DNA of 64,000 nucleotides, taken from Sphaerisporangium corydalis (lineage in GTDB: Bacteria > Actinomycetota > Actinomycetes > Streptosporangiales > Streptosporangiaceae). How positions within the stretch are numbered: the first letter of the stretch is position 1; every line of letters starts with the position of its first letter. The notes under the pieces were generated by a model, which worked only from the letters and a program-made list of their open reading frames with translations, was not told the origin of the DNA and made no database searches. Shown here piece by piece: positions 1 to 64,000 of this stretch. Location: the NCBI RefSeq assembly GCF_025506355.1, contig NZ_JANZYP010000055.1, positions 1-64,000 on the forward strand. The letters run 5' to 3'. The position numbers were made by a program, and so were the translations under genes.

Positions 1-119
1 CTCCCTCTCCCCTGGACCCCCCACCCCCTGACCCCCACCCCATCCCTCGACCCCGCCGGGCCGCCGGATCTCACTGGAAGCGCGGACCCGGCCGCGTACC
101 AGGATGGGGATGGGGCGCG

Positions 120-626
120 GTGACCGGGATCGACCTGGTATGGGCCCGCGAGCCGATCCCCGCCGGGCGGCGAAGCGTGTTCCTGGCCGGGCCGACACCG
201 AGAAGCGAGGACGTGCCCTCCTGGCGGCCGGCGGCGATCGAGGCGATCACCCTCGCCTGGACCGGCCCAGGCCCGCTTACCGTGCTCACCCCGGAGTCAC
301 GCGGCGGCGTACGCGCCGAGCACTACGACGACCAGTTCGCGTGGGAGAACGCCGCCCGGGAGTCGGCCGGCGCGATCCTGTTCTGGATACCCCGCGACCT
401 CGCGACCCTGCCCGGCTTCACGACCAACGTCGAGTTCGGCCACGACGTCCGCTCCGGCCGCACCGTGCTCGGCTGCCCGCCCGGCTGCCCGAACCCCGAG
501 CGCAACCGCTACCTGATCCACCTGGCTCACCACTACGCGGTCCCGGTCCACACCACCCTCGACGCCACCGTGACCGCCACCCTCGCCCTCCTGCCCCCAC
601 CCCACCCACCCGTCCCGGACACGTGA
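120..626 (+). CDS. Nucleoside 2-deoxyribosyltransferase-like protein
   Basis: A 168-residue cytosolic protein starting at GTG 120. Residues 20-36 contain a beta strand followed by FLAGPTPR and SWR. Residues 102-107 read TNVEFG, with Glu105 placed like the catalytic nucleophile of nucleoside 2-deoxyribosyltransferases, followed by a conserved-looking SGRTVLGCPPGCPN segment. These features match the two-layer alpha/beta family often annotated as nucleoside 2-deoxyribosyltransferase-like in actinomycetes. Members cleave or exchange N-glycosidic bonds of nucleosides or modified bases; the substrate here cannot be read from sequence. It is convergent with the surface-protein gene at 654 and has no operon partner. 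The Shine-Dalgarno sequence is weak. Family call fairly secure, enzymatic role inferred. Confidence 0.7.
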   Translation: MTGIDLVWAREPIPAGRRSVFLAGPTPRSEDVPSWRPAAIEAITLAWTGPGPLTVLTPESRGGVRAEHYDDQFAWENAARESAGAILFWIPRDLATLPGFTTNVEFGHDVRSGRTVLGCPPGCPNPERNRYLIHLAHHYAVPVHTTLDATVTATLALLPPPHPPVPDT

Positions 627-653
627 TCGACCGTCAGGGCCCGGCGGAGGGCG

Positions 654-1505
654 TCAGCCCTGGGGGATCGCCCGGCGCCGCAGCAGAAGTCCGGTGGCGG
701 CGACGAACGTGACCAGGAGGCCGGCCAGCACGAGGAGCCGCCCGTCAGGCCCGCTCGTGCCGCCGCCCCCGGTCTCGGCCGAGCCCGCCGGCGTACGCGT
801 CACCTTCCCGTCCGGGTTCGCCGGCATCCGGGTCACGATCTCGGTGACGGTATGGGTCGGCCTCGGAGAGGTGGCGACGGGAATCGGGTCCGGGCTCGTT
901 CCGGTGGGGGTGGTGGTCGGCGTAGGGCTGCCGGTCCGGCCCTGGCCGCCCTGGGTGACGGTGAGGGGATAGGTCGTCAGGTCGTTCGCGTTCAGCACGT
1001 CACACTCGATCGACGGTGCGTTGGGCCTGAGGCCGAAGTTCATGGCGGCGGCTCGCACCGTCCCCGTCCCCGCGTCGAGTGGGGTCGTCTTCAGGGCGAC
1101 CTCGGTCGTGGGCAGCGGGACGACCTGTCCCGCGCCGGCCGCGCCGGGCGTGCCCACCCCTGTCGCCGAGCTGAGCCTGGTGATCCCGCTGATCGACGCG
1201 TACGCGTAGAGCTTGGTGTCGCTGGACAGCCCTCCGCCGGGCGCCGTCAGCCCGGTGCCGGCGTAGGTCCCGCGCCAGCCTATGGTCATCTGCTGCTCGG
1301 TGACGGCGCCGGTCGGCACGGTCAGCTCCACCTTGACCTCGATGTCCTGGCTCTGGATCCCGGCGCCGGTGCATCGGTACTTCACGACGTCGGTGACGAC
1401 CCGCGAGCCGTGCCGGTGCCCGGGGACGGCGGCCTGGGCCGGGGGACAGCAGAGGCCGAGGCCGCCGGTCAGGGCCGCAGCGACGAGGACGGAGCGGATG
1501 CGCAA
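654..1505 (-). CDS. Secreted surface protein with C-terminal sorting-like anchor
   Basis: I place the start at TTG 1505 because GGAG lies five bases upstream and the next residues form a clean signal peptide (MRIRSVLVAAALTGG...CCPPAQA). The longer open frame upstream lacks such features. The mature 258 residues hold a beta-rich domain (about 35-185) with Cys residues near each end. A Pro/Thr-rich stalk (about 190-235) follows, then a tail reading SAETG, one hydrophobic helix and RRR. The tail resembles a class E-type sortase sorting signal, although the Leu of LAxTG is not obvious. It is probably a cell-wall-attached protein of unknown function. Confidence 0.72.
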   Translation of the reverse strand: MRIRSVLVAAALTGGLGLCCPPAQAAVPGHRHGSRVVTDVVKYRCTGAGIQSQDIEVKVELTVPTGAVTEQQMTIGWRGTYAGTGLTAPGGGLSSDTKLYAYASISGITRLSSATGVGTPGAAGAGQVVPLPTTEVALKTTPLDAGTGTVRAAAMNFGLRPNAPSIECDVLNANDLTTYPLTVTQGGQGRTGSPTPTTTPTGTSPDPIPVATSPRPTHTVTEIVTRMPANPDGKVTRTPAGSAETGGGGTSGPDGRLLVLAGLLVTFVAATGLLLRRRAIPQG

Positions 1506-1658
1506 AATATCTCCTGTTATGCAAGATGCAACACAAAGGGGACGGAATGCGCGGTGGCTCGGTTGTCGTTGTGGCCGGATCCGGACACCGGCCCACCCTG
1601 CGGTGGGGTGGGTCAGCGGTCGCGGACATCGCAAGGTGGGCCGGGCGGTGGGGGTGGG

Positions 1659-2027
1659 TCAGAGGTCGGGGCCGGCGGAGAACATTACGGGGCGGATTTC
1701 GATGCCGAGGCCGTTGACGTGGGTGTCGGGGATGAGGAGGGCCAGTTCGATCGCGCGTTCCCTGGTCTCGCAGTCCACCAGGTAGTAGCCGCCCATGTGC
1801 TCCTTGGCCTCCGCGTACGGGCCGTCGGTCACCGCGGGGACGCCGTCCAGGCGGCGGACGGAGATGCTCGTGGCGGGGTCGGCGAGGGCGTGCGTACTGA
1901 TCATCTCCCCGGACTCCTGGATGGTCTTGAGGAACGCCCCGTGGCCGTTCATCACCGCGTCGCGCTCGCCGGCCGGCAGGGCGTCCCAGACGCGGGGGTT
2001 CATCTGCATGATCAGCATGTATTTCAT
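1659..2027 (-). CDS. YciI-family (DGPF-type) protein
   Basis: A 122-residue protein with a typical YciI ferredoxin-like fold pattern: MKYMLIMQ strand at the N-terminus, the family signature DGPY at residues 68-71 and a GGYYLVDC strand after it. Family members are small dimeric proteins. A few are dehalogenase-like or regulate stress responses, and many actinobacterial copies sit beside ECF sigma factors, but none is present here. The start ATG 2027 is supported by GAGGA about seven bases upstream. It is a single gene between a surface protein and a divergent kinase. Function unknown beyond the family. Confidence 0.85.
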   Translation of the reverse strand: MKYMLIMQMNPRVWDALPAGERDAVMNGHGAFLKTIQESGEMISTHALADPATSISVRRLDGVPAVTDGPYAEAKEHMGGYYLVDCETRERAIELALLIPDTHVNGLGIEIRPVMFSAGPDL

Positions 2028-2220
2028 GGTCGGTCCTCAGGGGTCGGGGGAGCCCTTTCCGGGCGCCTCTCACCGGGGGGTCGGAGCAGGCGGCCCATCC
2101 TCGACATCGCCGGAAAAACGGATTCCGGGCCGTGGTGACGATCGGCCGGAGTGAACGGTTACCAGGCCGGGCCGGTGTGAGTGCCGGGAGAAGTCGGTTC
2201 CGGGTCGCGCACGGTGGGGT

Positions 2221-2260
2221 CGTCGGGGGAGGTCGGGTCGCGTCGGGGGAGGTCGGGTCG
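2221..2260. repeat. Two exact 20-bp tandem copies upstream of the kinase gene
   Basis: Positions 2221-2240 and 2241-2260 are identical G-rich 20-mers starting CGTCGGGGGAGG. A related partial copy (GTCGGTTCCGGGTCGC) lies just before. The repeat ends 25 bases before the GTG start of the kinase gene, so it lies in the leader region. It may be a slippage product or could affect translation. Confidence 0.85.
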
Positions 2261-2285
2261 CGGCGCGGGGCGTAGGCTCGCGGGG

Positions 2286-2990
2286 GTGGGGACGCGGTTG
2301 ATCCTGGTCGAGGGGATGGTCGGTGCGGGGAAGTCGACCGTCGCCGAGCGGATCGCCGGCAGGCTGGTCGCGCGGGGGGAGCAGGCGCGGGCCTTCAACG
2401 AGTTCGCCCCTGACCATCCCATCCGGACCGAGGCCGTCGACCTGCTGCGCGCGGCGCATCCGGAACCGGTGTGGTCGCCCGGCGACGTCGGCGAGGACGG
2501 CCTGGCGCGGGACCGCCGGGTGTACGCGGACGGCCAGTGGGACCGGCTCGCCGGACGCTGCCGGTTCGGCCGGGAGACCCTGGTCCTGGAGAGCACCTTC
2601 CTGCAGAACTCGGTGCTGCCGCCCTTTCTGGACGGCGCGCCGCCCGCCCGGGTCGTCGCCGTCGCCGCCGGGATCGTGCGCCGACTGGCGCCCGCCGCGC
2701 CCCTTCTGGTCTACCTGCGGCCCACCGACATCGCCGCCGCGGTCGAGCGCGTGCACCGGGCCCGGGGCGAGCCGTGGTCGTCCTGGAACCTCGCCTCGGT
2801 GGCCGGCCTTCCGTGGGCGCGGAGCCGGGACCTGCGCGGACGCGACGCCGTCATCGAGTTGTACCGCGCGTGGGAGGTCGTCGTGCAGGACGTGTTCGAC
2901 GCGTACCCCCACCCCAAGATCATGATCGACGACCCGCAGGACGACTGGGACGCGACGCTGACCAGGATCGAGGCCAGGGCACGCCCGTGA
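2286..2990 (+). CDS. P-loop nucleotide/nucleoside kinase-like protein
   Basis: The protein has 234 residues from GTG 2286. This start places the P-loop (GMVGAGKST, residues 10-18) at the usual distance after a first beta strand. The open frame runs further upstream, but that part is translated tandem repeat. The rest is Arg- and acidic-rich with a hydrophobic strand LVLEST (about residues 98-103) that may be the Walker B-like region, a lid-like ERVHRARGEPWSSW segment, and a C-terminal helix. The architecture resembles thymidylate/deoxynucleoside kinase-like P-loop proteins. The phosphate acceptor is unknown. It converges on the GH43 gene with a 16-base gap. Confidence 0.7.
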   Translation: MGTRLILVEGMVGAGKSTVAERIAGRLVARGEQARAFNEFAPDHPIRTEAVDLLRAAHPEPVWSPGDVGEDGLARDRRVYADGQWDRLAGRCRFGRETLVLESTFLQNSVLPPFLDGAPPARVVAVAAGIVRRLAPAAPLLVYLRPTDIAAAVERVHRARGEPWSSWNLASVAGLPWARSRDLRGRDAVIELYRAWEVVVQDVFDAYPHPKIMIDDPQDDWDATLTRIEARARP

Positions 2991-3006
2991 CCGGACGGGG
3001 TGGGGG

Positions 3007-4419
3007 TCAGTAGCCGACGCGGAAGGTCGCGTCCTGTTTGTCGGTGGCGGAGGAGGCGGTGGTGATCGGGTCGATGCGCAGCACGTAGTTGTAGTGCCGG
3101 ATGTAGCGGGTCGGCTGGCTGTACGACCGGAATGACGACCAGGACGAGTCGGCGAACCCGGCGACCCGGTAGAACGTCGCGTCCGCCTTGAACGCCGTGG
3201 AGGAGTCGGCGGTGTTCAGCACGAGCGCGAAGCCGGACTGCCGCAGGTACATGCCCGGGTAGTTGACCGACTGGAACGACACCCCGGCCGCGTCGGCCAG
3301 GCCGGGCACCAGTTTCCACTGCTGGTCCTGGTACGGGTCGAACGGGTAGGTGTCGATGCGGCCCACGTTGTTCTGGTGGCGTACGTACCGGTCCGGAAAG
3401 TTGTAGGACTTCAGCCGGTTCCAGGCGGGCGACCCCCACTTCGCGATCAGGTCGCTCATCTCGGTCGCGGTGATGGGCGTGATCCCGGGGTGCTTGGAGT
3501 TCAATGGCTGGGTGTACGCCCGGTCGCCGAGCGCCGTCCACGAGCCGCTGCCGAGGTCGCCGGTCTGCCAGGAGAAGAACCGCCCGTTGGGATTGTAGGT
3601 GTCGCCCCACATGTACCAGGTGTTGCCGGTCAGGGACTTGTACAGCTCCGGCGCCTCCACGCCGCGTCCCGGTGAGATCGCCCCGGTGTGGACGCTGAAG
3701 CTCCCCGGGTCGAGCGAGCCGGACCGGGCTCCGAGCAGGGAGCCGTTGGTGTTGTTCTTGAAGTACAGGTAGTTGACGGACCCGCTGGAGACCAGGTCGC
3801 CGTCGATGGCCGCGTAACCGGGGTCGAAGAACGTCTGCGGCCCGGTGGCGGTGGCGAAGTCGGTGGTGTAGTCGACCATGATCACATCGTGGCCGCCGGT
3901 GGCCGCCGAGTAGATGATCGCGTACTGGCCCCGGGAGGCGTCCCAGAACGCCTCGGGCGCCCAGCTGTGGGTGGCCAGCGAGTGCAGCTTCAGCCGATGG
4001 TAGTTCGTGAAGGTGCGCAGGTCCGTCGACTGCCAGACGTGGATGTACTGGTTGTTCTGCGTGAAGTCGGTGCCCTTGAGATCGGTGGCCAGCACCACGA
4101 ACGTGCCGTCCTGTTTGCGCAGGATGAACGGGTCCCGCAGGCCGCCGGTCCCCTGCGTGGGGGTGACCACCGGGTTGTTCTGGTTCAGCGGGGTCCAGTT
4201 GAGGCCGTCGGAGCTGACCGCCAGATGCAGGCCGTAGTTCGCCCCCGTGGTGGCCGGCGACTCGGTGAAGTACGCCATGGCGTAGCCGGAGTAGGTGGCC
4301 GCGAAGGCGGCGCCGGTCCGGGACGTACCCGCCGCGCCGGCCACGAGCAGCACGGAGACTCCGAGGAGCACCGACAGCAGCCGTCGGAACGCGGACGCGA
4401 GCGGGGAGGTGCCGTGCAT
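3007..4419 (-). CDS. Secreted GH43 glycoside hydrolase with CBM42/AbfB domain
   Basis: A 470-residue exported enzyme. Start ATG 4419 is chosen for GGGAG seven bases upstream and a signal peptide ending near AAFA (residue 40). Residues 45-320 form a five-bladed GH43-type propeller. The likely catalytic base is Asp96 in LRDPF, the pKa modulator is in AIDGDL (Asp206/208) and the acid is Glu255 in VEAPEL. Residues about 325-470 form an AbfB (CBM42) beta-trefoil with repeated YVRHQN and YIRHYN motifs, which bind arabinofuranose side chains. It probably acts outside the cell on arabinan or arabinoxylan. A near-palindromic LacI-type operator lies 18 bases upstream of the start codon. Exact specificity is not certain. 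Confidence 0.85.
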   Translation of the reverse strand: MHGTSPLASAFRRLLSVLLGVSVLLVAGAAGTSRTGAAFAATYSGYAMAYFTESPATTGANYGLHLAVSSDGLNWTPLNQNNPVVTPTQGTGGLRDPFILRKQDGTFVVLATDLKGTDFTQNNQYIHVWQSTDLRTFTNYHRLKLHSLATHSWAPEAFWDASRGQYAIIYSAATGGHDVIMVDYTTDFATATGPQTFFDPGYAAIDGDLVSSGSVNYLYFKNNTNGSLLGARSGSLDPGSFSVHTGAISPGRGVEAPELYKSLTGNTWYMWGDTYNPNGRFFSWQTGDLGSGSWTALGDRAYTQPLNSKHPGITPITATEMSDLIAKWGSPAWNRLKSYNFPDRYVRHQNNVGRIDTYPFDPYQDQQWKLVPGLADAAGVSFQSVNYPGMYLRQSGFALVLNTADSSTAFKADATFYRVAGFADSSWSSFRSYSQPTRYIRHYNYVLRIDPITTASSATDKQDATFRVGY

Positions 4420-4436
4420 CTCGATGCTCCCTCGTT

Positions 4437-4450
4437 TGTGAGCGCTAACA
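4437..4450. promoter_or_regulatory. LacI-type operator, near-palindrome TGTGAGCGCTAACA
   Basis: This 14-mer matches the perfect palindrome at 4934-4947 at 13 of 14 positions. It lies directly upstream of the GH43-CBM42 gene's ribosome binding site, so a bound repressor would block early transcription. The GCGC core and A/T-flanked half sites are typical of LacI-family sites. Confidence 0.75.
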
Positions 4451-5100
4451 GCGTGGAGCCGATCTCCGGGCATGCTTTTCTCGTCCCGCACGTCCGGGCC
4501 GGATATCCATGCGGAACGGCCCGCCGGAGTTCGGAGTGCCGGAGCTTGTCCGTTCGCGGTGACTGGACGCGATGGTGAACGTTCACATCGGCACCTGTCA
4601 AGCGGTGAGCACCCGGGGGAGTTATGCCGGGAATCTCTTCGCCGGGAGGGGAATGCGGGCCGAACACCTCGTCTGCGTGGGCGGAGGTCCGAGAGATATG
4701 TCGAAACACGCGCAAAGGGAAGGGCGGGACCGCCCGGTGCCGAACGGTGAAACGTTCAGGCGATTTCGGGTACGCCGCCGGTCGGTGCACGCGAAAGGGA
4801 TGTGCTCCTGACGGCAGCACTTGACTCGATTCCGAAGGCGAGTTAACACTTGCGGGCAGTCATTCCCGGTCCGGTTCGCGGCCTGCCGTACGGCCGGATG
4901 TCCCTGCCCGCCACGACGGGTCGGCCACACGAATGTTAGCGCTAACAGGATTCCATGGGAGAGGACAGGTGCCCAAGGACGCACGACGCCGGCACGCGCC
5001 GCTGCCTGCGTCGGGAACGACCTCGCCGCAGGCGCGGGCGACCAGAGGTGGTCCCGTTGAGCCGCCGTGACGAGGCACGAAGCCCCCGACTGGAGTCATG
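4451..5100. other. Divergent intergenic region between the two GH43 genes
   Basis: I see no convincing coding sequence in this 650-base region. It is locally less G+C-rich than the flanking genes and probably carries the two divergent promoters. The LacI-type operator at 4934-4947 is the one clear signal inside it. The distance from that site to the downstream ATG suggests a leader of about 100 bases or more. Confidence 0.6.
4934..4947. promoter_or_regulatory. LacI-type operator, perfect 14-bp palindrome
   Basis: TGTTAGCGCTAACA is a perfect inverted repeat, 154 bases upstream of the second GH43 gene. With the near-copy at 4437 it suggests that one LacI-family sugar-responsive repressor controls both arabinan-type hydrolases. 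That regulator is not next to them. The LacI gene at 28.3-29.3 kb has a different palindrome upstream. Confidence 0.82.
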
Positions 5101-6132
5101 ATGCACACCTCCTCCCTCTCCCCGCCCGCCAGGAAGATCGTCGCGCTGGTCGCGGCCGTTCCGGCCCTCGCCCTCGTCGTGGCCCTCGCCCTGGTGCGCC
5201 CGGCCGGGGCGGCCATCCCCGCCGCCGCGCCGACCACCCCGCCCGCGTCCTATCCCGGCCCCGGAGTCGTGACCGGCAGCACCAGCGTGCACGACCCGTC
5301 GGTGGTGAAGACCTCCAGCGGCTATCTGCTGGCGCACACGGGCAACAACATCGTCCTGAAGACCTCCACGGACCGGACGGCCTGGCGGGACGCGGGCGTG
5401 GCCTTCCCCGGCGGCGCGTCCTGGACCAGGTCGTACACCGGCGGCAGCGCCAGCCTCTGGGCCCCCGACATCTCCTACCGCAACGGTAGGTACTACATGT
5501 ACTACTCGGCCTCGACGTTCGGCTCGCGCAACTCGGCGATCTTCCTGGCGACCAGCACGACGGGCGCGTCCGGGACCTGGGCCAACCTGGGCCTGGTCAT
5601 CTCCACCACCTCGTCCAGCAACTACAACGCGATCGACCCCAACCTGATCGTGGACGGCTCGGGCCAGTGGTGGCTCGCCTTCGGCTCGTTCTGGACCGGC
5701 ATCAAGCTCATCCGGCTCGACCCCTCCACCGGCCTGCGCTCCGGGACCTCGATCACCTCGATCGCGCAGCGCACGGGCGGCTCCACCGCCATCGAGGCGC
5801 CGTTCGTGTTCAGGCACGGCTCGTACTACTACCAGTGGGTCTCGTTCGACGCGTGCTGCCAGGGCGCGGCCAGCACCTACCGGATCATGGTGGGCCGGTC
5901 GGCAAGCGTCACAGGGCCGTTCGTGGACCGCAACGGCACCGCCATGACCTCGGGCGGCGGCACCCAGGTGCTGGCCGGGCACGGCAGCGTCCACGGCCCG
6001 GGGCACCAGGCCGTGATCGCCGACAGCGACTCCGAGGTGCTCTTCTACCACTACTACGACAACGCGGGCACGCCCCGCCTCGGCATCAACCTGATCGCGT
6101 ACGACGCGGCGGGCTGGCCGTTCGTGTACTGA
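5101..6132 (+). CDS. Secreted GH43 arabinan endo-1,5-alpha-L-arabinosidase-like enzyme
   Basis: A 343-residue exported hydrolase. Two ATGs occur in tandem (5098, 5101). The second is preferred because GGAG at 5092-5095 is five bases before it rather than two. The signal peptide runs to about residue 38 (PAGAA). The GH43 catalytic set is visible: Asp65 in HDPS, Asp179 in AIDPN and Glu232 in IEAPF. LWAPD and a FWTGI/HGPGH-type substrate cleft are also present, as in the arabinanase subfamily. Length matches single-domain endo-arabinanases. It probably degrades the arabinan backbone while the divergent GH43-CBM42 enzyme removes side chains. A strong hairpin follows the stop. Confidence 0.88.
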   Translation: MHTSSLSPPARKIVALVAAVPALALVVALALVRPAGAAIPAAAPTTPPASYPGPGVVTGSTSVHDPSVVKTSSGYLLAHTGNNIVLKTSTDRTAWRDAGVAFPGGASWTRSYTGGSASLWAPDISYRNGRYYMYYSASTFGSRNSAIFLATSTTGASGTWANLGLVISTTSSSNYNAIDPNLIVDGSGQWWLAFGSFWTGIKLIRLDPSTGLRSGTSITSIAQRTGGSTAIEAPFVFRHGSYYYQWVSFDACCQGAASTYRIMVGRSASVTGPFVDRNGTAMTSGGGTQVLAGHGSVHGPGHQAVIADSDSEVLFYHYYDNAGTPRLGINLIAYDAAGWPFVY

Positions 6133-6138
6133 TCCCCG

Positions 6139-6173
6139 GGGCCCGTACGGAGCCGGTCGCTCCGTACGGGCCC
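6139..6173. terminator. Bidirectional hairpin terminator
   Basis: A perfect 14-bp stem (GGGCCCGTACGGAG with CTCCGTACGGGCCC) and 7-base loop, beginning 6 bases after the GH43 stop and ending 10 bases before the convergent gene's stop. There is no U-tract, as is common in actinomycetes. It probably ends transcription from both sides. Confidence 0.88.
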
Positions 6174-6183
6174 GAGGCGTGCC

Positions 6184-6756
6184 TCAGCCGGCCAGGATCT
6201 CGAAGCCGGTCGCCAGCGCGTCCAGCGTCTCGGCGTCCGCCTCGGCGTCGGAGGAGCCGAGGCCCAGGCAGTACATCAGCCCGCCGGTCGCGACGAAGTA
6301 CTCGCGCACCGACCACAGCCCGTGGCCCGATGCGCGGTCGAAGTCGAGCCGCACCGCGGCCTGGTCGCCGAGGTTGCCCTCGCTCACCTCGAACCGCCCG
6401 AACCCCAGCGCTTCGAGGCGGTCGCGGGCCCGCTCGGCGGCCGAGGCGGCCGTGACGCCCTCGGCCGGCCGGCGGAACACCAGGCACGTGCGGTGCGCCT
6501 TGTCGTGGGCGACGAACCTCGCCACCTCGTACTGGCTGTTGGACGGGTCGGGCTCGCGCTCGGCCCAGCTCTCGGGGATGTTCACGGCGAAGCCGTACTC
6601 GGCCTTCTGGACCCTGCGGAAGGGGACGCGCGCCATCAGGGCGCTCCTTTCTGACAGCAGGAGGCGCCGGGCGGCGGTGTAGGACAGGCCGGTGGCGCGC
6701 GCTCGCGCGCGGACCAGCCGCTTGAAGTCCCGGTGAGCCGTCAACGTCGCCTCCAC
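6184..6756 (-). CDS. Hypothetical protein with N-terminal helical motif
   Basis: A 190-residue protein if started at GTG 6756, chosen because the first residues then match an N-terminal module seen in many actinobacterial proteins (HRDFKRLVRARARATG, followed by SYTAARRLLL). The open frame extends upstream but without plausible protein character. An alternative ATG at 6636 would drop this module. From about residue 40 there is an alpha/beta domain with AVNIPESWAERE and VREYFVATGG strands, resembling small stress or uptake-type single domain proteins. Function unknown. It ends at a shared bidirectional hairpin and is unlinked to its neighbours. Confidence 0.6.
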   Translation of the reverse strand: MEATLTAHRDFKRLVRARARATGLSYTAARRLLLSERSALMARVPFRRVQKAEYGFAVNIPESWAEREPDPSNSQYEVARFVAHDKAHRTCLVFRRPAEGVTAASAAERARDRLEALGFGRFEVSEGNLGDQAAVRLDFDRASGHGLWSVREYFVATGGLMYCLGLGSSDAEADAETLDALATGFEILAG

Positions 6757-7019
6757 GTTCCGGTCGTGCCCCCCGGCGGCACGAAACGAAACAGGCAACG
6801 GTCGTTGGATCCGAGAATGCGCTCCCCTTTGCCTCCCGAACGGGTCGGCGCTGCCGGGAGCGCCGGAGGAGGCTGGCGAGGACGATCGCCGAGGCCACCA
6901 ATCTGCGGCAGACCGCCCGGTCCTGTCAAGCCGCCCCCGGCTTCGCCGCTGCCGCCCACCGGCCGTCCGGGCGCGGGGCGGACCGAGGCGGGGGCCACAA
7001 GGTCTGGGTGGTCCAGGGG

Positions 7020-7562
7020 TCACAGGTCCGGGTCGGTGGTGTTCACCGGGGCGTCCGGGTCGAGCGGACGCCGGAGGGCGACGATCATCATGGAGAAGTC
7101 GGCGGAGGCGACGATGCGGTCCTCGCGGTCGGTGACCCGGCACTCCACCACGATGAGCTGTCGGCCGGCCTTCAGGACGTCGGCCCTCGCGTACACCATG
7201 TCGCCGTGCGGCCTGCCGAGGTAGCGGACGTGCAGGTCGGCGGTGACCAGGCTCTGGCGGCCCGGCTGGAAGCCGCTGCCGCGCGCGGCGGCCGCCCCGG
7301 CGGCGACGTCGATGAGGGTGGCGAGCGCGCCGCCGTGCAGGTTCCCCGTGCTGTTGAACGACTCGGCGCGCACCGGCATCGACAGGATCGCGTGCCGGTC
7401 ACCGATCTCGACCATCTGGATGTCGAGCAGGGCGTGCAGCGGCGTCCGGTCGCGGAGCGAGGACCGGACGAGGTCCTGCTGCGCCCCGGGCAGGTCCGCG
7501 ATGCGGATCGTCCCGGCGGGGATCGGGGAGGACTCGGCCATCATGGTCTCCAACGTCGTCAT
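7020..7562 (-). CDS. PaaI-family hot-dog thioesterase
   Basis: A 180-residue protein with the HGG motif of PaaI-type hot-dog enzymes (GNLHGGALATLID, about residues 74-86), and strands such as DLHVRYLGRP and VVECRVTDRE that complete a single hot-dog fold. The long helix after HGG is typical. Such enzymes hydrolyse acyl- or aryl-CoA thioesters in the cytosol. The N-terminal extension of about 40 residues carries further Met residues (7, 8), so the true start may be slightly downstream; no good Shine-Dalgarno sequence marks ATG 7562. The quinone oxidoreductase gene lies upstream on the same strand about 100 bases away, so co-transcription is possible. Confidence 0.88.
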   Translation of the reverse strand: MTTLETMMAESSPIPAGTIRIADLPGAQQDLVRSSLRDRTPLHALLDIQMVEIGDRHAILSMPVRAESFNSTGNLHGGALATLIDVAAGAAAARGSGFQPGRQSLVTADLHVRYLGRPHGDMVYARADVLKAGRQLIVVECRVTDREDRIVASADFSMMIVALRRPLDPDAPVNTTDPDL

Positions 7563-7659
7563 CCGGGCCGTGCCGACCGCGCCGGCCGTGCTGAACGCGC
7601 GCCCGAGCGGCCTCGGACACGGGTAAGAGCGATCCTCTCAGGGGACCATGGCGATCTTG

Positions 7660-8622
7660 TCAGGGGATCAGGGCGATCTTGCCGGTGACCCGGCGGCCGA
7701 GGACGTCGGAAAGGACGCGCCCGCCGTCCTCCAGCGGCGCGGTGGCCGGGGCCGCCGGGTCCAGGGTGCCGTCCGCGACCAGGTCGAGCAGCTCGGCGAG
7801 CAGGGCGTACTGCCCGGCCGGGTTGCCGGTCGACCAGGACCCCCAGTCGACCCCGGTGACCGTGCGGTTGCGCAGCAGGACCTGGTTGAGCGGCAGCGAG
7901 GGGATGGTCCCGGAGGCGAAGCCGATCACGAGATAACGCCCGTCCGCCCGGAGCGCCCGCAGCGCCGGTTCGGCCAGGTCCCCGCCCACCGGGTCGTACA
8001 CGAGGTCCACCCCGCCGCCGGAGAACTCCCGGGCCGCGTCCTTGACGCTGCGGCCGGTCGTGTCGACCACGGCGGCGGCCCCGGCGTCCAGGGCCGCCCG
8101 CCTCTTGTCCTCGCTGGACGCCCCCGCCAGGACGGTGGCGCCGAGCGCGACCGCCACCCGGACCGCCGCCAGCCCGGCGCCGCCGCCCGCGCCGAGGACG
8201 AGCACGCTCTCGCCTTCGCGCAGCCCGCCCCGGTCACGCAGGGCGAACAGGGCGGTGCAGTGGCTCTGGGGGAACGTCGCGGCGCGGGCGGCGTCCAGCC
8301 GGTCCGGGATCGGCACCGCCGTTGCGGCCGGGACCACGACCCGCTCGGCGAAGCCGCCCACCCCGCACACCGCGACGACCCGGGTGCCGGCGGCGGGGGA
8401 GGTCACGCCGGGGCCCACCGCGCTCACCGTGCCCGCGACCTCGCCGCCGGGCACGAACGGGGGCGGGAGCTTGATCTGGTACCTGCCGTGGACGAGTAAC
8501 CCGTCCACGAAGTTCACCCCGGCGGCCTCGACGGTGATCGCCACCTCGCCGGCGGCCGGTTCCGGCGTCTCCCGCTCGGCGACCGCGACCGACCCCAGCT
8601 CTTCACAGACCAGCGCACGCAT
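7660..8622 (-). CDS. Zinc-independent MDR quinone/enoyl oxidoreductase
   Basis: A 320-residue medium-chain reductase of the NADPH:quinone oxidoreductase type. The GroES-like domain contains AAGVNFVDGLLVHGRYQ and VPGGEVAGTV. The Rossmann part holds the NADPH loop VLGAGGGAGLAAV. The structural and catalytic zinc cysteines of alcohol dehydrogenases are absent. It probably reduces quinones or alpha,beta-unsaturated carbonyls. ATG 8622 begins right at the MRALVCEELG strand; ATG 8634 would add four residues, and neither has a clear ribosome binding site. It may be expressed with the thioesterase downstream. Confidence 0.87.
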   Translation of the reverse strand: MRALVCEELGSVAVAERETPEPAAGEVAITVEAAGVNFVDGLLVHGRYQIKLPPPFVPGGEVAGTVSAVGPGVTSPAAGTRVVAVCGVGGFAERVVVPAATAVPIPDRLDAARAATFPQSHCTALFALRDRGGLREGESVLVLGAGGGAGLAAVRVAVALGATVLAGASSEDKRRAALDAGAAAVVDTTGRSVKDAAREFSGGGVDLVYDPVGGDLAEPALRALRADGRYLVIGFASGTIPSLPLNQVLLRNRTVTGVDWGSWSTGNPAGQYALLAELLDLVADGTLDPAAPATAPLEDGGRVLSDVLGRRVTGKIALIP

Positions 8623-8742
8623 GCGCGCCAGCATAGGGGGACGCCGAACATCGTTCTAGCCGGGCCCGGTGGTCTCGGCGATCACCGCAGGTCGTGATCG
8701 CCGGCCCCGGGGTGGCCGAGGTCCCTGGCGGCCGGCTCGCCG

Positions 8743-9975
8743 TCACCCAGGACGGCTCGCCGTCACTCCAGGACGGCTTCCCGTACGGGGTGCCGGGACG
8801 ACGACCAGGGTGTGGGAGGCGGTGCCGAACGCCGCCCGCCGGCCCATGTCGACCTGGGCGACGCCGGTCAGGCCGGGCACCCGCACCGGTGACAGGCGGG
8901 TCTTCTCGGTCCCGTCGCCGAGCTGGCCCTGGAAGTTGAACCCCCACGACCACACGGTGCCGTCGGAGCGCAGCGCCTCGCTGGACCAGAAGCCGGCCGT
9001 GGCCTGGACGACCCCGGACAGCCCCGGCACCACGCCGGGTACCGTCCGGCCGGTCCTGGTGCCGTCGCCGAGCTGGCCGTTGCCGTTGTCCCCCCAGGCG
9101 TAGAGGGAGCCGTCGGCGCCCACGGCCAGGGAGTGGTCGTCGCCTCCGGCGATGCCGACGGCGCTCGCGGCCAGCGCCACCCGCACCGGCGCCGTCCGGA
9201 CCGTCACGGTGCCGTCGCCGAGCTGGCCGCTGGTGTTCAGCCCCCAGGCGTAGAGCCGGCCGTTCACGCCCAGCGCCAGGCTGTGCAGTGTGCCGGCGGC
9301 GACCCGGACGGCGTTCCCCGGTCCCGGCACCCTCACCGGGGCCGGGCGGTCGTCCCGGGTGCCGTCGCCGAGCTGGCCGTGGGAGTTCAGCCCCCAGGAC
9401 CACAGCGAGCCGTCCGCGCCCGCCGCCAGGCCGTGCGACGACCCGGCGGCGACGGCGGCGATCACCGGCAGGCCGGTCACCTGGGCCGGGACCGGCCTCG
9501 GCGCCCCCGAGCCGTTGCCGAGCCGGCCCGCGTCGTCGCTCCCCCAGGACCACACCGTGCCGTCGGAGCGCAGCGCCAGCGTGAACCCGTTGCCTGCGGC
9601 GATCGCGGCGACGTCCGCGAGCCCCGGCACCGGCGCGGGCACCGCCCGGTTGATCATGGTCCCGTCGCCGAGCTGGCCGTCGGCGTTGTCACCCCAGGTC
9701 CACACGGTGCCGTCGGCGGCGACGGCCACGCTGTGGTCACCGCCGGCCGCGACCGCGGCGAAGTCGTGGCCCGCTCCTGCCACCGCCACGGGCCGTGCCC
9801 GGGAGGTCTCGGTGCCGTCGCCGAGCTGGCCCGAGGTGTTGTAGCCCCAGGCCGCGGTACGGGTACGGACCAGGGCGACCGGGGCGGCGGTGGCGCTCGG
9901 CGGCGGCCCGGTGGCGAGCCCCATGACCATCGGTACGAACAGGTTCCGCGGCGAGGCCCACAGGAGCTTGGTCAT
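8743..9975 (-). CDS. Secreted RCC1-repeat beta-propeller protein
   Basis: The 410-residue protein starts at ATG 9975, which has AAGGAGG seven bases upstream. After an atypical signal-like N-terminus (hydrophobic, ending near ATAAP) it consists of seven RCC1 repeats of about 50 residues. Each has a WG-x-N-x2-GQLGDGT motif, with one diverged copy GRLGNG. Seven blades is the number needed to close an RCC1 propeller. Bacterial secreted RCC1 proteins are thought to bind proteins or surface ligands; no enzymatic motif is present. The last residues are encoded by a short direct repeat at 8734-8774. Confidence 0.85.
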   Translation of the reverse strand: MTKLLWASPRNLFVPMVMGLATGPPPSATAAPVALVRTRTAAWGYNTSGQLGDGTETSRARPVAVAGAGHDFAAVAAGGDHSVAVAADGTVWTWGDNADGQLGDGTMINRAVPAPVPGLADVAAIAAGNGFTLALRSDGTVWSWGSDDAGRLGNGSGAPRPVPAQVTGLPVIAAVAAGSSHGLAAGADGSLWSWGLNSHGQLGDGTRDDRPAPVRVPGPGNAVRVAAGTLHSLALGVNGRLYAWGLNTSGQLGDGTVTVRTAPVRVALAASAVGIAGGDDHSLAVGADGSLYAWGDNGNGQLGDGTRTGRTVPGVVPGLSGVVQATAGFWSSEALRSDGTVWSWGFNFQGQLGDGTEKTRLSPVRVPGLTGVAQVDMGRRAAFGTASHTLVVVPAPRTGSRPGVTASRPG

Positions 9976-10075
9976 CGCGCGACCTCCTTCGGCGACCGGG
10001 GACGGACCCGCTTGAGGGGTCCCACCTGGAGGGCGTGCCACCACGTTCCACCCCGGGCCACCCGGCCCGCCCGGC

Positions 10076-10942
10076 TCAGCGCCCGGCGGCCTGGCGTACG
10101 GCGTCCAGGGAGGGGGTGGCCGGCCTGCGGAGCAGCCGGGACAGCTCGCCCGACGGGGTGGCCGTCCACCCCGCGCGGAAGGCGGCGTACAGGTCCAGCA
10201 GCGGGTCGACGGCCGCCGGGGGGAAGCCGGCGGCCACGACGCCGGCCCGGAACTCCTCTTCCGGCACGTCCCGGTAGGGGATGTCCTTCCCGGCGAGCTC
10301 CGACGCCAGCGCCGCCAGGTCGGCCCAGCCGATCGCGTCCGGGCCGTTCAGCTCGTACGTCCGGCCGTCGTGGCCGGGCTCGGCGAGGACGTTCGCCGTC
10401 GCCTCGGCGAGTTCGCCGGTGGTGGCGGGGGTCACCCGGGCCCCGGCGGCCGGTGCCGCGAGCACGCCGGTCGAAAGGGCCGACCGCACGTCACGGGCCA
10501 GCGCGGCGGGCAGCCCGTAGGTCAGGCGCAGGATCGTCCACGCGCCGGAGGATCCGGTGACGAGCTTCTCGGTGCCGGGGCGGTCGCTCGCGGCCGGAAG
10601 CGCGCAGGTGTCGAGGTCGGCCCAGCTCGTGAGGACGAGCCGGGTGGCGCCCGCGGACTTGGCCGCGCGGATCGCGGACGCCTGCTGGGCGGCGCGTACG
10701 GCCGGGGCGGTCCCGTAGTTGGTGCCGTTGATCAGGATGGTGCCCGCGCCGGCGAAGGCGTCCGCGAGCGTCTCCGGGTGGTCGAAGTCGCCCCGGCGGA
10801 CGCGCACCCCCCGCTCGGCCAGGGGCGCCGCCTTCGCGGGGTCGCGGACACTGACGGCCAGCTCGCCGGCCGGCACCGCCGCCAGCAGGTGTTCCACGAC
10901 CGAGCGGCCGAACTCGCCGTTGGCACCGGTAACTATGATCAT
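10076..10942 (-). CDS. NmrA/QorB-like NAD(P)-binding oxidoreductase
   Basis: A 288-residue atypical short-chain dehydrogenase. It starts at ATG 10942 with AGGA five bases upstream and immediately forms the Rossmann strand MIIVTGANGEFG with its dinucleotide loop. The following VRDPAKAAPL segment after strand two suits NADP binding. The Tyr-x3-Lys catalytic pair of classical SDRs is not evident, which fits the NmrA/QorB quinone-reductase-like subgroup. It is divergent from a TetR regulator, and two copies of an inverted repeat lie between them, so it is probably the regulator's main target. It may act on quinones, azo compounds or electrophiles. Confidence 0.86.
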   Translation of the reverse strand: MIIVTGANGEFGRSVVEHLLAAVPAGELAVSVRDPAKAAPLAERGVRVRRGDFDHPETLADAFAGAGTILINGTNYGTAPAVRAAQQASAIRAAKSAGATRLVLTSWADLDTCALPAASDRPGTEKLVTGSSGAWTILRLTYGLPAALARDVRSALSTGVLAAPAAGARVTPATTGELAEATANVLAEPGHDGRTYELNGPDAIGWADLAALASELAGKDIPYRDVPEEEFRAGVVAAGFPPAAVDPLLDLYAAFRAGWTATPSGELSRLLRRPATPSLDAVRQAAGR

Positions 10943-10978
10943 GCTGATCCTCTCGGCGACGCCTCGTCGGCTGAGACT

Positions 10979-11027
10979 AAAGTGGGGCGAGCGCCCCGCT
11001 TTCACGATACGGGGCGGGCGCCCCGCT
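10979..11027. promoter_or_regulatory. Twin TetR-type operators
   Basis: Two copies of the dyad GGGGCG-N2-CGCCCCGCTT lie 27 bp apart (GGGGCG arms begin at 10984 and 11011). The first extends to an almost perfect 24-bp palindrome (10979-11002, AAAGTGGGGCG with CGCCCCGCTTT). They lie between the divergent oxidoreductase and TetR genes, the usual place for autoregulation and target control by a TetR dimer pair. Confidence 0.82.
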
Positions 11028-11048
11028 TACAAGCCCGGGAAGGAAGCC

Positions 11049-11636
11049 ATGCCGGACGCCCTGCCGCGCGACGCCCAGGAGCGCAGGCCCCCGCGTGCCG
11101 ACGCGCGCCGTAACAGGGAGCGGGTCCTCGCCGCCGCCCGCGAGGCCTTCGCCGCCGAGGGGCCCTCGGTCAGCCTCGACGAGATCGCCCGCCGTGCCGG
11201 GCTGGGCGCCGGCACCGTGCACCGCCACTTCCCGACCAAGGAGGAGCTGCTCAAGGCGGTCATCGCCGACCGCCTGACGGCCCTGGCCGAGGAGGCGGCC
11301 GGGCTCGCCGGCGCGGGCGACGCGGGGGAGGCGTTCTTCTCGTTCTTCCACCGCCTGGTCGCGACCGCCAGGGGACATCTGGCGCTTTCGGCGGCGTTTG
11401 CGGGCGCCGAGGAGCTGGCGGACGCGGTCCGGGAGCCCGGCGCGTCCCTCCAGGCGGCCATCGGCGTCCTGCTGTCGCGGGCGCAGGAATCGGGCGCGGT
11501 GCGGGGCGACATCGGGCCTGAGGAGCTCCACGCGATCATCGGCGGGGTGCTGGTCATGGAGCGGCGGCTGTCGTCGGCGGCGTCCCGCGGCCGGGCGATG
11601 GCGGTGGTCGTCGACGGCCTGCGTGCCTCGTCCTGA
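11049..11636 (+). CDS. TetR-family transcriptional regulator
   Basis: A 195-residue regulator from ATG 11049 (GGAAGGA upstream). Residues about 20-65 are the TetR DNA-binding domain: RERVLAAAREAFAAEG helix one, then VSLDEIARRAGLGAGTVHRHF, the helix-turn-helix with its conserved end, then PTKEELL. The C-terminal helical ligand-binding domain resembles the SbtR-like group (AFFSFFHRLV, LHAIIGGVL). The adjacent twin palindromes make it the probable repressor of itself and of the divergent NmrA-like oxidoreductase, released by an unknown small molecule. Confidence 0.93.
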   Translation: MPDALPRDAQERRPPRADARRNRERVLAAAREAFAAEGPSVSLDEIARRAGLGAGTVHRHFPTKEELLKAVIADRLTALAEEAAGLAGAGDAGEAFFSFFHRLVATARGHLALSAAFAGAEELADAVREPGASLQAAIGVLLSRAQESGAVRGDIGPEELHAIIGGVLVMERRLSSAASRGRAMAVVVDGLRASS

Positions 11637-11753
11637 CGAAATCTAGGCCAGGAAGTCTTCTTCAACACCCCAAAACAGCGCTATCGTGATTAAATGGCAC
11701 ATATAGCCCCATACAGCTCAGGTCGTGGCCCATGTCACTGAAAGCCCATCCCG

Positions 11754-12197
11754 ATGTCTGATCTTCTGATCGCCCTAGGCCGGATGAGGAAGGCCTTCAA
11801 CAGCCACGACTTGGGCGCGTTGGCGCAGTGCTTCGGCCAGCGGGCCGTCCTGGTCGCCCCCGACGGCATCGGCCAGGACCGGGAGGAGATCATCTCCTAC
11901 TACGGCCAGTTCATGGACGCGTTCCCCGACGCGAGGTGCACGCCCCAGTCGGTCACCGAGTCCGGTGACGTCATCGTGGCGGAGTACACCCTCACCGGAG
12001 TGCACAAGGGACCCATGCTCGCCCCGGGAGGAGGGGTGATCGAGCCGACCCTGCGGCCCATGACCATCCGTGCCTGCAGCGTGTCCTTCATCGAGGACGG
12101 CGTGATCGCCTGCCATCGCGTCTTCTACGACCAGCTCGAACTGGCCGCCCAGCTCGGCGCCACCCTTGAGTTCGCCGAGACCGAGGCGTGGGCCTGA
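11754..12197 (+). CDS. SnoaL-like/NTF2-fold protein
   Basis: A 147-residue protein with the NTF2-like pattern of SnoaL and ester-cyclase proteins: helix RMRKAFNSHDLGALAQCFGQ, then AVLVAPDG, YYGQFMDAFPDARC (typical of SnoaL-like cyclases), VAEYTLTGVHKGPM and a terminal ACHRVFYDQLELAAQLG. The family covers polyketide cyclases, isomerases and many stand-alone proteins of unknown role. No biosynthetic cluster is adjacent. A short A+T-richer stretch (11640-11740) precedes it and probably holds its promoter; no strong Shine-Dalgarno sequence is visible. Confidence 0.8.
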   Translation: MSDLLIALGRMRKAFNSHDLGALAQCFGQRAVLVAPDGIGQDREEIISYYGQFMDAFPDARCTPQSVTESGDVIVAEYTLTGVHKGPMLAPGGGVIEPTLRPMTIRACSVSFIEDGVIACHRVFYDQLELAAQLGATLEFAETEAWA

Positions 12198-12342
12198 CGC
12201 CGATCACCGCTTGACAGTGCCGCGCCGAACCCCCCTAATGGCGAGATAGCGACACCCGTCCGGGGAGATCGGGCCCCTTCCGGTCCATCCCGCGAGGGGG
12301 TGCGGGAAGCGTGCGACGAGGCTCCCCGCAGCCGGTGAGGCC

Positions 12343-13743
12343 ATGATCAGGCTCTCCCGGCGCCCCGCCCCGGGACCTCTGGCCCATGCGGGAACCGGCC
12401 CCCCGGCGGGCAGCGTCGTCCCCCGGCGCATCCGCCTGATCTCCGGCGTCACGGTCGCGGCACTGGTGCTGCTGTTCACCGTCCTCGCGACCACCAGCCA
12501 GAGCGCCCGCACCGGCCTGCGGATCATCGGGCACGGCGCCGGCCCGCAGGTCGTCGCCACCGCCGGGCTGTACTTCGCGCTCAGCGACATGGACGGGCAG
12601 ATCGCCCAGGTCCTGCTGCTGGGAAAGGACCACCCCGAACGTCGGCAGGCGGCGCTCCAGCTCTACGACCGCCGCCGAGGCGAAGCCGGCCGGGCGCTGT
12701 TCCGCGCCTCGGCGCTCGCCGGTGACGACCCCGCCCAGACGCGGACGACCCAGGCCGTACTCGACGGGATGGGCCGGTACGAGCGGCTCGCCACCCGGGC
12801 GCTGCAACTGGACGAGCAGGCCGGGCACCAGGCCGGCCCCCCGCCCGAGCGCGTCCTGTCGATCTACCGCGACGCCACCGACCTGATGCGCGAGGAACTG
12901 CTGCCGCAGGCGTACAACCTCACCCTGGAGAGCGGCACGAACGTGCGGAGGGTCCACGACGAGACGCGCTCGTCGCTGGCGGCCGGGCGCGCCGTCGTGG
13001 CGGTCGCCGGCGTGCTCGCCCTCGGGTGCCTGGCCGGCCTGCAGGTGTTCCTCGCCCGCCGGTTCCGCCGGGTGATCGGCCCGGCGCTGGTGGTCGCCAC
13101 GGCCATCGCCGCCATGTACGCCTTCACCGGGTTCGGCCTGCCGGCCCGGGAGGCCGAGACGCTGCTCACCGCCAAGCGGGACGGCTTCGACACCGTGCTG
13201 TCCCTGGCCAGGGCCCGCGCGATCGGCAACGGCATGCGCGCCGACCAGACCCGTTACCTGCTGGACCCCCAGCGCGCCGACACCTACGAGCACACCTACC
13301 TGGACGCGGCGCAGTCGGTGCTCTACGTCGAGGCGGGCAACGTGCGCGAGTACCACGAGCGGATGTCGGCCGCAGCCGGACCCTCGGGCTTCCCCGGGTT
13401 CCTCGGCGCCGCGCTCACCGAGCGGGACGGCGAGGGCGCGCGGGCCGCGTTCCTGGCCTACGTGCGCTTCCAGGGGGCGGACGCCACCCTGCGCGCGCTG
13501 CCGGCCCAGGACCGGCACGGCGAGGCCGTCGCCGTCCGGCTGGCGTCGCTGGGCGAGGAGTTCGACGGGTACGACGCCAGGGTCCTCGCGCTGTCCGAGC
13601 GACACCGCGCCGTCTTCGAGCGCGCCATCGCCCAAGGGGAGGACGCCCTGGCCGACCTGCTGTTCCTGCTGCCCGCGGCCATGATCTCCATCGCCGTCCT
13701 GGTGGTCGCGGGCATCCTGCCGCGCCTCAACGAGTACCGCTGA
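12343..13743 (+). CDS. GlnX-like four-TM sensor membrane protein
   Basis: A 466-residue membrane protein with transmembrane segments at about residues 32-50, 216-236, 244-264 and 441-461. They frame two extracytoplasmic alpha-helical domains (51-215 and 265-440), both rich in Arg, Glu and Ala as in tandem four-helix-bundle sensors. This layout, and the glutamate-type binding lipoprotein 25 bases downstream, matches mycobacterial GlnX. There GlnX works with GlnH to relay extracellular aspartate/glutamate levels to the kinase PknG. No PknG-like kinase lies in this window. The assignment rests on topology and gene order, not on a sequence search. Confidence 0.65.
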   Translation: MIRLSRRPAPGPLAHAGTGPPAGSVVPRRIRLISGVTVAALVLLFTVLATTSQSARTGLRIIGHGAGPQVVATAGLYFALSDMDGQIAQVLLLGKDHPERRQAALQLYDRRRGEAGRALFRASALAGDDPAQTRTTQAVLDGMGRYERLATRALQLDEQAGHQAGPPPERVLSIYRDATDLMREELLPQAYNLTLESGTNVRRVHDETRSSLAAGRAVVAVAGVLALGCLAGLQVFLARRFRRVIGPALVVATAIAAMYAFTGFGLPAREAETLLTAKRDGFDTVLSLARARAIGNGMRADQTRYLLDPQRADTYEHTYLDAAQSVLYVEAGNVREYHERMSAAAGPSGFPGFLGAALTERDGEGARAAFLAYVRFQGADATLRALPAQDRHGEAVAVRLASLGEEFDGYDARVLALSERHRAVFERAIAQGEDALADLLFLLPAAMISIAVLVVAGILPRLNEYR

Positions 13744-13768
13744 ATCGAGTACCGCTGAAAGGAGGGCC

Positions 13769-14626
13769 ATGCGGGGCGACCACGGCTTCGGCGCCGTCCG
13801 CACCGCCGCCCGGCTCACCGCGTTCATGACACGGGTCGCGGTCGCGCTCGCCGTCCTGCTCGCGCCGGCCTGCGGCGCGACCGGTCCCGATTCGGTGGCC
13901 GGCAAGGGGACGCTGGTGGTCGGCGTACGGCCCGACCTGCCAGGACTCGGCCTGCGGCTGCCTGACGGCACCTTCGAGGGCTTCGACGTCGACGTGGCCG
14001 CCTACCTGGCCGCCAAGCTCGGGGCGAAGGTGCGGTACGTCGCCGTGCTCGCCGCCGACCGCGAGGCGGTCCTGCTGGACGGGCGGGCCGACCTGGTCCT
14101 CGCCACCTACTCCATCACCCAGGAACGCAAGAAACGGGTCTCCTTCGCCGGCCCTTACCACGTCTCCTACCAGGACATCATGGTCCGCTCCGGGCAGAAG
14201 GGCATCGGCAACGTGCGTGACCTCGCGGGGCGCAGGATCTGCGCCGTGGCCGGCTCCAACGCCGCCGAGCGCGTCGTCGAGGAACGCGGGGTGGCGGCCG
14301 AGCTCGTCCCCGCCACGGACTACGACCAGTGCCTCGCCCTGCTCAAGGACGGCGCACTCGACGCGATCACCACCAACGACGTGATCCTCGCCGGCCTCGC
14401 CCACCGCGCGGGAGGCGGCCTGCGGCTGGTCAACGCCCGCTTCAACGAACAGCGCACCGGCGTCGGCATCCGCAAGGGCGACCTGGACGGCTGCGAGGCC
14501 CTCAACCGCGCGATCACCGACCTCTACCAGGACGGCACCGCCGCCAGACTCCTGCACAAATGGTTCGACGGCACCGGCCTCGACCTCACCTCGATCCACA
14601 TCCCCCGCTTCGAGGGCTGCGAATGA
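13769..14626 (+). CDS. GlnH-like amino-acid-binding lipoprotein (SBP family 3)
   Basis: A 285-residue exported solute-binding protein. The start ATG 13769 has a strong AAAGGAGG four bases upstream. Signal peptide and lipobox LAPAC (Cys about residue 36) are followed by the family 3 binding fold: LVVGVRPDLPG, GFDVDVAAYLAAKLG, DLVLATYSITQERKKRVSFAGPY with the typical ligand-binding Arg region, and a VAGSNAAERV phosphate-loop-like strand. It is most like glutamate/aspartate-binding proteins. Its stop overlaps the start of the MHS transporter gene (ATGA). No ABC permease or ATPase accompanies it, which supports a sensing rather than import role with the upstream GlnX-like protein. Confidence 0.82.
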   Translation: MRGDHGFGAVRTAARLTAFMTRVAVALAVLLAPACGATGPDSVAGKGTLVVGVRPDLPGLGLRLPDGTFEGFDVDVAAYLAAKLGAKVRYVAVLAADREAVLLDGRADLVLATYSITQERKKRVSFAGPYHVSYQDIMVRSGQKGIGNVRDLAGRRICAVAGSNAAERVVEERGVAAELVPATDYDQCLALLKDGALDAITTNDVILAGLAHRAGGGLRLVNARFNEQRTGVGIRKGDLDGCEALNRAITDLYQDGTAARLLHKWFDGTGLDLTSIHIPRFEGCE

Positions 14627-16014
14627 CAACGGGCACCCGGTCGCGCAAGGTCGTCGTCGCCTGCCTGGTGGGCACCTCGCTGGAGTGGTACGACTTCTTC
14701 CTGTACGGCACCGCGGCGGCGCTCGTGTTCGGCCGGCTGTTCTTCCCCCAGGCCGACCCGCTGACCGGCACGCTGCTGGCGTTCGCCACCTACGGTGCCG
14801 GGTTCGTCGCCCGCCCGATCGGGGGCGTGCTGTTCGGCCACTTCGGCGACCGGGTGGGCCGCAGGAACGTCCTCGCGGTCACGCTGATGGTCATGGGAAT
14901 GGCCACGTTCCTCATCGGCCTGCTCCCGACGTACGCCACCATCGGCGCCGCCGCACCGGTCCTGCTGGTCGTGCTGCGCTTCGTGCAGGGCCTCAGCCTG
15001 GGCGGCGAGTGGGCCGGCGCGGTGCTGCTGTCCATGGAACACGGCCATCCCGGCCGGCACGGTCTGGACGCCGGCTGGCCGCAGGCCGGGGTGCCCGTGG
15101 GCAACCTGCTGGCGGTCGGGGTGTTCGGCCTGGCCGGCGCGGTCCTGCCCGCCGACGCCTTCCTGACATGGGGATGGCGGGTGCCGTTCCTGCTCTCGGG
15201 CCTGCTCGCGCTCGTCGGGATCTGGATCCGGGCCAACATCGCCGAGTCACCCCTGTTCGTCGAGGTCACCACCCGTTCACGCCTGCCGCTGACCGAGGTC
15301 ATCCGCACCCAGCCGCGAGCCCTGCTGTCCGCCTTCTGCGCCCGCCTCGGCGTCGACGTCGCCTACTACGTCTTCACCCTCTACCTACTCACCTACCTCA
15401 CCGCCACCCCACGCGCGGGCGCCGCGCAGCCGCCCCTCGTCGCCCCGAACACCGCCACCGCGGACGCCGGCTTACATGCCGCCACCGTGGACGCCGGCCT
15501 GAATTCGGCCGCCGCGGACTGCGGTCTGCACGCCGTCTTCGTGGCCTCCGCCGTCCAGGTCCTGCTCATCCCGCTCTTCGCGGCCCTGTCCGACCGCCTC
15601 GGCCGCCGGACCGTCTACCTGGCCGGTGTGATCGTGGCGGCGGTCTGGGTCTTCGCCTTCTTCCCGCTGCTCGACCTCGGCTCCTTCCCCGCGATCCTGC
15701 TCGCCGTCGGCGTCGCCCTGGTCGCGCACGCGGCCATGTACGGCCCGCAGGCCGCGTTCATCGCCGAACTGTTCGCCACCCGGCTCCGCTACAGCGGCAC
15801 CTCCCTCGGCTACCAGCTCGCCGGCGTCGCCGGCGGCGGCCTGGCCCCCATCGTCGCGGTCCTCCTCCTCGACCACTACGCCACCACCACCGCCATCTCC
15901 CTCTACGTCGTCGCCACCCTCACCCTCACCACCCTCGGCCTCGCGATCGCCCCCAAGCCACCACCTGAGCCACTGGGCACGCGGTCGCCGACCGTCCCCC
16001 AAGGCTCCATCTGA
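14623..16014 (+). CDS. MHS-family MFS transporter (metabolite:H+ symporter)
   Basis: A 463-residue, 12-helix transporter. N-terminal SLEWYDFFLYGTAAAL and ARPIGGVLFGHFGDRVGRR are hallmark motifs of the MHS subfamily, which carries carboxylates, betaines, proline or shikimate with protons. The MFS motif recurs at SDRLGRRTVYL. ATG 14623 overlaps the upstream TGA, so translation is coupled to the GlnH-like gene; substrate could be an amino acid or dicarboxylate linked to that sensor. Unusually, the loop before helix seven (about residues 278-304) consists of three 9-residue tandem repeats. No obvious damage to the fold. Confidence 0.9.
   Translation: MTTGTRSRKVVVACLVGTSLEWYDFFLYGTAAALVFGRLFFPQADPLTGTLLAFATYGAGFVARPIGGVLFGHFGDRVGRRNVLAVTLMVMGMATFLIGLLPTYATIGAAAPVLLVVLRFVQGLSLGGEWAGAVLLSMEHGHPGRHGLDAGWPQAGVPVGNLLAVGVFGLAGAVLPADAFLTWGWRVPFLLSGLLALVGIWIRANIAESPLFVEVTTRSRLPLTEVIRTQPRALLSAFCARLGVDVAYYVFTLYLLTYLTATPRAGAAQPPLVAPNTATADAGLHAATVDAGLNSAAADCGLHAVFVASAVQVLLIPLFAALSDRLGRRTVYLAGVIVAAVWVFAFFPLLDLGSFPAILLAVGVALVAHAAMYGPQAAFIAELFATRLRYSGTSLGYQLAGVAGGGLAPIVAVLLLDHYATTTAISLYVVATLTLTTLGLAIAPKPPPEPLGTRSPTVPQGSI
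15454..15534. repeat. Three 27-bp tandem repeats inside the MHS transporter gene
   Basis: Units 15454-15480, 15481-15507 and 15508-15534 encode ATADAGLHA, ATVDAGLNS and AAADCGLHA. They are in frame and lengthen the extramembrane loop between the transporter halves by 27 residues compared with what a simple MHS loop would need. Confidence 0.85.
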
Positions 16015-16247
16015 CATCTCCGTAGCCTCGGCGCCGTCGTCCTTTCAGTGCCGGACGGCGATATCGAGGTGGACGCATTGAGGTGGAGTGGACGTTGCGA
16101 CGGAGGGAAGTGATCCTGATCCGCGCGCTCCAGTCGCCGGTAAAGCGCGAAACACCGAGCAAATTTGATCAACGTCGGCTCATGCCTGTGTAGGTCCTTC
16201 GCCTGAGGCCGTACTTCGGTTCAGTTTCAGCGCCCACGGTTACCAGA

Positions 16248-18509
16248 GTGATGTATATGGTCTTATTTGACGGATTGATGCGGGTGTTCCTGGAGGCGTG
16301 GATGCGGCGTTCGTCCTGGGTCAAGTTGATGGCCGGACCAGGAATCGTGCTGATTCTCCTTCCTGTTCTGACCGACGTCGCCACGGGAGCCCTGCCGGAA
16401 TCCTGGAAACCGTATTCGTGGGTCGCCTGGCCACTTGCGATCCTTCTGGCGAGCTGTATCGCGGTCAACGAGGTCGGCCGGCATCATGCTGATCATGCCT
16501 TGGCCGACCCGCGTCCGCTATCACCGGTCGCCAACACCTGTGGTGATCAGGTGTGGAACATACCCGCACCTGTGCGAACGTTCCACGGTCGTCAATCGGA
16601 CCTCGAACGGCTGAAAGCCGCATTCACCGTCGAACAGGCCGGCCCTTTCACCCGCGCTGTGGTGGCGCTGCACGGGCTGGCGGGAATAGGCAAGACCCAA
16701 CTGGCGCTCGCTCACGCCGCCGACCGTCGTCACCTATTTCGCGTGGGCTGGCTGGTGCCCGCGACGGAGCGGTTGACGGCGGTCACCGCGATGGCGGAAT
16801 TGGCCGAGAGACTTGGGGTCGGTGACAGCGACCGGGAACGGGCTTGCCGGCGCGTGGTCGAGCATCTCAGCGCCCGAGGCGACTGGTTATTGATCTTTGA
16901 CAGTGCCCCGGATCGACAGAGTTTGACGGGACTCGTCCCTGTCACCGGGGAGGGTCAGGTACTGATCACTTCGGTCGATCCGCACTGGGACACCTTGGCA
17001 CGGCCGATGCGAGTCGAAGCGTTCTCCGATGCCGACGCGATCGCTTTTCTGCGCGGGCGTCGCGGTGGTGACACAACCCCGGCAGAGGAGAAGGCGCTGG
17101 TCGAACTGGTCGATCAGCTGGGCGGTCTGCCCTTGGCGTTGGAGCAGGCCGCGGCATACTGCACGGCCGGTGCCATCGGATGGCAGGAATTCATGCATCG
17201 CTATCGCGCCGATTGTGTCAACGTCTTGGGACGTCACCTTCCATGCGACTACGCCACTCCTCTCACCGTGACCTGGCGACTGACGCTTCGATTGATCGAC
17301 GGATGCAATCGGGCCGCTGGACAGTCGTTAAGGATTCTGGCCTTCTATGGTCCTGCTCCCGTACCCCGGGATCTGATCTTCTCCCGGGTCGCCGGTCTAC
17401 CTCGTGCGTTGCGCCGGGCTTCAGCCGACCCGGTGAAGGCGGACGAGGTCGTCGCCACGCTCCTGTCCTGCTCGCTGGTGAACCCGGCGGATACGGCGAG
17501 GCCGGACGCTGCTCAGTCTGGAGCGACGGACCTGCAGTTGCATCAACTGGTCCAGACGGTGATCCGGGACTTCACCATCCAGGGGTCAGCCGTAGCCCGG
17601 CCTCGGTCGGTCGGCAGCTTGTTGGAACGGTCATGGACCTCTGACCGATATGCACGTATTGCCATGGACGTCCTCCTGGCGGCCACTCCTGCGGATGCCC
17701 GAGACTCCCGCCACGGCCCCCGTTTTGTGGCACTCCTCCCTCACGTCCAGGCTCTGCTGGGTCATGCCGATCGGCTGCAGATCGTGTCCAGGAATCTTGC
17801 GACTCTTCAACACATCTACGGCAACTTCCTTGAGTACCGTCGGCACGACGGCGCCGCGCGGTTTCTGCTTGAACGAGCACTCCAGGCTCGTCTGGCCACT
17901 CTCGGCGCCCGCCATATTGAGACTCTCGAGACCATGTCGCTTCTGGGGTTCGCTCTACATCGTGATCCAACTCAGCGACGCCGGTCTCTCGATCTATGCC
18001 GGCAGGCTCTCACCGGCTACCGGCGCCATTTCACCGATCACCATCCCGCGACCCTCACCGCCATAACGTATCTGGGTGCCGCGTTCTTCGGTCTGGAGAA
18101 GATCGAACAGGGCCGGGACATGTGTGAGTACGCACTGTGGGGGCGGCGTGCCACTTTGGGTGATGATCACCCCGACACCTTGAGTTCGATGAACAATCTT
18201 GCGGTCATGCTGTGGCGTTCTGGGGAATTCAGGAGGGCCAAGGAGTTGGCCGAGCAGGCGTTACAGGGGCGCCGCGCCATACTGGGTGAGCACAACCCCG
18301 AGACCTTGCGTTCAATGAACAACATGGCATCCGCGCTCTGGGGATTGGGTGAGCTGGAGCAGGCACGTGACCTATGCGGTCGGGCGTTGTCGCTGCGGCT
18401 CGCCCTCTTGGGGCCTGGCCACCCTGATGTGAACAACTCAGTCGGGGATCTGACGGCGATATGCCAAGCCATCGAAATCGCCAATGGTGCGGATGGGGAT
18501 CGGACGTAG
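16248..18509 (+). CDS. Membrane-tethered STAND (NB-ARC) ATPase with TPR repeats
   Basis: A protein of about 753 residues (GTG 16248; ATG 16251 is equally possible, no clear ribosome site). Two hydrophobic segments (about 28-46 and 58-74) suggest N-terminal membrane anchoring. An NB-ARC-type NTPase follows: TFHGRQSDLERL (111-122), P-loop GLAGIGKT (143-150), Walker B WLLIFD (213-218) and GLPLALEQA (293-301). Residues about 540-740 carry tetratricopeptide repeats of the HP-x-TL-x2-MNNLA type found in STAND proteins. Such proteins sense a signal through the repeats and oligomerise with ATP; some serve in antiphage defence or regulation. No separate effector domain is visible. Base composition is lower in G+C than neighbours, suggesting acquisition. 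Confidence 0.85.
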   Translation: MMYMVLFDGLMRVFLEAWMRRSSWVKLMAGPGIVLILLPVLTDVATGALPESWKPYSWVAWPLAILLASCIAVNEVGRHHADHALADPRPLSPVANTCGDQVWNIPAPVRTFHGRQSDLERLKAAFTVEQAGPFTRAVVALHGLAGIGKTQLALAHAADRRHLFRVGWLVPATERLTAVTAMAELAERLGVGDSDRERACRRVVEHLSARGDWLLIFDSAPDRQSLTGLVPVTGEGQVLITSVDPHWDTLARPMRVEAFSDADAIAFLRGRRGGDTTPAEEKALVELVDQLGGLPLALEQAAAYCTAGAIGWQEFMHRYRADCVNVLGRHLPCDYATPLTVTWRLTLRLIDGCNRAAGQSLRILAFYGPAPVPRDLIFSRVAGLPRALRRASADPVKADEVVATLLSCSLVNPADTARPDAAQSGATDLQLHQLVQTVIRDFTIQGSAVARPRSVGSLLERSWTSDRYARIAMDVLLAATPADARDSRHGPRFVALLPHVQALLGHADRLQIVSRNLATLQHIYGNFLEYRRHDGAARFLLERALQARLATLGARHIETLETMSLLGFALHRDPTQRRRSLDLCRQALTGYRRHFTDHHPATLTAITYLGAAFFGLEKIEQGRDMCEYALWGRRATLGDDHPDTLSSMNNLAVMLWRSGEFRRAKELAEQALQGRRAILGEHNPETLRSMNNMASALWGLGELEQARDLCGRALSLRLALLGPGHPDVNNSVGDLTAICQAIEIANGADGDRT

Positions 18510-18613
18510 TCCCATGCGATGGCGTCGCCGGCCGGGCGACCACACTCGGCCGATCTGAACGACACCGCCCGGTACGTGGTCGGTACACGGCCTCCCTCGG
18601 TACGCGGGCCCGG

Positions 18614-18817
18614 TTACCAGGGGGAGGTGGTCTCCAGGGTTAGGGCTTGCCCGGGTTGGTCTGATTCGTGGGGCTTGAGCATTATTTCTAGGGCGTGGCG
18701 GGCTACTTCGGGGCCCCACGCGCTCACCCGCAGCGCCGGGCCGAGCAGGCCGAGCGCCTCGTGGATCCCGTACACGCCGACGTCCAGGAGCGGACCCGAG
18801 CCCTCCTGGTAGAACAA
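18614..18817 (-). pseudogene. Internally deleted Gfo/Idh/MocA oxidoreductase remnant
   Basis: The minus-strand frame encodes FYQEGSGPLLDVGVYGIHE and LLGPALRVSAWG, which match the central YxxGGGPLLDxGxY region of Gfo/Idh/MocA dehydrogenases. It then jumps directly to ARHALEIMLKPHES and GQALTLETT, which match the extreme C-terminus of the same family. The NAD-binding N-terminal domain and about 100 intervening residues are missing. This is a decayed gene, not a functional protein. It sits between the STAND gene and the phosphotransferase gene. Confidence 0.75.
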
Positions 18818-18848
18818 GGTCGGCCCTCGGCGTGGCCTGACGCCGCTG

Positions 18849-19772
18849 TCAGCAGGTCATCTGGCGGATGTCTTCGGCGAGATGGGGGAGGGGGGTGGGC
18901 TCGCCGGTGGAGGCGTACCAGTCCCACAGTTCCAGGGCGTGGAAGAGCCGGTACAGCGGGAAGGCGCCGGGCCAGGTCGGGGGGAGCGGGCCGTACCCCT
19001 CCAGCAGGCCGCGCCGCTTGGCCGGGGCGCCGCGCATGGAGTAGAAGTCGGTCTTGGCCAGGTCCAGCAGGGGGTCGGCGGCGAGCGCGTTCTCCACGTC
19101 GACCAGGCCGGTGACCCGCCACCCGCCGTCGCCGTGAGCGACCAGGATGTTGCCCTCGTAGAAGTCGTTGTGGCACAGGACCGCGTTCGGGCAGCCGGCG
19201 AAGGCCGCGTCGCGCGCGGCCACGAAGGACTCGGCCGAGCGCAGCAGGGCGGGGTCGCCGCCGAGGTCGGCGAACTCGCGGAACTTCTGGGTGAAGCGCT
19301 CGCGCATGTACTCGGCGTTGGTCGCCACCGGGGACAGGACGCCGGTGACGACGTACCCGAAGGCGTCCTGCCGCAGCCGGTGCACGGCGCCGAGCAGTTC
19401 GCCGAGCCGCCGGTAGATCCGGTGGGTCTCCTCCCCGGTCATCGCGGCACCGGCCTCCGACAGGGGAGTGCCCTCAAGGGCGGTCATGACCGTGTAGGCG
19501 CCGTCGATGACCGTCCGGGAGCCGTCGGTGCCGAGCACCTCGGGCACCGGGAGGCCGGCCTCGGCCAGCAGACCGTAGACGTGCGCCTCCTTGGCCATCT
19601 TCCAGTCGAGGCCCTCGGGGTAGACCTTGATGATCAGGCGGGTGGGCGGGCGGTCGCAGCGGATCTCGAAGACGCCGCTGTTCTCCCCGCCGGTGCGGGG
19701 GACCACCTCCGCGACGGCGACGCCGGGAAGCAGGGAGCGGAGGGCGTCGCGTGCCTGGGCAGCGGTTATCAT
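18849..19772 (-). CDS. Aminoglycoside phosphotransferase (APH)-family kinase
   Basis: A 307-residue protein with an eukaryotic-like kinase fold. GENSGVFEI is the nucleotide-binding strand region, LIIKVYPE holds the invariant Lys, and [13 protein letters not shown] is the catalytic Brenner motif (HxDxxxxN). [19 protein letters not shown] carries the metal-binding Asp and the family's usual continuation. Relatives phosphorylate aminoglycosides, homoserine, choline or sugars; context gives no substrate. The start ATG 19772 abuts a 41-bp tandem duplication that forms its leader and likely promoter. Good family call, unknown function; resistance should not be assumed. Confidence 0.87.
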
Positions 19773-19773
19773 C

Positions 19774-19855
19774 ACCGGCAGGCTCCAAGGGGGCCAGTGG
19801 GCTGGGTTCTCATTACCGGCAGGCTCCAAGGGGGCCAGTGGGCTGGGTTCTCATT
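19774..19855. repeat. Exact 41-bp tandem duplication
   Basis: Positions 19774-19814 and 19815-19855 are identical. The pair begins directly upstream of the APH start codon and ends 59 bases before the crcB start, so it lies within the shared divergent promoter region. Exact identity points to a recent duplication. Confidence 0.92.
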
Positions 19856-19914
19856 CAAGGCGGGCGCGAGGGTCCCGGCAAGCACTTTTCGACGCGCGGC
19901 AGGCGGGAGACCGG

Positions 19915-20382
19915 ATGGAAGCGCACCGGCCGGGCGCGGTGGACGAGCCCGTCGACCCTGATGTCGAGCTGCCGGTACGGCGGGGCGAGCTGTGGCGCGG
20001 GCAGGGGCCGGTGCTCGCCGTGGTCGCGGCCGGCGGCGCCATCGGGGCCTGCGCCCGCTACGGCGCCGCGCTGCTGTGGCCGACCGCCCCGGAGGCGTTC
20101 CCCTGGACGACGCTGCTGGTCAACCTCGCCGGCTGCGCGGCCATCGGCGTGCTGATGGTGCTGGTCAGCGAGATCTGGACGGCGCACCATCTGGTGCGCC
20201 CGTTCGTCGGCACCGGCGTGCTCGGCGGGTTCACCACCTTCTCCGCCTACGCCGTCGACGCCGTGCGCCTGATCCAGGCCCGCCACGCCGCGACGGCGCT
20301 GGCGTACCTGGCGCTGACGCTGGTCACGGCGCTGGTGGCCGTGTGGGCGGCGGCGACCCTGACCCGCAGGGCGGTCAGGTGA
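19915..20382 (+). CDS. crcB: Fluoride channel subunit CrcB/Fluc (first of pair)
   Basis: A 155-residue membrane protein from ATG 19915 (GGGAGA upstream). It has the four-helix CrcB/Fluc topology: [15 protein letters not shown] in helix one, [12 protein letters not shown] (Asn of the pore) and [15 protein letters not shown], which includes the break and Phe-box region of helix three. The hydrophilic N-terminal extension of about 35 residues is longer than usual. Fluc channels export toxic fluoride as dual-topology dimers; actinomycetes often use two genes that form a heterodimer. The GTGA overlap with the next gene supports this. Confidence 0.92.
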
Positions 20383-20753
20383 CCTGGCTGCTGGTCATCG
20401 CGGGCGCGGCGGTGGGCGCCCCCCTCCGGTACCTGACCGACCGGGCCGTCCGTTCCCGGCACGACTCGGCCTTCCCCTGGGGGACGCTCACCGCCAACGT
20501 GGCCGGCTGCCTGGTGCTCGGGCTGCTGACCGGCGCGCTGGCCGCCGGGGCCGCCTCCTCCTCCCTGGGACTCCTGCTGGGCACGGGGCTGTGCGGTGCC
20601 CTCACCACCTACTCGACGTTCTCCTACGAGACGCTGCGGCTGGCCGAGACCGGCGCGCGCTTCTGCGCCGTGGCCAACGTCGTCGCCAGCGTGGCCGCCG
20701 GCCTTGGCGCGGCCGTCGCGGGCGCGGCCCTGGCCCAGGCGATCTGGAACTGA
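20379..20753 (+). CDS. crcB: Fluoride channel subunit CrcB/Fluc (second of pair)
   Basis: A 124-residue partner with [32 protein letters not shown] (pore Asn) and [14 protein letters not shown] (helix-three break and Phe residues). The start GTG 20379 overlaps the first subunit's TGA, so the two are translated together in matched amounts. The pair probably inserts in opposite orientations and forms one heterodimeric fluoride channel. I did not find a recognisable fluoride riboswitch upstream. Confidence 0.92.
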
Positions 20754-20770
20754 CCCCACCACCCGGACCG

Positions 20771-20799
20771 CCCCGGATCGCTCGTCAGGCGATCGGGGG
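20771..20799. terminator. Hairpin between convergent crcB pair and glycan operon
   Basis: GATCGC-TCGTCAG-GCGATC forms a 6-bp stem with a 7-base loop. It is extended on the outside by CCCCG and GGGGG with a one-base offset. It lies 18 bases after the crcB stop and 18 before the convergent hydrolase stop, so it likely serves both. Confidence 0.65.
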
Positions 20800-20816
20800 C
20801 CGGCCCGGGCGGCCCG

Positions 20817-22991
20817 TCAGGGGTAGATGTCGGCGCTGTCCAGCGCGATGTTGCCGCCCGTGCTCGCCGGATCGCGCGCGCCGGTCACCGTGACGGTGAG
20901 GGTGTGGGCGCCCGCCGCCAGCACGGCGCTGGTCCACACGACACCGGAGGCGTTCCTGACCGGCGCGTAGTCGTCGACCTGGACCGGCGCCCCGCCGTCG
21001 ACCGCGACCGTCATGATGGCCTGGTCGGCGTCCTTGACCGCGTGCAGCGCGACCCGGGTCCCGGTGAAGGCGAGCCGGGCCACCGACCCGGCGGTGAAGC
21101 TCCAGTTGGCCGTCCCCGCGTACATGTCCGGGACGCCGGTGGTCACCCCCCACCCGCTTCCGTAGGTGAAGTGCGTGCCGGTGGTGGCGTTGGCGTCGAC
21201 CCGCGTGACCTGCGGCTGCCCCACGTCGGCCCGGTCGAGCGCGATGTTCTGGCCGGTACTCGCGGGGTTGCGGTCGGGGGCGACGGTGATGACGACCACG
21301 TGCGGCCCCGGGTCGAGCACGGGGCTGGTCCACACCACGGCGGAGGCGTTCCTGGCGGGCGCGTAGTCGTCCACGGTCACCGGCACCGAGCCGTCCACCG
21401 AGACCAGCATCCGTCCCTGGTCGGTGTCGCGGACGGCGCGCAGCGCGACCTGGCCGCCGGTGAAGCGCAGCAGGGCCGTGGAGCCCGCCGTGTGGCTCCA
21501 GTTGGCCGTCCCGGCGTACATGTCCGCGACCCCGCTGGTCTGCGACCAGCCGGCGCCGTAGGTGAACTGGTGCGGTCCGGCGGCGGTGGCGGCGCCGTCG
21601 ACGGTGGCGGAGGCGGTGGTGGCCGGGGTCAGCGTCACGTAGTAGGCGTCGTTGGCGGCTTGCCAGGTCACCGGGACCTGGGCGGAGGTGGTGCCGGGGG
21701 GCAGGGTCTGTGAACCGACCACGACCGGCTGGGCCAGGGGGTTCTGGTCGGGGATCCGCTGCACGACGACCCTGACGCCCTGGGGACCTGACAGCCACGG
21801 GGTGGCGCCGAGCCCGGTGAGCGCGAGGGTGACCGGCCCGGTGTTCCCCGAGGAGTCGCCGACCAGGATGCCGGCCCGGGCGCGCGCCTGGTCGGCGGCG
21901 GCCACCGCGTCGACGCTCCCCGCGCCGCCGGTGACCGTGGCGAGCCGGCCGGTCAGCTCGGCGTACGCCTTGTAGACCCACCACTGGCCGGTCGGCCGTA
22001 GCGTCCCCCCGACCGGGACCAGCGTGGAGTCCAGGGTGCCGGCGACGCAGCAGTCGGTCCAGATGGCGTGGTCGGCGGTGACGAGCCCGGATCTGGCGAT
22101 CCTGGCCAGGTGCCAGGCCTGGACGCCGGCCCGCTGCTGCGGGGAGAATAGATACTCGTTCATGGACAGCCGGACGCCGGAGATCCCCGCGGCGGCCAGC
22201 GAATTGCGTGCCGTCTGCGCGTCGGCGGCGGGGTCGGTGCTGAAGTGCCAGTTGAGCACGTCGGGGACGGTGCCGGCCGCCTTGACGTGGCCGAGGAAGG
22301 TGGCGATGTCACCCGGGTAGAAACCCGCCTGGGACGGGCCCACGATGGCGGCACCCGGCAGCAGACGCCGGATCTCCCGTACGGCGGTGTCCCACATCTG
22401 GAAGTACTGGACGGTGCCGAAGCCGGGCGGGAAGAACGCGCCGGCGGGCTCGTTCCAGATGTCGAACATCACCGTCTGGCCGGAGGCCCTGACGTCGGCG
22501 GTGACCCGGCCGAGGAAGGCGAGCCAGTTGGCGCAGTCCCCGCCGGCGCAGGGGTAGACGGTGCTGCCCGGCTGGGTGGTGTCGGCACCCCAGACGTCGC
22601 TGACGAGCAGGTGGTAGGCGGCCGAGTAGGGGGCGGTGCGCAGCCGCCGCGCCTGTGACAGGGCGGAGTCGATCCGCACGCGGTACCCGTTGCCCGCGGC
22701 GTAGCCGTCGCCGACCCAGCCGTGGCCGTCCAGCCGCGCGCCCCCTCCCCGGGCCGAGGTCGGGGCGAGCGGGGCAAGCAGGTGGTCGGCGGGACCCCTG
22801 CCGTCTTGGCTGAGCCCGTACAGGAAACCGGCGCCGGCGCCGGTGACCGGGCCGGTGGTGGCCGACAGGTCGACGGTGAGGACGGGGGCCGCCGCGTCCG
22901 CCCTGCCGGGGGCGGCGAGCCCGCAGGCGAGCAGGAGGACGGTGAGCAGGCGGGCGAGGGCGTGGCGTGCGGTCCGGGGGGTGAAGCGCAT
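20817..22991 (-). CDS. Secreted clan GH-A-like glycoside hydrolase with two C-terminal modules
   Basis: A 724-residue exported protein (ATG 22991, GGAAGG upstream; signal peptide to about residue 34). The N-terminal half looks like a TIM-barrel of clan GH-A, near family 39: FDIWNEPAG gives the acid/base Glu181 and SGVRLSMNEYLF the nucleophile Glu279. A beta-sandwich (about 350-465) is followed by two tandem modules of about 120 residues (about 475-595 and 602-724). Each contains DMYAGTANWS, VDDYAP-x-RNAS-x-VVWTS and NPASTG/DPASTG motifs, resembling carbohydrate-binding modules. It is the last gene of the LacI-ABC-GH31 operon and probably releases the oligosaccharide that the transporter imports. 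Substrate unknown. Confidence 0.78.
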   Translation of the reverse strand: MRFTPRTARHALARLLTVLLLACGLAAPGRADAAAPVLTVDLSATTGPVTGAGAGFLYGLSQDGRGPADHLLAPLAPTSARGGGARLDGHGWVGDGYAAGNGYRVRIDSALSQARRLRTAPYSAAYHLLVSDVWGADTTQPGSTVYPCAGGDCANWLAFLGRVTADVRASGQTVMFDIWNEPAGAFFPPGFGTVQYFQMWDTAVREIRRLLPGAAIVGPSQAGFYPGDIATFLGHVKAAGTVPDVLNWHFSTDPAADAQTARNSLAAAGISGVRLSMNEYLFSPQQRAGVQAWHLARIARSGLVTADHAIWTDCCVAGTLDSTLVPVGGTLRPTGQWWVYKAYAELTGRLATVTGGAGSVDAVAAADQARARAGILVGDSSGNTGPVTLALTGLGATPWLSGPQGVRVVVQRIPDQNPLAQPVVVGSQTLPPGTTSAQVPVTWQAANDAYYVTLTPATTASATVDGAATAAGPHQFTYGAGWSQTSGVADMYAGTANWSHTAGSTALLRFTGGQVALRAVRDTDQGRMLVSVDGSVPVTVDDYAPARNASAVVWTSPVLDPGPHVVVITVAPDRNPASTGQNIALDRADVGQPQVTRVDANATTGTHFTYGSGWGVTTGVPDMYAGTANWSFTAGSVARLAFTGTRVALHAVKDADQAIMTVAVDGGAPVQVDDYAPVRNASGVVWTSAVLAAGAHTLTVTVTGARDPASTGGNIALDSADIYP

Positions 22992-23067
22992 GGGGCCTTC
23001 CTTCGGGGGAACGATGCACTCGAGGTTCGGACGGGCCCGGGCGCCGCCCCGGGACGTGGGTCGCCGG

Positions 23068-25047
23068 CTACCGGATCCGGGGTACGCGTGAGCCGGTGCG
23101 GGCGAAGACGGGGATGTGTTCCAGGGGGGCCTCGACCCGCAGGGTCCGCCCGCCCGGGTGGTCGGTGCCGGTGGCGGTGTCGGTCCAGGACGTCCCGCCG
23201 GGGAGGTGGACCGCGCGCGAGCGGGCGCCCGCCTCCAGCACCGGGGCGACGAGCAGGTCGGGGCCGAGCAGGAACTGGTCGTCGGCCCGCCAGCTCGGCT
23301 CGTCGCCGGGGAAGTCCACGAACAGCGGGCGCATCGGGGGCAGCCCGCTGCGGGACGCCTCGCGCATCTGCTCCATGATGTAGCCGCGCAGCCGTTCCCG
23401 CAGCCGCAGCTGGCCGGCGATGATGGCCGACGCCCGCTCGCCGTAGGACCACACCTCGTTCGGGCCGCCGGAGTGGCCGGCGTGGAAGCCGTCGCGCGGC
23501 TCGCGGTGCCCGTGCAGCCGGAACAGCGGGCAGAACACCCCGTACTGGAACCAGCGCACCATCAGCTCCCGGTACTCCTCGGACTCCGGGTCGCCGCCGT
23601 GGAAGCCGCCGATGTCGGTCGTCCACCACGGCAGCCCGCTCATGGCCACGTTCAGCCCCGCCCTGACCTGGGCGTTCAGTGACTCGAAGGTCGAGGGGAC
23701 GTCCCCTGACCACAGGGCCGCGCCGAAACGCTGGCTGCCCGCCCAGGCCGAGCGGACCAGGCAGACGACGTCCTGCTCGCCCTCGGCGCGCATGTGCTCG
23801 TAAAAGCCGCGCACGTGTTCGAGCGGGTACATGTTCGCCACCTCGCGCGCGGGCCCGGCGGCGAGGTGGGTGACGGCGGGCCGCTCGGGGAAGATCTCCG
23901 GCTCGCAGGCGTCCAGCCACCAGACCCGAACGCCGAGGTCGTAGTAGTTCTTCTTGACCTTCGACCAGACGTACGCGCGGGCGCGCGGCTCGGTCGCGTC
24001 GTAGAAGGCCACCCCCAGGGAGTGGCCGCCGAACCCGGTGTCGGGGAACCGGTGGAGCAGCGGCGCCCCCTCCTCGGTGGTGACCAGCAGGCCCTGGCCG
24101 AGCATCTCCTCGTAGTTCTCGCTGAGCGGGCTCACCGACGGCCAGATCGACACCATCAGCTTGACGCCCATGGCGTCGAGCTCCTTGACCATGGCGGCCG
24201 GGTCGGGCCAGTCGGCGGTGTCGAAGCGCCAGTCGCCGAGGTGGGTCCAGTGGAAGTAGTCGACGACGATCACCGACAGCGGCAGACCGCGGCGCCGGTG
24301 CTCGCGGGCGACCTCCAGCAGCTCCTCCTGGCTGCGGTAGCGCAGCTTGGACTGCCAGAACCCGGTGGCCCATTCGGGAAGCGGCGGGGCGTGCCCGGTG
24401 GCGTCGGCGTAGTGGCCGAGGATCTCCGCCGGGCCCGCGCCGGTGGTGACCCAGTAGTCGATCTGCCGGGCGGAGTCGGCCACCCAGCGGGTGCCGTTCG
24501 CGGCGAACTCGACGCGGCCGAGCGCGGGCGTGTTCCACAGCAGGCCGTACCCGCGCGAGGACACGACGAACGGGATGGTCACCTCGCCGTTGCGCTGGAC
24601 CAGGTCGATCACGGTGTGCTTCTGGTCGAGCAGCCCGTGGGTGTGCTGCCCGAGGCCGAAGATCTTCTCGTCGTCGTAGGCGGCGAAGCGCTGCTCGATG
24701 CGGTGGCGGCCGTCGGTGCCCGCGGTGAACAGGCGGGGGCCGGGCCAGGCGAAGTGGGCCGGCGCCTCCGACAGCAGTTCGGTGCCGTCCCCGGCGCGGC
24801 TGAAGCGCAGCTCCCCCGACGGGGACAGGTCGGCCCGCAGGTCGCCGACGGTCAGCGTCGACCCGTCCGGCCCGTGGGAGACGACCGCCTCGGCCGGGCC
24901 GGGGTCGCCGGCCAGCGCTCCGGGCAGGTCGCCGGCGATGTCCCCCCGGGCCGCCCGGACGCGGACGCTGCCGGGCCCCCAGGGTTCGACGCGCAGCACG
25001 TGCTCGCTGCTGCGGAATTCCAACCGGTTCGTGTCCTGCTGACGCAC
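23068..25047 (-). CDS. GH31 alpha-glycosidase (alpha-xylosidase/alpha-glucosidase type)
   Basis: A 659-residue cytosolic enzyme without a signal peptide. It has the N-terminal beta-sandwich of GH31, then the TIM barrel: ATGFWQSKLRYRSQEELLE, IVVDYFHW, WWLDACEPEI with nucleophile Asp379, and ALWSGDVPSTFESL with acid/base Asp449. The WLDACEPE form and KKNYYDLGV context recall alpha-xylosidases, but alpha-glucosidase activity is also possible. It is encoded just after the sugar ABC permeases, so it probably hydrolyses the imported oligosaccharide inside the cell. A gap of 76 bases separates it from the secreted hydrolase gene. Confidence 0.9.
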   Translation of the reverse strand: MRQQDTNRLEFRSSEHVLRVEPWGPGSVRVRAARGDIAGDLPGALAGDPGPAEAVVSHGPDGSTLTVGDLRADLSPSGELRFSRAGDGTELLSEAPAHFAWPGPRLFTAGTDGRHRIEQRFAAYDDEKIFGLGQHTHGLLDQKHTVIDLVQRNGEVTIPFVVSSRGYGLLWNTPALGRVEFAANGTRWVADSARQIDYWVTTGAGPAEILGHYADATGHAPPLPEWATGFWQSKLRYRSQEELLEVAREHRRRGLPLSVIVVDYFHWTHLGDWRFDTADWPDPAAMVKELDAMGVKLMVSIWPSVSPLSENYEEMLGQGLLVTTEEGAPLLHRFPDTGFGGHSLGVAFYDATEPRARAYVWSKVKKNYYDLGVRVWWLDACEPEIFPERPAVTHLAAGPAREVANMYPLEHVRGFYEHMRAEGEQDVVCLVRSAWAGSQRFGAALWSGDVPSTFESLNAQVRAGLNVAMSGLPWWTTDIGGFHGGDPESEEYRELMVRWFQYGVFCPLFRLHGHREPRDGFHAGHSGGPNEVWSYGERASAIIAGQLRLRERLRGYIMEQMREASRSGLPPMRPLFVDFPGDEPSWRADDQFLLGPDLLVAPVLEAGARSRAVHLPGGTSWTDTATGTDHPGGRTLRVEAPLEHIPVFARTGSRVPRIR

Positions 25048-25062
25048 ATGAATCCTTCCGGG

Positions 25063-25902
25063 CTAGTCCTTGACCGCGCCCGCGGACAGTCCCGCGGCGA
25101 CGTAACGCTGGGCGATCACCAGGAGCGCGGCGACGGGCAGCGACGCCAGGACGGCGGTCGCCATGACGGCGTTCCAGCTCGTGGTGTTGGTGCCGGCCCC
25201 GATGAAGTCGTACAGACCGACGGTGATCGGCGTCCATCGCGGGGCGCCGAGGTTGAGCGAGGTGGCGAACAGGAAGTCGCCCCAGGCGAACAGGAACGCG
25301 AAGAGCCCCGCCGTGATCAGCGCGTTGCGGCTGACGGGCAGCACGATCGTGAGGAACGCGCGCACCGGCCCCGCGCCGTCGATGCCGGCCGCCTCGATCA
25401 GCTCGCGCGGGATGGAGACCATGAACGCCCGCAGGATCAGCACCGCGAACGGGACCGACAGCGTGGAGTCGGACAGGATGAGCGCCATCGGGGTGCCGAG
25501 CAGGCCGAGCGGGGAGAAGATCCGGTACAGGGCGTTGGCCAGGACGATGCCCGGGATGAGCTGCACGATGAGCAGCACGAACAGCAGCGGCCGGCCGCCG
25601 GGGACGCGCAGGAGCGTCAGGCCGAACGCGGCCGGGGCCGCGACGAGCAGCGTGAGCGCGGTCGCCGCCGTGGCCACCAGCAGCGACGTCAGCAGGTGGC
25701 CGCCCTGCGCGGCGAGCGCGTCGCGGTACCCGGCCAGGGTGCCGCCGAGCGGCAGCCACGACGGCGACCGCGCGGCGATCTGGGCGTTGGTCTGGAAGGA
25801 GGCGTTGACCATCCAGTAGAGCGGGAACAGCATCACCGCGACGAGCACGGCGCCGATCACGGTCCTGCCCCTGGAACGGCGGCCCTCGGCCGGGCGGGTC
25901 AT
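25063..25902 (-). CDS. Sugar ABC transporter permease, MalG type
   Basis: A 279-residue inner-membrane permease with six predicted helices and the EAA loop EAAGIDGAGPVRAFLTIVLP that docks the ATPase. ATG 25902 overlaps the stop of the partner permease (ATGA), setting the start and coupling translation. It belongs to the carbohydrate uptake transporter-1 group. No ATPase gene is present in the operon. Such actinomycete systems commonly share a general ATPase (MsiK) encoded elsewhere. Confidence 0.92.
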   Translation of the reverse strand: MTRPAEGRRSRGRTVIGAVLVAVMLFPLYWMVNASFQTNAQIAARSPSWLPLGGTLAGYRDALAAQGGHLLTSLLVATAATALTLLVAAPAAFGLTLLRVPGGRPLLFVLLIVQLIPGIVLANALYRIFSPLGLLGTPMALILSDSTLSVPFAVLILRAFMVSIPRELIEAAGIDGAGPVRAFLTIVLPVSRNALITAGLFAFLFAWGDFLFATSLNLGAPRWTPITVGLYDFIGAGTNTTSWNAVMATAVLASLPVAALLVIAQRYVAAGLSAGAVKD

Positions 25903-26870
25903 GGGGTCTCCGAGCGCAGCGAGCGGAGGTACAGGAACGCGAAGACCATCGCGACGACGATGAGGACGTTCCCGGCGGCGGCCCCGGCGCCGAACTCCGA
26001 CAGCCCGCCGAACGAGAGCTGGTAGGCGTAGGTGGTGACGGTCTGGGTGGCGTTGGCGGGGCCGCCCTTGGTGAGCACCCAGATGACGTCGAACACCTTG
26101 ATCGTGTAGATGAGCCCGAGCGTCAGCACCACGGTGATCACCGGGCGCAGCAGCGGCAGCGTGATGTGCCGGAACCGCCGCAGGGCGCCGGCGCCGTCCA
26201 GCTCGGCCGCCTCGTACAGGCCGCGCGGGATGGACCGCAGCCCGCCGTAGAGGATCACCATGTTGAACGGGACGCCGATCCACACGTTGCACAGCAGCAC
26301 CCCGATCATCGCGGTGTCCACGCTGTTCAGCCACGGCACCGGCGCGCCGATCACGTGCGCGGCCAGCAGGACCTGGTTGACGACCCCGTTGCCGGTGTCG
26401 AGCATCCAGCGGAAGACCGTGCCGGACACCACGAGCGGGAGCAGCCAGGGGACCAGCAGCAGGGAGCGCAGCAGGCCGCCGAGCGGGAAGCTCCCTTGGA
26501 AGAACACGGCGAGCGCCAGGCCGATGACGAACTGGAACAGCAGGGACGCCACCACGAACACCACGGTGTTGGCCGCCGCCGTGCGGAACACCGCGTCATG
26601 CAGGACGCGCGCGTAGTTGGCGAGCCCGTTGAACGGGGCGTCGCCGGTGTAGACCGACTCGATCCCGTAGTCCTGGAACGACAGCACGACGTTGCGCGCC
26701 AGGGGGTAGGCGAAGAACGCGAGCACGTACACCACGACGGGGGCGACGAAGCCGGCCCTGACGAGCCTCGCCCGGAGCCGGGGGCCGCCCCGCGCCCGGC
26801 GCGCGGCGGGGCCGGCCGGCGCGGGCGGGGACGGGCGGGCGGCCGGGTGCTCACGCAGCGGCATGCCCAT
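25899..26870 (-). CDS. Sugar ABC transporter permease, MalF type
   Basis: A 323-residue permease. GGAGG six bases before ATG 26870 supports this start (ATG 26864 is an alternative). A Pro/Arg-rich cytosolic N-terminus leads to six membrane segments and the EAA loop EAAELDGAGALRRFRHITLP. NVWIGVPFNMVILYGGLRSIP and VLTKGGPANATQTV are typical of the UgpA/MalF group. It heterodimerises with the MalG-type permease and receives sugar from the lipoprotein encoded 33 bases upstream. Confidence 0.93.
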   Translation of the reverse strand: MGMPLREHPAARPSPPAPAGPAARRARGGPRLRARLVRAGFVAPVVVYVLAFFAYPLARNVVLSFQDYGIESVYTGDAPFNGLANYARVLHDAVFRTAAANTVVFVVASLLFQFVIGLALAVFFQGSFPLGGLLRSLLLVPWLLPLVVSGTVFRWMLDTGNGVVNQVLLAAHVIGAPVPWLNSVDTAMIGVLLCNVWIGVPFNMVILYGGLRSIPRGLYEAAELDGAGALRRFRHITLPLLRPVITVVLTLGLIYTIKVFDVIWVLTKGGPANATQTVTTYAYQLSFGGLSEFGAGAAAGNVLIVVAMVFAFLYLRSLRSETP

Positions 26871-26903
26871 GATCCACCTCCTTGTCCGTGAGCGCCGGGC
26901 CCG

Positions 26904-28151
26904 TCAGCCGGCGGCCTGCCGCTGGGCGGCGTCGAGCGCGGCCTTGGGCGGGTTCTGGCCGGACAGGGCCGACTGCACGGCCGTCCACAGCGCCTGGGAG
27001 TACGCGGGGTACTTGGCCCCGAGCTCGGCCGTGCGCCCCTTGGCTCCGGCGATCAGGTCGACGAACGTCTTCATCCGGGGGTCGGATGCGCCGAGCCGGG
27101 CCGCCGCCTCCTTTCCCGACGGGACGTAGTTGGTGAGCTTCGACCACGTCAGGCTGTTCTCGGTGGAGGTCAGGCACTTGATGACCGCGGCGGCCTTCAC
27201 GGCCTTCGGCCCGTTGTTCCCGGCCGCCCACACCTCGCCGCCCAGCGGGCTGGAGGGGGTGCCGCCCGCCTCGGGCACCGGCATCGGCACGATCCCGAAG
27301 CCGGTCACGCCGGCCTTGACGAGCTGGGGGATCTGCCAGGGGCCGTTGACCATCATGGCCAGGCCGCCGTTGGCGAACTGCTCCTCGACGTTGGCCTGCG
27401 TCCACGACAGCACGTCCTTGGGCGCCGCGCCCGAGGTGACCAGGTCCGACAGCAGGCCGAGCGCCGAGACCGCCTCGGGGGAGTTCAGGGTGGCGAGGTC
27501 GGCGCCGGCGCTGAGGAAGAACGCCTCGAACTGGAAGCTGCCCTCCTCGGTCGCCGGGACGGCGAAGCCGAGGCCGTGCCGCTTGGTGCCGTCGGTCAGC
27601 TTGGTGGCCGCGGCCTTCAGCTCGTCCCACGTCGTGGGCGGCTTCAGTCCGGCAGAGGCGAACAGCTTCTTGTCGTAGAACAGCGCCAGCGCGTTGACGC
27701 CGGGCGCCAGCCCGTACAGCCTGCCCTCGTAGCGGCCGGCCGCGACGATGTTGTCGTAGAAGCCGTCGGTCTTCAGGCCCGCGGCGCCGAGGTCGGCCAG
27801 CGCCCCGGTCGCGGCGAGCTGCTGGAGGTCGGGGTTGTCCAGCAGGACCAGGTCGGGGATCGCGTGGCCGCCGGCGAGCTGCAGCAGCTTGGTCCGCAGG
27901 TCGGGGACCACCTGCCGCTCGATCTTCACCCCGGCCTGCGCGCCGCAGGTGTCCAGGAGCTTGGGCAGCGCGCTCAGGGCCGGTTCGGTGTTGTAGTAGT
28001 CCATCGCGGTCAGCGTGACCGGGCCGGTGCCCGAGGCGGTGGCCGTCTCGGCGGGCGTGCCGCCGCAGGCGCCGAGCAGGAAGGGGGAGATGACGAGCGC
28101 CGCCGCGCCCGCCGCCATGCGGGCGCGTGGGCGGCCGGGACCGTTGGTCAT
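26904..28151 (-). CDS. Sugar-binding lipoprotein (SBP family 1)
   Basis: A 415-residue extracellular solute-binding protein. ATG 28151 is chosen for the signal peptide that follows and the lipobox LLGAC (Cys about residue 29). The open frame upstream is not protein-like. The mature part has the family 1 fold with ALALFYDKKLFASAGL, PPTTWDELKAAA, the MVNGPWQIPQL cleft strand and a C-terminal SALSGQNPPKAALDAAQ helix. It captures an oligosaccharide for the two permeases. The operon regulator lies upstream. Confidence 0.93.
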   Translation of the reverse strand: MTNGPGRPRARMAAGAAALVISPFLLGACGGTPAETATASGTGPVTLTAMDYYNTEPALSALPKLLDTCGAQAGVKIERQVVPDLRTKLLQLAGGHAIPDLVLLDNPDLQQLAATGALADLGAAGLKTDGFYDNIVAAGRYEGRLYGLAPGVNALALFYDKKLFASAGLKPPTTWDELKAAATKLTDGTKRHGLGFAVPATEEGSFQFEAFFLSAGADLATLNSPEAVSALGLLSDLVTSGAAPKDVLSWTQANVEEQFANGGLAMMVNGPWQIPQLVKAGVTGFGIVPMPVPEAGGTPSSPLGGEVWAAGNNGPKAVKAAAVIKCLTSTENSLTWSKLTNYVPSGKEAAARLGASDPRMKTFVDLIAGAKGRTAELGAKYPAYSQALWTAVQSALSGQNPPKAALDAAQRQAAG

Positions 28152-28252
28152 GTGGGGGGGTCCTCTCGGATATGGCCGGTGGCTCCGCCGGGCGCCGTCA
28201 GGAGAGGGCGCGTTTCCCGGTGGGCCAGGGAAGTGAGGTGGGGGTCGTCCGG

Positions 28253-29263
28253 TCAGCCGGGCCGGGGCGCGAGGCTCTCGCGGTCGACGAACGGCGGGGA
28301 CAGAAGGACATGGGCCAGTTCGCCCTCGGGCTCGGCCAGGCGGCGCAGCAGCGCCTCGACCGCGTGCCGGCCCATGCGTTCGGCCGGCACCTCGGCGGCG
28401 CTGACCTTCGGCCGCAGGCTCATCGCGTTGCGCGCCGACGCTATGGCCAGCACCGAGACGTCCTCCGGCACGCGCGACCCGCGTTCGGCCAGCGCGGTGA
28501 CCAGCCCGGCCAGGGACCGCTCGTTGATGGTCAGGATCGCGGTGACGGCGGGCGCGGCGGCGAAGATCGCCTCGACGCACGCGGCCGCCGCATCGTCGTC
28601 GTCGTCGCAGCAACGGGCGACGCCGTGCAGTTCCAGCTCCACCACCGCCTTGTCGAAGGCGTCGGCGGCGCGGAACGCCGGGCCGTACTCCCGGTCGAGT
28701 AACTCCTGGGGGCGGTTGACCAGCGCGATGTCCCGGTGGCCGAGCGCGTGCAGCTTCCCGACGCCCTCGGAGACCAGGCCCGCGTAGTCGAGGTCCACCC
28801 AGCCGTGCTCCTGCCCTGACCCGGTGCGGCCGATGGTGACGAACGGGAACCCCCGCTCGATCAGCGTGCTGACCCGGCTGTCGTGCAGCAGGGTCTCCAT
28901 CACGATCACCCCGTCGACGCGGCGCTCGCCGAGCATCCGCTCGAAGGCGCGGTCGCGGTCCTGGCCGCTCGGGGAAAGCAGGATGTCGTAGTCGTGGTCG
29001 GCGGCGGCCTCGGCCACCGCGCCCACGAAGTGGAGCTGGTCCACGCTCAGGTGGTGGCGCATCGGCGGGATGACCAGGCCCAGCGTGCGGGTCTCACCCT
29101 GGGCGAGGGCGCGCGCGGTCGCGCTGGGCCGGTATCCGGACTCCTCGATCACCGCGGTCACCCGGTCGCGGATCTCCGCGGAGACCTGCCGCTTGCCGCT
29201 CAGGACGTAGGAGACCGTGCTCCGGGACACGCCGGCGCGGCGGGCGATCTCACCGATGTTCAT
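28253..29263 (-). CDS. LacI-family transcriptional repressor
   Basis: A 336-residue regulator with an N-terminal helix-turn-helix (MNIGEIARRAGVSRSTVSYVLSGK, hinge ATARALA) and a periplasmic-binding-protein-like sugar domain (LGLVIPP, DGVIVMETLL, ERGFPFVTIGRTG). ATG 29263 has GGGAG upstream. A run of Asp codons (CDDDDD, about residue 230) expands a surface loop. Two overlapping 14-bp palindromes lie just upstream of the start, so it likely represses itself and the downstream transporter-hydrolase operon until sugar binds. Confidence 0.94.
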   Translation of the reverse strand: MNIGEIARRAGVSRSTVSYVLSGKRQVSAEIRDRVTAVIEESGYRPSATARALAQGETRTLGLVIPPMRHHLSVDQLHFVGAVAEAAADHDYDILLSPSGQDRDRAFERMLGERRVDGVIVMETLLHDSRVSTLIERGFPFVTIGRTGSGQEHGWVDLDYAGLVSEGVGKLHALGHRDIALVNRPQELLDREYGPAFRAADAFDKAVVELELHGVARCCDDDDDAAAACVEAIFAAAPAVTAILTINERSLAGLVTALAERGSRVPEDVSVLAIASARNAMSLRPKVSAAEVPAERMGRHAVEALLRRLAEPEGELAHVLLSPPFVDRESLAPRPG

Positions 29264-29290
29264 GCTGCTCCCTAGCCCTCGACGAGCCCT

Positions 29291-29316
29291 GCGAACCGGT
29301 TCGCGAACCGGTTCGC
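29291..29316. promoter_or_regulatory. Two overlapping LacI-type palindromic operators
   Basis: GCGAACCGGTTCGC occurs at 29291-29304 and again at 29303-29316, sharing two bases and giving a 12-bp period. Both are perfect palindromes with the central CCGG. They are 28 bases upstream of the LacI start codon. The sequence differs from the operators at 4437 and 4934. Confidence 0.88.
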
Positions 29317-29420
29317 TAAGAGTAGGAGCGTGTTTCCGGCAGGTCAATAGCGAGTTACGTGGAACCTGCGCGCCTCGTACGTCCCCCCGCGGTGCGTGCC
29401 TGGCGCCCGCCGGTCCGCCG

Positions 29421-30887
29421 TCAGGTCACGTCGCTCGCGGACGCCACGCCGGGCCGGGTCAGGCGCGCGGGGTCCACGACCCGGTCGTACAGGGACTCGG
29501 CGACGCCGGACCGCAGGGCGGCGTCCTTGAGCGTGAGGTCCTCGTCGAGCGCGCGGTGGGCGATGCGGGCGGCGCTGTCGTACCCGATGGCCGGGCTGAG
29601 CGCCGTCACCATCATGACCGACCGGTCCACGTCGGCGGCGAGCCGCGCGGTGTCCAGCTTGACGCCCTCCACGAGGAACGCGCGGAAGTGCTCCATCGCG
29701 TCCGACAGCAGCCGCACCGAGCGCAGGACGTTGTCGATGATGATCGGGCGGAACGCGTTCAGCTCGAAGTTGCCCTCGGCGCCGGCCATCGCGACCGCGC
29801 CGTCGTTGCCCATCACCTGGATCGCGACCATCAGCACCGCCTCGGCCTGCGTCGGGTTGACCTTCCCCGGCATGATCGAGGACCCTGGCTCGTTGGCGGG
29901 CAGCACCAGCTCGTGCAGGCCCGCCCGGGGACCCGACCCGAGCCAGCGCATGTCGTTGGCGAACTTGAACAGCGGCACCGCCAGGCCGCGCAGGGCCGCC
30001 GAGAACCGCACCAGCGCGTCGCAGGAGGCCTGGGCGGCGAACCTGTTCGGCGCGCTCTCGAAGGGGTGGCCGGTGAGGCGGGCGATCCGCGCGGCGGCCT
30101 CGTCCCCGAACCCCGGCGGCGCGTTCAGCCCGGTCCCGACGGCCGTGCCGCCGATCGCCAGCCGGTACAGCCCGGTGAGCGCGTGCCGCAGGTCGTCGTC
30201 GGCGTCCTGGAGCTGGGCGGCGTACCCCGACCACTCCTGGCCGACGGTCAGCGGCGTGGCGTCCTCCAGGTGGGTACGGCCGATCTTGACCACGCCGTCC
30301 CACTCGCGGCTCCTGGCCGAGGCCGCGTCCCGCAGCCGTGCCAGCGCCGGCAGCAGCCGGTCGCCGGTCGCCTGGACCGCGGCGACGTGCATGGCGGTGA
30401 CGAAGGTGTCGTTGGAGGACTGGCCCATGTTGACGTGGTCGTTCGGGTGCACCGGCTCCTTGGAGCCCAGCCGGCCGCCGAGGAGCTGGATCGCCCGGTT
30501 GGAGATCACCTCGTTGACGTTCATGTTCGACTGCGTGCCGGACCCGGTCTGCCAGACGTACAGGGGGAACTCCCCGTCCAGGCCGCCGCTCACGATCTCC
30601 TCGCAGACCCGGCAGATCAGGCCGGCCTTCCACCGGGGCAGCCGGCCGGCCCGGGCGTTGACCATCGCCGCGGCCTTCTTGACGTACCCGTAGGCGTGGT
30701 AGACGGCCTTCGGCATCCGGTCCTCGCCGATGTTGAAGTGGACCAGCGACCGCTGAGTCTGGGCCCCCCAGTAGTGGCCGGCCGGCACCTCGATCTCGCC
30801 CATGGAGTCGCTCTCGGTACGGGTGCCCCGGGCGGCCAGCCCGATCGGCAGGTCCAGGATCCGCGGCGAGGTCTCCTCGCGGGCCAT
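29421..30887 (-). CDS. fumC: Class II fumarate hydratase
   Basis: A 488-residue enzyme of the fumarase/aspartase superfamily that interconverts fumarate and malate in the TCA cycle. It has TGSGTQSNMNVNEV, HPNDHVNMGQSSND and the signature GSSIMPGKVNP, matching fumarase C. The first about 20 residues exceed the usual start; the canonical TRTESDSMGEIEVPA begins near residue 21. ATG 30887 follows the malic enzyme stop by one base, indicating one transcript and coupled translation. Together they convert fumarate to malate to pyruvate. Confidence 0.95.
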   Translation of the reverse strand: MAREETSPRILDLPIGLAARGTRTESDSMGEIEVPAGHYWGAQTQRSLVHFNIGEDRMPKAVYHAYGYVKKAAAMVNARAGRLPRWKAGLICRVCEEIVSGGLDGEFPLYVWQTGSGTQSNMNVNEVISNRAIQLLGGRLGSKEPVHPNDHVNMGQSSNDTFVTAMHVAAVQATGDRLLPALARLRDAASARSREWDGVVKIGRTHLEDATPLTVGQEWSGYAAQLQDADDDLRHALTGLYRLAIGGTAVGTGLNAPPGFGDEAAARIARLTGHPFESAPNRFAAQASCDALVRFSAALRGLAVPLFKFANDMRWLGSGPRAGLHELVLPANEPGSSIMPGKVNPTQAEAVLMVAIQVMGNDGAVAMAGAEGNFELNAFRPIIIDNVLRSVRLLSDAMEHFRAFLVEGVKLDTARLAADVDRSVMMVTALSPAIGYDSAARIAHRALDEDLTLKDAALRSGVAESLYDRVVDPARLTRPGVASASDVT

Positions 30888-30888
30888 C

Positions 30889-32631
30889 TCACGCCGCCCG
30901 GACGGGCCGGTAGTCCGGCCGCCACATCGTCTCCTGGACCCGTTCGACGGGGTCGCCCACCTCGGCGCGGGCCAGGCCCTCTTCGGCCGCCTTCCTGGCC
31001 ACCGCGACCGCCACGGTCGCCGAGACCTCCCGCAGGTCGTCGACCTGAGGGAGCAGCGAGGCGCCAGGGGCGGTCACGTCCACCATCCCGCCGACGGCCT
31101 CGGCGGCGGCCTGGAGCATGCCGTCGCTGACCCGCCGCGCCCGCGAGACGATCACGCCGAGCCCGAGGCCCGGGTACAGCAGGGCGTTGTTGGCCTGGGC
31201 GATGGCGTAGGTGACCCCGTGGTAGGTGACCGGACCGACCGGGATGCCGGTGGCGACCAGGGCCCGGCCGCCGGTCCACCGGATCAGGTCCGCCGGCATC
31301 GCCTCGATGCGGGTGGTCGGGTTGGAGATCGGGAAGATGACCGGCCTCTCGACGCCGGCGGCCATGGCCCGCACGATCTCCTCGGTGAAGGCGCCGTGCG
31401 CGGTGGAGGTGCCCAGCAGCATCGTCGGACGCACCCGGCCGACGACCTCGCCCAGCCCCGCGCCGCCGCCGTCCCGCGCCCAGCCGGCGACCTCGGCGGC
31501 CGGCCGGGCGTAGGGGACCTGGAAGTCGCGCAAGCCGGGCATGTCGCCGGTCAGCAGCCCCTGCCTGTCGACCGCCCAGATCCGGCGGGTCGCCTCCTCG
31601 GGGGACAGGCCGTCGCGGACCATCGCGTCGCGAAGCTGGTCGGCGATCCCGATGCCCGCCGTGCCGGCGCCGAACACGATGATCCGCTGGTCGCGCATCG
31701 GCGTCCCGGTGACGCGCACGGCGCCCAGCATGGCGGCGAGCACGATGGCGCCGGTGCCCTGCATGTCGTCGTTGAAGGTGGAGATCCGGCCGGTGTACCG
31801 CGACAGGATGCGCCGGCCGTTGGAGGGGCCGAAGTCCTCCCAGTGCAGCATCGCCTCGGGGAACATGCGGGTCGCCGCCGAGACGTAGGCGTCGACGAAG
31901 TCGTCGTAGCGCCGCCCGCGTACGCGCGAGTGCCGGTTGCCGACGTACAGCGGGTCGTTGAGCAGCTTCTCGTTGTCGGTCCCGACGTCCAGCGCGACGG
32001 CGATGACGCGGGCGGGGTCGATCCCGGCGGCGGCGGTGTAGACGGCCAGCTTGCCGGTCGCGATGCCCGCGCCGCCGCCCACCCCCCAGTCGCCGATGCC
32101 GAGGATCTCCTCGGCGTCGGAGGCCACGATCAGGTCGACGTCTCCGGGGCCCATGCCGAGGTTGGCGAAGGCGTGCCCGACCCCCTCGGCGTCGTCGATC
32201 GACAGGTAGACGCCCCCCGGGCGGCGGTACTCCTGGCTGTAGCCCTCGATCGCCTGGGCGATCGTCGGGTCGTAGACGATCGGCAGCATCTCCCGCAGGT
32301 GGTCGGTGAGCAGCCGGTAGAAGAGCACCTCGTTGCGGTCGCGCAACGCGGTCAGGTGGACGTTCTTCAGCAGGTCGGTCGGCTGCGCCAGGTACTGCGC
32401 GTACGCGCGGCGCGCCTGTTCCTCCAGCGTCTCGACCACCGGCGGGACCAGCCCTTCGAGGCCCAGTTCCTCGCGTTCGCGCGGGCTGAAGGCGGTGCCC
32501 TTGTTCAGCAGGGGGTTCTCCAGAACGGTGAGGCCCCGCCCCGGGGTGACGTAGCCCCCGTCGGGGTCCTCGGCGAACCCTCGGTGGTGCGCCCCGTCCG
32601 GCCGTGCGTCCTTGGCAGGCGACATCGTCAT
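30889..32631 (-). CDS. NAD-dependent malic enzyme
   Basis: A 580-residue malic enzyme of the large, SfcA/MaeA-like type. It has YDPTIAQAIEGYSQEYRRP, GTDNEKLLNDPLYVG and the metal-binding EDFGPSNGRRILSRY with STFNDDMQGTGA. The nucleotide-binding VFGAGTAGIGIA follows, then VIFPISNPT. It decarboxylates malate to pyruvate. The start is ATG 32631 or 32625 (M-T-M). A GGGACGGGG purine run lies upstream. It heads a two-gene operon with fumC, and its promoter region carries a 12-bp palindrome, hinting at a repressor. Confidence 0.93.
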   Translation of the reverse strand: MTMSPAKDARPDGAHHRGFAEDPDGGYVTPGRGLTVLENPLLNKGTAFSPREREELGLEGLVPPVVETLEEQARRAYAQYLAQPTDLLKNVHLTALRDRNEVLFYRLLTDHLREMLPIVYDPTIAQAIEGYSQEYRRPGGVYLSIDDAEGVGHAFANLGMGPGDVDLIVASDAEEILGIGDWGVGGGAGIATGKLAVYTAAAGIDPARVIAVALDVGTDNEKLLNDPLYVGNRHSRVRGRRYDDFVDAYVSAATRMFPEAMLHWEDFGPSNGRRILSRYTGRISTFNDDMQGTGAIVLAAMLGAVRVTGTPMRDQRIIVFGAGTAGIGIADQLRDAMVRDGLSPEEATRRIWAVDRQGLLTGDMPGLRDFQVPYARPAAEVAGWARDGGGAGLGEVVGRVRPTMLLGTSTAHGAFTEEIVRAMAAGVERPVIFPISNPTTRIEAMPADLIRWTGGRALVATGIPVGPVTYHGVTYAIAQANNALLYPGLGLGVIVSRARRVSDGMLQAAAEAVGGMVDVTAPGASLLPQVDDLREVSATVAVAVARKAAEEGLARAEVGDPVERVQETMWRPDYRPVRAA

Positions 32632-32716
32632 CCCCGTCCCTCGGCGTCGGCCCGCCCCGCTGGCGGCGGGCTCCCGTACTGGCCCTTGCCCGCCCCGCCC
32701 CCGTGAACGCGGATCA

Positions 32717-32734
32717 ATCATAAAAAGTACTTTT
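32717..32734 (-). promoter_or_regulatory. Candidate malic enzyme promoter with abutting palindrome
   Basis: On the minus strand a TATGAT -10-like hexamer (32722-32717) is preceded directly by the perfect 12-bp palindrome AAAAGTACTTTT (32723-32734). The palindrome would lie in the promoter spacer, an ideal repressor site. This A+T-rich patch stands out in the otherwise G+C-rich 450-base gap 32632-33081. The rest of that gap shows no gene. Confidence 0.55.
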
Positions 32735-33003
32735 GTCCTGCTTTCACCCTATAAAGGTGGATATATGAAAGCGGGCCCGTACGCCGGGCCGGGCGGCGGC
32801 CGGCACCCCGGCGGACCACCCATGCCGGCCGATGACCGGTTCATTCCATCCGTTTTGAAATGCGGGGAATCGCGCGATGAGCTGCCGGGGAGACGCCGGG
32901 GCGGGCCGGCGGCGGCGCGGGCGGCCGCATGGGCCGGGCCGATGTGGGCAGGCTGTCCCGCGCCCCGGGGGGTGTCCCTCGCGGTGGGATTTGACCGTCG
33001 GGC

Positions 33004-33033
33004 TTGACACGCGGGCAGGACGGGTCTTTATCT
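33004..33033 (+). promoter_or_regulatory. Candidate sigma-70-type promoter
   Basis: TTGACA at 33004-33009 is a perfect -35 element. A T/A-rich TTTATC or TTATCT lies 17-18 bases downstream (33027-33033). It is correctly oriented for the gene starting at 33082. The -10 match is modest. Confidence 0.5.
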
Positions 33034-33081
33034 CCCCGTTAGTCCGCCGGGGTTTCAATCAGGACAACCGGATGGAGGACT

Positions 33082-34020
33082 ATGGTGACGCCAACAAACC
33101 ATGACATTCCTGAGGAAGCACGTCCGACGCGATCAGGTGCGCCGTACTGGAGCAGGCTACGTCCGCCGATCTTCGCGGCCACCGCCGCCGTGCTGCTGGC
33201 GTCCGGCGGCATAGGCGCGGCCGCCGCGTCGGCGGCGTCGGCGCCCGCGCCCGTACCGACGCCGACGGCGAGCGAGACGCCGTCGGAGACCCCCAGCGCG
33301 ACCCCCAGCGAGACACCGACCGACACCCCGACCGAGACTCCCACCGAGACCCCGACGGACACGCCGACCGAGACCCCGACCGAGGTCCCCGAGACCCCCG
33401 CCCCGGTCGTCAAGATCCCCGCGATGGGCGCGCTGGCGTCCATCGGCGCGATGCACGGCGAGTTCGCCGTCGCGTCGGAGGACGGCTGCGCCTCGGTGAC
33501 CGTGGTCACCCAGACCGGGCAGGCGACCGCCGTCGCCGAGGACTCGATCACCGTGACCAGCCGCGACGGGTACGCCAAGACGTACGCGGTCGGCGACGAC
33601 ACCCGGGTCGTCACCGGGCGCCGGGGGGCCGAGAAGATCAAGCAGGACGACTGGGTGTCGGTGACCGCCGCCACCGAGAACGAGACGGCGAACGCCGCCT
33701 ACGTCTTCGACCTGACCAGGCCAAGCAGGAACCTCTACAGGACCAAGGGCTGGTGGTACTCCGGCGTGACCCGGTCGGGCAAGCTCAGGTGGCGCGCGCC
33801 CGCCGCCTGTCCCACGCCCTCGGTCACGCCCACCCCGACGCTGAGCGTGACGCCGCCGGAGACGCCCCCCGCGACCCCGTCCGAGACGCCCACCGTCACC
33901 CCGCCCGAGACGCCGACCGTGACCCCGTCCGAGACGCCCAGCGTGCCGCCCTCGGAGACCCCCGCGCCCGAGGCGACGCCCACGGTGACCGTGACGGTGA
34001 CCGTGCCGCCCAGCCCCTGA
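33082..34020 (+). CDS. Secreted Thr-Pro-rich protein with central small beta domain
   Basis: A 312-residue protein (ATG 33082 or GTG 33085; GGAGG upstream). One hydrophobic segment (about 28-53, ending ASAASA) acts as signal or anchor. It is followed by a low-complexity ETPTDTP-type stalk (55-110) made of 12-bp DNA repeats. A central domain follows (about 120-220, with TGQATAVAEDSITVTSRDG and YAVGDDTRVV strands) resembling DUF5666/OB-like folds. A second TP-rich tail (240-312) ends TVTVTVPPSP. No sorting motif is present. Probably an envelope protein of unknown role. It is convergent with the CDP-alcohol phosphatidyltransferase gene. Confidence 0.75.
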   Translation: MVTPTNHDIPEEARPTRSGAPYWSRLRPPIFAATAAVLLASGGIGAAAASAASAPAPVPTPTASETPSETPSATPSETPTDTPTETPTETPTDTPTETPTEVPETPAPVVKIPAMGALASIGAMHGEFAVASEDGCASVTVVTQTGQATAVAEDSITVTSRDGYAKTYAVGDDTRVVTGRRGAEKIKQDDWVSVTAATENETANAAYVFDLTRPSRNLYRTKGWWYSGVTRSGKLRWRAPAACPTPSVTPTPTLSVTPPETPPATPSETPTVTPPETPTVTPSETPSVPPSETPAPEATPTVTVTVTVPPSP

Positions 34021-34054
34021 GCGGACGCGCCGCCCAGGCGTGAGCCTTCGGTGC

Positions 34055-34843
34055 TCAGTGCCTCTTGGAGTGCTGCAACGGCCGCGGTACGGGACCCCCG
34101 TGCCGCGGCCGTGGGCGTTCGTACGCCCGGGCGCGCTCCTGCCAGAGCCACCCGACGTCCCGGCCGAAGGACCACACCAGCGACGCCAGCGCCACCGCGA
34201 CCAGGCCGGCGGCGACCGGCGGCGGTGCCACACCGGAGCCTGCGGCCACCAGGATGATCCCCTGCGTCGCCGCCACGGTCTTGCGGGCGAAGCTCGGCGG
34301 CAGGGGCGCCCGCAGCCAGGGCGCCGCCCAGGCGGCCGCCGCGAAGGCGTACCGCATGGCGCCGATCGCCAGCACCCACAGGCCGACCGACCGGGCCACG
34401 AAGACGCTCAGCACCAGGATCAGGAAGGCGTCGACCTCCATGTCGAAGCGCGCCCCGAGCGCCGACGCGGTGCCGGTCCGCCGCGCCACGTGGCCGTCGA
34501 CCGCGTCCAGGACGAGCGCCACCGTGGCCAGCACGACGATGAACGCGATCGGCGCCTCCCGGCCCATCCGGTCGGTGGTCACCAGCGCGGTGACACCTCC
34601 GACCAGTTCGGCGCGCGCCAGGGTGACCAGGCCGGCCGGTCCCAGTGACCGGGTGTTGGACCGGAGCAGGGCACAGGTCAGGATGACCGAGAGGACGACG
34701 GCGTAGGCGGTGCCGGCGAGCCAGCCCGCGGGGCACAGCCCCACACCCACCCACAGCAGGGCGAGCAGCACTATCTGCGCCCCCACCCCCGCGGCCGGCT
34801 CACGTACCGAAACCCCCGTGCCTCGCCAATCCAGTGTGGTCAC
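34055..34843 (-). CDS. CDP-alcohol phosphatidyltransferase-family membrane protein
   Basis: A 262-residue integral membrane protein with about six helices. The CDP-alcohol phosphotransferase signature DGHVARR-x5-ALGARFDMEVD fits DGx2ARx8Gx3Dx3D with all three Asp metal ligands present. These enzymes join an alcohol such as inositol phosphate, glycerol phosphate or another polyol to a CDP-linked lipid or polyol. It is divergent from the MDR-dehydrogenase gene that heads the pterin-like cluster, so it may belong to that pathway, for example by attaching a product to a lipid. The alcohol substrate cannot be inferred. Confidence 0.87.
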   Translation of the reverse strand: MTTLDWRGTGVSVREPAAGVGAQIVLLALLWVGVGLCPAGWLAGTAYAVVLSVILTCALLRSNTRSLGPAGLVTLARAELVGGVTALVTTDRMGREAPIAFIVVLATVALVLDAVDGHVARRTGTASALGARFDMEVDAFLILVLSVFVARSVGLWVLAIGAMRYAFAAAAWAAPWLRAPLPPSFARKTVAATQGIILVAAGSGVAPPPVAAGLVAVALASLVWSFGRDVGWLWQERARAYERPRPRHGGPVPRPLQHSKRH

Positions 34844-34949
34844 CGAGCCTCCTGTTCCGCCTGTCTGGATACAATGCGTCCCACATCATGGCCCTGATCG
34901 TGCCCGAAAATAGCCTTTTTGCTGTGATTAAAGGAGGTCGAGGACGCCG

Positions 34950-35942
34950 ATGGAGCGTGAAGCACGCGCCTTCTGGCTCCGATCTCCCGGTCAGGGAGAG
35001 ATCCGGCCGGTGACCCTGCGGCCGCCCGCCGACGGCGAGGTGCTGGTGCGCACCCTGTACTCCGGGGTCAGCAGGGGCACCGAGACGCTCGTCTTCCGCG
35101 GCGGCGTGCCGCCGAACCAGTACGAGGTCATGCGGGCCCCCTTCCAGGATGGCCTGTTCCCCGGACCGGTCAAGTACGGCTACCTCAATGTGGGCGTCGT
35201 CGAGCAGGGACCGCCCGCCCTGCGGGGCCGCACGGTCTTCTGCCTCTACCCCCACCAGACCCGGTACGTGGTCCCGGCCGAGGCCGTGACCCCGGTGCCG
35301 GAGTCGGTGCCCGCCGCGCGCGCGGTGCTGGCCGGCACCGTGGAGACCGCCGTGAACGCGCTGTGGGACGCGGCGCCGCTGGTCGGCGACCGGATCGCCG
35401 TCGTCGGGGCCGGCATGGTCGGCTGCTCGGTGGCCAAGGTGCTCGCCGGGTTCCCCGGCGTCCGGGTGCAGCTCGTCGACGTGGACCCCTCGCGGGCCGC
35501 CGTCGCCGCCGCGATCGGCGTCGGCTTCGCCACCCCCGAGGCGGCCGAGGGGGAGTGCGACATCGTCGTGCACGCCAGCGCCACCGAGGCCGGGCTCGCG
35601 CGGTCCCTGGAGCTGCTCGCCTTCGAGGGCACCGTCATCGAGCTGAGCTGGTACGGTGACCGGCAGGTCAGCGTGCCGCTGGGCGAGGCCTTCCACTCCC
35701 GCCGCCTGGTCGTGCGCGGCAGCCAGGTGGGCGCGGTGTCCCCGGCGCGGCGGGGACGGCGGACCTTCGCCGACCGGCTGGCGCTGGCCCTGCGGCTGCT
35801 CGCCGACCCGGCGTTCGACGCGCTGGTCACCGGCGAGTGCGCGTTCGCCGACCTGCCCGAGGTGCTGCCCCGCCTGGCCGCGGGTGAGCTGCCCGGTTTG
35901 TGCCACCGGGTCGTCTATGACGCGGCCGAGCATTTCAACTGA
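34950..35942 (+). CDS. MDR-superfamily dehydrogenase
   Basis: A 330-residue oxidoreductase with an AAAGGAGG-like site about ten bases before ATG 34950. The N-terminal part has LYSGVSRGTETLVFRGG, as in the BchC/threonine-dehydrogenase-like branch of zinc-type alcohol dehydrogenases. The Rossmann loop VVGAGMVGCSVAKVL and the NAD-selecting Asp in QLVDVDPSRAA follow. The classical structural zinc cysteine quartet is missing. It probably oxidises an alcohol or reduces a carbonyl in the pathway encoded by the following genes. It is the first plus-strand gene of the cluster. Confidence 0.85.
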   Translation: MEREARAFWLRSPGQGEIRPVTLRPPADGEVLVRTLYSGVSRGTETLVFRGGVPPNQYEVMRAPFQDGLFPGPVKYGYLNVGVVEQGPPALRGRTVFCLYPHQTRYVVPAEAVTPVPESVPAARAVLAGTVETAVNALWDAAPLVGDRIAVVGAGMVGCSVAKVLAGFPGVRVQLVDVDPSRAAVAAAIGVGFATPEAAEGECDIVVHASATEAGLARSLELLAFEGTVIELSWYGDRQVSVPLGEAFHSRRLVVRGSQVGAVSPARRGRRTFADRLALALRLLADPAFDALVTGECAFADLPEVLPRLAAGELPGLCHRVVYDAAEHFN

Positions 35943-36027
35943 ACGCCTCAGGGCTCGAATCCGTTTGTTCAGGTGAGGTCCGCCGCAGGACCGATCCACC
36001 GCCGTGCGCCCTGGAGGGTGAATCCGA

Positions 36028-36426
36028 TTGTTCAGCATCACCGTTCGCGACCATCTGATGGTCGCGCACAGCTTCCACGGCGAGGTCTTCGGCCCGGCGC
36101 AACGGCTGCACGGGGCGACGTTCGTGGTGGACGCGACCTTCCGCCGTGCCGAGCTCGACACCGACAACATCGTGGTCGACATCGGGCTGGCCACCCGGGA
36201 GCTCGGTGCCGTGCTGGGCGATCTCACCTACCGCAACCTGGACGACGAGCCGGCGTTCGCCGGGATCAACACCACCACCGAGTTCCTGGCCAAGACCATC
36301 GCCGACCGGCTCGCCGGCCGGGTGGGCGCGGGCGCGCTGGGCGAGCAGGCCCGCGGGCTGGCCGGGATCACCGTCACCCTCCACGAGTCGCACGTCGCCT
36401 GGGCGAGCTACGAGCGCCCGCTGTGA
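36028..36426 (+). CDS. PTPS/QueD-like protein with degenerate active site
   Basis: A 132-residue T-fold protein. TTG 36028 is used because GGAGGG lies nine bases upstream and MFSITVRDH is the usual first strand. Relationship to 6-pyruvoyl/6-carboxy-tetrahydropterin synthase is shown by AHSF (His14), RLHG (His28), [15 protein letters not shown] and the substrate-anchoring Glu in [12 protein letters not shown]. However, the metal-binding HGH is HGA here (Ala30), the catalytic Cys before it is absent, and the Asp-His of LDH-x-NL is Thr67-Tyr68. It may therefore bind a pterin or pyrimidine without the normal lyase chemistry. Its stop overlaps the next gene's start (GTGA). Confidence 0.8.
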
Positions 36427-37523
36427 CCACCGCCGAGCGCGCCGTCCACGTCGTCCTGCCGGGCGACGTGGACGACGCGGCGGTGCCGAGCGGCGGCAAC
36501 ACCTACGACCGCCGCGCCTGCCAGGGCCTGGCCGAGGCCGGCTGGGCGGTGCGCGAGACCGCCGTCCACGGCGCCTGGCCGCGACCCGGGCAGAACGCCC
36601 GCGCGCGGGTCGGCCGCACGCTCGCCGGCCTCGCCGACGGCGAGATCGTCCTGCTGGACGGGCTGGTCGCCTGCGGGATCCCCGAGGTCGTCGTCCCGCA
36701 CGCGCGCCGGCTGCGCCTCGCGGTCCTGGTCCACCTGCCCCTGGCCGACGAGACGGGCCTCGACCCCGCGACGGCGGCCGAGCTCGACGCCGCCGAGCGG
36801 GCGACCCTGCGCGCGGCCGGCGCGGTCCTTTCGACCAGCCCGTGGGCCGGGCGCCGGCTGGCCGCCCACCACGGCCTGGACCCCGGCCGGGTGCACGTCG
36901 TCCCGCCCGGCACCGACCCCGCCCCGCTCACCCCCGGCACCGACGGCGCGTCCGAACTGCTCTGCGTCGCGTCGGTGACGCCGCGCAAGGGCCAGGACCT
37001 GCTGGTCCACGCTCTCAAGGAAGTGATCGACCTGCCGTGGAACTGCGTGCTCGCGGGCCCGCTGCGCCGTGAGGCCGCCTACGCCGAGCGGCTCCGCACC
37101 CTGATCGGGGACCTCGGGCTGGACGGCCGGGTGGAGCTCGCCGGGCCGCGCACCGCCGGGCGGCTCGCGGAGAGCTACGCCGCCGCCGACCTGGTGGTGC
37201 TGGCCTCCCGCGCCGAGACCTACGGGATGGTGGTGACCGAGGCGCTCGCGCGCGGGATCCCCGTGCTGGCGACCGCCGTGGACGCGGTGCCGGAGACCCT
37301 CGGGCACGCGCCCGGCGGCGCCGTGCCCGGACTGCTGGTCCCCCCTGACGACCCGGCGGCGTTCGCCGGCGCGCTGCGCCGCTGGCTCGGCGACCCCGGC
37401 CTGCGCGACCGGCTCAGGACCGCCGCCCGTGAACGGCGCGAGGCGCTGGACGGATGGGACGTGACCTCGCGCGGCCTGGGCGCCGTGCTGGACCTGCTCA
37501 GGTCACGGGTGCGTGCGGCATGA
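36423..37523 (+). CDS. GT4-family glycosyltransferase
   Basis: A 366-residue GT-B glycosyltransferase from GTG 36423. An N-terminal [18 protein letters not shown] donor/acceptor domain motif is followed by [13 protein letters not shown]. The nucleotide-sugar domain has [14 protein letters not shown] and the EX7E-type motif [13 protein letters not shown] typical of retaining GT4 enzymes. It transfers a sugar from a nucleotide sugar in the cytosol. Coupled by 4-base overlaps to both neighbours (PTPS-like and methyltransferase), it probably glycosylates the cluster's product. Confidence 0.9.
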
Positions 37524-38398
37524 GCGAACCGGAGTTCTCCCCCGAATGGCTGGCGGTGCGCGAGCACGCCGACGCCGCCTCCCGCGCGGCACGGCTGCTC
37601 CTCCTCCTGCGCCCCCACCTGGTACGCAGCCCGGACGCGGCCGACCCGGGACCCGGGCGCGCCCACCCCGCGGCCCCGCCGCTGGTCATCCGCGACCTCG
37701 GCTGCGGCACCGGCGCCATGGGACGCTGGCTCGCCGGGCGGCTGCCCGGCCCGCAGAAGTGGATCCTGCACGACCGCGACCCCGAGCTGCTCGCCCGCGC
37801 GGTCACCGGCTTCGACGGCCCCGCCGAGGACGGCGGCACGGTGACGGTGGTCGCCGAGCGGCGGGACGTCACCCTGCTGAGCGCCGCCGAGCTGGCCGGC
37901 ACCTCGCTGGTGACCGCCTCCGCCCTGCTCGACCTGCTCACCGCCGAGGAGGTGGACCGCCTCGCCGGGGCCTGCGCCGGGTCCGGCACCCCCGCGCTGC
38001 TGACCCTGTCGGTCGCCGGCCGGGTCACGCTCGACCCCGCCGACCCGCTCGACGGCGACATCGCCGCCGCCTTCGACGCCCACCAGCGCCGCAGCACCGG
38101 CGGGCGCCGCCTGCTCGGGCCGGACGCCACCGCCGCCGCCACCGCGTCCTTCGAGGGCCGTGGCGCGGTGGTGCACACGCTGCCCAGCCCGTGGCGGCTC
38201 GGCGCCGCCGACGCCGCCCTGACCGCCGAATGGCTGCGCGGCTGGGTCGGCGCCGCCTGCGAGCAGCGGCCGGAGCTGGCCCCGGCGGCCGAGGCCTACC
38301 TGCGGCGCAGGCTGGAGGCGTGCGAGGCCGGCGAGCTGCGGGTCGTGGTCCAGCACGACGACCTGCTGGCGCTCCCGGCGGGAGGTGCGGGCCGATGA
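37520..38398 (+). CDS. Class I SAM-dependent methyltransferase-like protein
   Basis: A 292-residue protein starting at ATG 37520 within the glycosyltransferase stop. The Rossmann SAM loop DLGCGTGAMGRWLAG (about residues 64-78) and the acidic strand LHDRDPELL are clear. SLVTASALLDLLTAEEV takes the place of motif IV. It could methylate the cluster's small molecule or an acceptor. It overlaps the flippase-like gene by ATGA. The N-terminal 30 residues are helical, as in small-molecule methyltransferases. Confidence 0.87.
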   Translation: MSEPEFSPEWLAVREHADAASRAARLLLLLRPHLVRSPDAADPGPGRAHPAAPPLVIRDLGCGTGAMGRWLAGRLPGPQKWILHDRDPELLARAVTGFDGPAEDGGTVTVVAERRDVTLLSAAELAGTSLVTASALLDLLTAEEVDRLAGACAGSGTPALLTLSVAGRVTLDPADPLDGDIAAAFDAHQRRSTGGRRLLGPDATAAATASFEGRGAVVHTLPSPWRLGAADAALTAEWLRGWVGAACEQRPELAPAAEAYLRRRLEACEAGELRVVVQHDDLLALPAGGAGR

Positions 38399-39630
38399 CC
38401 CGGCGGATGTGGCCCTGGCTGCGCATGTTCCTCGCGGTGGCCATCCTGGGCGTGCTGGTGTGGCGCCTCGGCACCGGCGCGTTCGTCGACGGGCTGCGGC
38501 TGGTCGACGGCCCGGCGGTGGCCGCCGCGCTCGGCATCGGCCTGCTCACCACCGTGCTCAGCGTCTGGCGGTGGAGCCTGGTGGCCAACCGGCTCGGCCT
38601 GCCGCTGCCATTGCCTGCGGCCGTCGCCGACTACTATCGCGCCCTGTTCCTCAACGCCGTCCTTCCGGCCGGCGTGCTCGGCGACGCGCACCGCGCCGTC
38701 CGGCACGGCCGGCAGGTCGGGGACGTCGGCCGAGGCGTCCGCGCCGTCGTGCTCGAACGGGCCGGCGGCCAGATCGTCCTGATCGCCGCGGGGATGACGG
38801 TCCTGCTCGCCGAACCGGCGCTGGCCGCCGCGGTGGCCCGCGACATCCTGCCGGGCCTCGGTGTCACGGCCGCCGTGCTGGGCGGGCTCGCCGCCGCCGG
38901 CGTGCTCCTGGTCCGGGGCCGCTGGGGCTCCGCCGTCGCCAGGCTGCGCCGCGCGGCCGCGACGTCCCTGGCGGACGCGCGCCTCGGCCTGTTCGCCCGG
39001 GACGCCTGGCCGGGGGTGCTGGCGCTGTCCGCCGCCACCCTGCTCGGGCACCTCTCGCTGTTCCTGGTAGCCGCGCGCACCGCCGGGTCTTCCGCGCCGG
39101 CCGGGCAGCTCCTCCCGCTGATGCTGCTGGCGCTGCTGGTGATGGGGCTGCCGGTGAACGTCGGCGGGTGGGGGCCGCGCGAGGCGTTCTCCGCGGTGGC
39201 GTTCGGCGCCCTGGGGCTGGGCGCCAGGCAGGGGCTCACCGCCGCCGTCGTGTACGGGGTGCTCACGTTCGTCTCCAGCCTGCCCGGCGCGCTGGTGCTG
39301 CTCTCCCGCCTGGGCTCCCGGTCCACCCGGCCCGCGACCGGCGCGGCACCCGTACGGGCGCCGGAGACCGCTCCCGTACGGACGCCGGAGACCGTTCCCG
39401 GGCGGCGGACGGAGGACGGACGGACGCTCTGGCCGGGCGCCGAGGCGGAACCGGTCTTCACCCTGGACGTGGAACCGGCCTTCGCCCTGGGCGCCGCGCC
39501 CGGGAGGAGTCTCGGGACGCGCGGTGAGGGGCGAAGACCGTTCGGGTCAGCGGAGGACGGCGAGATGGTCGCCGAACGACGCGACCAGGCTGTCGAGCAC
39601 GCCCTTCCCCTTTCCCGCCGAGGCCAGTGA
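38395..39630 (+). CDS. Flippase-like (lysylphosphatidylglycerol synthase TM-type) membrane protein
   Basis: A 411-residue protein. Residues 1-310 form about eight membrane helices of the LPG synthase transmembrane-region family: VLSVWRWSLVANRLGL, RALFLNAVLPAGVLGDAHR, VVLERAGGQ and LPVNVGGWGPREAF. Stand-alone members are thought to move glycolipids or other lipid-linked molecules across the membrane. The last 100 residues are a low-complexity Pro/Glu/Arg tail with repeated VRAPETAPVRTPETVP. The final 84 bases overlap the convergent creatininase gene. It likely exports or flips the cluster's product. Confidence 0.85.
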   Translation: MTRRMWPWLRMFLAVAILGVLVWRLGTGAFVDGLRLVDGPAVAAALGIGLLTTVLSVWRWSLVANRLGLPLPLPAAVADYYRALFLNAVLPAGVLGDAHRAVRHGRQVGDVGRGVRAVVLERAGGQIVLIAAGMTVLLAEPALAAAVARDILPGLGVTAAVLGGLAAAGVLLVRGRWGSAVARLRRAAATSLADARLGLFARDAWPGVLALSAATLLGHLSLFLVAARTAGSSAPAGQLLPLMLLALLVMGLPVNVGGWGPREAFSAVAFGALGLGARQGLTAAVVYGVLTFVSSLPGALVLLSRLGSRSTRPATGAAPVRAPETAPVRTPETVPGRRTEDGRTLWPGAEAEPVFTLDVEPAFALGAAPGRSLGTRGEGRRPFGSAEDGEMVAERRDQAVEHALPLSRRGQ

Positions 39631-40269
39631 CGGACTGCCGATGACGCCCGACTCGGTGTACGCCGCCATGCCCAGCGTGAGCAGGTGCCTGCGGTCCTCG
39701 GCCGGCGAGTCGCTCGACTCGTACCCGGGCCTGACCAGCCGGGGATGGGCGTGCAGCAGGATGGAGGTCTCCAGTTCGCCCGCGTGCATGTCGCTCCACG
39801 CCGAGGTTTCCAGGCCGCCCGCCGCCCGCGCCGCGTCCCAGTCCGCAGGGCCGGGGAACAGCGCCATGCGCCGGCCGTCGGCGGAGGCCTCCTGGACGAC
39901 GTTGCCGAGGACGTAGTTCCCGCCATGACCGTTCACGATGACGAGCCTGGTGATCCCGGACCTGCGCAACGAGTCCGCGATGTCCCGCACGACGGCGTAC
40001 AGCGTCGCGGCGGAGATGCTCACCGTCCCCGGCCACGCCGTGTGCTCGTGCTCGTGCGAGCACGAGATCGTGACCGGCGGCAGGTGCAGCACGGGGTGGG
40101 CGGCGGCGATCGCCGCGGAGATCGTGGCGGCGATGACCGTGTCGGTGGCCAGCGGCAGGAAAGGCCCGTGCTGCTCGAAGCTTCCGACGGGCAGCAGCGC
40201 CACCTCGGCGTGCCGGTCCCGTTCGTCGCTTGTCGTCCACATTGGCAGGAGATAGGCGAAGTCGTTCAT
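39547..40269 (-). CDS. Creatininase-family amidohydrolase (ArfB/MftE-like)
   Basis: A 240-residue metal hydrolase. Metal ligands of the family are all visible: Glu32 and His34 in GSFEQHG, Asp43 in LATDT, His115 in NGHGGN and Glu167 in HAGELETS. The family contains creatinine amidohydrolase, the mycofactocin peptidase MftE and archaeal ArfB, which removes the formyl group from the GTP-derived pyrimidine FAPy. Because a GTP cyclohydrolase II paralogue is encoded divergently 108 bases away, ArfB-like deformylation is the best contextual guess. It is the only minus-strand gene within the cluster. Confidence 0.88.
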   Translation of the reverse strand: MNDFAYLLPMWTTSDERDRHAEVALLPVGSFEQHGPFLPLATDTVIAATISAAIAAAHPVLHLPPVTISCSHEHEHTAWPGTVSISAATLYAVVRDIADSLRRSGITRLVIVNGHGGNYVLGNVVQEASADGRRMALFPGPADWDAARAAGGLETSAWSDMHAGELETSILLHAHPRLVRPGYESSDSPAEDRRHLLTLGMAAYTESGVIGSPSLASAGKGKGVLDSLVASFGDHLAVLR

Positions 40270-40377
40270 AGACTGCTAGCCTCTGCCGCCGTTCGCGAAC
40301 GCGCAACTCACGGTACCGCCGGGAGGGAAGTGGCGCGGGCGTCCGGGGGGCCGGCAGCGACAGATGAGGAGGGGCAG

Positions 40378-41076
40378 ATGGGTGATCACGGCATCGAGGA
40401 CGAGGACATCGCCGAGGCGGATCTGGTGACCCGCCGAGGCACCTTCCGCACGGTGGCGTTCCGGGACCCGGTCGACAGGAACGAGCACTTAGCCCTCGTC
40501 TTCGGCGAGACGGCGCGCGAGGAGGCCCTGGTCCGGGTGCACTCGGAATGCGTCACGGGCGACATCTTCGCCGCGATGCGGTGCGAGTGCGGCGACCAGC
40601 TCGACGCCGCGCTCGACGCGATCGTCCACGAGGGCAGCGGCGTCCTGGTCTACCTGCGCGGGCACGAGGGCCGGGGCATCGGCCTGGTCGCCAAGGTGCG
40701 CACCCACATGCTGCAGGACGACCACGGGCTGGACACCGTCGACTCGGCCACCGTACTCGGCCTGCCGGTGGACACCCGGGACTTCGGCGCGGCGGCCCGG
40801 GTGCTGAAGTACCTGGGCGTCCGGTCGGTCCGCCTGATGTCCAACAACTCCGACAAGATCCGCGCCCTCGAGGGGCACGGGATCCGGGTGGCGGCCCGCG
40901 TCCCCCTGCTGGTGAAGGCGAACGAGCACAACATCCGCTACCTCACCGCCAAGCGCGACCGCCTCGGCCACGACCTCCCCCACCTCGGCACCCCCGTCCC
41001 CGGTCACCAGGGCACCGCCGCCGCGGGCCACCCGGGCACCCCCGTCGCCGGTCACCAGGGCACCGCCGGTGGCTGA
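40378..41076 (+). CDS. GTP cyclohydrolase II paralogue, atypical
   Basis: A 232-residue protein with GAGGAGG upstream of ATG 40378. It has the full RibA fold: zinc cysteines 58, 69 and 71 (HSECVTGD, MRCECG), YLRGHEGRGIGL and NNSDKIRALEGHGI. The segment KVRTHMLQDDHGLDT carries His110-Met111 where Escherichia coli RibA has the catalytic Tyr105 (KIRAYALQ). In Streptomyces coelicolor SCO6655, loss of this Tyr makes the enzyme stop at the formylated product FAPy. The same is expected here, with the creatininase-like protein removing the formyl group. A C-terminal tail of 24-bp repeats is extra. It overlaps the phosphatase gene by 8 bases. Confidence 0.85.
   Translation: MGDHGIEDEDIAEADLVTRRGTFRTVAFRDPVDRNEHLALVFGETAREEALVRVHSECVTGDIFAAMRCECGDQLDAALDAIVHEGSGVLVYLRGHEGRGIGLVAKVRTHMLQDDHGLDTVDSATVLGLPVDTRDFGAAARVLKYLGVRSVRLMSNNSDKIRALEGHGIRVAARVPLLVKANEHNIRYLTAKRDRLGHDLPHLGTPVPGHQGTAAAGHPGTPVAGHQGTAGG
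40987..41076. repeat. 24-bp tandem repeats at the 3' end of the cyclohydrolase gene
   Basis: Three units (40987-41010, 41011-41034, 41035-41058) plus a partial fourth encode GTPVPGHQ, GTAAAGHP, GTPVAGHQ, GTAGG. They extend the protein beyond the normal RibA end and reach into the start of the next gene. Confidence 0.85.
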
Positions 41077-41884
41077 CCCGTCCGGCCACCTCCCGCTGCT
41101 GCCCGTGGCCGAAGAGGCGGTGGCGATCGCGCATCGCATCATCCGGTCCCGGGGGCCGGGCTCGGTCACCGCCAAGGGCGAGCGCGACATGGTGACCGAC
41201 GTCGACCTCGCCGTGGAGGACGCGGTGCGCGGGTTCCTGTCCCGCGAGACCCCCGGGATCGGGATCCTCGGCGAGGAGCACGGGCACACCGGCCCGGCCG
41301 GGGACGCGCTGTGGTGGGCCCTGGACCCGGTGGACGGCACGGCCAACTTCGCCCGGGGCATCCCGCTGTGCGGGGTGTCGCTCGCCCTGGTCCAGGGGCG
41401 GCGCAGCGTGCTGGCCGCCATCGACCTGCCGTTCCTCGGCGCCCGGTACACCGCGGCGGCCGGGCACGGCGCGTACGCGGGCCGGGAGCGCATCCGCGCC
41501 TCGGCGGCCGGCGCGCTGTCCGAGGCGGTGATCTCGATCGGGGACTTCGCCGTCGGCGACGGCGCGGAGGCCAGGAACCGGGTCCGCGTCACCCTGCTGG
41601 CCCTGCTGGGCGCGCGGGCGCAGCGCATCCGGATGATCGGGACCGCGGCCATCGACCTGGCGTGGGTGGCGCAGGGCAGGCTCGACGCGTCGGTCATCCT
41701 GGCGAACATGCCGTGGGACACGATGGCGGGCGTCCTGCTGGTCCGCGAGGCGGGCGGGGTCGTGCTCGACCAGGACGGCACCGACCACACCGCCGACTCC
41801 ACCGCCACCATCGCGGTCTGTGCGGGCCTGCGCGACCACCTCATGCCCCTCCTCACCCAGGCCCGCGCCCAGCACCCGGACTGA
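41069..41884 (+). CDS. Inositol monophosphatase-family phosphatase
   Basis: A 271-residue magnesium-dependent phosphatase from GTG 41069, inside the end of the cyclohydrolase gene. Motifs are complete: ILGEEHG, WALDPVDGTANFARG and MPWDTMAGVLLVREAGG. Family members hydrolyse inositol phosphates, histidinol phosphate or other sugar phosphates. Tight coupling to the cyclohydrolase paralogue suggests it removes the ribosyl 5'-phosphate or a related phosphate from a pathway intermediate. It is convergent with recD2 with a 16-base gap. Confidence 0.9.
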   Translation: MADPSGHLPLLPVAEEAVAIAHRIIRSRGPGSVTAKGERDMVTDVDLAVEDAVRGFLSRETPGIGILGEEHGHTGPAGDALWWALDPVDGTANFARGIPLCGVSLALVQGRRSVLAAIDLPFLGARYTAAAGHGAYAGRERIRASAAGALSEAVISIGDFAVGDGAEARNRVRVTLLALLGARAQRIRMIGTAAIDLAWVAQGRLDASVILANMPWDTMAGVLLVREAGGVVLDQDGTDHTADSTATIAVCAGLRDHLMPLLTQARAQHPD

Positions 41885-41900
41885 CCTCCGGGGGGGCGGG

Positions 41901-44096
41901 TCAGGTGCGCAGGGCCAGGGCCAGGCGGGCGGTCAGGCCGGTGTTCCTGGGGTGGCCCGCGCGGTGGACGGCCAGTTCGAGTGCCTCGCGGTCGCCGACC
42001 AGGACCACCCACGCCTTCGCCCGCGTGACCAGCGTGTACAGCAGGCTGCGGCGCAGCATCACTCCGCCGGCCTCGGCCACGACGGGCGCGACCACGAAGG
42101 GGTACTCGCTGCCCTGGGAGCGGTGGACGCTGATCGCGTACGCGTGGGTCAGCTCGTCGGTCTCGCCGAAGGCGTACTCCACCGTGCGGCCCTCGTCGGT
42201 GCGGATCTCCAGCCGCCGCTCCAGCGGGTCCACGGCGGTGACCGTCGCGCTCTCGCCGTTGAAGACGCCCTTGTCGTAGTTGTTGCGGATCGGCATGACC
42301 CGGTCGCCCACCCGGAAGACCGACGCCCCCGACCAGTGCTCGGCGTCGCCCTCGCGGGCCGGATTCAGCCGCTCCTGCAACCGGCGGCCCAGCTCGGCGG
42401 TGCCCGTCTCGCCCTTGCGCATCGGGCACAGCACCTGGACCTGGTCGGCGCCGATGTTCTGCTTGCGGGGGATCGCCTCGGTCGCCAGGTGGATCACCCG
42501 GTCGGCGACCAGCGCCGGGTCGTCCAGCTCCTCGAACCAGAAGCCGCCCCCGCCGGGCAGCTCCGGCGGCTCCCCGGCCCGGATGCGGTGGGCGGCCCGG
42601 ACGATGCCGCTGTCCTGCGCCTGCCGGAAGACGTGGGTCAGCCGGACGCGCGGGACCTCCGGCACGCCCAGCAGGTCGGCCAGCACGCTGCCCGGCCCGA
42701 TGCTGGGCAGCTGGTCGCCGTCGCCGACCAGCAGGAGGTGGCCCCCCGACGGGATCGCGGCGGCCAGCCGGGTCGCCATCTGCAAATCGAGCATCGACGC
42801 CTCATCCACCACGACGAGGTCGGCCCGCGCGGGGGACTCCTGGAACAGGGTGCCGTCGTCGGGGTCAGTGCGGTGGGCGAGCATGCGGTGCAGCGTCATC
42901 GCGGGCAGGCCGGTGAGCTCCGACAGGCGCTTGGCGGCCTTGCCCGTGGGGGCGGTGAGCGTCACCGAGCCGCCCATCGCCCGCACCGTCGCGGCGATCA
43001 CCTTCACGGTGTGGCTCTTGCCGCACCCGGGGCCGCCGGTCAGGACGGACACGGTGCTGGTCAGCGCGAGGTTCACCGCCGCGCGCTGGTCGGGGTGCAG
43101 TGTTTGGTCCTCGGCGTAGGGGCGGTGCGGCAGCGTCGAGCGGGCCCCGCACAGCCTGGCGAGGTTCGCCGCCAGCGCGACCTCGCGGCCGTGCCGCTCC
43201 TTGGAGTACACCACCGACTGCCCCTGGCCGGCCGGGGATGCCTCCACGACCACCCGGCGTTCGGCGGCCAGCCCGTCGACGGCCCGCTCGACCGGCTCCC
43301 GGTCCTGCTCGACCAGGGCCGCCGCCTGGGCCAGCAGCACCGGCAGCGGCACGAAGCAGTGGCCGTCGCGGGCCGCCGCGGCCTCCAGCCGGTCCAGGAC
43401 CGCCGCCCTGATCCGCCGGGGACTGTTCTCCGGCACCCCCGACCGCAGCGCGATGCGGTCGGCCGTGTGGAAGGCGATGCTCCTGACCTGGCCGATCAGC
43501 TGGTACGGGTCGCCGGTGAGCACCTCGCGCGCCGCCGCGCCGTACACCTGGTAGATCTTGGTCGCGAGCAGGGGGCTGATGCCGAAGCCCTGGAGGACGA
43601 CCATCAGGGCGGCGATCTCCTTCTGCTCCGCCCAGGCCTGGACGATCTGCTCCTGGCGCACGGCGCCGATGTTGACCACGTCGCGCAGGCGGCCTGGCTC
43701 GGTGTCGATGACCGTGAGCGTGCTCGCGCCGAAGTGGCTGACGATGGCGTGGGCGAGCCTCGGGCCGATGCCGCGGATCAGGCCCGAGCCCAGGTAGAGC
43801 GAGATGGCGCGCACGGTCGAGGGGACGACCCGCTCGCACCGCCCGACCACCAGGCGGTGGCCGTGGCGCGGATGGTCGTCCCACTCGCCCGTCAGCCGCA
43901 GCGTCTCGCCGGGCTGCACCCCGGCGAGCGCCCGGCCCGAGGCGACGAAGCCCGGCAGGCCGTCGGCGCTCATCCGCGCGACGGTGTACTCGTCATCGCG
44001 GACGTACACCAACCGGTCGACGGAGACCTCCATCTCCGCCGCGTACGGCTTCGCGAGCACGGTCACCGCGGGCTCCCATCGTGTGCGGCTCGTCAC
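41901..44096 (-). CDS. recD2: RecD2-like SF1B DNA helicase
   Basis: A 731-residue helicase. An N-terminal OB-like strand set is followed by helix-hairpin-helix repeats (GSGLIRGIGPRLAHAIV, LRDVVNIG). The SF1 motor has Walker A TGGPGCGKS (353-361), TLTAPTGKAAKRL, Walker B VVVDEASMLD, LLVGDGDQLPSIGPG, LTHVFRQ and the C-terminal HRSQGSEYPFV / YTLVTRAKAWVVLVG motifs. RecD2 is a 5'-3' helicase that acts without RecBC, and is linked to genome stability. Length and order fit well. It is a single gene transcribed toward the IMPase gene. Confidence 0.93.
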   Translation of the reverse strand: MTSRTRWEPAVTVLAKPYAAEMEVSVDRLVYVRDDEYTVARMSADGLPGFVASGRALAGVQPGETLRLTGEWDDHPRHGHRLVVGRCERVVPSTVRAISLYLGSGLIRGIGPRLAHAIVSHFGASTLTVIDTEPGRLRDVVNIGAVRQEQIVQAWAEQKEIAALMVVLQGFGISPLLATKIYQVYGAAAREVLTGDPYQLIGQVRSIAFHTADRIALRSGVPENSPRRIRAAVLDRLEAAAARDGHCFVPLPVLLAQAAALVEQDREPVERAVDGLAAERRVVVEASPAGQGQSVVYSKERHGREVALAANLARLCGARSTLPHRPYAEDQTLHPDQRAAVNLALTSTVSVLTGGPGCGKSHTVKVIAATVRAMGGSVTLTAPTGKAAKRLSELTGLPAMTLHRMLAHRTDPDDGTLFQESPARADLVVVDEASMLDLQMATRLAAAIPSGGHLLLVGDGDQLPSIGPGSVLADLLGVPEVPRVRLTHVFRQAQDSGIVRAAHRIRAGEPPELPGGGGFWFEELDDPALVADRVIHLATEAIPRKQNIGADQVQVLCPMRKGETGTAELGRRLQERLNPAREGDAEHWSGASVFRVGDRVMPIRNNYDKGVFNGESATVTAVDPLERRLEIRTDEGRTVEYAFGETDELTHAYAISVHRSQGSEYPFVVAPVVAEAGGVMLRRSLLYTLVTRAKAWVVLVGDREALELAVHRAGHPRNTGLTARLALALRT

Positions 44097-44133
44097 CGCA
44101 GGACACTAGCGCCCGGCTGCGACAATCCCGCGC

Positions 44134-44976
44134 CTAGACGCCCAGTTCCGCGGCGAGCCACGGGCGCAGGACCGGCAGGACCTGGGCGGCCTGCATCGCC
44201 TGCGTGTGGTCGAGCCCCGGAATCGTACGCACGTCCCAGCCGAGGTCCGCGAGCTCCGCGCCGTGGGCGGCGAACGCGTCCGCCATGCTGACGACCACGC
44301 CGCCCCAGCGCTCGCTGTACTCGATGCGGTCCGCCGATCCTGCGAAGCAGAGGCGCGGGCAGCCGATCCGCGCCTGGGCGGCCCGGTCGTCGAACCCCTG
44401 CAGGGCCTGGTACAGCGTGACGAACTGCCGGGTCTGGGCGCCGGTCATGGACGGCTCCACCGCGTCCCAGTCGCCGGGCGCCGCCGGTGCCGCCGCCGGG
44501 ACGGTCCGCGGCGCGACGGACAGCTCGTGGGTCGCCGCGGTCACCTGGAGCATCTCCGCGTACGGCCCGCCGACCGGCGGGAAGCCGCCCATGACGAGCG
44601 CCGAGAGGCGGTCGGTGCGGATCGCGAGCTGGAGCCCGCTGAGGGCGAGCCAGGAGTACCCGTAGTACGCGAACCGGGCGGCTCCCGCGGCGTCGGCCAC
44701 GGCCAGCAGGTCGGCGGCGATGGCGTCGGGGGTCAGGGTGCCGGGTTTGGGGGTGCCCAGCACGTGGCCCTCGTAGTCGAAGGCGACCACCTGGAACGCG
44801 TCCGCGAGCCCGTCGATCAGGGAGCGGCCGAGGGCGGGGTCGGTGCCCCACGCCCGCATCTCCTCCGCCCTCGGCCCGGTGACCGGCGTGGGGTCGACCG
44901 GGATGAGGACGGCGGGCCCGGTGCCGTGCACCTCCACCGCGATGGTGCTTCCGTCATGCAGTCTCGCCTCGGGCAT
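44134..44976 (-). CDS. Alpha/beta-fold hydrolase
   Basis: A 280-residue protein with GGTGGAG before ATG 44976. Alpha/beta hydrolase features are the oxyanion-region GTGPAVLIPVDPTP strand, nucleophile elbow YYGYSWLALSG (Ser in GYSWL), a late Asp in FAGSADRIEYSERW and the His in IPGLDHTQAMQ. All three triad residues are placed as expected. Substrate unknown. Upstream lie two inverted repeats that may be regulatory. Confidence 0.85.
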   Translation of the reverse strand: MPEARLHDGSTIAVEVHGTGPAVLIPVDPTPVTGPRAEEMRAWGTDPALGRSLIDGLADAFQVVAFDYEGHVLGTPKPGTLTPDAIAADLLAVADAAGAARFAYYGYSWLALSGLQLAIRTDRLSALVMGGFPPVGGPYAEMLQVTAATHELSVAPRTVPAAAPAAPGDWDAVEPSMTGAQTRQFVTLYQALQGFDDRAAQARIGCPRLCFAGSADRIEYSERWGGVVVSMADAFAAHGAELADLGWDVRTIPGLDHTQAMQAAQVLPVLRPWLAAELGV

Positions 44977-45000
44977 CTCATCTCCACCTTCCGCACGGCA

Positions 45001-45052
45001 GGACCGGCCGGTGATCGCCGGTCCTAACTCTTTAGGCCGTAAACTAACGGCC
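45001..45052. promoter_or_regulatory. Two inverted repeats in a long divergent intergenic region
   Basis: GGACCGGC-N8-GCCGGTCC (45001-45024) and GGCCGT-AAACTA-ACGGCC (45035-45052) are perfect dyads close to the hydrolase start. The 44977-45472 gap is otherwise without a gene and is A+T-richer around 45025-45090, consistent with divergent promoters. They could be operators or transcript hairpins. Confidence 0.5.
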
Positions 45053-45472
45053 CCGGAGAAGGATAGCTTATGTTGTAAGGAGTTGGGTATCGGGGGGATT
45101 TATCCAGGTCCGGGGCCCGGATCCCGCCGTACGAGGGAGGCGGGCCGAAGAATCCGAGGCGGTGACCGGTGTGGCATTGATCCGGGCGAGCCGGGGCCGT
45201 GCCCGGCGCCCCTCGCCAGGGCGCTGCGTCCTTCCAGGCTGTCCCTCCGCGCGTCGCCGGAGCGCCCGCGCCCCGGCCGGTGCTCGCGGTGCGGAAGTGG
45301 CCGGGTGTCACCTGCTCGCGTTAATTCTGATGACAATTCAGACTTTCGGCAGTCAAGTCCTTGAAAAGTGGACAAGATCCATTCACGATTCTCCACGTGG
45401 GCTGTAAAGATCAAGTGCGGCCCACGTCCCTCTTCCCGGCGGGACACTCCCGTCCGGCGCGAAGGAGATCGT

Positions 45473-48400
45473 GTGTCCAACACCCCCCGACGCTGGCGAG
45501 CGGCCCTGATCGGGACCCTCGCGGCTCTCGCGCTCGTATTGCCCCAAGGCGTGGCCCAGGCCGCGCCCGAGCCCGAAAAGATCGACAAGACGGTCCTGGC
45601 GAAGCTGGCCGCCGACGACAAGGCCACCTTCTGGGTCCGGCTGAAGAGCGGCGCCGACCTCAGCGCCGCGCGCAGGGCGACCACCAAGACCGAGAAGGCC
45701 AAGCAGGTCTACCGGGCCAAGACCGAGGTCGCCACCTCCTCGCAGGCGGGCCTCCGCGCGCTGCTCAACGCCCAGAAGGCCGACTTCACCCCGTTCTGGA
45801 TCGCCAACGCCATCCAGGTCACCGGCGACGCCAAGCTCGCGGACGAGATCGCCAAGCGGCCCGAGGTGGAACGCATCGACCCCGTCCGCGTCACCAAGCT
45901 GCCCGACCCGCTGCCCGGCAAGGCGGCGGCCAAGGTCGACGCGGTCGAGTGGAACATCGACCGCGTCAACGCCCCGAAGGTCTGGGACGAGCTCGGCGTG
46001 CGCGGCGAGGGGATCGTCGTCGCCAGCATCGACAGCGGCGTGCAGTTCGACCACCCCGCGCTGGCCGCCGCCTACCGGGGCAAGCACGCCGACGGGAGCG
46101 TCGACCACGACTACAACTGGTTCGACCCGGCCGGGGTGTGCCCGAGCGCGGCGCCGTGCGACAACAACGACCACGGCACCCACACCATGGGCACGATGAT
46201 CGGCGACGGGGGCATCGGCGTGGCGCCCGGCGCCAAGTGGATCGCCGCCAAGGGCTGCGAGACCAGCAGCTGCACCGACGCATCACTGCTCGCCGCCGGC
46301 CAGTGGATCCTCGCGCCCACCGACCTGAACGGCCAGAACCCGCGCCCCGACCTGGCGCCGGACATCGTCAACAACTCCTGGGGCGGTGCCGGCCTCGACC
46401 TGTGGTACAAGGAGATCGTCGAGGCCTGGGTGGCGGCGGGCATCTTCCCCGCCTTCGCCAACGGCAACCTCACCGGCGCCGGCTGCAACTCCAGCGGCTC
46501 GCCCGGCCAGTACGTCTCCAGCTACAGCGCCGGTGCCTTCGACGAGAACAACGCGATCGCGAGCTTCTCCACCCGTGGCTCCGGTGAGAACGGCGAGATC
46601 AAGCCCAACCTCGCCGCGCCCGGCGTGGACGTGCGCTCGTCCATCCCCGGCGGGTACGACAGCTTCTCGGGCACCTCGATGGCCAGCCCGCACCTGGCGG
46701 CCACCGTCGCGCTGATGTGGTCGGCCTCGCCCGCGCTGCAGGGCGACATCGCCGCCACCAGAGCGCTGCTCGACCGGACCTCGATCGACGTGGACGACAC
46801 GCGCTGCGGCGGCACCGCCGCCGACAACAACATCTGGGGCGAGGGCAAGCTCGACTCGTTCGCCGCCGTCCAGGCCACCCCCACCGGCGACCTCGGCGGC
46901 CTCCAGGGCACCGTCACCACCGGCGGGACCCCGGTCGGCGCGGCGACGCTCACCGTCATCGGCCCGCTGACCCGCACCGTCAGCACCGCGGGCGACGGCA
47001 CCTACGCGCTGCCCCGCCTGCTGGCGGGCGACTACCAGGTCACCGTCAAGAAGTTCGGCTACGACGACGCCACCGCGGCCGTCACCGTCCTCGCCGACCA
47101 GACGGTCACCGAGGACGTGTCCCTGACCGCGCAGCCCTCGGGCACGGTGTCGGGGACGGTCACCGCCGCAGGCGCACCCGAGGCGGGCGCCACCGTGGCC
47201 GCGACCGGCACCCCGGTCACGGCGGTCACCGACGCGGCCGGCCACTACTCGCTCACGCTGCCGCAGGACGACTACGACCTGAGGGCCACCCCGCTGTCCC
47301 GCTGCGCGGACGCCCTCACCGTGGCGGTCTCGGTGACCGGCGACGTGACCAAGGACATCGTCCTGCCCCGCAGGACCGACTCCTTCGGCTACACCTGCGC
47401 CGGCGCCGCCGAGGCGTACGTCGCGGGCACCGAGAAGCAGGCCCTCACCGGCGACGACGTGGCCCAGCCGATCACGCTGCCGTTCAGCTTCCCGTTCTAC
47501 GGCGCCGGGCAGACCGCCGGATGGGTCGGCAGCAACGGCCTGCTCAGCTTCGTCGCGAGCAACACCACGGCGAGCAACGGATCCCTGCCCTCGACCACCA
47601 CGCCCAACGGGGCCCTGTACCCGTACTGGGACGACCTGGTCCTGGACGACCAGGCCGGCCTGTACACCGCCACCATCGGGACCGCGCCGAGGCGCACCTT
47701 CGTCATCGAATGGCGGAACGCCCGGTTCTACTCCGACGCGGCCCAGCGCATCTCGTTCTCCGCCCTGCTCGGCGAGGACGGCTCGATCGGGTACCGCTAC
47801 AAGGGCATCGACAACGAGCACTCGGCCGGCGACAGCGCCACCGTGGGCATCGAGAACGCCGGAGGCACCGACGCGCTGCTGTACTCCTACAACAGCCCCG
47901 CGCTCAACCCCGGCCAGAGCCTGACCTTCACCGCCAGCCGCCACGGGCTGCTGACGGGCACCGTCACCGACGCCAACGACGGCAGGCCGGTGCCGGGCGC
48001 GACGGTGAAGGTGGGCGACGTGGCCACCTTCACCACCGGGGCCGACGGCACGTTCATCGGGCAGATCCTGGTGGGCGACTACCAGGTGGAGGTGTCCAAG
48101 GAGAACTACGGGACCTTCACCCAGGAGGTCACCGTCACCCCCGGCGCCCTGACCCGGGTCGACACCGCGCTCACCACCGGGCAGGTCGCGGCCTCGGCCG
48201 CCGAGCTGACCCTGGTGATGCCGGCCGGGGCCACCAGGACCGGCACGGTCGAGCTGTCCAACCTCGGCGTCGCCACGGCCTACACCGTCGTGACCGACCC
48301 CGCGGGAGGCTGGCTGAGCGTGACCCCCGCGAGCGGCAGCCTGGCCCCGGGCAAGTCGGTGACGCTCAAGGTCACCGCCTCCAGCACGGGCGTCACACCG

Positions 48401-48976
48401 GGCACCGTCCGCACCGGCAAACTGCTGGTGCGCTCGGCGAGCGGCCGGAACCCGCAGATCGAGATCGCGGTGACGGTCGTCGTGCCCAAGCACCAGGTGG
48501 CCGTCGACGTGGGCGCCACCAAGGACCTCCTCGACGCCGCGGGCGACCGCTGGTCCGCCGACCGGAAGTACACCACCGGCGGCTACGGCTACGTGGGGTC
48601 CAACACCAGCACCAGCACGGCCAGCAAGACGATCAAGGGGACCACCGAGCAGGAACTGTTCAAGCGCGCCCGGGAGAAGATGCTGGAGTACCGGTTCGAC
48701 GGGGTGCCGAACGGCACGTACACCGTCGAACTGGGCTTCGCCGACACCCATGCCACCCGTGAGGGCCGCCGGGTCTTCGACGTCATCGTCGAGGGCCAGC
48801 TCGCGATCCCCGCGCTGGACCTGGCCCTGGAGGTCGGCACCTACACCGCCACCACCCGCCAGTACACGGTGCGGGTGACCGACGGCCAGCTCAACGTCCG
48901 GTTCGCCGAACGCGCGGGTGACACCATCGTCAACGCCATCCGCATCTCCGAGCGGCCCGACAAGGCCACCCCGTAA
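45473..48976 (+). CDS. Large secreted subtilisin-like (S8) peptidase with multidomain tail
   Basis: A 1167-residue exported protease. GTG 45473 has AAGGAG upstream and starts a signal peptide cleaved near GVAQA (residue 30). A prodomain (about 35-150) precedes the S8 domain with catalytic Asp in ASIDSGVQFDHP, His in NDHGTHTMG and Ser in SGTSMASPH. Carboxypeptidase-regulatory-like beta domains follow (about 475-560, 560-640 and a third near 825-905), with an intervening jelly-roll-like region. A C-terminal malectin-like domain (about 1005-1160, VAVDVGATKDLLD) may bind carbohydrate. The layout resembles bacillopeptidase F-type enzymes. It ends at a strong hairpin. Confidence 0.92.
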   Translation: MSNTPRRWRAALIGTLAALALVLPQGVAQAAPEPEKIDKTVLAKLAADDKATFWVRLKSGADLSAARRATTKTEKAKQVYRAKTEVATSSQAGLRALLNAQKADFTPFWIANAIQVTGDAKLADEIAKRPEVERIDPVRVTKLPDPLPGKAAAKVDAVEWNIDRVNAPKVWDELGVRGEGIVVASIDSGVQFDHPALAAAYRGKHADGSVDHDYNWFDPAGVCPSAAPCDNNDHGTHTMGTMIGDGGIGVAPGAKWIAAKGCETSSCTDASLLAAGQWILAPTDLNGQNPRPDLAPDIVNNSWGGAGLDLWYKEIVEAWVAAGIFPAFANGNLTGAGCNSSGSPGQYVSSYSAGAFDENNAIASFSTRGSGENGEIKPNLAAPGVDVRSSIPGGYDSFSGTSMASPHLAATVALMWSASPALQGDIAATRALLDRTSIDVDDTRCGGTAADNNIWGEGKLDSFAAVQATPTGDLGGLQGTVTTGGTPVGAATLTVIGPLTRTVSTAGDGTYALPRLLAGDYQVTVKKFGYDDATAAVTVLADQTVTEDVSLTAQPSGTVSGTVTAAGAPEAGATVAATGTPVTAVTDAAGHYSLTLPQDDYDLRATPLSRCADALTVAVSVTGDVTKDIVLPRRTDSFGYTCAGAAEAYVAGTEKQALTGDDVAQPITLPFSFPFYGAGQTAGWVGSNGLLSFVASNTTASNGSLPSTTTPNGALYPYWDDLVLDDQAGLYTATIGTAPRRTFVIEWRNARFYSDAAQRISFSALLGEDGSIGYRYKGIDNEHSAGDSATVGIENAGGTDALLYSYNSPALNPGQSLTFTASRHGLLTGTVTDANDGRPVPGATVKVGDVATFTTGADGTFIGQILVGDYQVEVSKENYGTFTQEVTVTPGALTRVDTALTTGQVAASAAELTLVMPAGATRTGTVELSNLGVATAYTVVTDPAGGWLSVTPASGSLAPGKSVTLKVTASSTGVTPGTVRTGKLLVRSASGRNPQIEIAVTVVVPKHQVAVDVGATKDLLDAAGDRWSADRKYTTGGYGYVGSNTSTSTASKTIKGTTEQELFKRAREKMLEYRFDGVPNGTYTVELGFADTHATREGRRVFDVIVEGQLAIPALDLALEVGTYTATTRQYTVRVTDGQLNVRFAERAGDTIVNAIRISERPDKATP

Positions 48977-48983
48977 CCCGATC

Positions 48984-49017
48984 GCCCGGCTCGCCCCTCC
49001 ACGGGGGCGGGCCGGGC
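48984..49017. terminator. Hairpin terminator after the peptidase gene
   Basis: GCCCGGCTCGCCCC pairs with GGGGCGGGCCGGGC (14-bp stem with one G-U pair, 6-base loop). It begins 7 bases after the peptidase stop and precedes the convergent formate dehydrogenase stop, so it may work both ways. Confidence 0.82.
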
Positions 49018-49046
49018 CTCGACCTCGGCCTCACAGGTGCCCTTTG

Positions 49047-50222
49047 TCACCCGTTCTTGTGGTCCTTGGCCGTGGAGTAGGAGTGGGCGCCGGCGCCCGC
49101 GAGCTTGCCCTCGTGGACGATGAGGTACTCCGGGCGCATCGGAGCACCGGCCAGCCAGGACTCCAGGATCTCGCGGGTGCCGGCCGCGTAGCGGCTCTGG
49201 GCCGACAGCGACGAGCCCGAGATGTGCGGGGTCATCCCGTGGTGCGGCATGGTCCGCCACGGGTGGTCGGCCGGAGCCGGCTGCGGGTACCAGACGTCGC
49301 CCGCGTACCCGGCGAGCTGCCCGCTCTCCAGGGCGCGCACCACCGCGTCGCGGTCACAGATCTTGGCGCGCGCGGTGTTGATCAGGTACGCGCCGCGCTT
49401 CATGGTGCCGATCAGCTCGTCGCCGAACATCCCCTTGGTCTCCGGGTGCAGCGGCGCGTTGATGGTGACGACGTCGCACGCCGGGAGCATGTCGGCGGTC
49501 GTCGGGTGGAAGGTGAGCCCGAGCTCCTCCTCGACCGCCTGCGGGAGCCGGTGCCGGTCGGTGTAGTGCAGGTGGGTGTCGAACGGCTTGAGCCTTCGCA
49601 GCACGGCCAGGCCGATGCGCCCGGCGGCGACCGTGCCGACGTGCATCCCCTCGACGTCGTAGGACCGCGAGACGCAGTCGGCGATGTTCCAGCCCCCGTC
49701 GAGCACCGTCTGGTACGACGGCAGGTAGTTGCGGACCTGGGACAGGATCATCATGACGACGTGCTCGGCGACGCTGATGCTGTTGCAGTAGGTGACCTCC
49801 GCGACCGTGACGTTGTGCTCGATCGCCGCGTCCAGGTCGACGTGGTCGGACCCGATGCCGGCCGTGATGGCCAGCTTCAGCTTGCTCGCCTTGGCGATGC
49901 GCTCGGCGGTGAGGTACGCGGGCCAGAACGGCTGGGAGATGACCACGTCCGCGTCCGGCAGCTCGCGGTCGAACTCCGAGTCGGCGCCGTCCTTGTCGGA
50001 GGTGACGACCAGGGTGTGCCCCTGGCTCTCCAGGAACCGGCGCAGCCCCAGCTCGCCGGAAACGCTGCCGAGAAGGTGCCCCGGGGCGAAATCGACGTCG
50101 TGCGGGGTGGGCAGTGACTGCCCGCTCGGGTATTGGTCGATCCGGGGGAGGTCGTCTCGTGCGTAGGACGTCGGATATCCGTTGATCGGGTCGTCGTACA
50201 GGACGCACAGAACTTTAGCCAT
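49047..50222 (-). CDS. fdh: NAD-dependent formate dehydrogenase
   Basis: A 391-residue D-2-hydroxyacid-dehydrogenase-family enzyme that closely follows Pseudomonas-type FDH from the first residues (MAKVLCVLYDDP) to the SYS-containing tail. Key residues are visible: the Asn of VAEVTYCNS, the GTVAAGRIG NAD loop with HYTDRHRLP, the Arg of NTARAKICDRD and the His of MTPHISGSS with its partner Gln region. It oxidises formate to CO2 and yields NADH in the cytosol. It lies directly downstream of a LysR gene on the same strand, with a LysR box in between. Confidence 0.96.
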   Translation of the reverse strand: MAKVLCVLYDDPINGYPTSYARDDLPRIDQYPSGQSLPTPHDVDFAPGHLLGSVSGELGLRRFLESQGHTLVVTSDKDGADSEFDRELPDADVVISQPFWPAYLTAERIAKASKLKLAITAGIGSDHVDLDAAIEHNVTVAEVTYCNSISVAEHVVMMILSQVRNYLPSYQTVLDGGWNIADCVSRSYDVEGMHVGTVAAGRIGLAVLRRLKPFDTHLHYTDRHRLPQAVEEELGLTFHPTTADMLPACDVVTINAPLHPETKGMFGDELIGTMKRGAYLINTARAKICDRDAVVRALESGQLAGYAGDVWYPQPAPADHPWRTMPHHGMTPHISGSSLSAQSRYAAGTREILESWLAGAPMRPEYLIVHEGKLAGAGAHSYSTAKDHKNG

Positions 50223-50306
50223 TTCGCATGGCTCCTCTTCTGTTTCGGGTGTCTTTCACCCTCCTCTCCGTTGTTGTGAGGCGTCAAAATGAAACTTCCT
50301 ATGAGT

Positions 50307-50325
50307 AGATAGAACGCATCTATCT
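50307..50325. promoter_or_regulatory. LysR-type operator (ATAG-N7-CTAT) upstream of fdh
   Basis: AGATAG-AACGCAT-CTATCT has 6-bp arms and contains ATAG-N7-CTAT (50309-50323), the classic T-N11-A LysR box. It lies about 85 bases before the fdh start and includes the stop codon of the LysR gene itself. It implies a separate fdh promoter activated by the upstream regulator. Confidence 0.78.
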
Positions 50326-51294
50326 GCTTTCGGTTTTCGCCAGGTGGTCGCGCAGCAGGCGGTCGAGAATCCCGTGGACGTCGACGTCGCGGGCGACGTC
50401 CAGCAGAGCGCGCGCCAGGGCGGGCTCGGGGGTCCGGTCGGCGATCACCAGGCCGACGCGGGGGGCCCGCGCCGGGTTCTCCAGCCGGATCACCCGCATC
50501 CCGTCAGGGACGCCGAACATGTGCAGCCACGCGTGCGCGATCACACTGGACCAGCGGTGCGTGGCGACGTGGGCGTACAGCGCCGAGACGGTGTCGGTCT
50601 CGATCGCCGGGACGACCACCGTCCCGGCCTCCTTGAAGATCTCGTCGAGGATGCGCCGGTTGCGCATCTGCGGCGCCAGCAGGCACAACGGGAGGGTGGC
50701 CACCTCGGCCCAGCGCACGACGGCGCGGTCGGCGAGCCGGCCGTCATCGGGGGTCAGCAGCAGGTACCACTCCCCGTACAGCGGGGTCGTGCGCACGTTC
50801 CCGAGGGCCTCGCCGTCCAGGTACGTCATCGCGACGTCGAGCTCGAACTCGGCCAGGCGGCGGGTGATCTCCCGCGACGACAGCGACTCCAGCGACACCC
50901 GGACGTGCGGGTGCCGCTCGCAGAACGGCGTGGTCAGCAGCGACGCGGCCGTGAGCGCCGTGGGGATCGCCCCCATCCGCAGCATCCCCGACAGGCCGCC
51001 GCGCATCGCCGACAGGTCCTGGCGCAGCTCGCCGCACTCGGCCAGGATGCGGTGCGCCCACAGCAGGACGCGTTCCCCCTCGGGGGTCAGCCCGCCGAAC
51101 CGGCGGCCCCGCAGCACGATGGGCACGTCGAGGTCGCGTTCCAGCTTGCGGATCGCGGCCGACAGGGACGGCTGGGACACGTGACACGCCGCCGCCGCCC
51201 GCGCGAAGTGCCGCTCCCGGGCCAGCGCGACCAGATACTCCAACTGACGCAACAACACGCCACAGGATGTCCCACCCGGCACCCCCACGTCCAC
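50320..51294 (-). CDS. LysR-family transcriptional regulator (probable fdh activator)
   Basis: A 324-residue regulator. The winged helix-turn-helix is unmistakable (LRQLEYLVALARERHFARAA, CHVSQPSLSAAIRKLE) and the co-inducer domain follows. The start is uncertain: ATG 51294 gives 12 extra residues before the domain, while GTG 51258 begins almost at it; neither has a clear Shine-Dalgarno sequence. The TAG stop is part of a LysR-type dyad facing fdh, so control of formate oxidation is likely; the co-inducer is not evident. Confidence 0.9.
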   Translation of the reverse strand: MDVGVPGGTSCGVLLRQLEYLVALARERHFARAAAACHVSQPSLSAAIRKLERDLDVPIVLRGRRFGGLTPEGERVLLWAHRILAECGELRQDLSAMRGGLSGMLRMGAIPTALTAASLLTTPFCERHPHVRVSLESLSSREITRRLAEFELDVAMTYLDGEALGNVRTTPLYGEWYLLLTPDDGRLADRAVVRWAEVATLPLCLLAPQMRNRRILDEIFKEAGTVVVPAIETDTVSALYAHVATHRWSSVIAHAWLHMFGVPDGMRVIRLENPARAPRVGLVIADRTPEPALARALLDVARDVDVHGILDRLLRDHLAKTESR

Positions 51295-51407
51295 ATCACG
51301 GCCTGACGGCGGGGCGTCGCCCGACCGGGGGACCCGGCGACGCGTACCAGAGGGCGGCCATGTCCGCGGGAGGTCGTCTGTCGGTGGTCGTGTGCGCGGG
51401 AGGTCGT

Positions 51408-52376
51408 CTATCGGCGGGCGGCGATGGCGAGGAAGCGGTGGGGCGGGTCGTCATAGCCGGTCAGCCGCCAGCCGGTCAGCTCCGCCGACCGCCGCAGCGG
51501 CGCCTCGGCCAGCGGCTCGTCCGGACGCAGGGCGCGGCCGTGGCGGGCCGCCAGGGCGGCGCGCCCGGTGGGGTGGAAGATCGCCAGCACCCCGCCGGGG
51601 CGGGTGACGCGGGCGAGTTCGCGCAGGCCCGCGTCGGTGTCGGGCAGGTGCATGATCAGCCCGGCGGCGAACACCGCGTCCACGGACGCGCCGGCCAGGG
51701 GCAGGCGGCGGGCGTCGGCGATGACCAGCCCGGCCTCCTCGGCACGGCCTTCGGCGCGGGCGCGGGCGAGCATCTCGGGGGTCAGGTCCAGGCCGATGAC
51801 GACGCCGCAGGGCCCGACGGCCTCGCGGAGCGCGGGGATGGCCCGGCCGGTGCCGCAGCCGGCGTCGATGACGACGCCGTCCCGCCGGATGCCCGCCTCG
51901 GCGATCGCGGCGGCGTACGCGGGCATGTCGTCACCGAATTTGGTGTCCCAGGTGGCCGCGCGCGGGGCGAAGAAGGCCCGGCTCTCGCTGATGTACCACC
52001 GATCGTGGCCGCCCAGCCGGGGCGCCACCCGCCGGATCACCGGCCACCCGGGATCATGCAGGTCGACCACCACGTCGGCCCCACCCTCACCGTCCGCCCT
52101 GGACCCCCCGCCCCTGGGCGCCGACCGCACCCAGACCACCACATCCCCCGCTCCCGCTCCCGCTCCTGGTCCCGGTCCCGCCCCCGGTCCCGCTCCCTCC
52201 GCGAGCGTGATCCCCTCACCCGTGCCGGAGTTCCGCAGGGCGGCCGCGAGGTGGGTGGCGAGGAGGTGGGGGCGGTCGCCGGTGCCGTCGACGAGCACGC
52301 GCGCGGGGCCGGGTGGGAACAGCCGGACGAGGGCGTCCAGGACCTCCTCCCAGCGGCGGGCCTGGGGACCGGTCAT
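51408..52376 (-). CDS. SAM methyltransferase with degenerate kinase-like N-terminus
   Basis: A 322-residue protein from ATG 52376 (GGAGGGG upstream). The second half is a class I methyltransferase: VIDAGCGTGRAIPAL, VVIGLDLTPEMLARAR, VIADARRLPLAGASVDAVFAAGLIMHLPD and ARVTRPGGVLAIF. The first about 120 residues (RRWEEVLDAL, ARVLVDGTGDRPHLLATHLAAAL, ADVVVDLHDPGWPVIRRV) resemble the opening and end of uridine-kinase-like domains. The GKT/S of the P-loop is replaced and a GPGAG-repeat linker is inserted. The kinase half is therefore probably inactive. Substrate unknown. Confidence 0.8.
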   Translation of the reverse strand: MTGPQARRWEEVLDALVRLFPPGPARVLVDGTGDRPHLLATHLAAALRNSGTGEGITLAEGAGPGAGPGPGAGAGAGDVVVWVRSAPRGGGSRADGEGGADVVVDLHDPGWPVIRRVAPRLGGHDRWYISESRAFFAPRAATWDTKFGDDMPAYAAAIAEAGIRRDGVVIDAGCGTGRAIPALREAVGPCGVVIGLDLTPEMLARARAEGRAEEAGLVIADARRLPLAGASVDAVFAAGLIMHLPDTDAGLRELARVTRPGGVLAIFHPTGRAALAARHGRALRPDEPLAEAPLRRSAELTGWRLTGYDDPPHRFLAIAARR

Positions 52377-52527
52377 CGCCCGCCCCTCCGCCGTGCCGTC
52401 GCCAGTACGCCCGTCTTGCGGATGCTCGCCGACCATGCCCCCCAGGCTAGAAGATGCCAGCCCCGCCGTCCGCCCCGGCCCTTCTTTCCCCGCAGTGCCC
52501 GGAGGGAGCGTGGCGGGCGGGGGAGGG

Positions 52528-53721
52528 TCATCCGGGGGTGTTCAGGAATAGGCCCGCCGTGGACGAGGGGCCGTAGCCGTATCGTGCGGGGATCACGATA
52601 TGTCCGGCGGTCGCGGCGGCGAGGTCGATCCAGCCGTTCTCCGCGAAGCCGGGCAGAGCGCGCATCCGCCAGGTCCTCCCGCCGTCCTCGGAGGTCCAGA
52701 CCGCCGGCACCTCCGCGCCCGCGTCGTTGACCGCCGCGCCCGTCGCCAGGAACAGGGAGCCGATCGCGACGACCCTCCGCACCCCGCCCAGCACCATGCC
52801 GCCCGCCACAGGGAACGGTGCGAACCGGGACCAGCCGCCCCCGCCGGTCGACCGGACGTAACCCGAGTCGATCGCCTGCCCGTCCTCCGAGCCGTTCCCC
52901 ACGTGACGGTCGACGTACTTGTACCCGGCCGCCACGGTCACCGTCCCGCTCGTCGCGACGGACTCCACGGCGTCGATGTCCATCCCGGTCGCCATCTCGC
53001 GCGGCGGCCCGGTGCCGTTCAGCGCGACGAGCGACGCCCGGGACCCGGCGTTGGCGGCCGGGTCCGCGCACGCGCCCACGAGCACCGGGCCGAAGGCGGC
53101 GTCCCCGTCCTGGAGGGATTCGTAGGAACACTTCCCGGAGACACCGGTGTCGACCGGCCGCCACCCGCCGCCGGACGCCCGCGACACGTCCTGCTGCGCG
53201 GCCAGCGCGTAGACCTCGCCCGCGTGCGCCGCCAGACCAGGATGCCGGTAGGTCACGCCCGCCCGGATCGGCAGGTCCGGCATCGGCGACCATGAGTCGC
53301 CGTCCGCCGACCGCCACGCGACGGCCCTGGTCGTCGGCCCCGCGGCGCCCATCTCCGTCGTGGTGCCCACGGCGACGACCTCCCCTGCCACGCTCGCCAG
53401 CCCGGTGATCCAGGTGGCCTGCCGGGGGCGGGACGTCAGGTCGCCCAGGCGCCCGGCGCTCCAGTGCCGGCCGTCCGCCGACCGCCAGGAGTCGGTCCGG
53501 GTGCCGCCCGGCGTCGCGGTGTGGCCGACGGCGACCAGCCCGGGACCGCCGCGTACGACGAGGTCCGGGTTCAGCGGCGGCCCCGAGACGACCAGGGCCC
53601 GGGATGGGACGAGGGTCCAGGCGCCGACGTCCGGCCGCGCGGCCGTCGCGGTGAGCGAACCTGCGGGGAACAGGACCGCCACGAGCAGCAGGCACGCCAC
53701 CCTGGCCCGGCGCCAGGTCAC
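52528..53721 (-). CDS. Secreted BNR/Asp-box repeat propeller protein
   Basis: A 397-residue exported protein. GTG 53721 overlaps the upstream gene's stop (GTGA), and a signal peptide ends near TATA (residue 27). The remainder repeats blades with Asp-box-like motifs: WRSADGRHWS, WRSADGDSWS and WTSEDGGRTW. These give a sialidase-like or photosystem-assembly-like six- or seven-bladed propeller. No sialidase Arg triad or catalytic Tyr is recognisable, so an enzymatic role should not be assumed. It likely works with the membrane protein encoded upstream. Confidence 0.75.
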   Translation of the reverse strand: MTWRRARVACLLLVAVLFPAGSLTATAARPDVGAWTLVPSRALVVSGPPLNPDLVVRGGPGLVAVGHTATPGGTRTDSWRSADGRHWSAGRLGDLTSRPRQATWITGLASVAGEVVAVGTTTEMGAAGPTTRAVAWRSADGDSWSPMPDLPIRAGVTYRHPGLAAHAGEVYALAAQQDVSRASGGGWRPVDTGVSGKCSYESLQDGDAAFGPVLVGACADPAANAGSRASLVALNGTGPPREMATGMDIDAVESVATSGTVTVAAGYKYVDRHVGNGSEDGQAIDSGYVRSTGGGGWSRFAPFPVAGGMVLGGVRRVVAIGSLFLATGAAVNDAGAEVPAVWTSEDGGRTWRMRALPGFAENGWIDLAAATAGHIVIPARYGYGPSSTAGLFLNTPG

Positions 53722-54581
53722 CGATCGTCCTTCTCGCCGCAGGCGTGGGAGGGCGCCCTGTCCGACCTGGTCACGACCCGTCCGGGCCCCGCCGCCGCGG
53801 GCGCCATCTCGTAGGTGCGGGCGTGCCGCACGCCGCCCACCGACACCAGCGGGCGGTCGGGGGAGCCGGCGGTGAAGTTGCCCCGCGTCCCGTCCACCGA
53901 GTACCGGACGTCCACCATCCACGCGTAGAGCGCGTGGCAGGCCTTCACCTCGATCGATATGTTCAGCGGCTTCTCCGAGGTGATGGGGCTGCCGAGGATC
54001 CGGGGCGCCTTGGGGGAGGAGTCGGGCAGTTCCCTCCCGTCCGGGGCGACCACGACCCGCCGGTCCCTGTCCAGGTCGTACCGCAGGAAGTAGGAGCCGC
54101 CCCCGCCGCACCCGGAGTGCCGGGCGAGGATCCAGTCGAGCCGCGCCTTCCGGTCGACGCGCAGGGTACGGAACTGCAGGCCGTCCAGGTAGGCGACCGT
54201 TCCCTCGCGCGCGCGAAGGGAGATGATCAGCGAGCCCTTCTCGTAGGACGCCGCGCCCGACCTCACCGCGGTGACCAGGGGATTCTCCTGGAAGGTGAAG
54301 GTCAGGGCGTCCAGCGCGCGCCCGCCTGCGGGCATGGCGACGGCCCCCTGCCCGCAGGTGCCGGAGACGGGCCACAACGTCTGGGCGGTAACCGGCCGCA
54401 CGCCCAGGACGGGGTCCAGCCTCTTCCCTATCTCGGGGACGTAGCGCTGCGCCAGCGGGGCCAGGACGTTCGCGCCGCCGAACGCGGCGACGGCCACCAG
54501 GAATGCCCCGGAACCCGCGAGAATTCGCTTTCGCGCGGGCCAGGACTTGGTGGCGTCTTCGCCGTCCCCTTTCCGTTCCAT
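53718..54581 (-). CDS. Membrane-anchored extracytoplasmic protein, unknown function
   Basis: A 287-residue protein if started at ATG 54581. A charged N-terminus precedes one membrane segment (about 20-42), leaving a large external domain with four to six Cys (GTCGQGAV, HSGCGGGGSYF, KACHALYAW, SHACGEKDD) that could form disulfides. I recognise no family. Its stop overlaps the start of the propeller gene, making a two-gene envelope unit. Its promoter shares the A+T-rich intergenic region (54582-54804) with the divergent jet operon; that region contains a TAAAAT-like element at 54655-54660 and no gene. Confidence 0.65.
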   Translation of the reverse strand: MERKGDGEDATKSWPARKRILAGSGAFLVAVAAFGGANVLAPLAQRYVPEIGKRLDPVLGVRPVTAQTLWPVSGTCGQGAVAMPAGGRALDALTFTFQENPLVTAVRSGAASYEKGSLIISLRAREGTVAYLDGLQFRTLRVDRKARLDWILARHSGCGGGGSYFLRYDLDRDRRVVVAPDGRELPDSSPKAPRILGSPITSEKPLNISIEVKACHALYAWMVDVRYSVDGTRGNFTAGSPDRPLVSVGGVRHARTYEMAPAAAGPGRVVTRSDRAPSHACGEKDDR

Positions 54582-54804
54582 GACGCCAGTGTAGAAACGC
54601 TCCGGCGCGGCCCGCGCCACCTTTGTGTTTCCCCTGCCACCCCGATCCGATCGCTAAAATGCGAAATATCCGAATTAATGGAAATATGTAATCTCGGGCG
54701 GCGCCGGCGCGGCGGCGATTTCACGGCGTGAACCGCGAGATCCGCCGACCGGCGGTGGCGGGGGCCGGAACTGTCGGTGGCGTGGGGAATACTTGCTGCC
54801 TGTC

Positions 54805-56343
54805 ATGAGGGATTCGACAGGTGGTCACAGAGCGCTCGACCTGGACGCGCGCGCGGTCGGCGACAGGTTCCGGCTGTTCAACTTCACCCAGAGAGGCGAC
54901 TTCGTCGGCTATCTGTGGGTGCTGCGCGCGATGGACCGGCTGCGCGCGGTCCACCGCGTGCAGGTGGACGACGAGGACGTGGCGGCGGCCCTCCGCGAGC
55001 TCGCCTCGGCCCACGACGAGGTCCCGCACGTCGACGCGACCCTGCGGGACCGGCTGGACGCGCTCGCCGCCGACGGCATCATCCACCGCCTGGAGGACGC
55101 CTCCCGCGCGGGCACCCTCGCCCGCTACCGCAACCGCCAGTCCGTCTACCAGTTCAGCGAACTGGGCTACCGCGCCTTCACCGCCGTGGAGGACGTCCTC
55201 GCCGCCAGGGTCCGCGACGCGAACCTGTCCCGCCTGGTGTTCTCGGACATCCTCGACGACCTCAGGTCGCTGGCCGCCGCCAACCTCGCGGGCGACGAGG
55301 AGCAGGTCCACCGGCGGCTGTCCCGGCTCGACCAGGTCATGGAGGACATGGTGCGCCGCTCGGCCCGGTTCCACGTGACCCTCGGCGAGATCGTCACCTC
55401 CACCGACGCCTCGCCCGACCTGTTCCTGCGCTACAAGAACGCCCTGCTGACCCACATGAGCGACTTCATGGCCGAGCTCGACCGCCACCTTCCCCGCCTC
55501 GGCCAGGCCGTGCGGGACGTCGAGGCGAGCGGGACGGCCGCGATGCTGGACCGGGCCGCCCGCGCGGACGATCGGCCGTTCCTGACCGGCCCCGAGCGGG
55601 TGGAGGACTGGAAACGCCGCTGGGAGGCGCTGCGTGCCTGGTTCACCGCCGAGCCGGGCTCGGGGTCGGGGGCCGCCGGCCTGCGCCGCGCGACCAGGTC
55701 CGCGGTGTCGGGCGTGATCGCCCTGCTGCGGCAGCTCACCGAGGCCCAGCGTGGCGGGGTGAACCGCGCCTCCGAGCTGCGCCATCTCGCCGAGTGGATC
55801 CACAACACGCCGGACGAGGACGCAGCGCACGCGCTGGCGGCGGCCGCGTTCAACATGGGCTCGGCGCGGCACCTCGGCGGGGCGCACGACGACGCCGAGC
55901 AGATCTCCTCGCGGGCCACCTGGTGGGACGCCCCGGGCATCGAGGTCGCCCTCACCCCCTTCAGGACCGGCCGCCCGGCGGGGCCGGGGCTCCCGCAGCC
56001 GGTGCGCACCGACACGGGGGCGCGCGCCGACCTGCGACGGCGGCAGATCGCGGCCAGGGCGGCCGAGCGGGCCGCCGCCCAGAGCCTGGCCGGCGGCGGC
56101 GCCCACGGCCGGGTTCTCGACGAGCCCGAGACCAAGGTGCTGCTGACCCTGCTGACCCGGGCGCTGGAGGCCCGCTCGGTGGTCGCGGGCCGGTTGAAGA
56201 CGGGCACCGGCGGCGACGGCACCGTCGTGATGCGGCTGGTGCCCTCCCCCGAGGGCGGCAGCGTCCGCACCCCCCACGGCACCCTGCACCTCCCCGGCTT
56301 CACCCTGGAGATCGCCCCGCACGCCGGAGGCACCGATGACTGA
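54805..56343 (+). CDS. jetA: Wadjet type II protein JetA (TIGR02677 family)
   Basis: A 512-residue protein beginning MRDSTGG at ATG 54805 (TTG 54793 would add four residues; no good Shine-Dalgarno sequence). It is helix-rich with DRFRLFNFTQRGDFVGYLWVLRAMDRL, VPHVDATLRDRLDALAADGI and RNRQSVYQFSELGYRAF, typical of the TIGR02677 winged-helix kleisin-like subunit. It is followed by TIGR02678- and SMC-like genes in the standard order. In Wadjet the JetA kleisin, JetB and the SMC-like JetC form a loop-extruding complex that recognises small circular DNA such as plasmids. Family assigned by length, order and motif memory. Confidence 0.85.
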   Translation: MRDSTGGHRALDLDARAVGDRFRLFNFTQRGDFVGYLWVLRAMDRLRAVHRVQVDDEDVAAALRELASAHDEVPHVDATLRDRLDALAADGIIHRLEDASRAGTLARYRNRQSVYQFSELGYRAFTAVEDVLAARVRDANLSRLVFSDILDDLRSLAAANLAGDEEQVHRRLSRLDQVMEDMVRRSARFHVTLGEIVTSTDASPDLFLRYKNALLTHMSDFMAELDRHLPRLGQAVRDVEASGTAAMLDRAARADDRPFLTGPERVEDWKRRWEALRAWFTAEPGSGSGAAGLRRATRSAVSGVIALLRQLTEAQRGGVNRASELRHLAEWIHNTPDEDAAHALAAAAFNMGSARHLGGAHDDAEQISSRATWWDAPGIEVALTPFRTGRPAGPGLPQPVRTDTGARADLRRRQIAARAAERAAAQSLAGGGAHGRVLDEPETKVLLTLLTRALEARSVVAGRLKTGTGGDGTVVMRLVPSPEGGSVRTPHGTLHLPGFTLEIAPHAGGTDD

Positions 56344-56452
56344 GCCCATGGCCGCGCTCGTCCTGCGCGCAGGGAGTGCTCCGCTGGTCGTCCCGCGCGG
56401 CACGACGGCCCGCGTTCCCGTGGTCTCGCGCGCGGGAGGCACCGATGGCTGA
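56336..56452 (+). CDS. Possible 38-residue ORF bridging jetA and jetB
   Basis: ATG 56336 overlaps the jetA stop and the frame ends at TGA 56450-56452, just inside jetB. It has GGAGG upstream. Its start region is an imperfect copy of the jetB start region: GGAGGCACCGATG(A/G)CTGAGCCC occurs at 56326 and 56436, about 110 bases apart. It may be a duplicated, now displaced jetB start that maintains translational coupling, or a tiny protein. No homology recognised. Confidence 0.35.
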   Translation: MTEPMAALVLRAGSAPLVVPRGTTARVPVVSRAGGTDG

Positions 56453-57791
56453 GCCCTGGGCGGCGGGGGACGTCGCGAGCGGTGACCTCGGGGCCTATCA
56501 GGACGCGGTCCGGCTGGTGCTGACCACCGACCTGATCACGGCGGCCCATCCCCGGCCCGGCATGCTGGAACGGGTGCTGCCCTGGGCCGACCGGCTCACC
56601 CGCGACCTGCGCGAGCTGTTCGGCTACACCCTGGTCGCCACCACCCGCCAAGTCCGGCTGATCCGCCTGCTCGACACCCTCGACCCCTCCCGGGGAAGGA
56701 CCTTCACCAGCCGGGCGGGCAAGCCGTTCGACCGCAGGCGCCTGGCCTACCTGTGCCTGGTGCTCGGCTCCTTCCAGCGGTCCAGGGTGGAGATCAGCCT
56801 GGCCGACCTGGTCCGCCTGTTCGGGCCGGTCGCCAACTCCATCGAGGGGCTGGGCTTCGACCCGCTGGTCCCCGGCCACAAGGGCGCGGTCGTCGACGTG
56901 GTCGGCTGGCTGGTCGCGCGCGGCGCGCTGAGCCTCTCGGACGGCTCGGTCGAGGCGTGGGCGCGCGGCGACGACGGCGACGCCCTGTACGACATCGACC
57001 ACGACATCTGCGCGTCCCTCTTCCAGCCCGCCCGCCCCGTACGCCATCTCACCAGCGCGGCGGGCCTGCTGGACGGCTCAAGCGGTTCCGCGGAGAGGCG
57101 GGCGCGCAGGCTCCTGCTGGAACGGCCGGTGGTCTACTACGCCGGTCTCGACGCGGCGACGGCCGCGGTGCTGCGGCGTGAGGAGGTCGCCGAGAACCTC
57201 GCCAGGCTCACCGGCCTGGTCGTCGAGCGCAGGGCCGAGGGCGTCCTGCTCGCCGACCCCGGCGGGCGGTTCACCGACCGGGCCTTCCCTGGCCGGGGCG
57301 GGGCGGTCAACCGGGCGGCCGGGCTCCTGATCGCCACGATCGCCGACCTGCTGGAGGACCCGCACCACGACCTCGAACGGGTCGAGCCGCCGGCCGGGGC
57401 CGCCGCTGGCGAGGGGTTGCTCGCGCGCGTCGACTCCGCGCTCCCGCGCGCCGGGGTCGTCGGCGACCTGGCGTGGTCGCCGCCCGAGCCCGCCCCGCCG
57501 CCGCGCCGCGAGGACCGGCTCGTCCTGATCGAACGGCCCCGGCTCGAGGCGATGATGCGGGAGCTGTACGACAGGTTCGGCGCGGCCTCCTTCACCGGCG
57601 CCTGGCAGCAGGACCCCCTCGGGCTGCTCGACGCCGCCGTCGGCCTGCTCGCCGACCTGAGCCTGCTGCTCCCCGTGCCCGGCGGGGTGCTGCTGCTCCC
57701 GGCCGCCGTCCGCTACCGCAACATCACCTTGGCGATCCCGGCGCCGCCCCGGGGCCAGCTCGACCTCTTCGACGGAAAGGATTCGGCATGA
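56445..57791 (+). CDS. jetB: Wadjet type II protein JetB (TIGR02678 family)
   Basis: A 448-residue protein from ATG 56445 (GGGAGG upstream). Features of the TIGR02678 winged-helix (KITE-like) subunit include VRLVLTTDLITAAHP, WADRLTRDLRELFGYTL, TRQVRLIR and AYLCLVLGSFQRSRVEISLADL. A central PVVYYAGLD segment and GGRFTDRAFPG region follow. It pairs with JetA and JetC. Its stop overlaps the jetC ATG (ATGA), as expected for subunits of one complex. Confidence 0.87.
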   Translation: MAEPWAAGDVASGDLGAYQDAVRLVLTTDLITAAHPRPGMLERVLPWADRLTRDLRELFGYTLVATTRQVRLIRLLDTLDPSRGRTFTSRAGKPFDRRRLAYLCLVLGSFQRSRVEISLADLVRLFGPVANSIEGLGFDPLVPGHKGAVVDVVGWLVARGALSLSDGSVEAWARGDDGDALYDIDHDICASLFQPARPVRHLTSAAGLLDGSSGSAERRARRLLLERPVVYYAGLDAATAAVLRREEVAENLARLTGLVVERRAEGVLLADPGGRFTDRAFPGRGGAVNRAAGLLIATIADLLEDPHHDLERVEPPAGAAAGEGLLARVDSALPRAGVVGDLAWSPPEPAPPPRREDRLVLIERPRLEAMMRELYDRFGAASFTGAWQQDPLGLLDAAVGLLADLSLLLPVPGGVLLLPAAVRYRNITLAIPAPPRGQLDLFDGKDSA

Positions 57792-60700
57792 CGCGGTTCA
57801 AGCCGTCCCGCGCCGGTCTGATCAACATCTGGGACTACACCGACGAGGAGTTCGTCTTCGCCGACGGGCGGCTGGTGCTGCGCGGGCACAACGGCTCGGG
57901 CAAGACCAAGGCCCTGGAGGTGCTGTTCCCCTTCATCCTGGACGGGGTCGTCGACGCCCGCCGGCTGGACCCGTTCAGCGGCGAGAACCGCACGATGAAG
58001 GCCAACCTGCTGTACCGAGGGCAGGAGTCGGAGTACGGCTTCGTGTGGATGGAGTTCGCGGCGGGCGAGCGCACCGTCACGCTCGTCATCGCCCTGCACG
58101 CGCACAAGGACCGGCCCTCGGTCAAGACGGCCTTCTTCGTGACGGCCAGACGCGTCGGCGCCGACTTCGGGCTGCTCACGGAGGAGTCCCGGCCGCTGAC
58201 CGAGCAGCAGCTCAGGAAGGTGCTCGAACCCGAGGCCTGGCACGACAGCGCCACCGCCTACCGGCACGCCGTGGACACGACGCTGTTCGGCCTCGGGCGG
58301 GAACGGTACACCCAGCTTCTCGACCTGCTGCTGGCGCTGCGCAGGCCGCTGCTGGCCAAGGACCTCGACCCCGGGAAGGTCTCCGACACCCTCACCGCCG
58401 GCCTGAGCCCGGTCTCCGAGGACCTCGTGGAGCAGGCCGCCCGCGACTTCGAGAACCTCGCGGCCGTGCAGCGGCTGGCCGACGACCTCGTCAGGGCCGA
58501 CGACGCCTCCCGCGCCTTCCTCGACCACTACGCCGCCTATTTGCGCGTCGGCGTGCGCTCCCACCTCGACCGGGTCGCCGCCCGCACCGCGCAGGTGGTG
58601 GAGCAGGCGGCGGCGATCGGCGAGGCACGGGCCGAGATGCAGCGCGCCGCCGGCGCCCAGGAGGAGGCCAAGGAGGCGTGCGAGGCCGCCGAGGCCGAGC
58701 GGAGCAGGCTCGACGGCCGGCTCGACGGGCTCAAGAAGCACGAGGCCTACACCGCGCAGGCCGACCTCGACGGGCTGCGCGCCCAGGCCGGCCGCGCGGC
58801 CCAGGAGATCGCCCAGGCGCGGGAGGCGGACGGCCGGGCCGCCAGGCACATCTCCGACCTCCAGGACGAGGCCGGGCAGGTCGAGCGGCGGCTGGGGGAG
58901 GCGCGCGAGGCGGCCGGGCGGCAGGCGTCGGCCAGGGCCGAGGCCGCCGCGCTGGCCGGCATCCCCGACACCGGCGACGACCCGGAGGCCGCGCGTGCGC
59001 AGGTCACCGCCCGTCTCCAGGACGTCGAGGACGTCCGGTCGCACCTCGGGCGCGTGAACGAGGCCGAGAGGGAACGCGCCCGCGCGGAGCTCGCGGCGCG
59101 CGCGTCCGAGGAGAAGGCCGAGTCCGGTGAGGCGTCCTGCGCCACGGCCGAACGCCACCTCACCGACACCCGCGCCCAGGCCGCCACCGCCCTCACCACC
59201 TGGTCCGCCCAATGGTCGCCGCCCCACCCGCACCCGCTCGCGACCACCCTCACACTCAAGCCGGACCCGGTCATGACCGGGGACGTCCGGGCGAACCCTG
59301 TCCTGGGAGGGGGTGTGCCGGCGGACCCGATCGTGGGCGGGGACGTTCAGGCGGAGCCGGTCGCGAATGGGGACGTGGGGCCGGGTGCCGTGGCCGGAGG
59401 CGTTCAGGCGGGCGTGGTGGCCGGAAACGTTCAGGCGGGTGTTGCGGCCGGAGGTGTGCTGGGGGCCGGGGAGGTCGCGGCCCTGGCCGAGGGGCTGGGG
59501 CGGGTGGGGGAGGGTGGGGCGCCGGGGCTGGTGGAGATCTTCGGGGAGCTGACCGAGGCGTCGCGCACGGCGCTGGTCACCGAACTGGCCGGCCGCGAGA
59601 ACGAGCTGGCACGGCTCGCGGAGGAGGCCGGGCGGCTCGCCGCGCTGCGGGACGAGGTCGCCGCCGAACGCGACGACGCGCCCCCGCTCGCCGCCACCCG
59701 CCCCGCCGGCCGGGCCACCCGCCCGGGTGCCCCGCTGTGGCGGCTGGTGCGGTTCGCCGACGGGGTGGCCGACGCCGAGGCGGCGGCCGTGGAGGGCGCC
59801 CTGGACGCGGCGGGCCTGCTCACCGCGTGGATCCACCCCGACCCCGTGCTCACCGCGGCGGCCGTGCGCGAGGCGGAGGCGGACGCCTTCCTGCTCCCGG
59901 CCCCGGCCGGGGCCCGCCCCGCCGGGCGCACCCTGTCGAGCGTCCTGGTCCCCGAGGAACAGGACCTCGTCCCCGCCCGGGCGATCGCCGACGTGCTCGA
60001 CTCGATCGCGCTGACCACCGAGCTCACGGTCCCGGCCGCCGCACCCGCCATCGGCGGGCGCGGGGCGTTCAGCCTCGGCGTGCACGTGGGCGCGCTGCCC
60101 AAGGACGCCCCCGAGTACATCGGTGCCACCCACCGCGCGGCCCGCCGCCGGGCGCGCATCGCCGCGCACGAACGCGACCTCGAGGACCTGGCGCGCCGGC
60201 GGTCGCTGGCCGCCCGCGAACGCGACGCGCTCCAGCGGCGCCTGGACGACATCGGCCGAGCCAGGGAAGGACTGCGGTCCATCGGACGGGACATCCCGAA
60301 GGCCGTGGCGGCGCTGGCCGAGAAGTCGACGCTCCTGGCCGCCGCGCGGGCCGCGCGCGCGGAGGCCGTGGCCGTGCTGGACGCCGCCACGGCCGAGGTC
60401 GACGCCCGGCGCCGCAGGCTCAGGCAGGCGGCGGCCGACCGCGCCATGCCCGCCGACGAGGCCGGCGCCGAGGCGGTCGCGCGGGCCGCCGGTGACTTCA
60501 CCGCCACGGGGGAACGGCTGTTCCAGCGCCTCGCCGACATCGGCGCCCTGGAGACGGACCTCGCGGGCCGCCGCCGCACGATCGCCCGCCTGGACGACGA
60601 ACACCGGACCGCCCGCGAGGCCCTCGTCTCCAAAGAGGCCGCCCACCTCGACCTCGCGGAGCGGCTCGCCGCCCTGGAGGAGACGCTGAGCGCGCCCCTC

Positions 60701-62176
60701 AAGGAGATCCTCGGCCAGATCGACGAGGCGGAGAAGGAGCTCGGCGCGGCGAAGGCCACCTGGCGGGCCGAGGACGCCCGGGCCCGCGAGGAGCACGACG
60801 CCCTGGTCAGGGCCACGTACGCCGACGAGCACGGCCGCGCCGCGCTCCTGGTCGCGGTGGGGGAGCTGCTCGACCGGCTCGCGTCGTTCGCGCCGTTCGC
60901 CCACACCGACCTGCGCCCGGTCCTCGGCGTCGCCGCAGGGCCGTCCTGGCCGGACAGCACCCGATGGCCAGAACCCGGGCGCGTCGCCGCCGAGGTCATC
61001 GATCGGCTCTCCACGCGGGAACCCGCCCTGGCGGTCCGGTCTGTCCTGCCGGACGGCGTGGCCGAGCTGCTCGAGCTCTACGACGCGGCCGCCCCGGGCC
61101 GGTCGCCGGGCGAGAGCGCGCGCAAGGGCGCCCGCGACCGGATGTCGGAGGCGCTCAAACGGTTCGACGACGCGCTGAACGCCTGCGAGGAGGACTACCG
61201 CCTCGACTGGGAGCCCGGCGAGTCCGTGGTCGTCGTGCGGGTACGTGACGCCGACGGCCGCCACCCGGTCGCCGAGTTCGCCCGCCGGGTGGCCGGCCGG
61301 GCGCGGGAGCAGGGCGTCCTGCTGGAGGAGCGCGAGCGTACGGTCCTGGAGGACGAGCTGCTGGCCGGCCTGGCCCAGCAGATCTTCGACCGGGTCCGCG
61401 TCGCCAGGGACCTGGTCCGGGGCATGGACGCCGACACCAGGTCAAGGCCGATGTCGACGGGCACCACCGTCGGCATCCGCTGGGTCGTGTCCGACAAGAT
61501 CACGGACGTGCAGCGGGAGGTCTCCGAACTGCTGGGACAGGACGGCCTCGGTGCCGGCCACCTCGCCGGGCTGCGCCGCCTGCTGCGGCAGATGATCCGC
61601 GACCACCGCGCCGCGCATCCCCGGGCGACGTACAAGGAGGTGCTGTCCGCCGTCCTGGACTACCGCACCTGGCGCACCTTCGAGCTGCGGCTCAAGGTGC
61701 CGGGGGAGGAGGACGTGAAGCTGAGCAAGAGGCGCCACTCCCAGATGTCGGGCGGGGAGAAGTCGGCGGCCATCCACCTGCCGCTGTTCGCGGCGGCCAA
61801 CTCGCTGTACTCGTCCGCGTCGCCCGGCTGCCCCCGGATGATCGCGCTCGACGAGGCGTTCGCCGGCATCGACGACGTCTACAAGCCCGACCTGCTCGGG
61901 CTCACCGTGCGCTACGACCTGGACGTGTTCATGACCGGGCACGACCTGTGGGCCCGCTACGACACGGTGCCCGCCGCCGCGCACTACGACATGCACAGCG
62001 ACAAGGCCTCGCACACCGTGTCGGCGATGCTGGTCCTGTGGGACGGGCGCGAGCTGGTCGACTCGGCGGCGGGTTTCGCCGGCAACGAGGAACTCGCCGG
62101 CGAACTCCTCGGCTTCACCCCCACCCGCCGCACCCCCCTCCCTCCCACCCTCCTCACCCTCCCCGAAGCCCCCTAG
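57788..62176 (+). CDS. jetC: Wadjet type II SMC-like ATPase JetC (TIGR02680 family)
   Basis: A 1462-residue SMC/SbcC-like ATPase. The N-terminal head has the P-loop GHNGSGKT (33-40). Long coiled coils (about 290-590 and 800-1000) flank a hinge-like globular region (PLWRLVRFADGVADAE). The C-terminal head has the ABC signature SQMSGGEKSA (about 1319-1328) and Walker B MIALDEAFAGID (about 1353). It is the loop-extruding motor of the plasmid-restricting complex. Unusually, residues about 492-558 are a run of 9-10-residue tandem repeats. No jetD follows: its TAG shares bases with the stop of a convergent gene. Confidence 0.93.
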   Translation: MTRFKPSRAGLINIWDYTDEEFVFADGRLVLRGHNGSGKTKALEVLFPFILDGVVDARRLDPFSGENRTMKANLLYRGQESEYGFVWMEFAAGERTVTLVIALHAHKDRPSVKTAFFVTARRVGADFGLLTEESRPLTEQQLRKVLEPEAWHDSATAYRHAVDTTLFGLGRERYTQLLDLLLALRRPLLAKDLDPGKVSDTLTAGLSPVSEDLVEQAARDFENLAAVQRLADDLVRADDASRAFLDHYAAYLRVGVRSHLDRVAARTAQVVEQAAAIGEARAEMQRAAGAQEEAKEACEAAEAERSRLDGRLDGLKKHEAYTAQADLDGLRAQAGRAAQEIAQAREADGRAARHISDLQDEAGQVERRLGEAREAAGRQASARAEAAALAGIPDTGDDPEAARAQVTARLQDVEDVRSHLGRVNEAERERARAELAARASEEKAESGEASCATAERHLTDTRAQAATALTTWSAQWSPPHPHPLATTLTLKPDPVMTGDVRANPVLGGGVPADPIVGGDVQAEPVANGDVGPGAVAGGVQAGVVAGNVQAGVAAGGVLGAGEVAALAEGLGRVGEGGAPGLVEIFGELTEASRTALVTELAGRENELARLAEEAGRLAALRDEVAAERDDAPPLAATRPAGRATRPGAPLWRLVRFADGVADAEAAAVEGALDAAGLLTAWIHPDPVLTAAAVREAEADAFLLPAPAGARPAGRTLSSVLVPEEQDLVPARAIADVLDSIALTTELTVPAAAPAIGGRGAFSLGVHVGALPKDAPEYIGATHRAARRRARIAAHERDLEDLARRRSLAARERDALQRRLDDIGRAREGLRSIGRDIPKAVAALAEKSTLLAAARAARAEAVAVLDAATAEVDARRRRLRQAAADRAMPADEAGAEAVARAAGDFTATGERLFQRLADIGALETDLAGRRRTIARLDDEHRTAREALVSKEAAHLDLAERLAALEETLSAPLKEILGQIDEAEKELGAAKATWRAEDARAREEHDALVRATYADEHGRAALLVAVGELLDRLASFAPFAHTDLRPVLGVAAGPSWPDSTRWPEPGRVAAEVIDRLSTREPALAVRSVLPDGVAELLELYDAAAPGRSPGESARKGARDRMSEALKRFDDALNACEEDYRLDWEPGESVVVVRVRDADGRHPVAEFARRVAGRAREQGVLLEERERTVLEDELLAGLAQQIFDRVRVARDLVRGMDADTRSRPMSTGTTVGIRWVVSDKITDVQREVSELLGQDGLGAGHLAGLRRLLRQMIRDHRAAHPRATYKEVLSAVLDYRTWRTFELRLKVPGEEDVKLSKRRHSQMSGGEKSAAIHLPLFAAANSLYSSASPGCPRMIALDEAFAGIDDVYKPDLLGLTVRYDLDVFMTGHDLWARYDTVPAAAHYDMHSDKASHTVSAMLVLWDGRELVDSAAGFAGNEELAGELLGFTPTRRTPLPPTLLTLPEAP
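59261..59460. repeat. 30/27-bp tandem repeats inside jetC
   Basis: Four 30-bp and about three 27-bp degenerate units encode variants of D/E-P-V-x-G-G-D-V-Q-A. GACGTTCAGGCG-like cores recur. They interrupt the coiled coil just before the hinge, in frame. Confidence 0.8.
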
Positions 62177-63867
62177 GAGGCTTTCTGGTCGGTCTGTTCC
62201 ACGGTGATCTGGGGGTGGTCCTCCGGGAACAGGGCGGAGGGCTGGGCGGTGCCGAGGTGGGGGCGGCGGAAGGGGGCCGTGGTCTGGGTGATGTTCTCCA
62301 TGACCTCGGAGATGAGGCTCTGCGCGATGTGCAGCGGCATGTGCTGGAGGAGGCCCGCGGCGTCGCCGCCGACGTACGCGGGCACGTTCATGTCCTTCAA
62401 CCGGTCCAGGAAGCGTTCCAGCACGATCGCGTCCCGGCCCAGCAGCCGCAACTGCTCCTCCAGCTCGGCGACGCCCGCCTTGTCGCGCATCCGCTGCGTC
62501 TCGATCCGGGTCAGGTCGATGTCGTGCTGGATCCCCGCGCTGCCCAGCTCGTGATGCAGCTTCGCCTGCCGGTTGCGTTCCGCGGCGATTGCGCGGCGCA
62601 GCTCGTCGATGCCGGTCTCCTCGGGCTCGAACTCATTCAGCGTGGTGCGGACCGCCTTGACGCCCCAGGCGTCCAGCGCCTCGCAGACGAGTTCCTCCAG
62701 CTCCAGCCGCACCCGGCCGGAGTTGTCGAGGAAGTCCTCAATGCGGTACCCCCCGGTCTCGGTCTGGAAGTAGCCCTCGACCGTGCGGCCGAGGACCTTG
62801 TCGACGAACCGCCGCACCGGCTCGGTGTCGTCGTCGCCGCCGGACGACGACCGGTGGCCGAAGCGGCCGACCAGCCGGGGTGCCGCCTTGGCGGGGATCT
62901 CGATGGTCTGCGACATGGTGAACCGCAGCCAGTGTCCCTCGACGTTGATCCGGATCTGTTCCAGCGTCTTGTCATAGTTGGTATCGGGCTTACCGGTTCT
63001 GCGGGTCCACTCCAGGACCAGGATGTGCGTCGGGATGAGCACCACCTGGGCGAACCACGGGTTGATCCGGTACACGCCGCCCTGGCTGAGCGTCTCCTCC
63101 TGCACGCCGTGCAGGCCCCCGTTCCCGATGAACACGTCGGGCAGCTGGAAGCTCTCGTGCCCGTCGACCGGGTGTCCCACCACCTCGTCCTCGCCGGGCC
63201 GCCGCCCCTCGCGGGCGATGACCACGCCGACCGTGCCCACCGGGATCTCGGTCTCCATCAGGTCGGCGGCGGTGAGCCCGTACCGCCCGTGGCCGATGGT
63301 GTCCACGGTCAGCACCTCGAACAACAGCGGATTGACCGCGTAGTCGGCCCCGCCCCGCAGCACGCCCGGCTGCCGGCCCTTCTGCCCGCCGTCGCGCAGG
63401 AACCGCGTGCCGTCCTGGAAGTCGTCGCAGTCGACGTGCGCGCACAGCGTGCGGGTGACCGGCGCCGGGAGGCCGTCCCTGGCGACGACTACCCCGATGG
63501 TGCCGGTGGGCACCCGCGTCCAGGGCACGGGGGTGACCTGGTACAGGAAGGGCGGCAGCAGGTGGCGCTGGTCGGAACCGAGCGTCTCCGCCTGGTGGCC
63601 GATCGACCCGTGGGCGCGCACCTGCCGGGACTCGTCGCCGGGGCGCACCCGGCCGAACTTCTTGCGCACGAGCCCGACATGCCCGGGCGGCACCTGCTGG
63701 ACGCACCGCCACGCCGCGTACGCGGTGCCGCCAAGGGCGATCGGCAGGGACAGGAAGGCGGCGAGCCCGGCGCCGGCGCCGGCCAGCGACAGGAGGAGGA
63801 ACAGCGTCAGGAAGGCCGTCAGGGCGAGCGCGGACACGACCTCGGCCATCCGCCGGACGGTGATCAT
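62173..63867 (-). CDS. SPFH/flotillin-like membrane protein
   Basis: A 564-residue protein from ATG 63867, which overlaps the upstream gene's TGA. Two N-terminal membrane helices (about 9-30 and 34-52) are followed by SPFH-type strands. The motif PxGxVGxV recurs at residues 60-66, 120-126 and 209-215, suggesting repeated beta elements. INVEGHWLRFTMSQTIEIPA leads into a long Arg/Glu coiled coil (about 430-490, AIAAERNRQAKLHHELG) and a LLQHMP-type flotillin tail. Such proteins oligomerise into membrane microdomain scaffolds. It is convergent with jetC, their stops sharing CTAG, so it is not part of that operon. Confidence 0.85.
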   Translation of the reverse strand: MITVRRMAEVVSALALTAFLTLFLLLSLAGAGAGLAAFLSLPIALGGTAYAAWRCVQQVPPGHVGLVRKKFGRVRPGDESRQVRAHGSIGHQAETLGSDQRHLLPPFLYQVTPVPWTRVPTGTIGVVVARDGLPAPVTRTLCAHVDCDDFQDGTRFLRDGGQKGRQPGVLRGGADYAVNPLLFEVLTVDTIGHGRYGLTAADLMETEIPVGTVGVVIAREGRRPGEDEVVGHPVDGHESFQLPDVFIGNGGLHGVQEETLSQGGVYRINPWFAQVVLIPTHILVLEWTRRTGKPDTNYDKTLEQIRINVEGHWLRFTMSQTIEIPAKAAPRLVGRFGHRSSSGGDDDTEPVRRFVDKVLGRTVEGYFQTETGGYRIEDFLDNSGRVRLELEELVCEALDAWGVKAVRTTLNEFEPEETGIDELRRAIAAERNRQAKLHHELGSAGIQHDIDLTRIETQRMRDKAGVAELEEQLRLLGRDAIVLERFLDRLKDMNVPAYVGGDAAGLLQHMPLHIAQSLISEVMENITQTTAPFRRPHLGTAQPSALFPEDHPQITVEQTDQKAS

Positions 63868-64000
63868 GCCTGCCTCCACGCGCGCAGCCGCAGGTGTACC
63901 GCCATGGTGGTCTCGATCCACTTGTCGTGCCAGTTGGGATGCCCCTCCAGCTGCGGGTTGCGCAGCGTGGGGAAGAAGGCGTCGCCGCGCCGGGCCGGGG
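63864..64000 (-). CDS. C-terminal fragment of a gene cut by the window edge
   Basis: An open minus-strand frame of about 45 codons enters from the window end and stops at TGA 63866-63864, overlapping the SPFH start (ATGA). Its tail reads HPNWHDKWIETTMAVHLRLR then AWRQA. The coupling implies that it is the upstream partner of the SPFH gene. Too short to identify. Confidence 0.6.
   Translation of the reverse strand, partial: PARRGDAFFPTLRNPQLEGHPNWHDKWIETTMAVHLRLRAWRQA

Follow-up and report, generated by a model that had tools for sequence, protein, structure and literature searches.

What do nine neighbouring genes of Sphaerisporangium corydalis, which combine GTP-opening, redox, glycosyl-transfer and membrane functions, make together? 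They lie in a window of 64,000 nucleotides (contig NZ_JANZYP010000055.1, positions 1 to 64,000), the whole stretch of DNA analysed here, and an earlier note had proposed that they form a GTP-derived pyrimidine/pterin pathway. Profile searches confirmed all nine named genes as intact ORFs in their places, with the families assigned to them:

34055..34843, minus strand: CDP-alcohol phosphatidyltransferase family membrane protein (PF01066, E 4.3e-10)
34950..35942, plus strand: MDR-superfamily dehydrogenase, BchC-like (NCBIfam bchC, 55 bits against a cut-off of 291)
36028..36426, plus strand: PTPS-IV type T-fold protein, SCO6650 homologue, TTG start (PDB 3d7j, E 3.7e-69)
36423..37523, plus strand: GT4 family glycosyltransferase (PF00534, E 7.5e-30)
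37520..38398, plus strand: class I SAM-dependent methyltransferase of a family without a name (PF13649, below cut-off)
38395..39630, plus strand: LPG_synthase_TM (PF03706) flippase-like membrane protein (LPG-TM; Pfam, E 4.1e-28)
39547..40269, minus strand: creatininase-family metallohydrolase, proposed FAPy deformylase (PF02633, E 6.5e-64)
40378..41076, plus strand: GTP cyclohydrolase II (GCH II) paralogue, proposed to form FAPy (PF00925, E 7.8e-61)
41069..41884, plus strand: IMPase-family phosphatase, optional, proposed to dephosphorylate an intermediate (PF00459, E 8.3e-50)

Overlaps of 4 bases join PTPS to GT4, GT4 to the methyltransferase and the methyltransferase to LPG-TM, and the cyclohydrolase and IMPase genes overlap by 8 bases. 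On the opposite strand, the creatininase gene meets the LPG-TM gene tail-to-tail and shares 84 bases with it, and 108 bases separate its start from that of the divergent cyclohydrolase gene. It is therefore closely spaced but not translationally coupled.

Neighbourhood conservation across actinomycetes, the check first suggested for this locus, was borne out. The MDR, PTPS and GT4 genes keep the same order and direction in 116 of the 123 loci having all three, more than expected by chance. The gene counts refer to 40 or 57 PTPS-selected loci, 17 plasmid loci and 70 creatininase-selected loci with PTPS; some stretches stop at contig ends. Among the 40 PTPS-selected loci, GT4 was present in 40 and the dehydrogenase in 39, in line with a coherent pathway shared by many actinomycetes. 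The LPG-TM and methyltransferase genes were found in 33 and 28 of these stretches, some of which end at contig ends, and the CDP-alcohol transferase in 21 (as well as in 69/70 creatininase-selected loci with PTPS). The cyclohydrolase was within the stretch in 26/40 and also occurred in loci on plasmids from a second phylum. The nine genes are an accessory cluster that is conserved among actinomycetes and has related versions in Pseudomonadota. The IMPase is no general component of it (2/40 PTPS-selected, 1/17 plasmid and 3/70 creatininase-selected loci).

By its sequence, the PTPS-like protein belongs to a known orphan subfamily, PTPS-IV of the SCO6650 type. It is a close homologue of the solved Streptomyces SCO6650, matching PDB 3d7j over residues 1-132, and carries the PTPS-IV signature FGPAQ at F21-Q25, invariant in 30/30 aligned proteins. 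This subfamily of COG0720, its signature and its GCH II and RibD_C neighbours were already published (AGeNNT, PMC5445326), without a pathway or product in the part of that paper available to us; the string "creatinin" is absent from its main text. The window shares with that description, as far as the available part goes, both FGPAQ and a GTP cyclohydrolase II (PF00925) neighbour, whereas the other neighbour is RibD_C there and a creatininase-family gene here. No publication was found that describes the cluster's pathway or product. The cluster is thus "undescribed", as had been claimed, in pathway and product, but not in its PTPS-IV neighbourhood (available part of PMC5445326) or in the structure of SCO6650. 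RibD_C, a riboflavin-type reductase needed by a ribityl route, was found in 29/57 PTPS-selected loci; no RibD_C of the cluster type occurs in the window, nor any in the 14 creatininase loci among the 40 PTPS-selected ones.

How would such a pathway begin? The window cyclohydrolase scores above the curated cut-offs of its family models (PF00925, 204.9 bits against 23.3; TIGR00505, 208.3 against 205.85). A Tyr at the GCH II "switch" position, which we take to be Tyr105 of E. coli, has been reported as necessary for deformylation. In the alignment the window protein has His at this position (KVRTHMLQDD), unlike a canonical deformylating RibA and like the SCO6655 type, which is defined by a non-Tyr residue. 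Spoonamore et al. reportedly found in 2006 that SCO6655 makes FAPy, with Met120 as its switch. Both proteins are of the GCH II family, with Met at the switch in SCO6655 and His in the window protein, and within the non-Tyr clade the Met-type cyclohydrolases of Streptomyces branch apart from the latter. In the loci examined, from Streptomyces other than S. coelicolor, the Met-type cyclohydrolase stands together with a SCO6650-type PTPS gene.

The switch residue follows the creatininase gene closely. All 93 creatininase clusters whose stretch includes a cyclohydrolase have a non-Tyr residue there (Met in 72, His in 16, Leu in 3 and Gln in 2; one record is counted double, as L017/L167, and RibD_C is present as well in 17), as does the window. 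It was Tyr in 18/18 RibD_C-only clusters and in 28/28 other cyclohydrolases (6/6 controls and 22/22 further whole-genome copies). The sole Leu-type locus without a creatininase gene in its stretch, L180, has one on the same contig, about 13 kb from the PTPS gene, and three genomes that keep the core and show no creatininase at E 1e-30 (G744, G635 and G574) each have just one cyclohydrolase, of the Tyr type. Mapped on the core-gene tree, the two traits coincide in 71/71 scored rows with 4 changes, a test comprising just 3 supported independent pairs (p 0.25). The association traces to one clade and may be a single event, because all non-Tyr cyclohydrolases fall in that clade.

The creatininase protein conserves the motifs E-Q-H-G, T-D-T, N-G-H-G-G-N and D-M-H-A-G-E and scores under the cut-off of the creatininase model. 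Membership in MftE of mycofactocin was rejected (TIGR03964, 132.5 against 172 bits), as was that in ArfB (NCBIfam NF033501, 38.7 against 180 bits), so that "ArfB-like" can be kept for the proposed chemistry only. The archaeal ArfA/ArfB route likewise has two steps, GTP opening and deformylation, as proposed for this cluster, but starts with GCH III instead of a GCH II paralogue. A precedent is BrbF, a creatininase-family enzyme that deformylates FAPy in Sinorhizobium (PMC9478397, available part); by family membership, the same reaction is proposed for the window hydrolase. In that part of the paper BrbF serves riboflavin synthesis and its FAPy-making partner is "yet to be discovered", whereas in the window a candidate partner is encoded next to the hydrolase. 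The cluster may offer a candidate type of answer to the question left open there, which bacterial enzyme makes FAPy. Given the residue association and this precedent, a front end in which FAPy is made first and then deformylated by a second enzyme appears well supported, as the earlier note had supposed.

A flavin could still be the end point. Modelled on archaea and on the BrbF branch of Sinorhizobium, the cluster would be a second supply line for riboflavin or deazaflavin, in which FAPy and the deformylase lead to 5-amino-6-ribitylaminouracil and the other genes decorate or secrete the flavin. The role of BrbF speaks for this, as does an unpublished remark tying PTPS-IV to F420 (in the part of PMC5041015 available to us). 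So does the RibD_C frequency given above, the one protein tested scoring best against riboflavin-type reductase models; this frequency also weakens the argument that the lack of riboflavin genes nearby makes a flavin improbable. On the other side, the genome has a second, Tyr-type cyclohydrolase at another site (G000:C46), lumazine synthase and riboflavin synthase models find no match among the nine proteins at the thresholds used, and the core MDR-T-fold-GT4 triad is not known to have a role in flavin synthesis. We regard a flavin supply as unlikely.

We instead slightly favour a conserved accessory PTPS-IV-type small-molecule pathway in which two-step GTP opening leads to a decorated, lipid-attached envelope product. 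The cyclohydrolase would open GTP and halt at FAPy, since the deformylation Tyr is replaced by His, and the creatininase-family hydrolase would convert FAPy to 2,5-diamino-6-ribosylamino-4(3H)-pyrimidinone 5'-phosphate, a step that canonical GCH II performs without a second enzyme. The phosphate would be removed at some stage by the IMPase, which scores under the HisN cut-off, or by another host phosphatase. The BchC-like dehydrogenase and the zinc-less T-fold protein may then form a pterin-like ring or side chain from the pyrimidine, to be decorated by GT4 and the methyltransferase, and the CDP-alcohol phosphatidyltransferase, the PF03706 protein and an LtaS/LtaP-like enzyme would carry out lipid attachment, flipping and envelope placement. 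The first two steps are supported by an association with a residue whose role was reported for a homologue; the later ones, and the choice between a pterin and an open pyrimidine, we infer from families and co-occurrence. This would give the orphan pair of the solved SCO6650 and the FAPy-forming SCO6655 a concrete pathway with a matched candidate deformylase.

Two of the enzymes proposed for the middle steps match Pfam only below cut-offs, and both are coherent families across loci. The MDR dehydrogenase binds NAD(P), to judge by its GAGMVG motif, and has profile matches to alcohol and polyol dehydrogenases; its sequence has no sign of Cys/GHE, the usual zinc-ligand motif of such enzymes. The methyltransferase has no NCBIfam match, and its AlphaFold2 model (pLDDT 89.1) matches class I methyltransferases.

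The envelope side gained a tenth component, encoded outside the window and not nearby in this genome: an LtaS/LtaP-like membrane enzyme. Ignoring relatedness, its gene occurs in 5/5 same-genus genomes with the cluster and 0/6 without (Fisher p 0.002), and over 31 genomes in 6/10 MDR-positive genomes (not found in the other four) against 0/21 (Fisher p 0.0003). It adjoins the CDP-alcohol transferase gene in G001. The family conserves GDH and ESYG motifs, and the two relatives tested have no Pfam or NCBIfam match. In structure it combines an N-terminal multi-helix membrane part (low model confidence) with an alkaline-phosphatase-superfamily domain, as do the LtaS/LtaP lipoteichoic acid synthases (4uop, 4uor), the nearest structures to the relative modelled, from L019 (LtaP, E 4.9e-11), at only 12-15% identity. 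The CDP-alcohol transferase carries the complete, conserved motif of its family, D-x2-D-G-x2-A-R-x8-G-x3-D-x3-D. Together with the flippase-like protein, these enzymes point to a lipid-linked, envelope-directed product, and this partner, missed before, shifts the proposal of "export or lipid attachment" towards the latter. Lipid attachment may not be universal, because the genes for the methyltransferase, LPG-TM and the CDP-alcohol transferase were each found in only part of the 40 stretches.

These data also bear on whether two unrelated modules merely adjoin, one for envelope lipids (GT4, methyltransferase, CDP-alcohol transferase, flippase, LtaS-like enzyme) and one for nucleotide salvage (cyclohydrolase, creatininase, IMPase). 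Some core-retaining loci lack the cyclohydrolase and creatininase, as separable modules might. Against this, the cyclohydrolase recurs in the same stretch as the PTPS gene, even on plasmids of a second phylum, though each of the 19 genomes examined has one or two copies only; the T-fold gene of the window runs into the GT4 gene; and the MDR, close cyclohydrolase and LtaS-like genes are co-inherited across the genus. Chance adjacency thus seems very improbable.

The T-fold protein bears on whether the ring is closed. A canonical PTPS/QueD assignment was rejected: at positions aligned to 3i2b and 1b66, HGH reads HGA and LDH reads LTY, presumably the third zinc His and the Asp-His catalytic pair, and the QueD score is 33.2 against 89.25 bits. 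Neither the zinc triad nor the Asp-His pair is retained; the Thr-Glu pair and late Glu, which we take to contact the base or pterin, are invariant. With catalytic residues missing, the product might keep its ring open, as a glycosylated diaminopyrimidine secreted in soluble form as a specialised metabolite, with the membrane proteins serving just for export. A patchy distribution (5/11 same-genus genomes) would suit specialised metabolism, and the stretches of three loci (L190, L191 and L193) show nothing of the cluster beyond MDR, T-fold and GT4, but the invariant Thr-Glu and Glu positions and the LtaS-like and CDP-alcohol partners, indicative of lipid chemistry, make this rather doubtful.

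A further reading, which we put forward tentatively as a long shot, is a GCH I-independent pterin route ending in a lipid-linked envelope pterin in many actinomycetes and some Pseudomonadota. After GTP opening to FAPy and separate deformylation, the RibD_C reductase and BchC-like dehydrogenase would reduce and re-oxidise the ribose chain, in sum an Amadori shift, and the zinc-less T-fold protein would close the ring. The pterin would then be glycosylated and methylated, the CDP-alcohol transferase making a phospholipid linkage and the LtaS-like enzyme handing it on. A lipid-linked pterin, if that is the product, would represent a cell-envelope molecule of a new class, made by bacteria common in soil. 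Pterin supply alone fails to explain the pathway, because FolE (GCH I) is present in 16/16 genomes tested. The product might be an extracytoplasmic redox carrier, an idea suggested by a cytochrome b561 gene in 7/17 plasmid loci.

All nine genes assigned to the cluster in the earlier note were intact and matched the families stated for them. The genes for the PTPS-like T-fold protein, the GT4 glycosyltransferase, the methyltransferase and the LPG-synthase-type membrane protein (PF03706) overlap successively by 4 bases each and, judging from these overlaps, look like one translationally coupled unit, with the MDR dehydrogenase gene ahead of it. The creatininase gene runs in the opposite direction, between this unit and the cyclohydrolase (GCH II) and IMPase genes, which overlap by 8 bases. 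The MDR and CDP-alcohol transferase genes are divergent and 106 bases apart. Ordinary genes flank the cluster on either side:

window 30889-32721, minus strand: malic enzyme
window 41901-44096, minus strand: RecD2-type helicase

Directly upstream of the cluster, positions 33082-34020 (plus strand) encode a proline/threonine-rich, probably secreted protein with SETPSETP-type repeats, for which Pfam gave no match. Riboswitch control was rejected, no Rfam match being found in the window at the gathering threshold, as was a role in anti-phage defence, for which PADLOC returned only two weak matches, one to the MDR and one to the methyltransferase.

The cluster genes recur together across actinomycete genomes, which is the conservation that the earlier note had asked for, and in plasmid loci. 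We scanned one genome per species (84,980 species) for the creatininase and kept the best 80 of 573 related stretches, which came mostly from Streptomyces, and also from Actinomadura, Thermomonospora, Sphaerisporangium, Umezawaea, Pseudonocardia, Nocardiopsis and others. A PTPS gene lay within the stretch in 70 of these best 80, always accompanied by MDR and GT4 genes (70/70); the 10 loci without it were excluded from the 70. This selection is biased to creatininase, and a fairer set was obtained by selecting on PTPS: 40 hand-picked loci from 39 actinobacterial genomes, 38 from a class-wide sample and 1 from a phylum-wide one. The class-wide sample had a PTPS match in 57 of 394 genomes, from which the window's own genome, 15 of one genus, G582, G608 and G485 were omitted. 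Counts in the 40 loci, which are lower bounds as some stretches stop at contig ends, were 40 for GT4, 39 for MDR, 33 for the PF03706 protein, 28 for the methyltransferase, 26 for the cyclohydrolase, 21 for the CDP-alcohol transferase, 17 for RibD_C (a riboflavin-type reductase), 15 for an LtaS-like envelope enzyme, 14 for creatininase and 2 for IMPase. Creatininase and RibD_C occurred together in none of these 40 loci versus 15 of the 70 creatininase-selected ones (from the best 80 of 573). The core genes MDR, PTPS and GT4 kept a constant order and direction in 116 of the 123 loci having all three. No relevant paper on this gene combination was found in the open-licence literature.

Beyond these sets, 17 of 20 plasmid matches were taken in (H4, H5 and H9 were left out), including Rhizobium, Agrobacterium, Methylosinus, Palleronia and Thiodictyon; MDR was present in 15, GT4 in 14, and RibD_C without creatininase in 11. 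Seven of the 17 also carry a cytochrome b561 family gene, adjoining RibD_C where annotated (L127 13055-13582, minus strand; L125 12528-13085, plus strand; and five more), a gene found in none of the 40 PTPS-selected and 70 creatininase-selected actinobacterial loci counted. A search of 73 loci for further conserved neighbours yielded mainly taxon-specific or frame-shadow groups. Within the window's genus, MDR was detected in 5 of 11 genomes (the window's own, G000, and G001, G004, G009 and G010). Exactly these five have a close cyclohydrolase (at least 78%), and creatininase was found in all four MDR-bearing relatives, the genomes of the genus that this search covered. We conclude that the cluster is accessory in its own genus.

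The window cyclohydrolase has His at a position that is Tyr in canonical enzymes. Spoonamore et al. in 2006 are said to have found that SCO6655 halts at the formylated product FAPy, and to have identified Met120, the residue equivalent to this His, as the switch. Among creatininase clusters whose stretch includes a cyclohydrolase, this residue was non-Tyr in 93 of 93, of which 17 carry RibD_C as well; it was Tyr in 18/18 RibD_C-only clusters, 6/6 controls and 22/22 further copies. Locus L180 (Leu, no creatininase within the stretch) is only an apparent exception, as its contig has a creatininase gene roughly 13 kb away from the PTPS gene. Three genomes that keep the core (G744, G635 and G574) have no creatininase at E 1e-30, and their sole cyclohydrolase is of the Tyr type. 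The possibility that the window enzyme is a canonical riboflavin duplicate was rejected on its non-Tyr residue and on the second, Tyr-type copy in the genome.

To read this association, two trees were used. The cyclohydrolase tree (104 rows, omitting five sixths of the Streptomyces Met-type rows [L027-L094 without RibD_C], L167, L215 and identical sequences) places the non-Tyr rows in a single clade (SH-aLRT 93), with one change each for residue and creatininase. The core-gene tree has 79 rows including the window, omitting seven eighths of the same Streptomyces group (L027-L094 without RibD_C), L131, L167, L173 and L202-L206; 71 of the 79 bear both traits, both set to "absent" from whole-genome searches in 12 of the 71. 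It gives four joint changes of residue and creatininase, three of them on supported branches (p 0.25). The association is thus complete but not statistically independent, because the non-Tyr rows form one clade and only three joint changes are supported. Within the 58 rows of that clade the switch is variously Met, His, Leu or Gln but Tyr in no row (0/58), a drift that would fit a position freed from deformylating duty. The comparative evidence supports well the first two reactions put forward in the earlier note, in which GTP would be converted to FAPy and then to a deformylated pyrimidine. No description of this coupling of residue and hydrolase was found in the open-licence literature.

The window creatininase retains the metal-site motifs of its family. 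By NCBIfam score it is nearest to MftE, yet falls below the MftE cut-off, and scores poorly against ArfB, so that neither was accepted as its strict identity; HisN was likewise rejected for the IMPase. BrbF of Sinorhizobium is described as a creatininase-family FAPy formamidase, the bacterial FAPy maker being there "yet to be discovered" (PMC9478397). The two proteins belong to the same family, but FAPy deformylation is known for BrbF and only proposed for the window protein. By analogy, the window cyclohydrolase and creatininase are a candidate example of a partnership between FAPy maker and formamidase, in a pathway other than that of BrbF.

At the envelope end, the CDP-alcohol transferase has the full motif of its family. 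Many relatives encode near it a protein annotated as "sulfatase" in rhizobial plasmids, the LtaS-like partner; two members were compared with Pfam and NCBIfam, and neither matched a family there. The predicted model of the member from locus L019 (mean pLDDT 66, the membrane part poor and the catalytic part better) was nearest to LtaP and LtaS in a fold search, and a profile search weakly retrieved LTA primase (E 0.018). No such gene was found in the window; copies lie elsewhere:

G000 (own genome, outside the window), contig C129 53169-54779, minus strand: LtaS/LtaP-like membrane enzyme
G001, locus L240 from 1904, minus strand: LtaS-like gene, beside the CDP-alcohol transferase gene

Across 31 genomes, the gene was present in 6 of 10 with MDR versus 0 of 21 without (p 0.0003, relatedness ignored), and within the genus in 5/5 versus 0/6 (p 0.002, relatedness ignored). 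In four of the five same-genus genomes the gene is distant from the cluster or sits on a different contig, but even so its occurrence in the genus tracks that of the cluster. Together, the CDP-alcohol transferase, LtaS-like and PF03706 proteins suggest that a phospho-linked headgroup is attached to lipid, flipped and transferred. This lipid part is the least certain, because some clusters lack these genes. No description of the envelope partner was found in the open-licence literature with queries that did not name it.

The T-fold protein is a member of PTPS-IV: it matches SCO6650 (3d7j) over its whole length, and the FGPAQ signature is invariant in 30/30 aligned proteins. Compared with the solved PTPS structures 3i2b and 1b66, the Thr-Glu pair is kept, Ala replaces the third zinc His and Tyr replaces the catalytic His; a late Glu is invariant among the aligned proteins. 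The MDR protein is BchC-like at 55 bits versus a cut-off of 291 (NCBIfam), with alcohol and polyol dehydrogenases ranking top in a profile search, and the methyltransferase gave unspecific matches in a structure-fold search. In a chemically neat candidate reading, reduction by RibD_C followed by MDR oxidation at C2' would yield the same ketose intermediate as that of GCH I, which forms it by Amadori rearrangement, and ring closure might then occur on the T-fold protein. Counting against this route, RibD_C is missing from the window and from many creatininase clusters, so that a host reductase would be needed. The own genome has 17 RibD_C-family matches; among them the C80 copy is the one that best matches a rhizobial reductase of the cluster type, with an identity of only 28%. 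A substitute for missing FolE was rejected as the function of the cluster, FolE being present in 16/16 genomes.

The earlier note put the pathway forward as a candidate undescribed one. It is still an orphan pathway, but no blank, as the cluster has already been glimpsed in print: two papers tie PTPS-IV to GCH II and RibD_C neighbours (PMC5445326) and to F420, the latter in a remark on unpublished work (PMC5041015). On two Streptomyces plasmids, the PTPS gene stands without any other cluster gene (L166 10001-10426 and L210 10001-10399, both plus strand). Both copies lie near MEKHLA-domain, cupin, MBL-fold and BTAD-regulator genes, and these surroundings are a second context for the PTPS-IV family.
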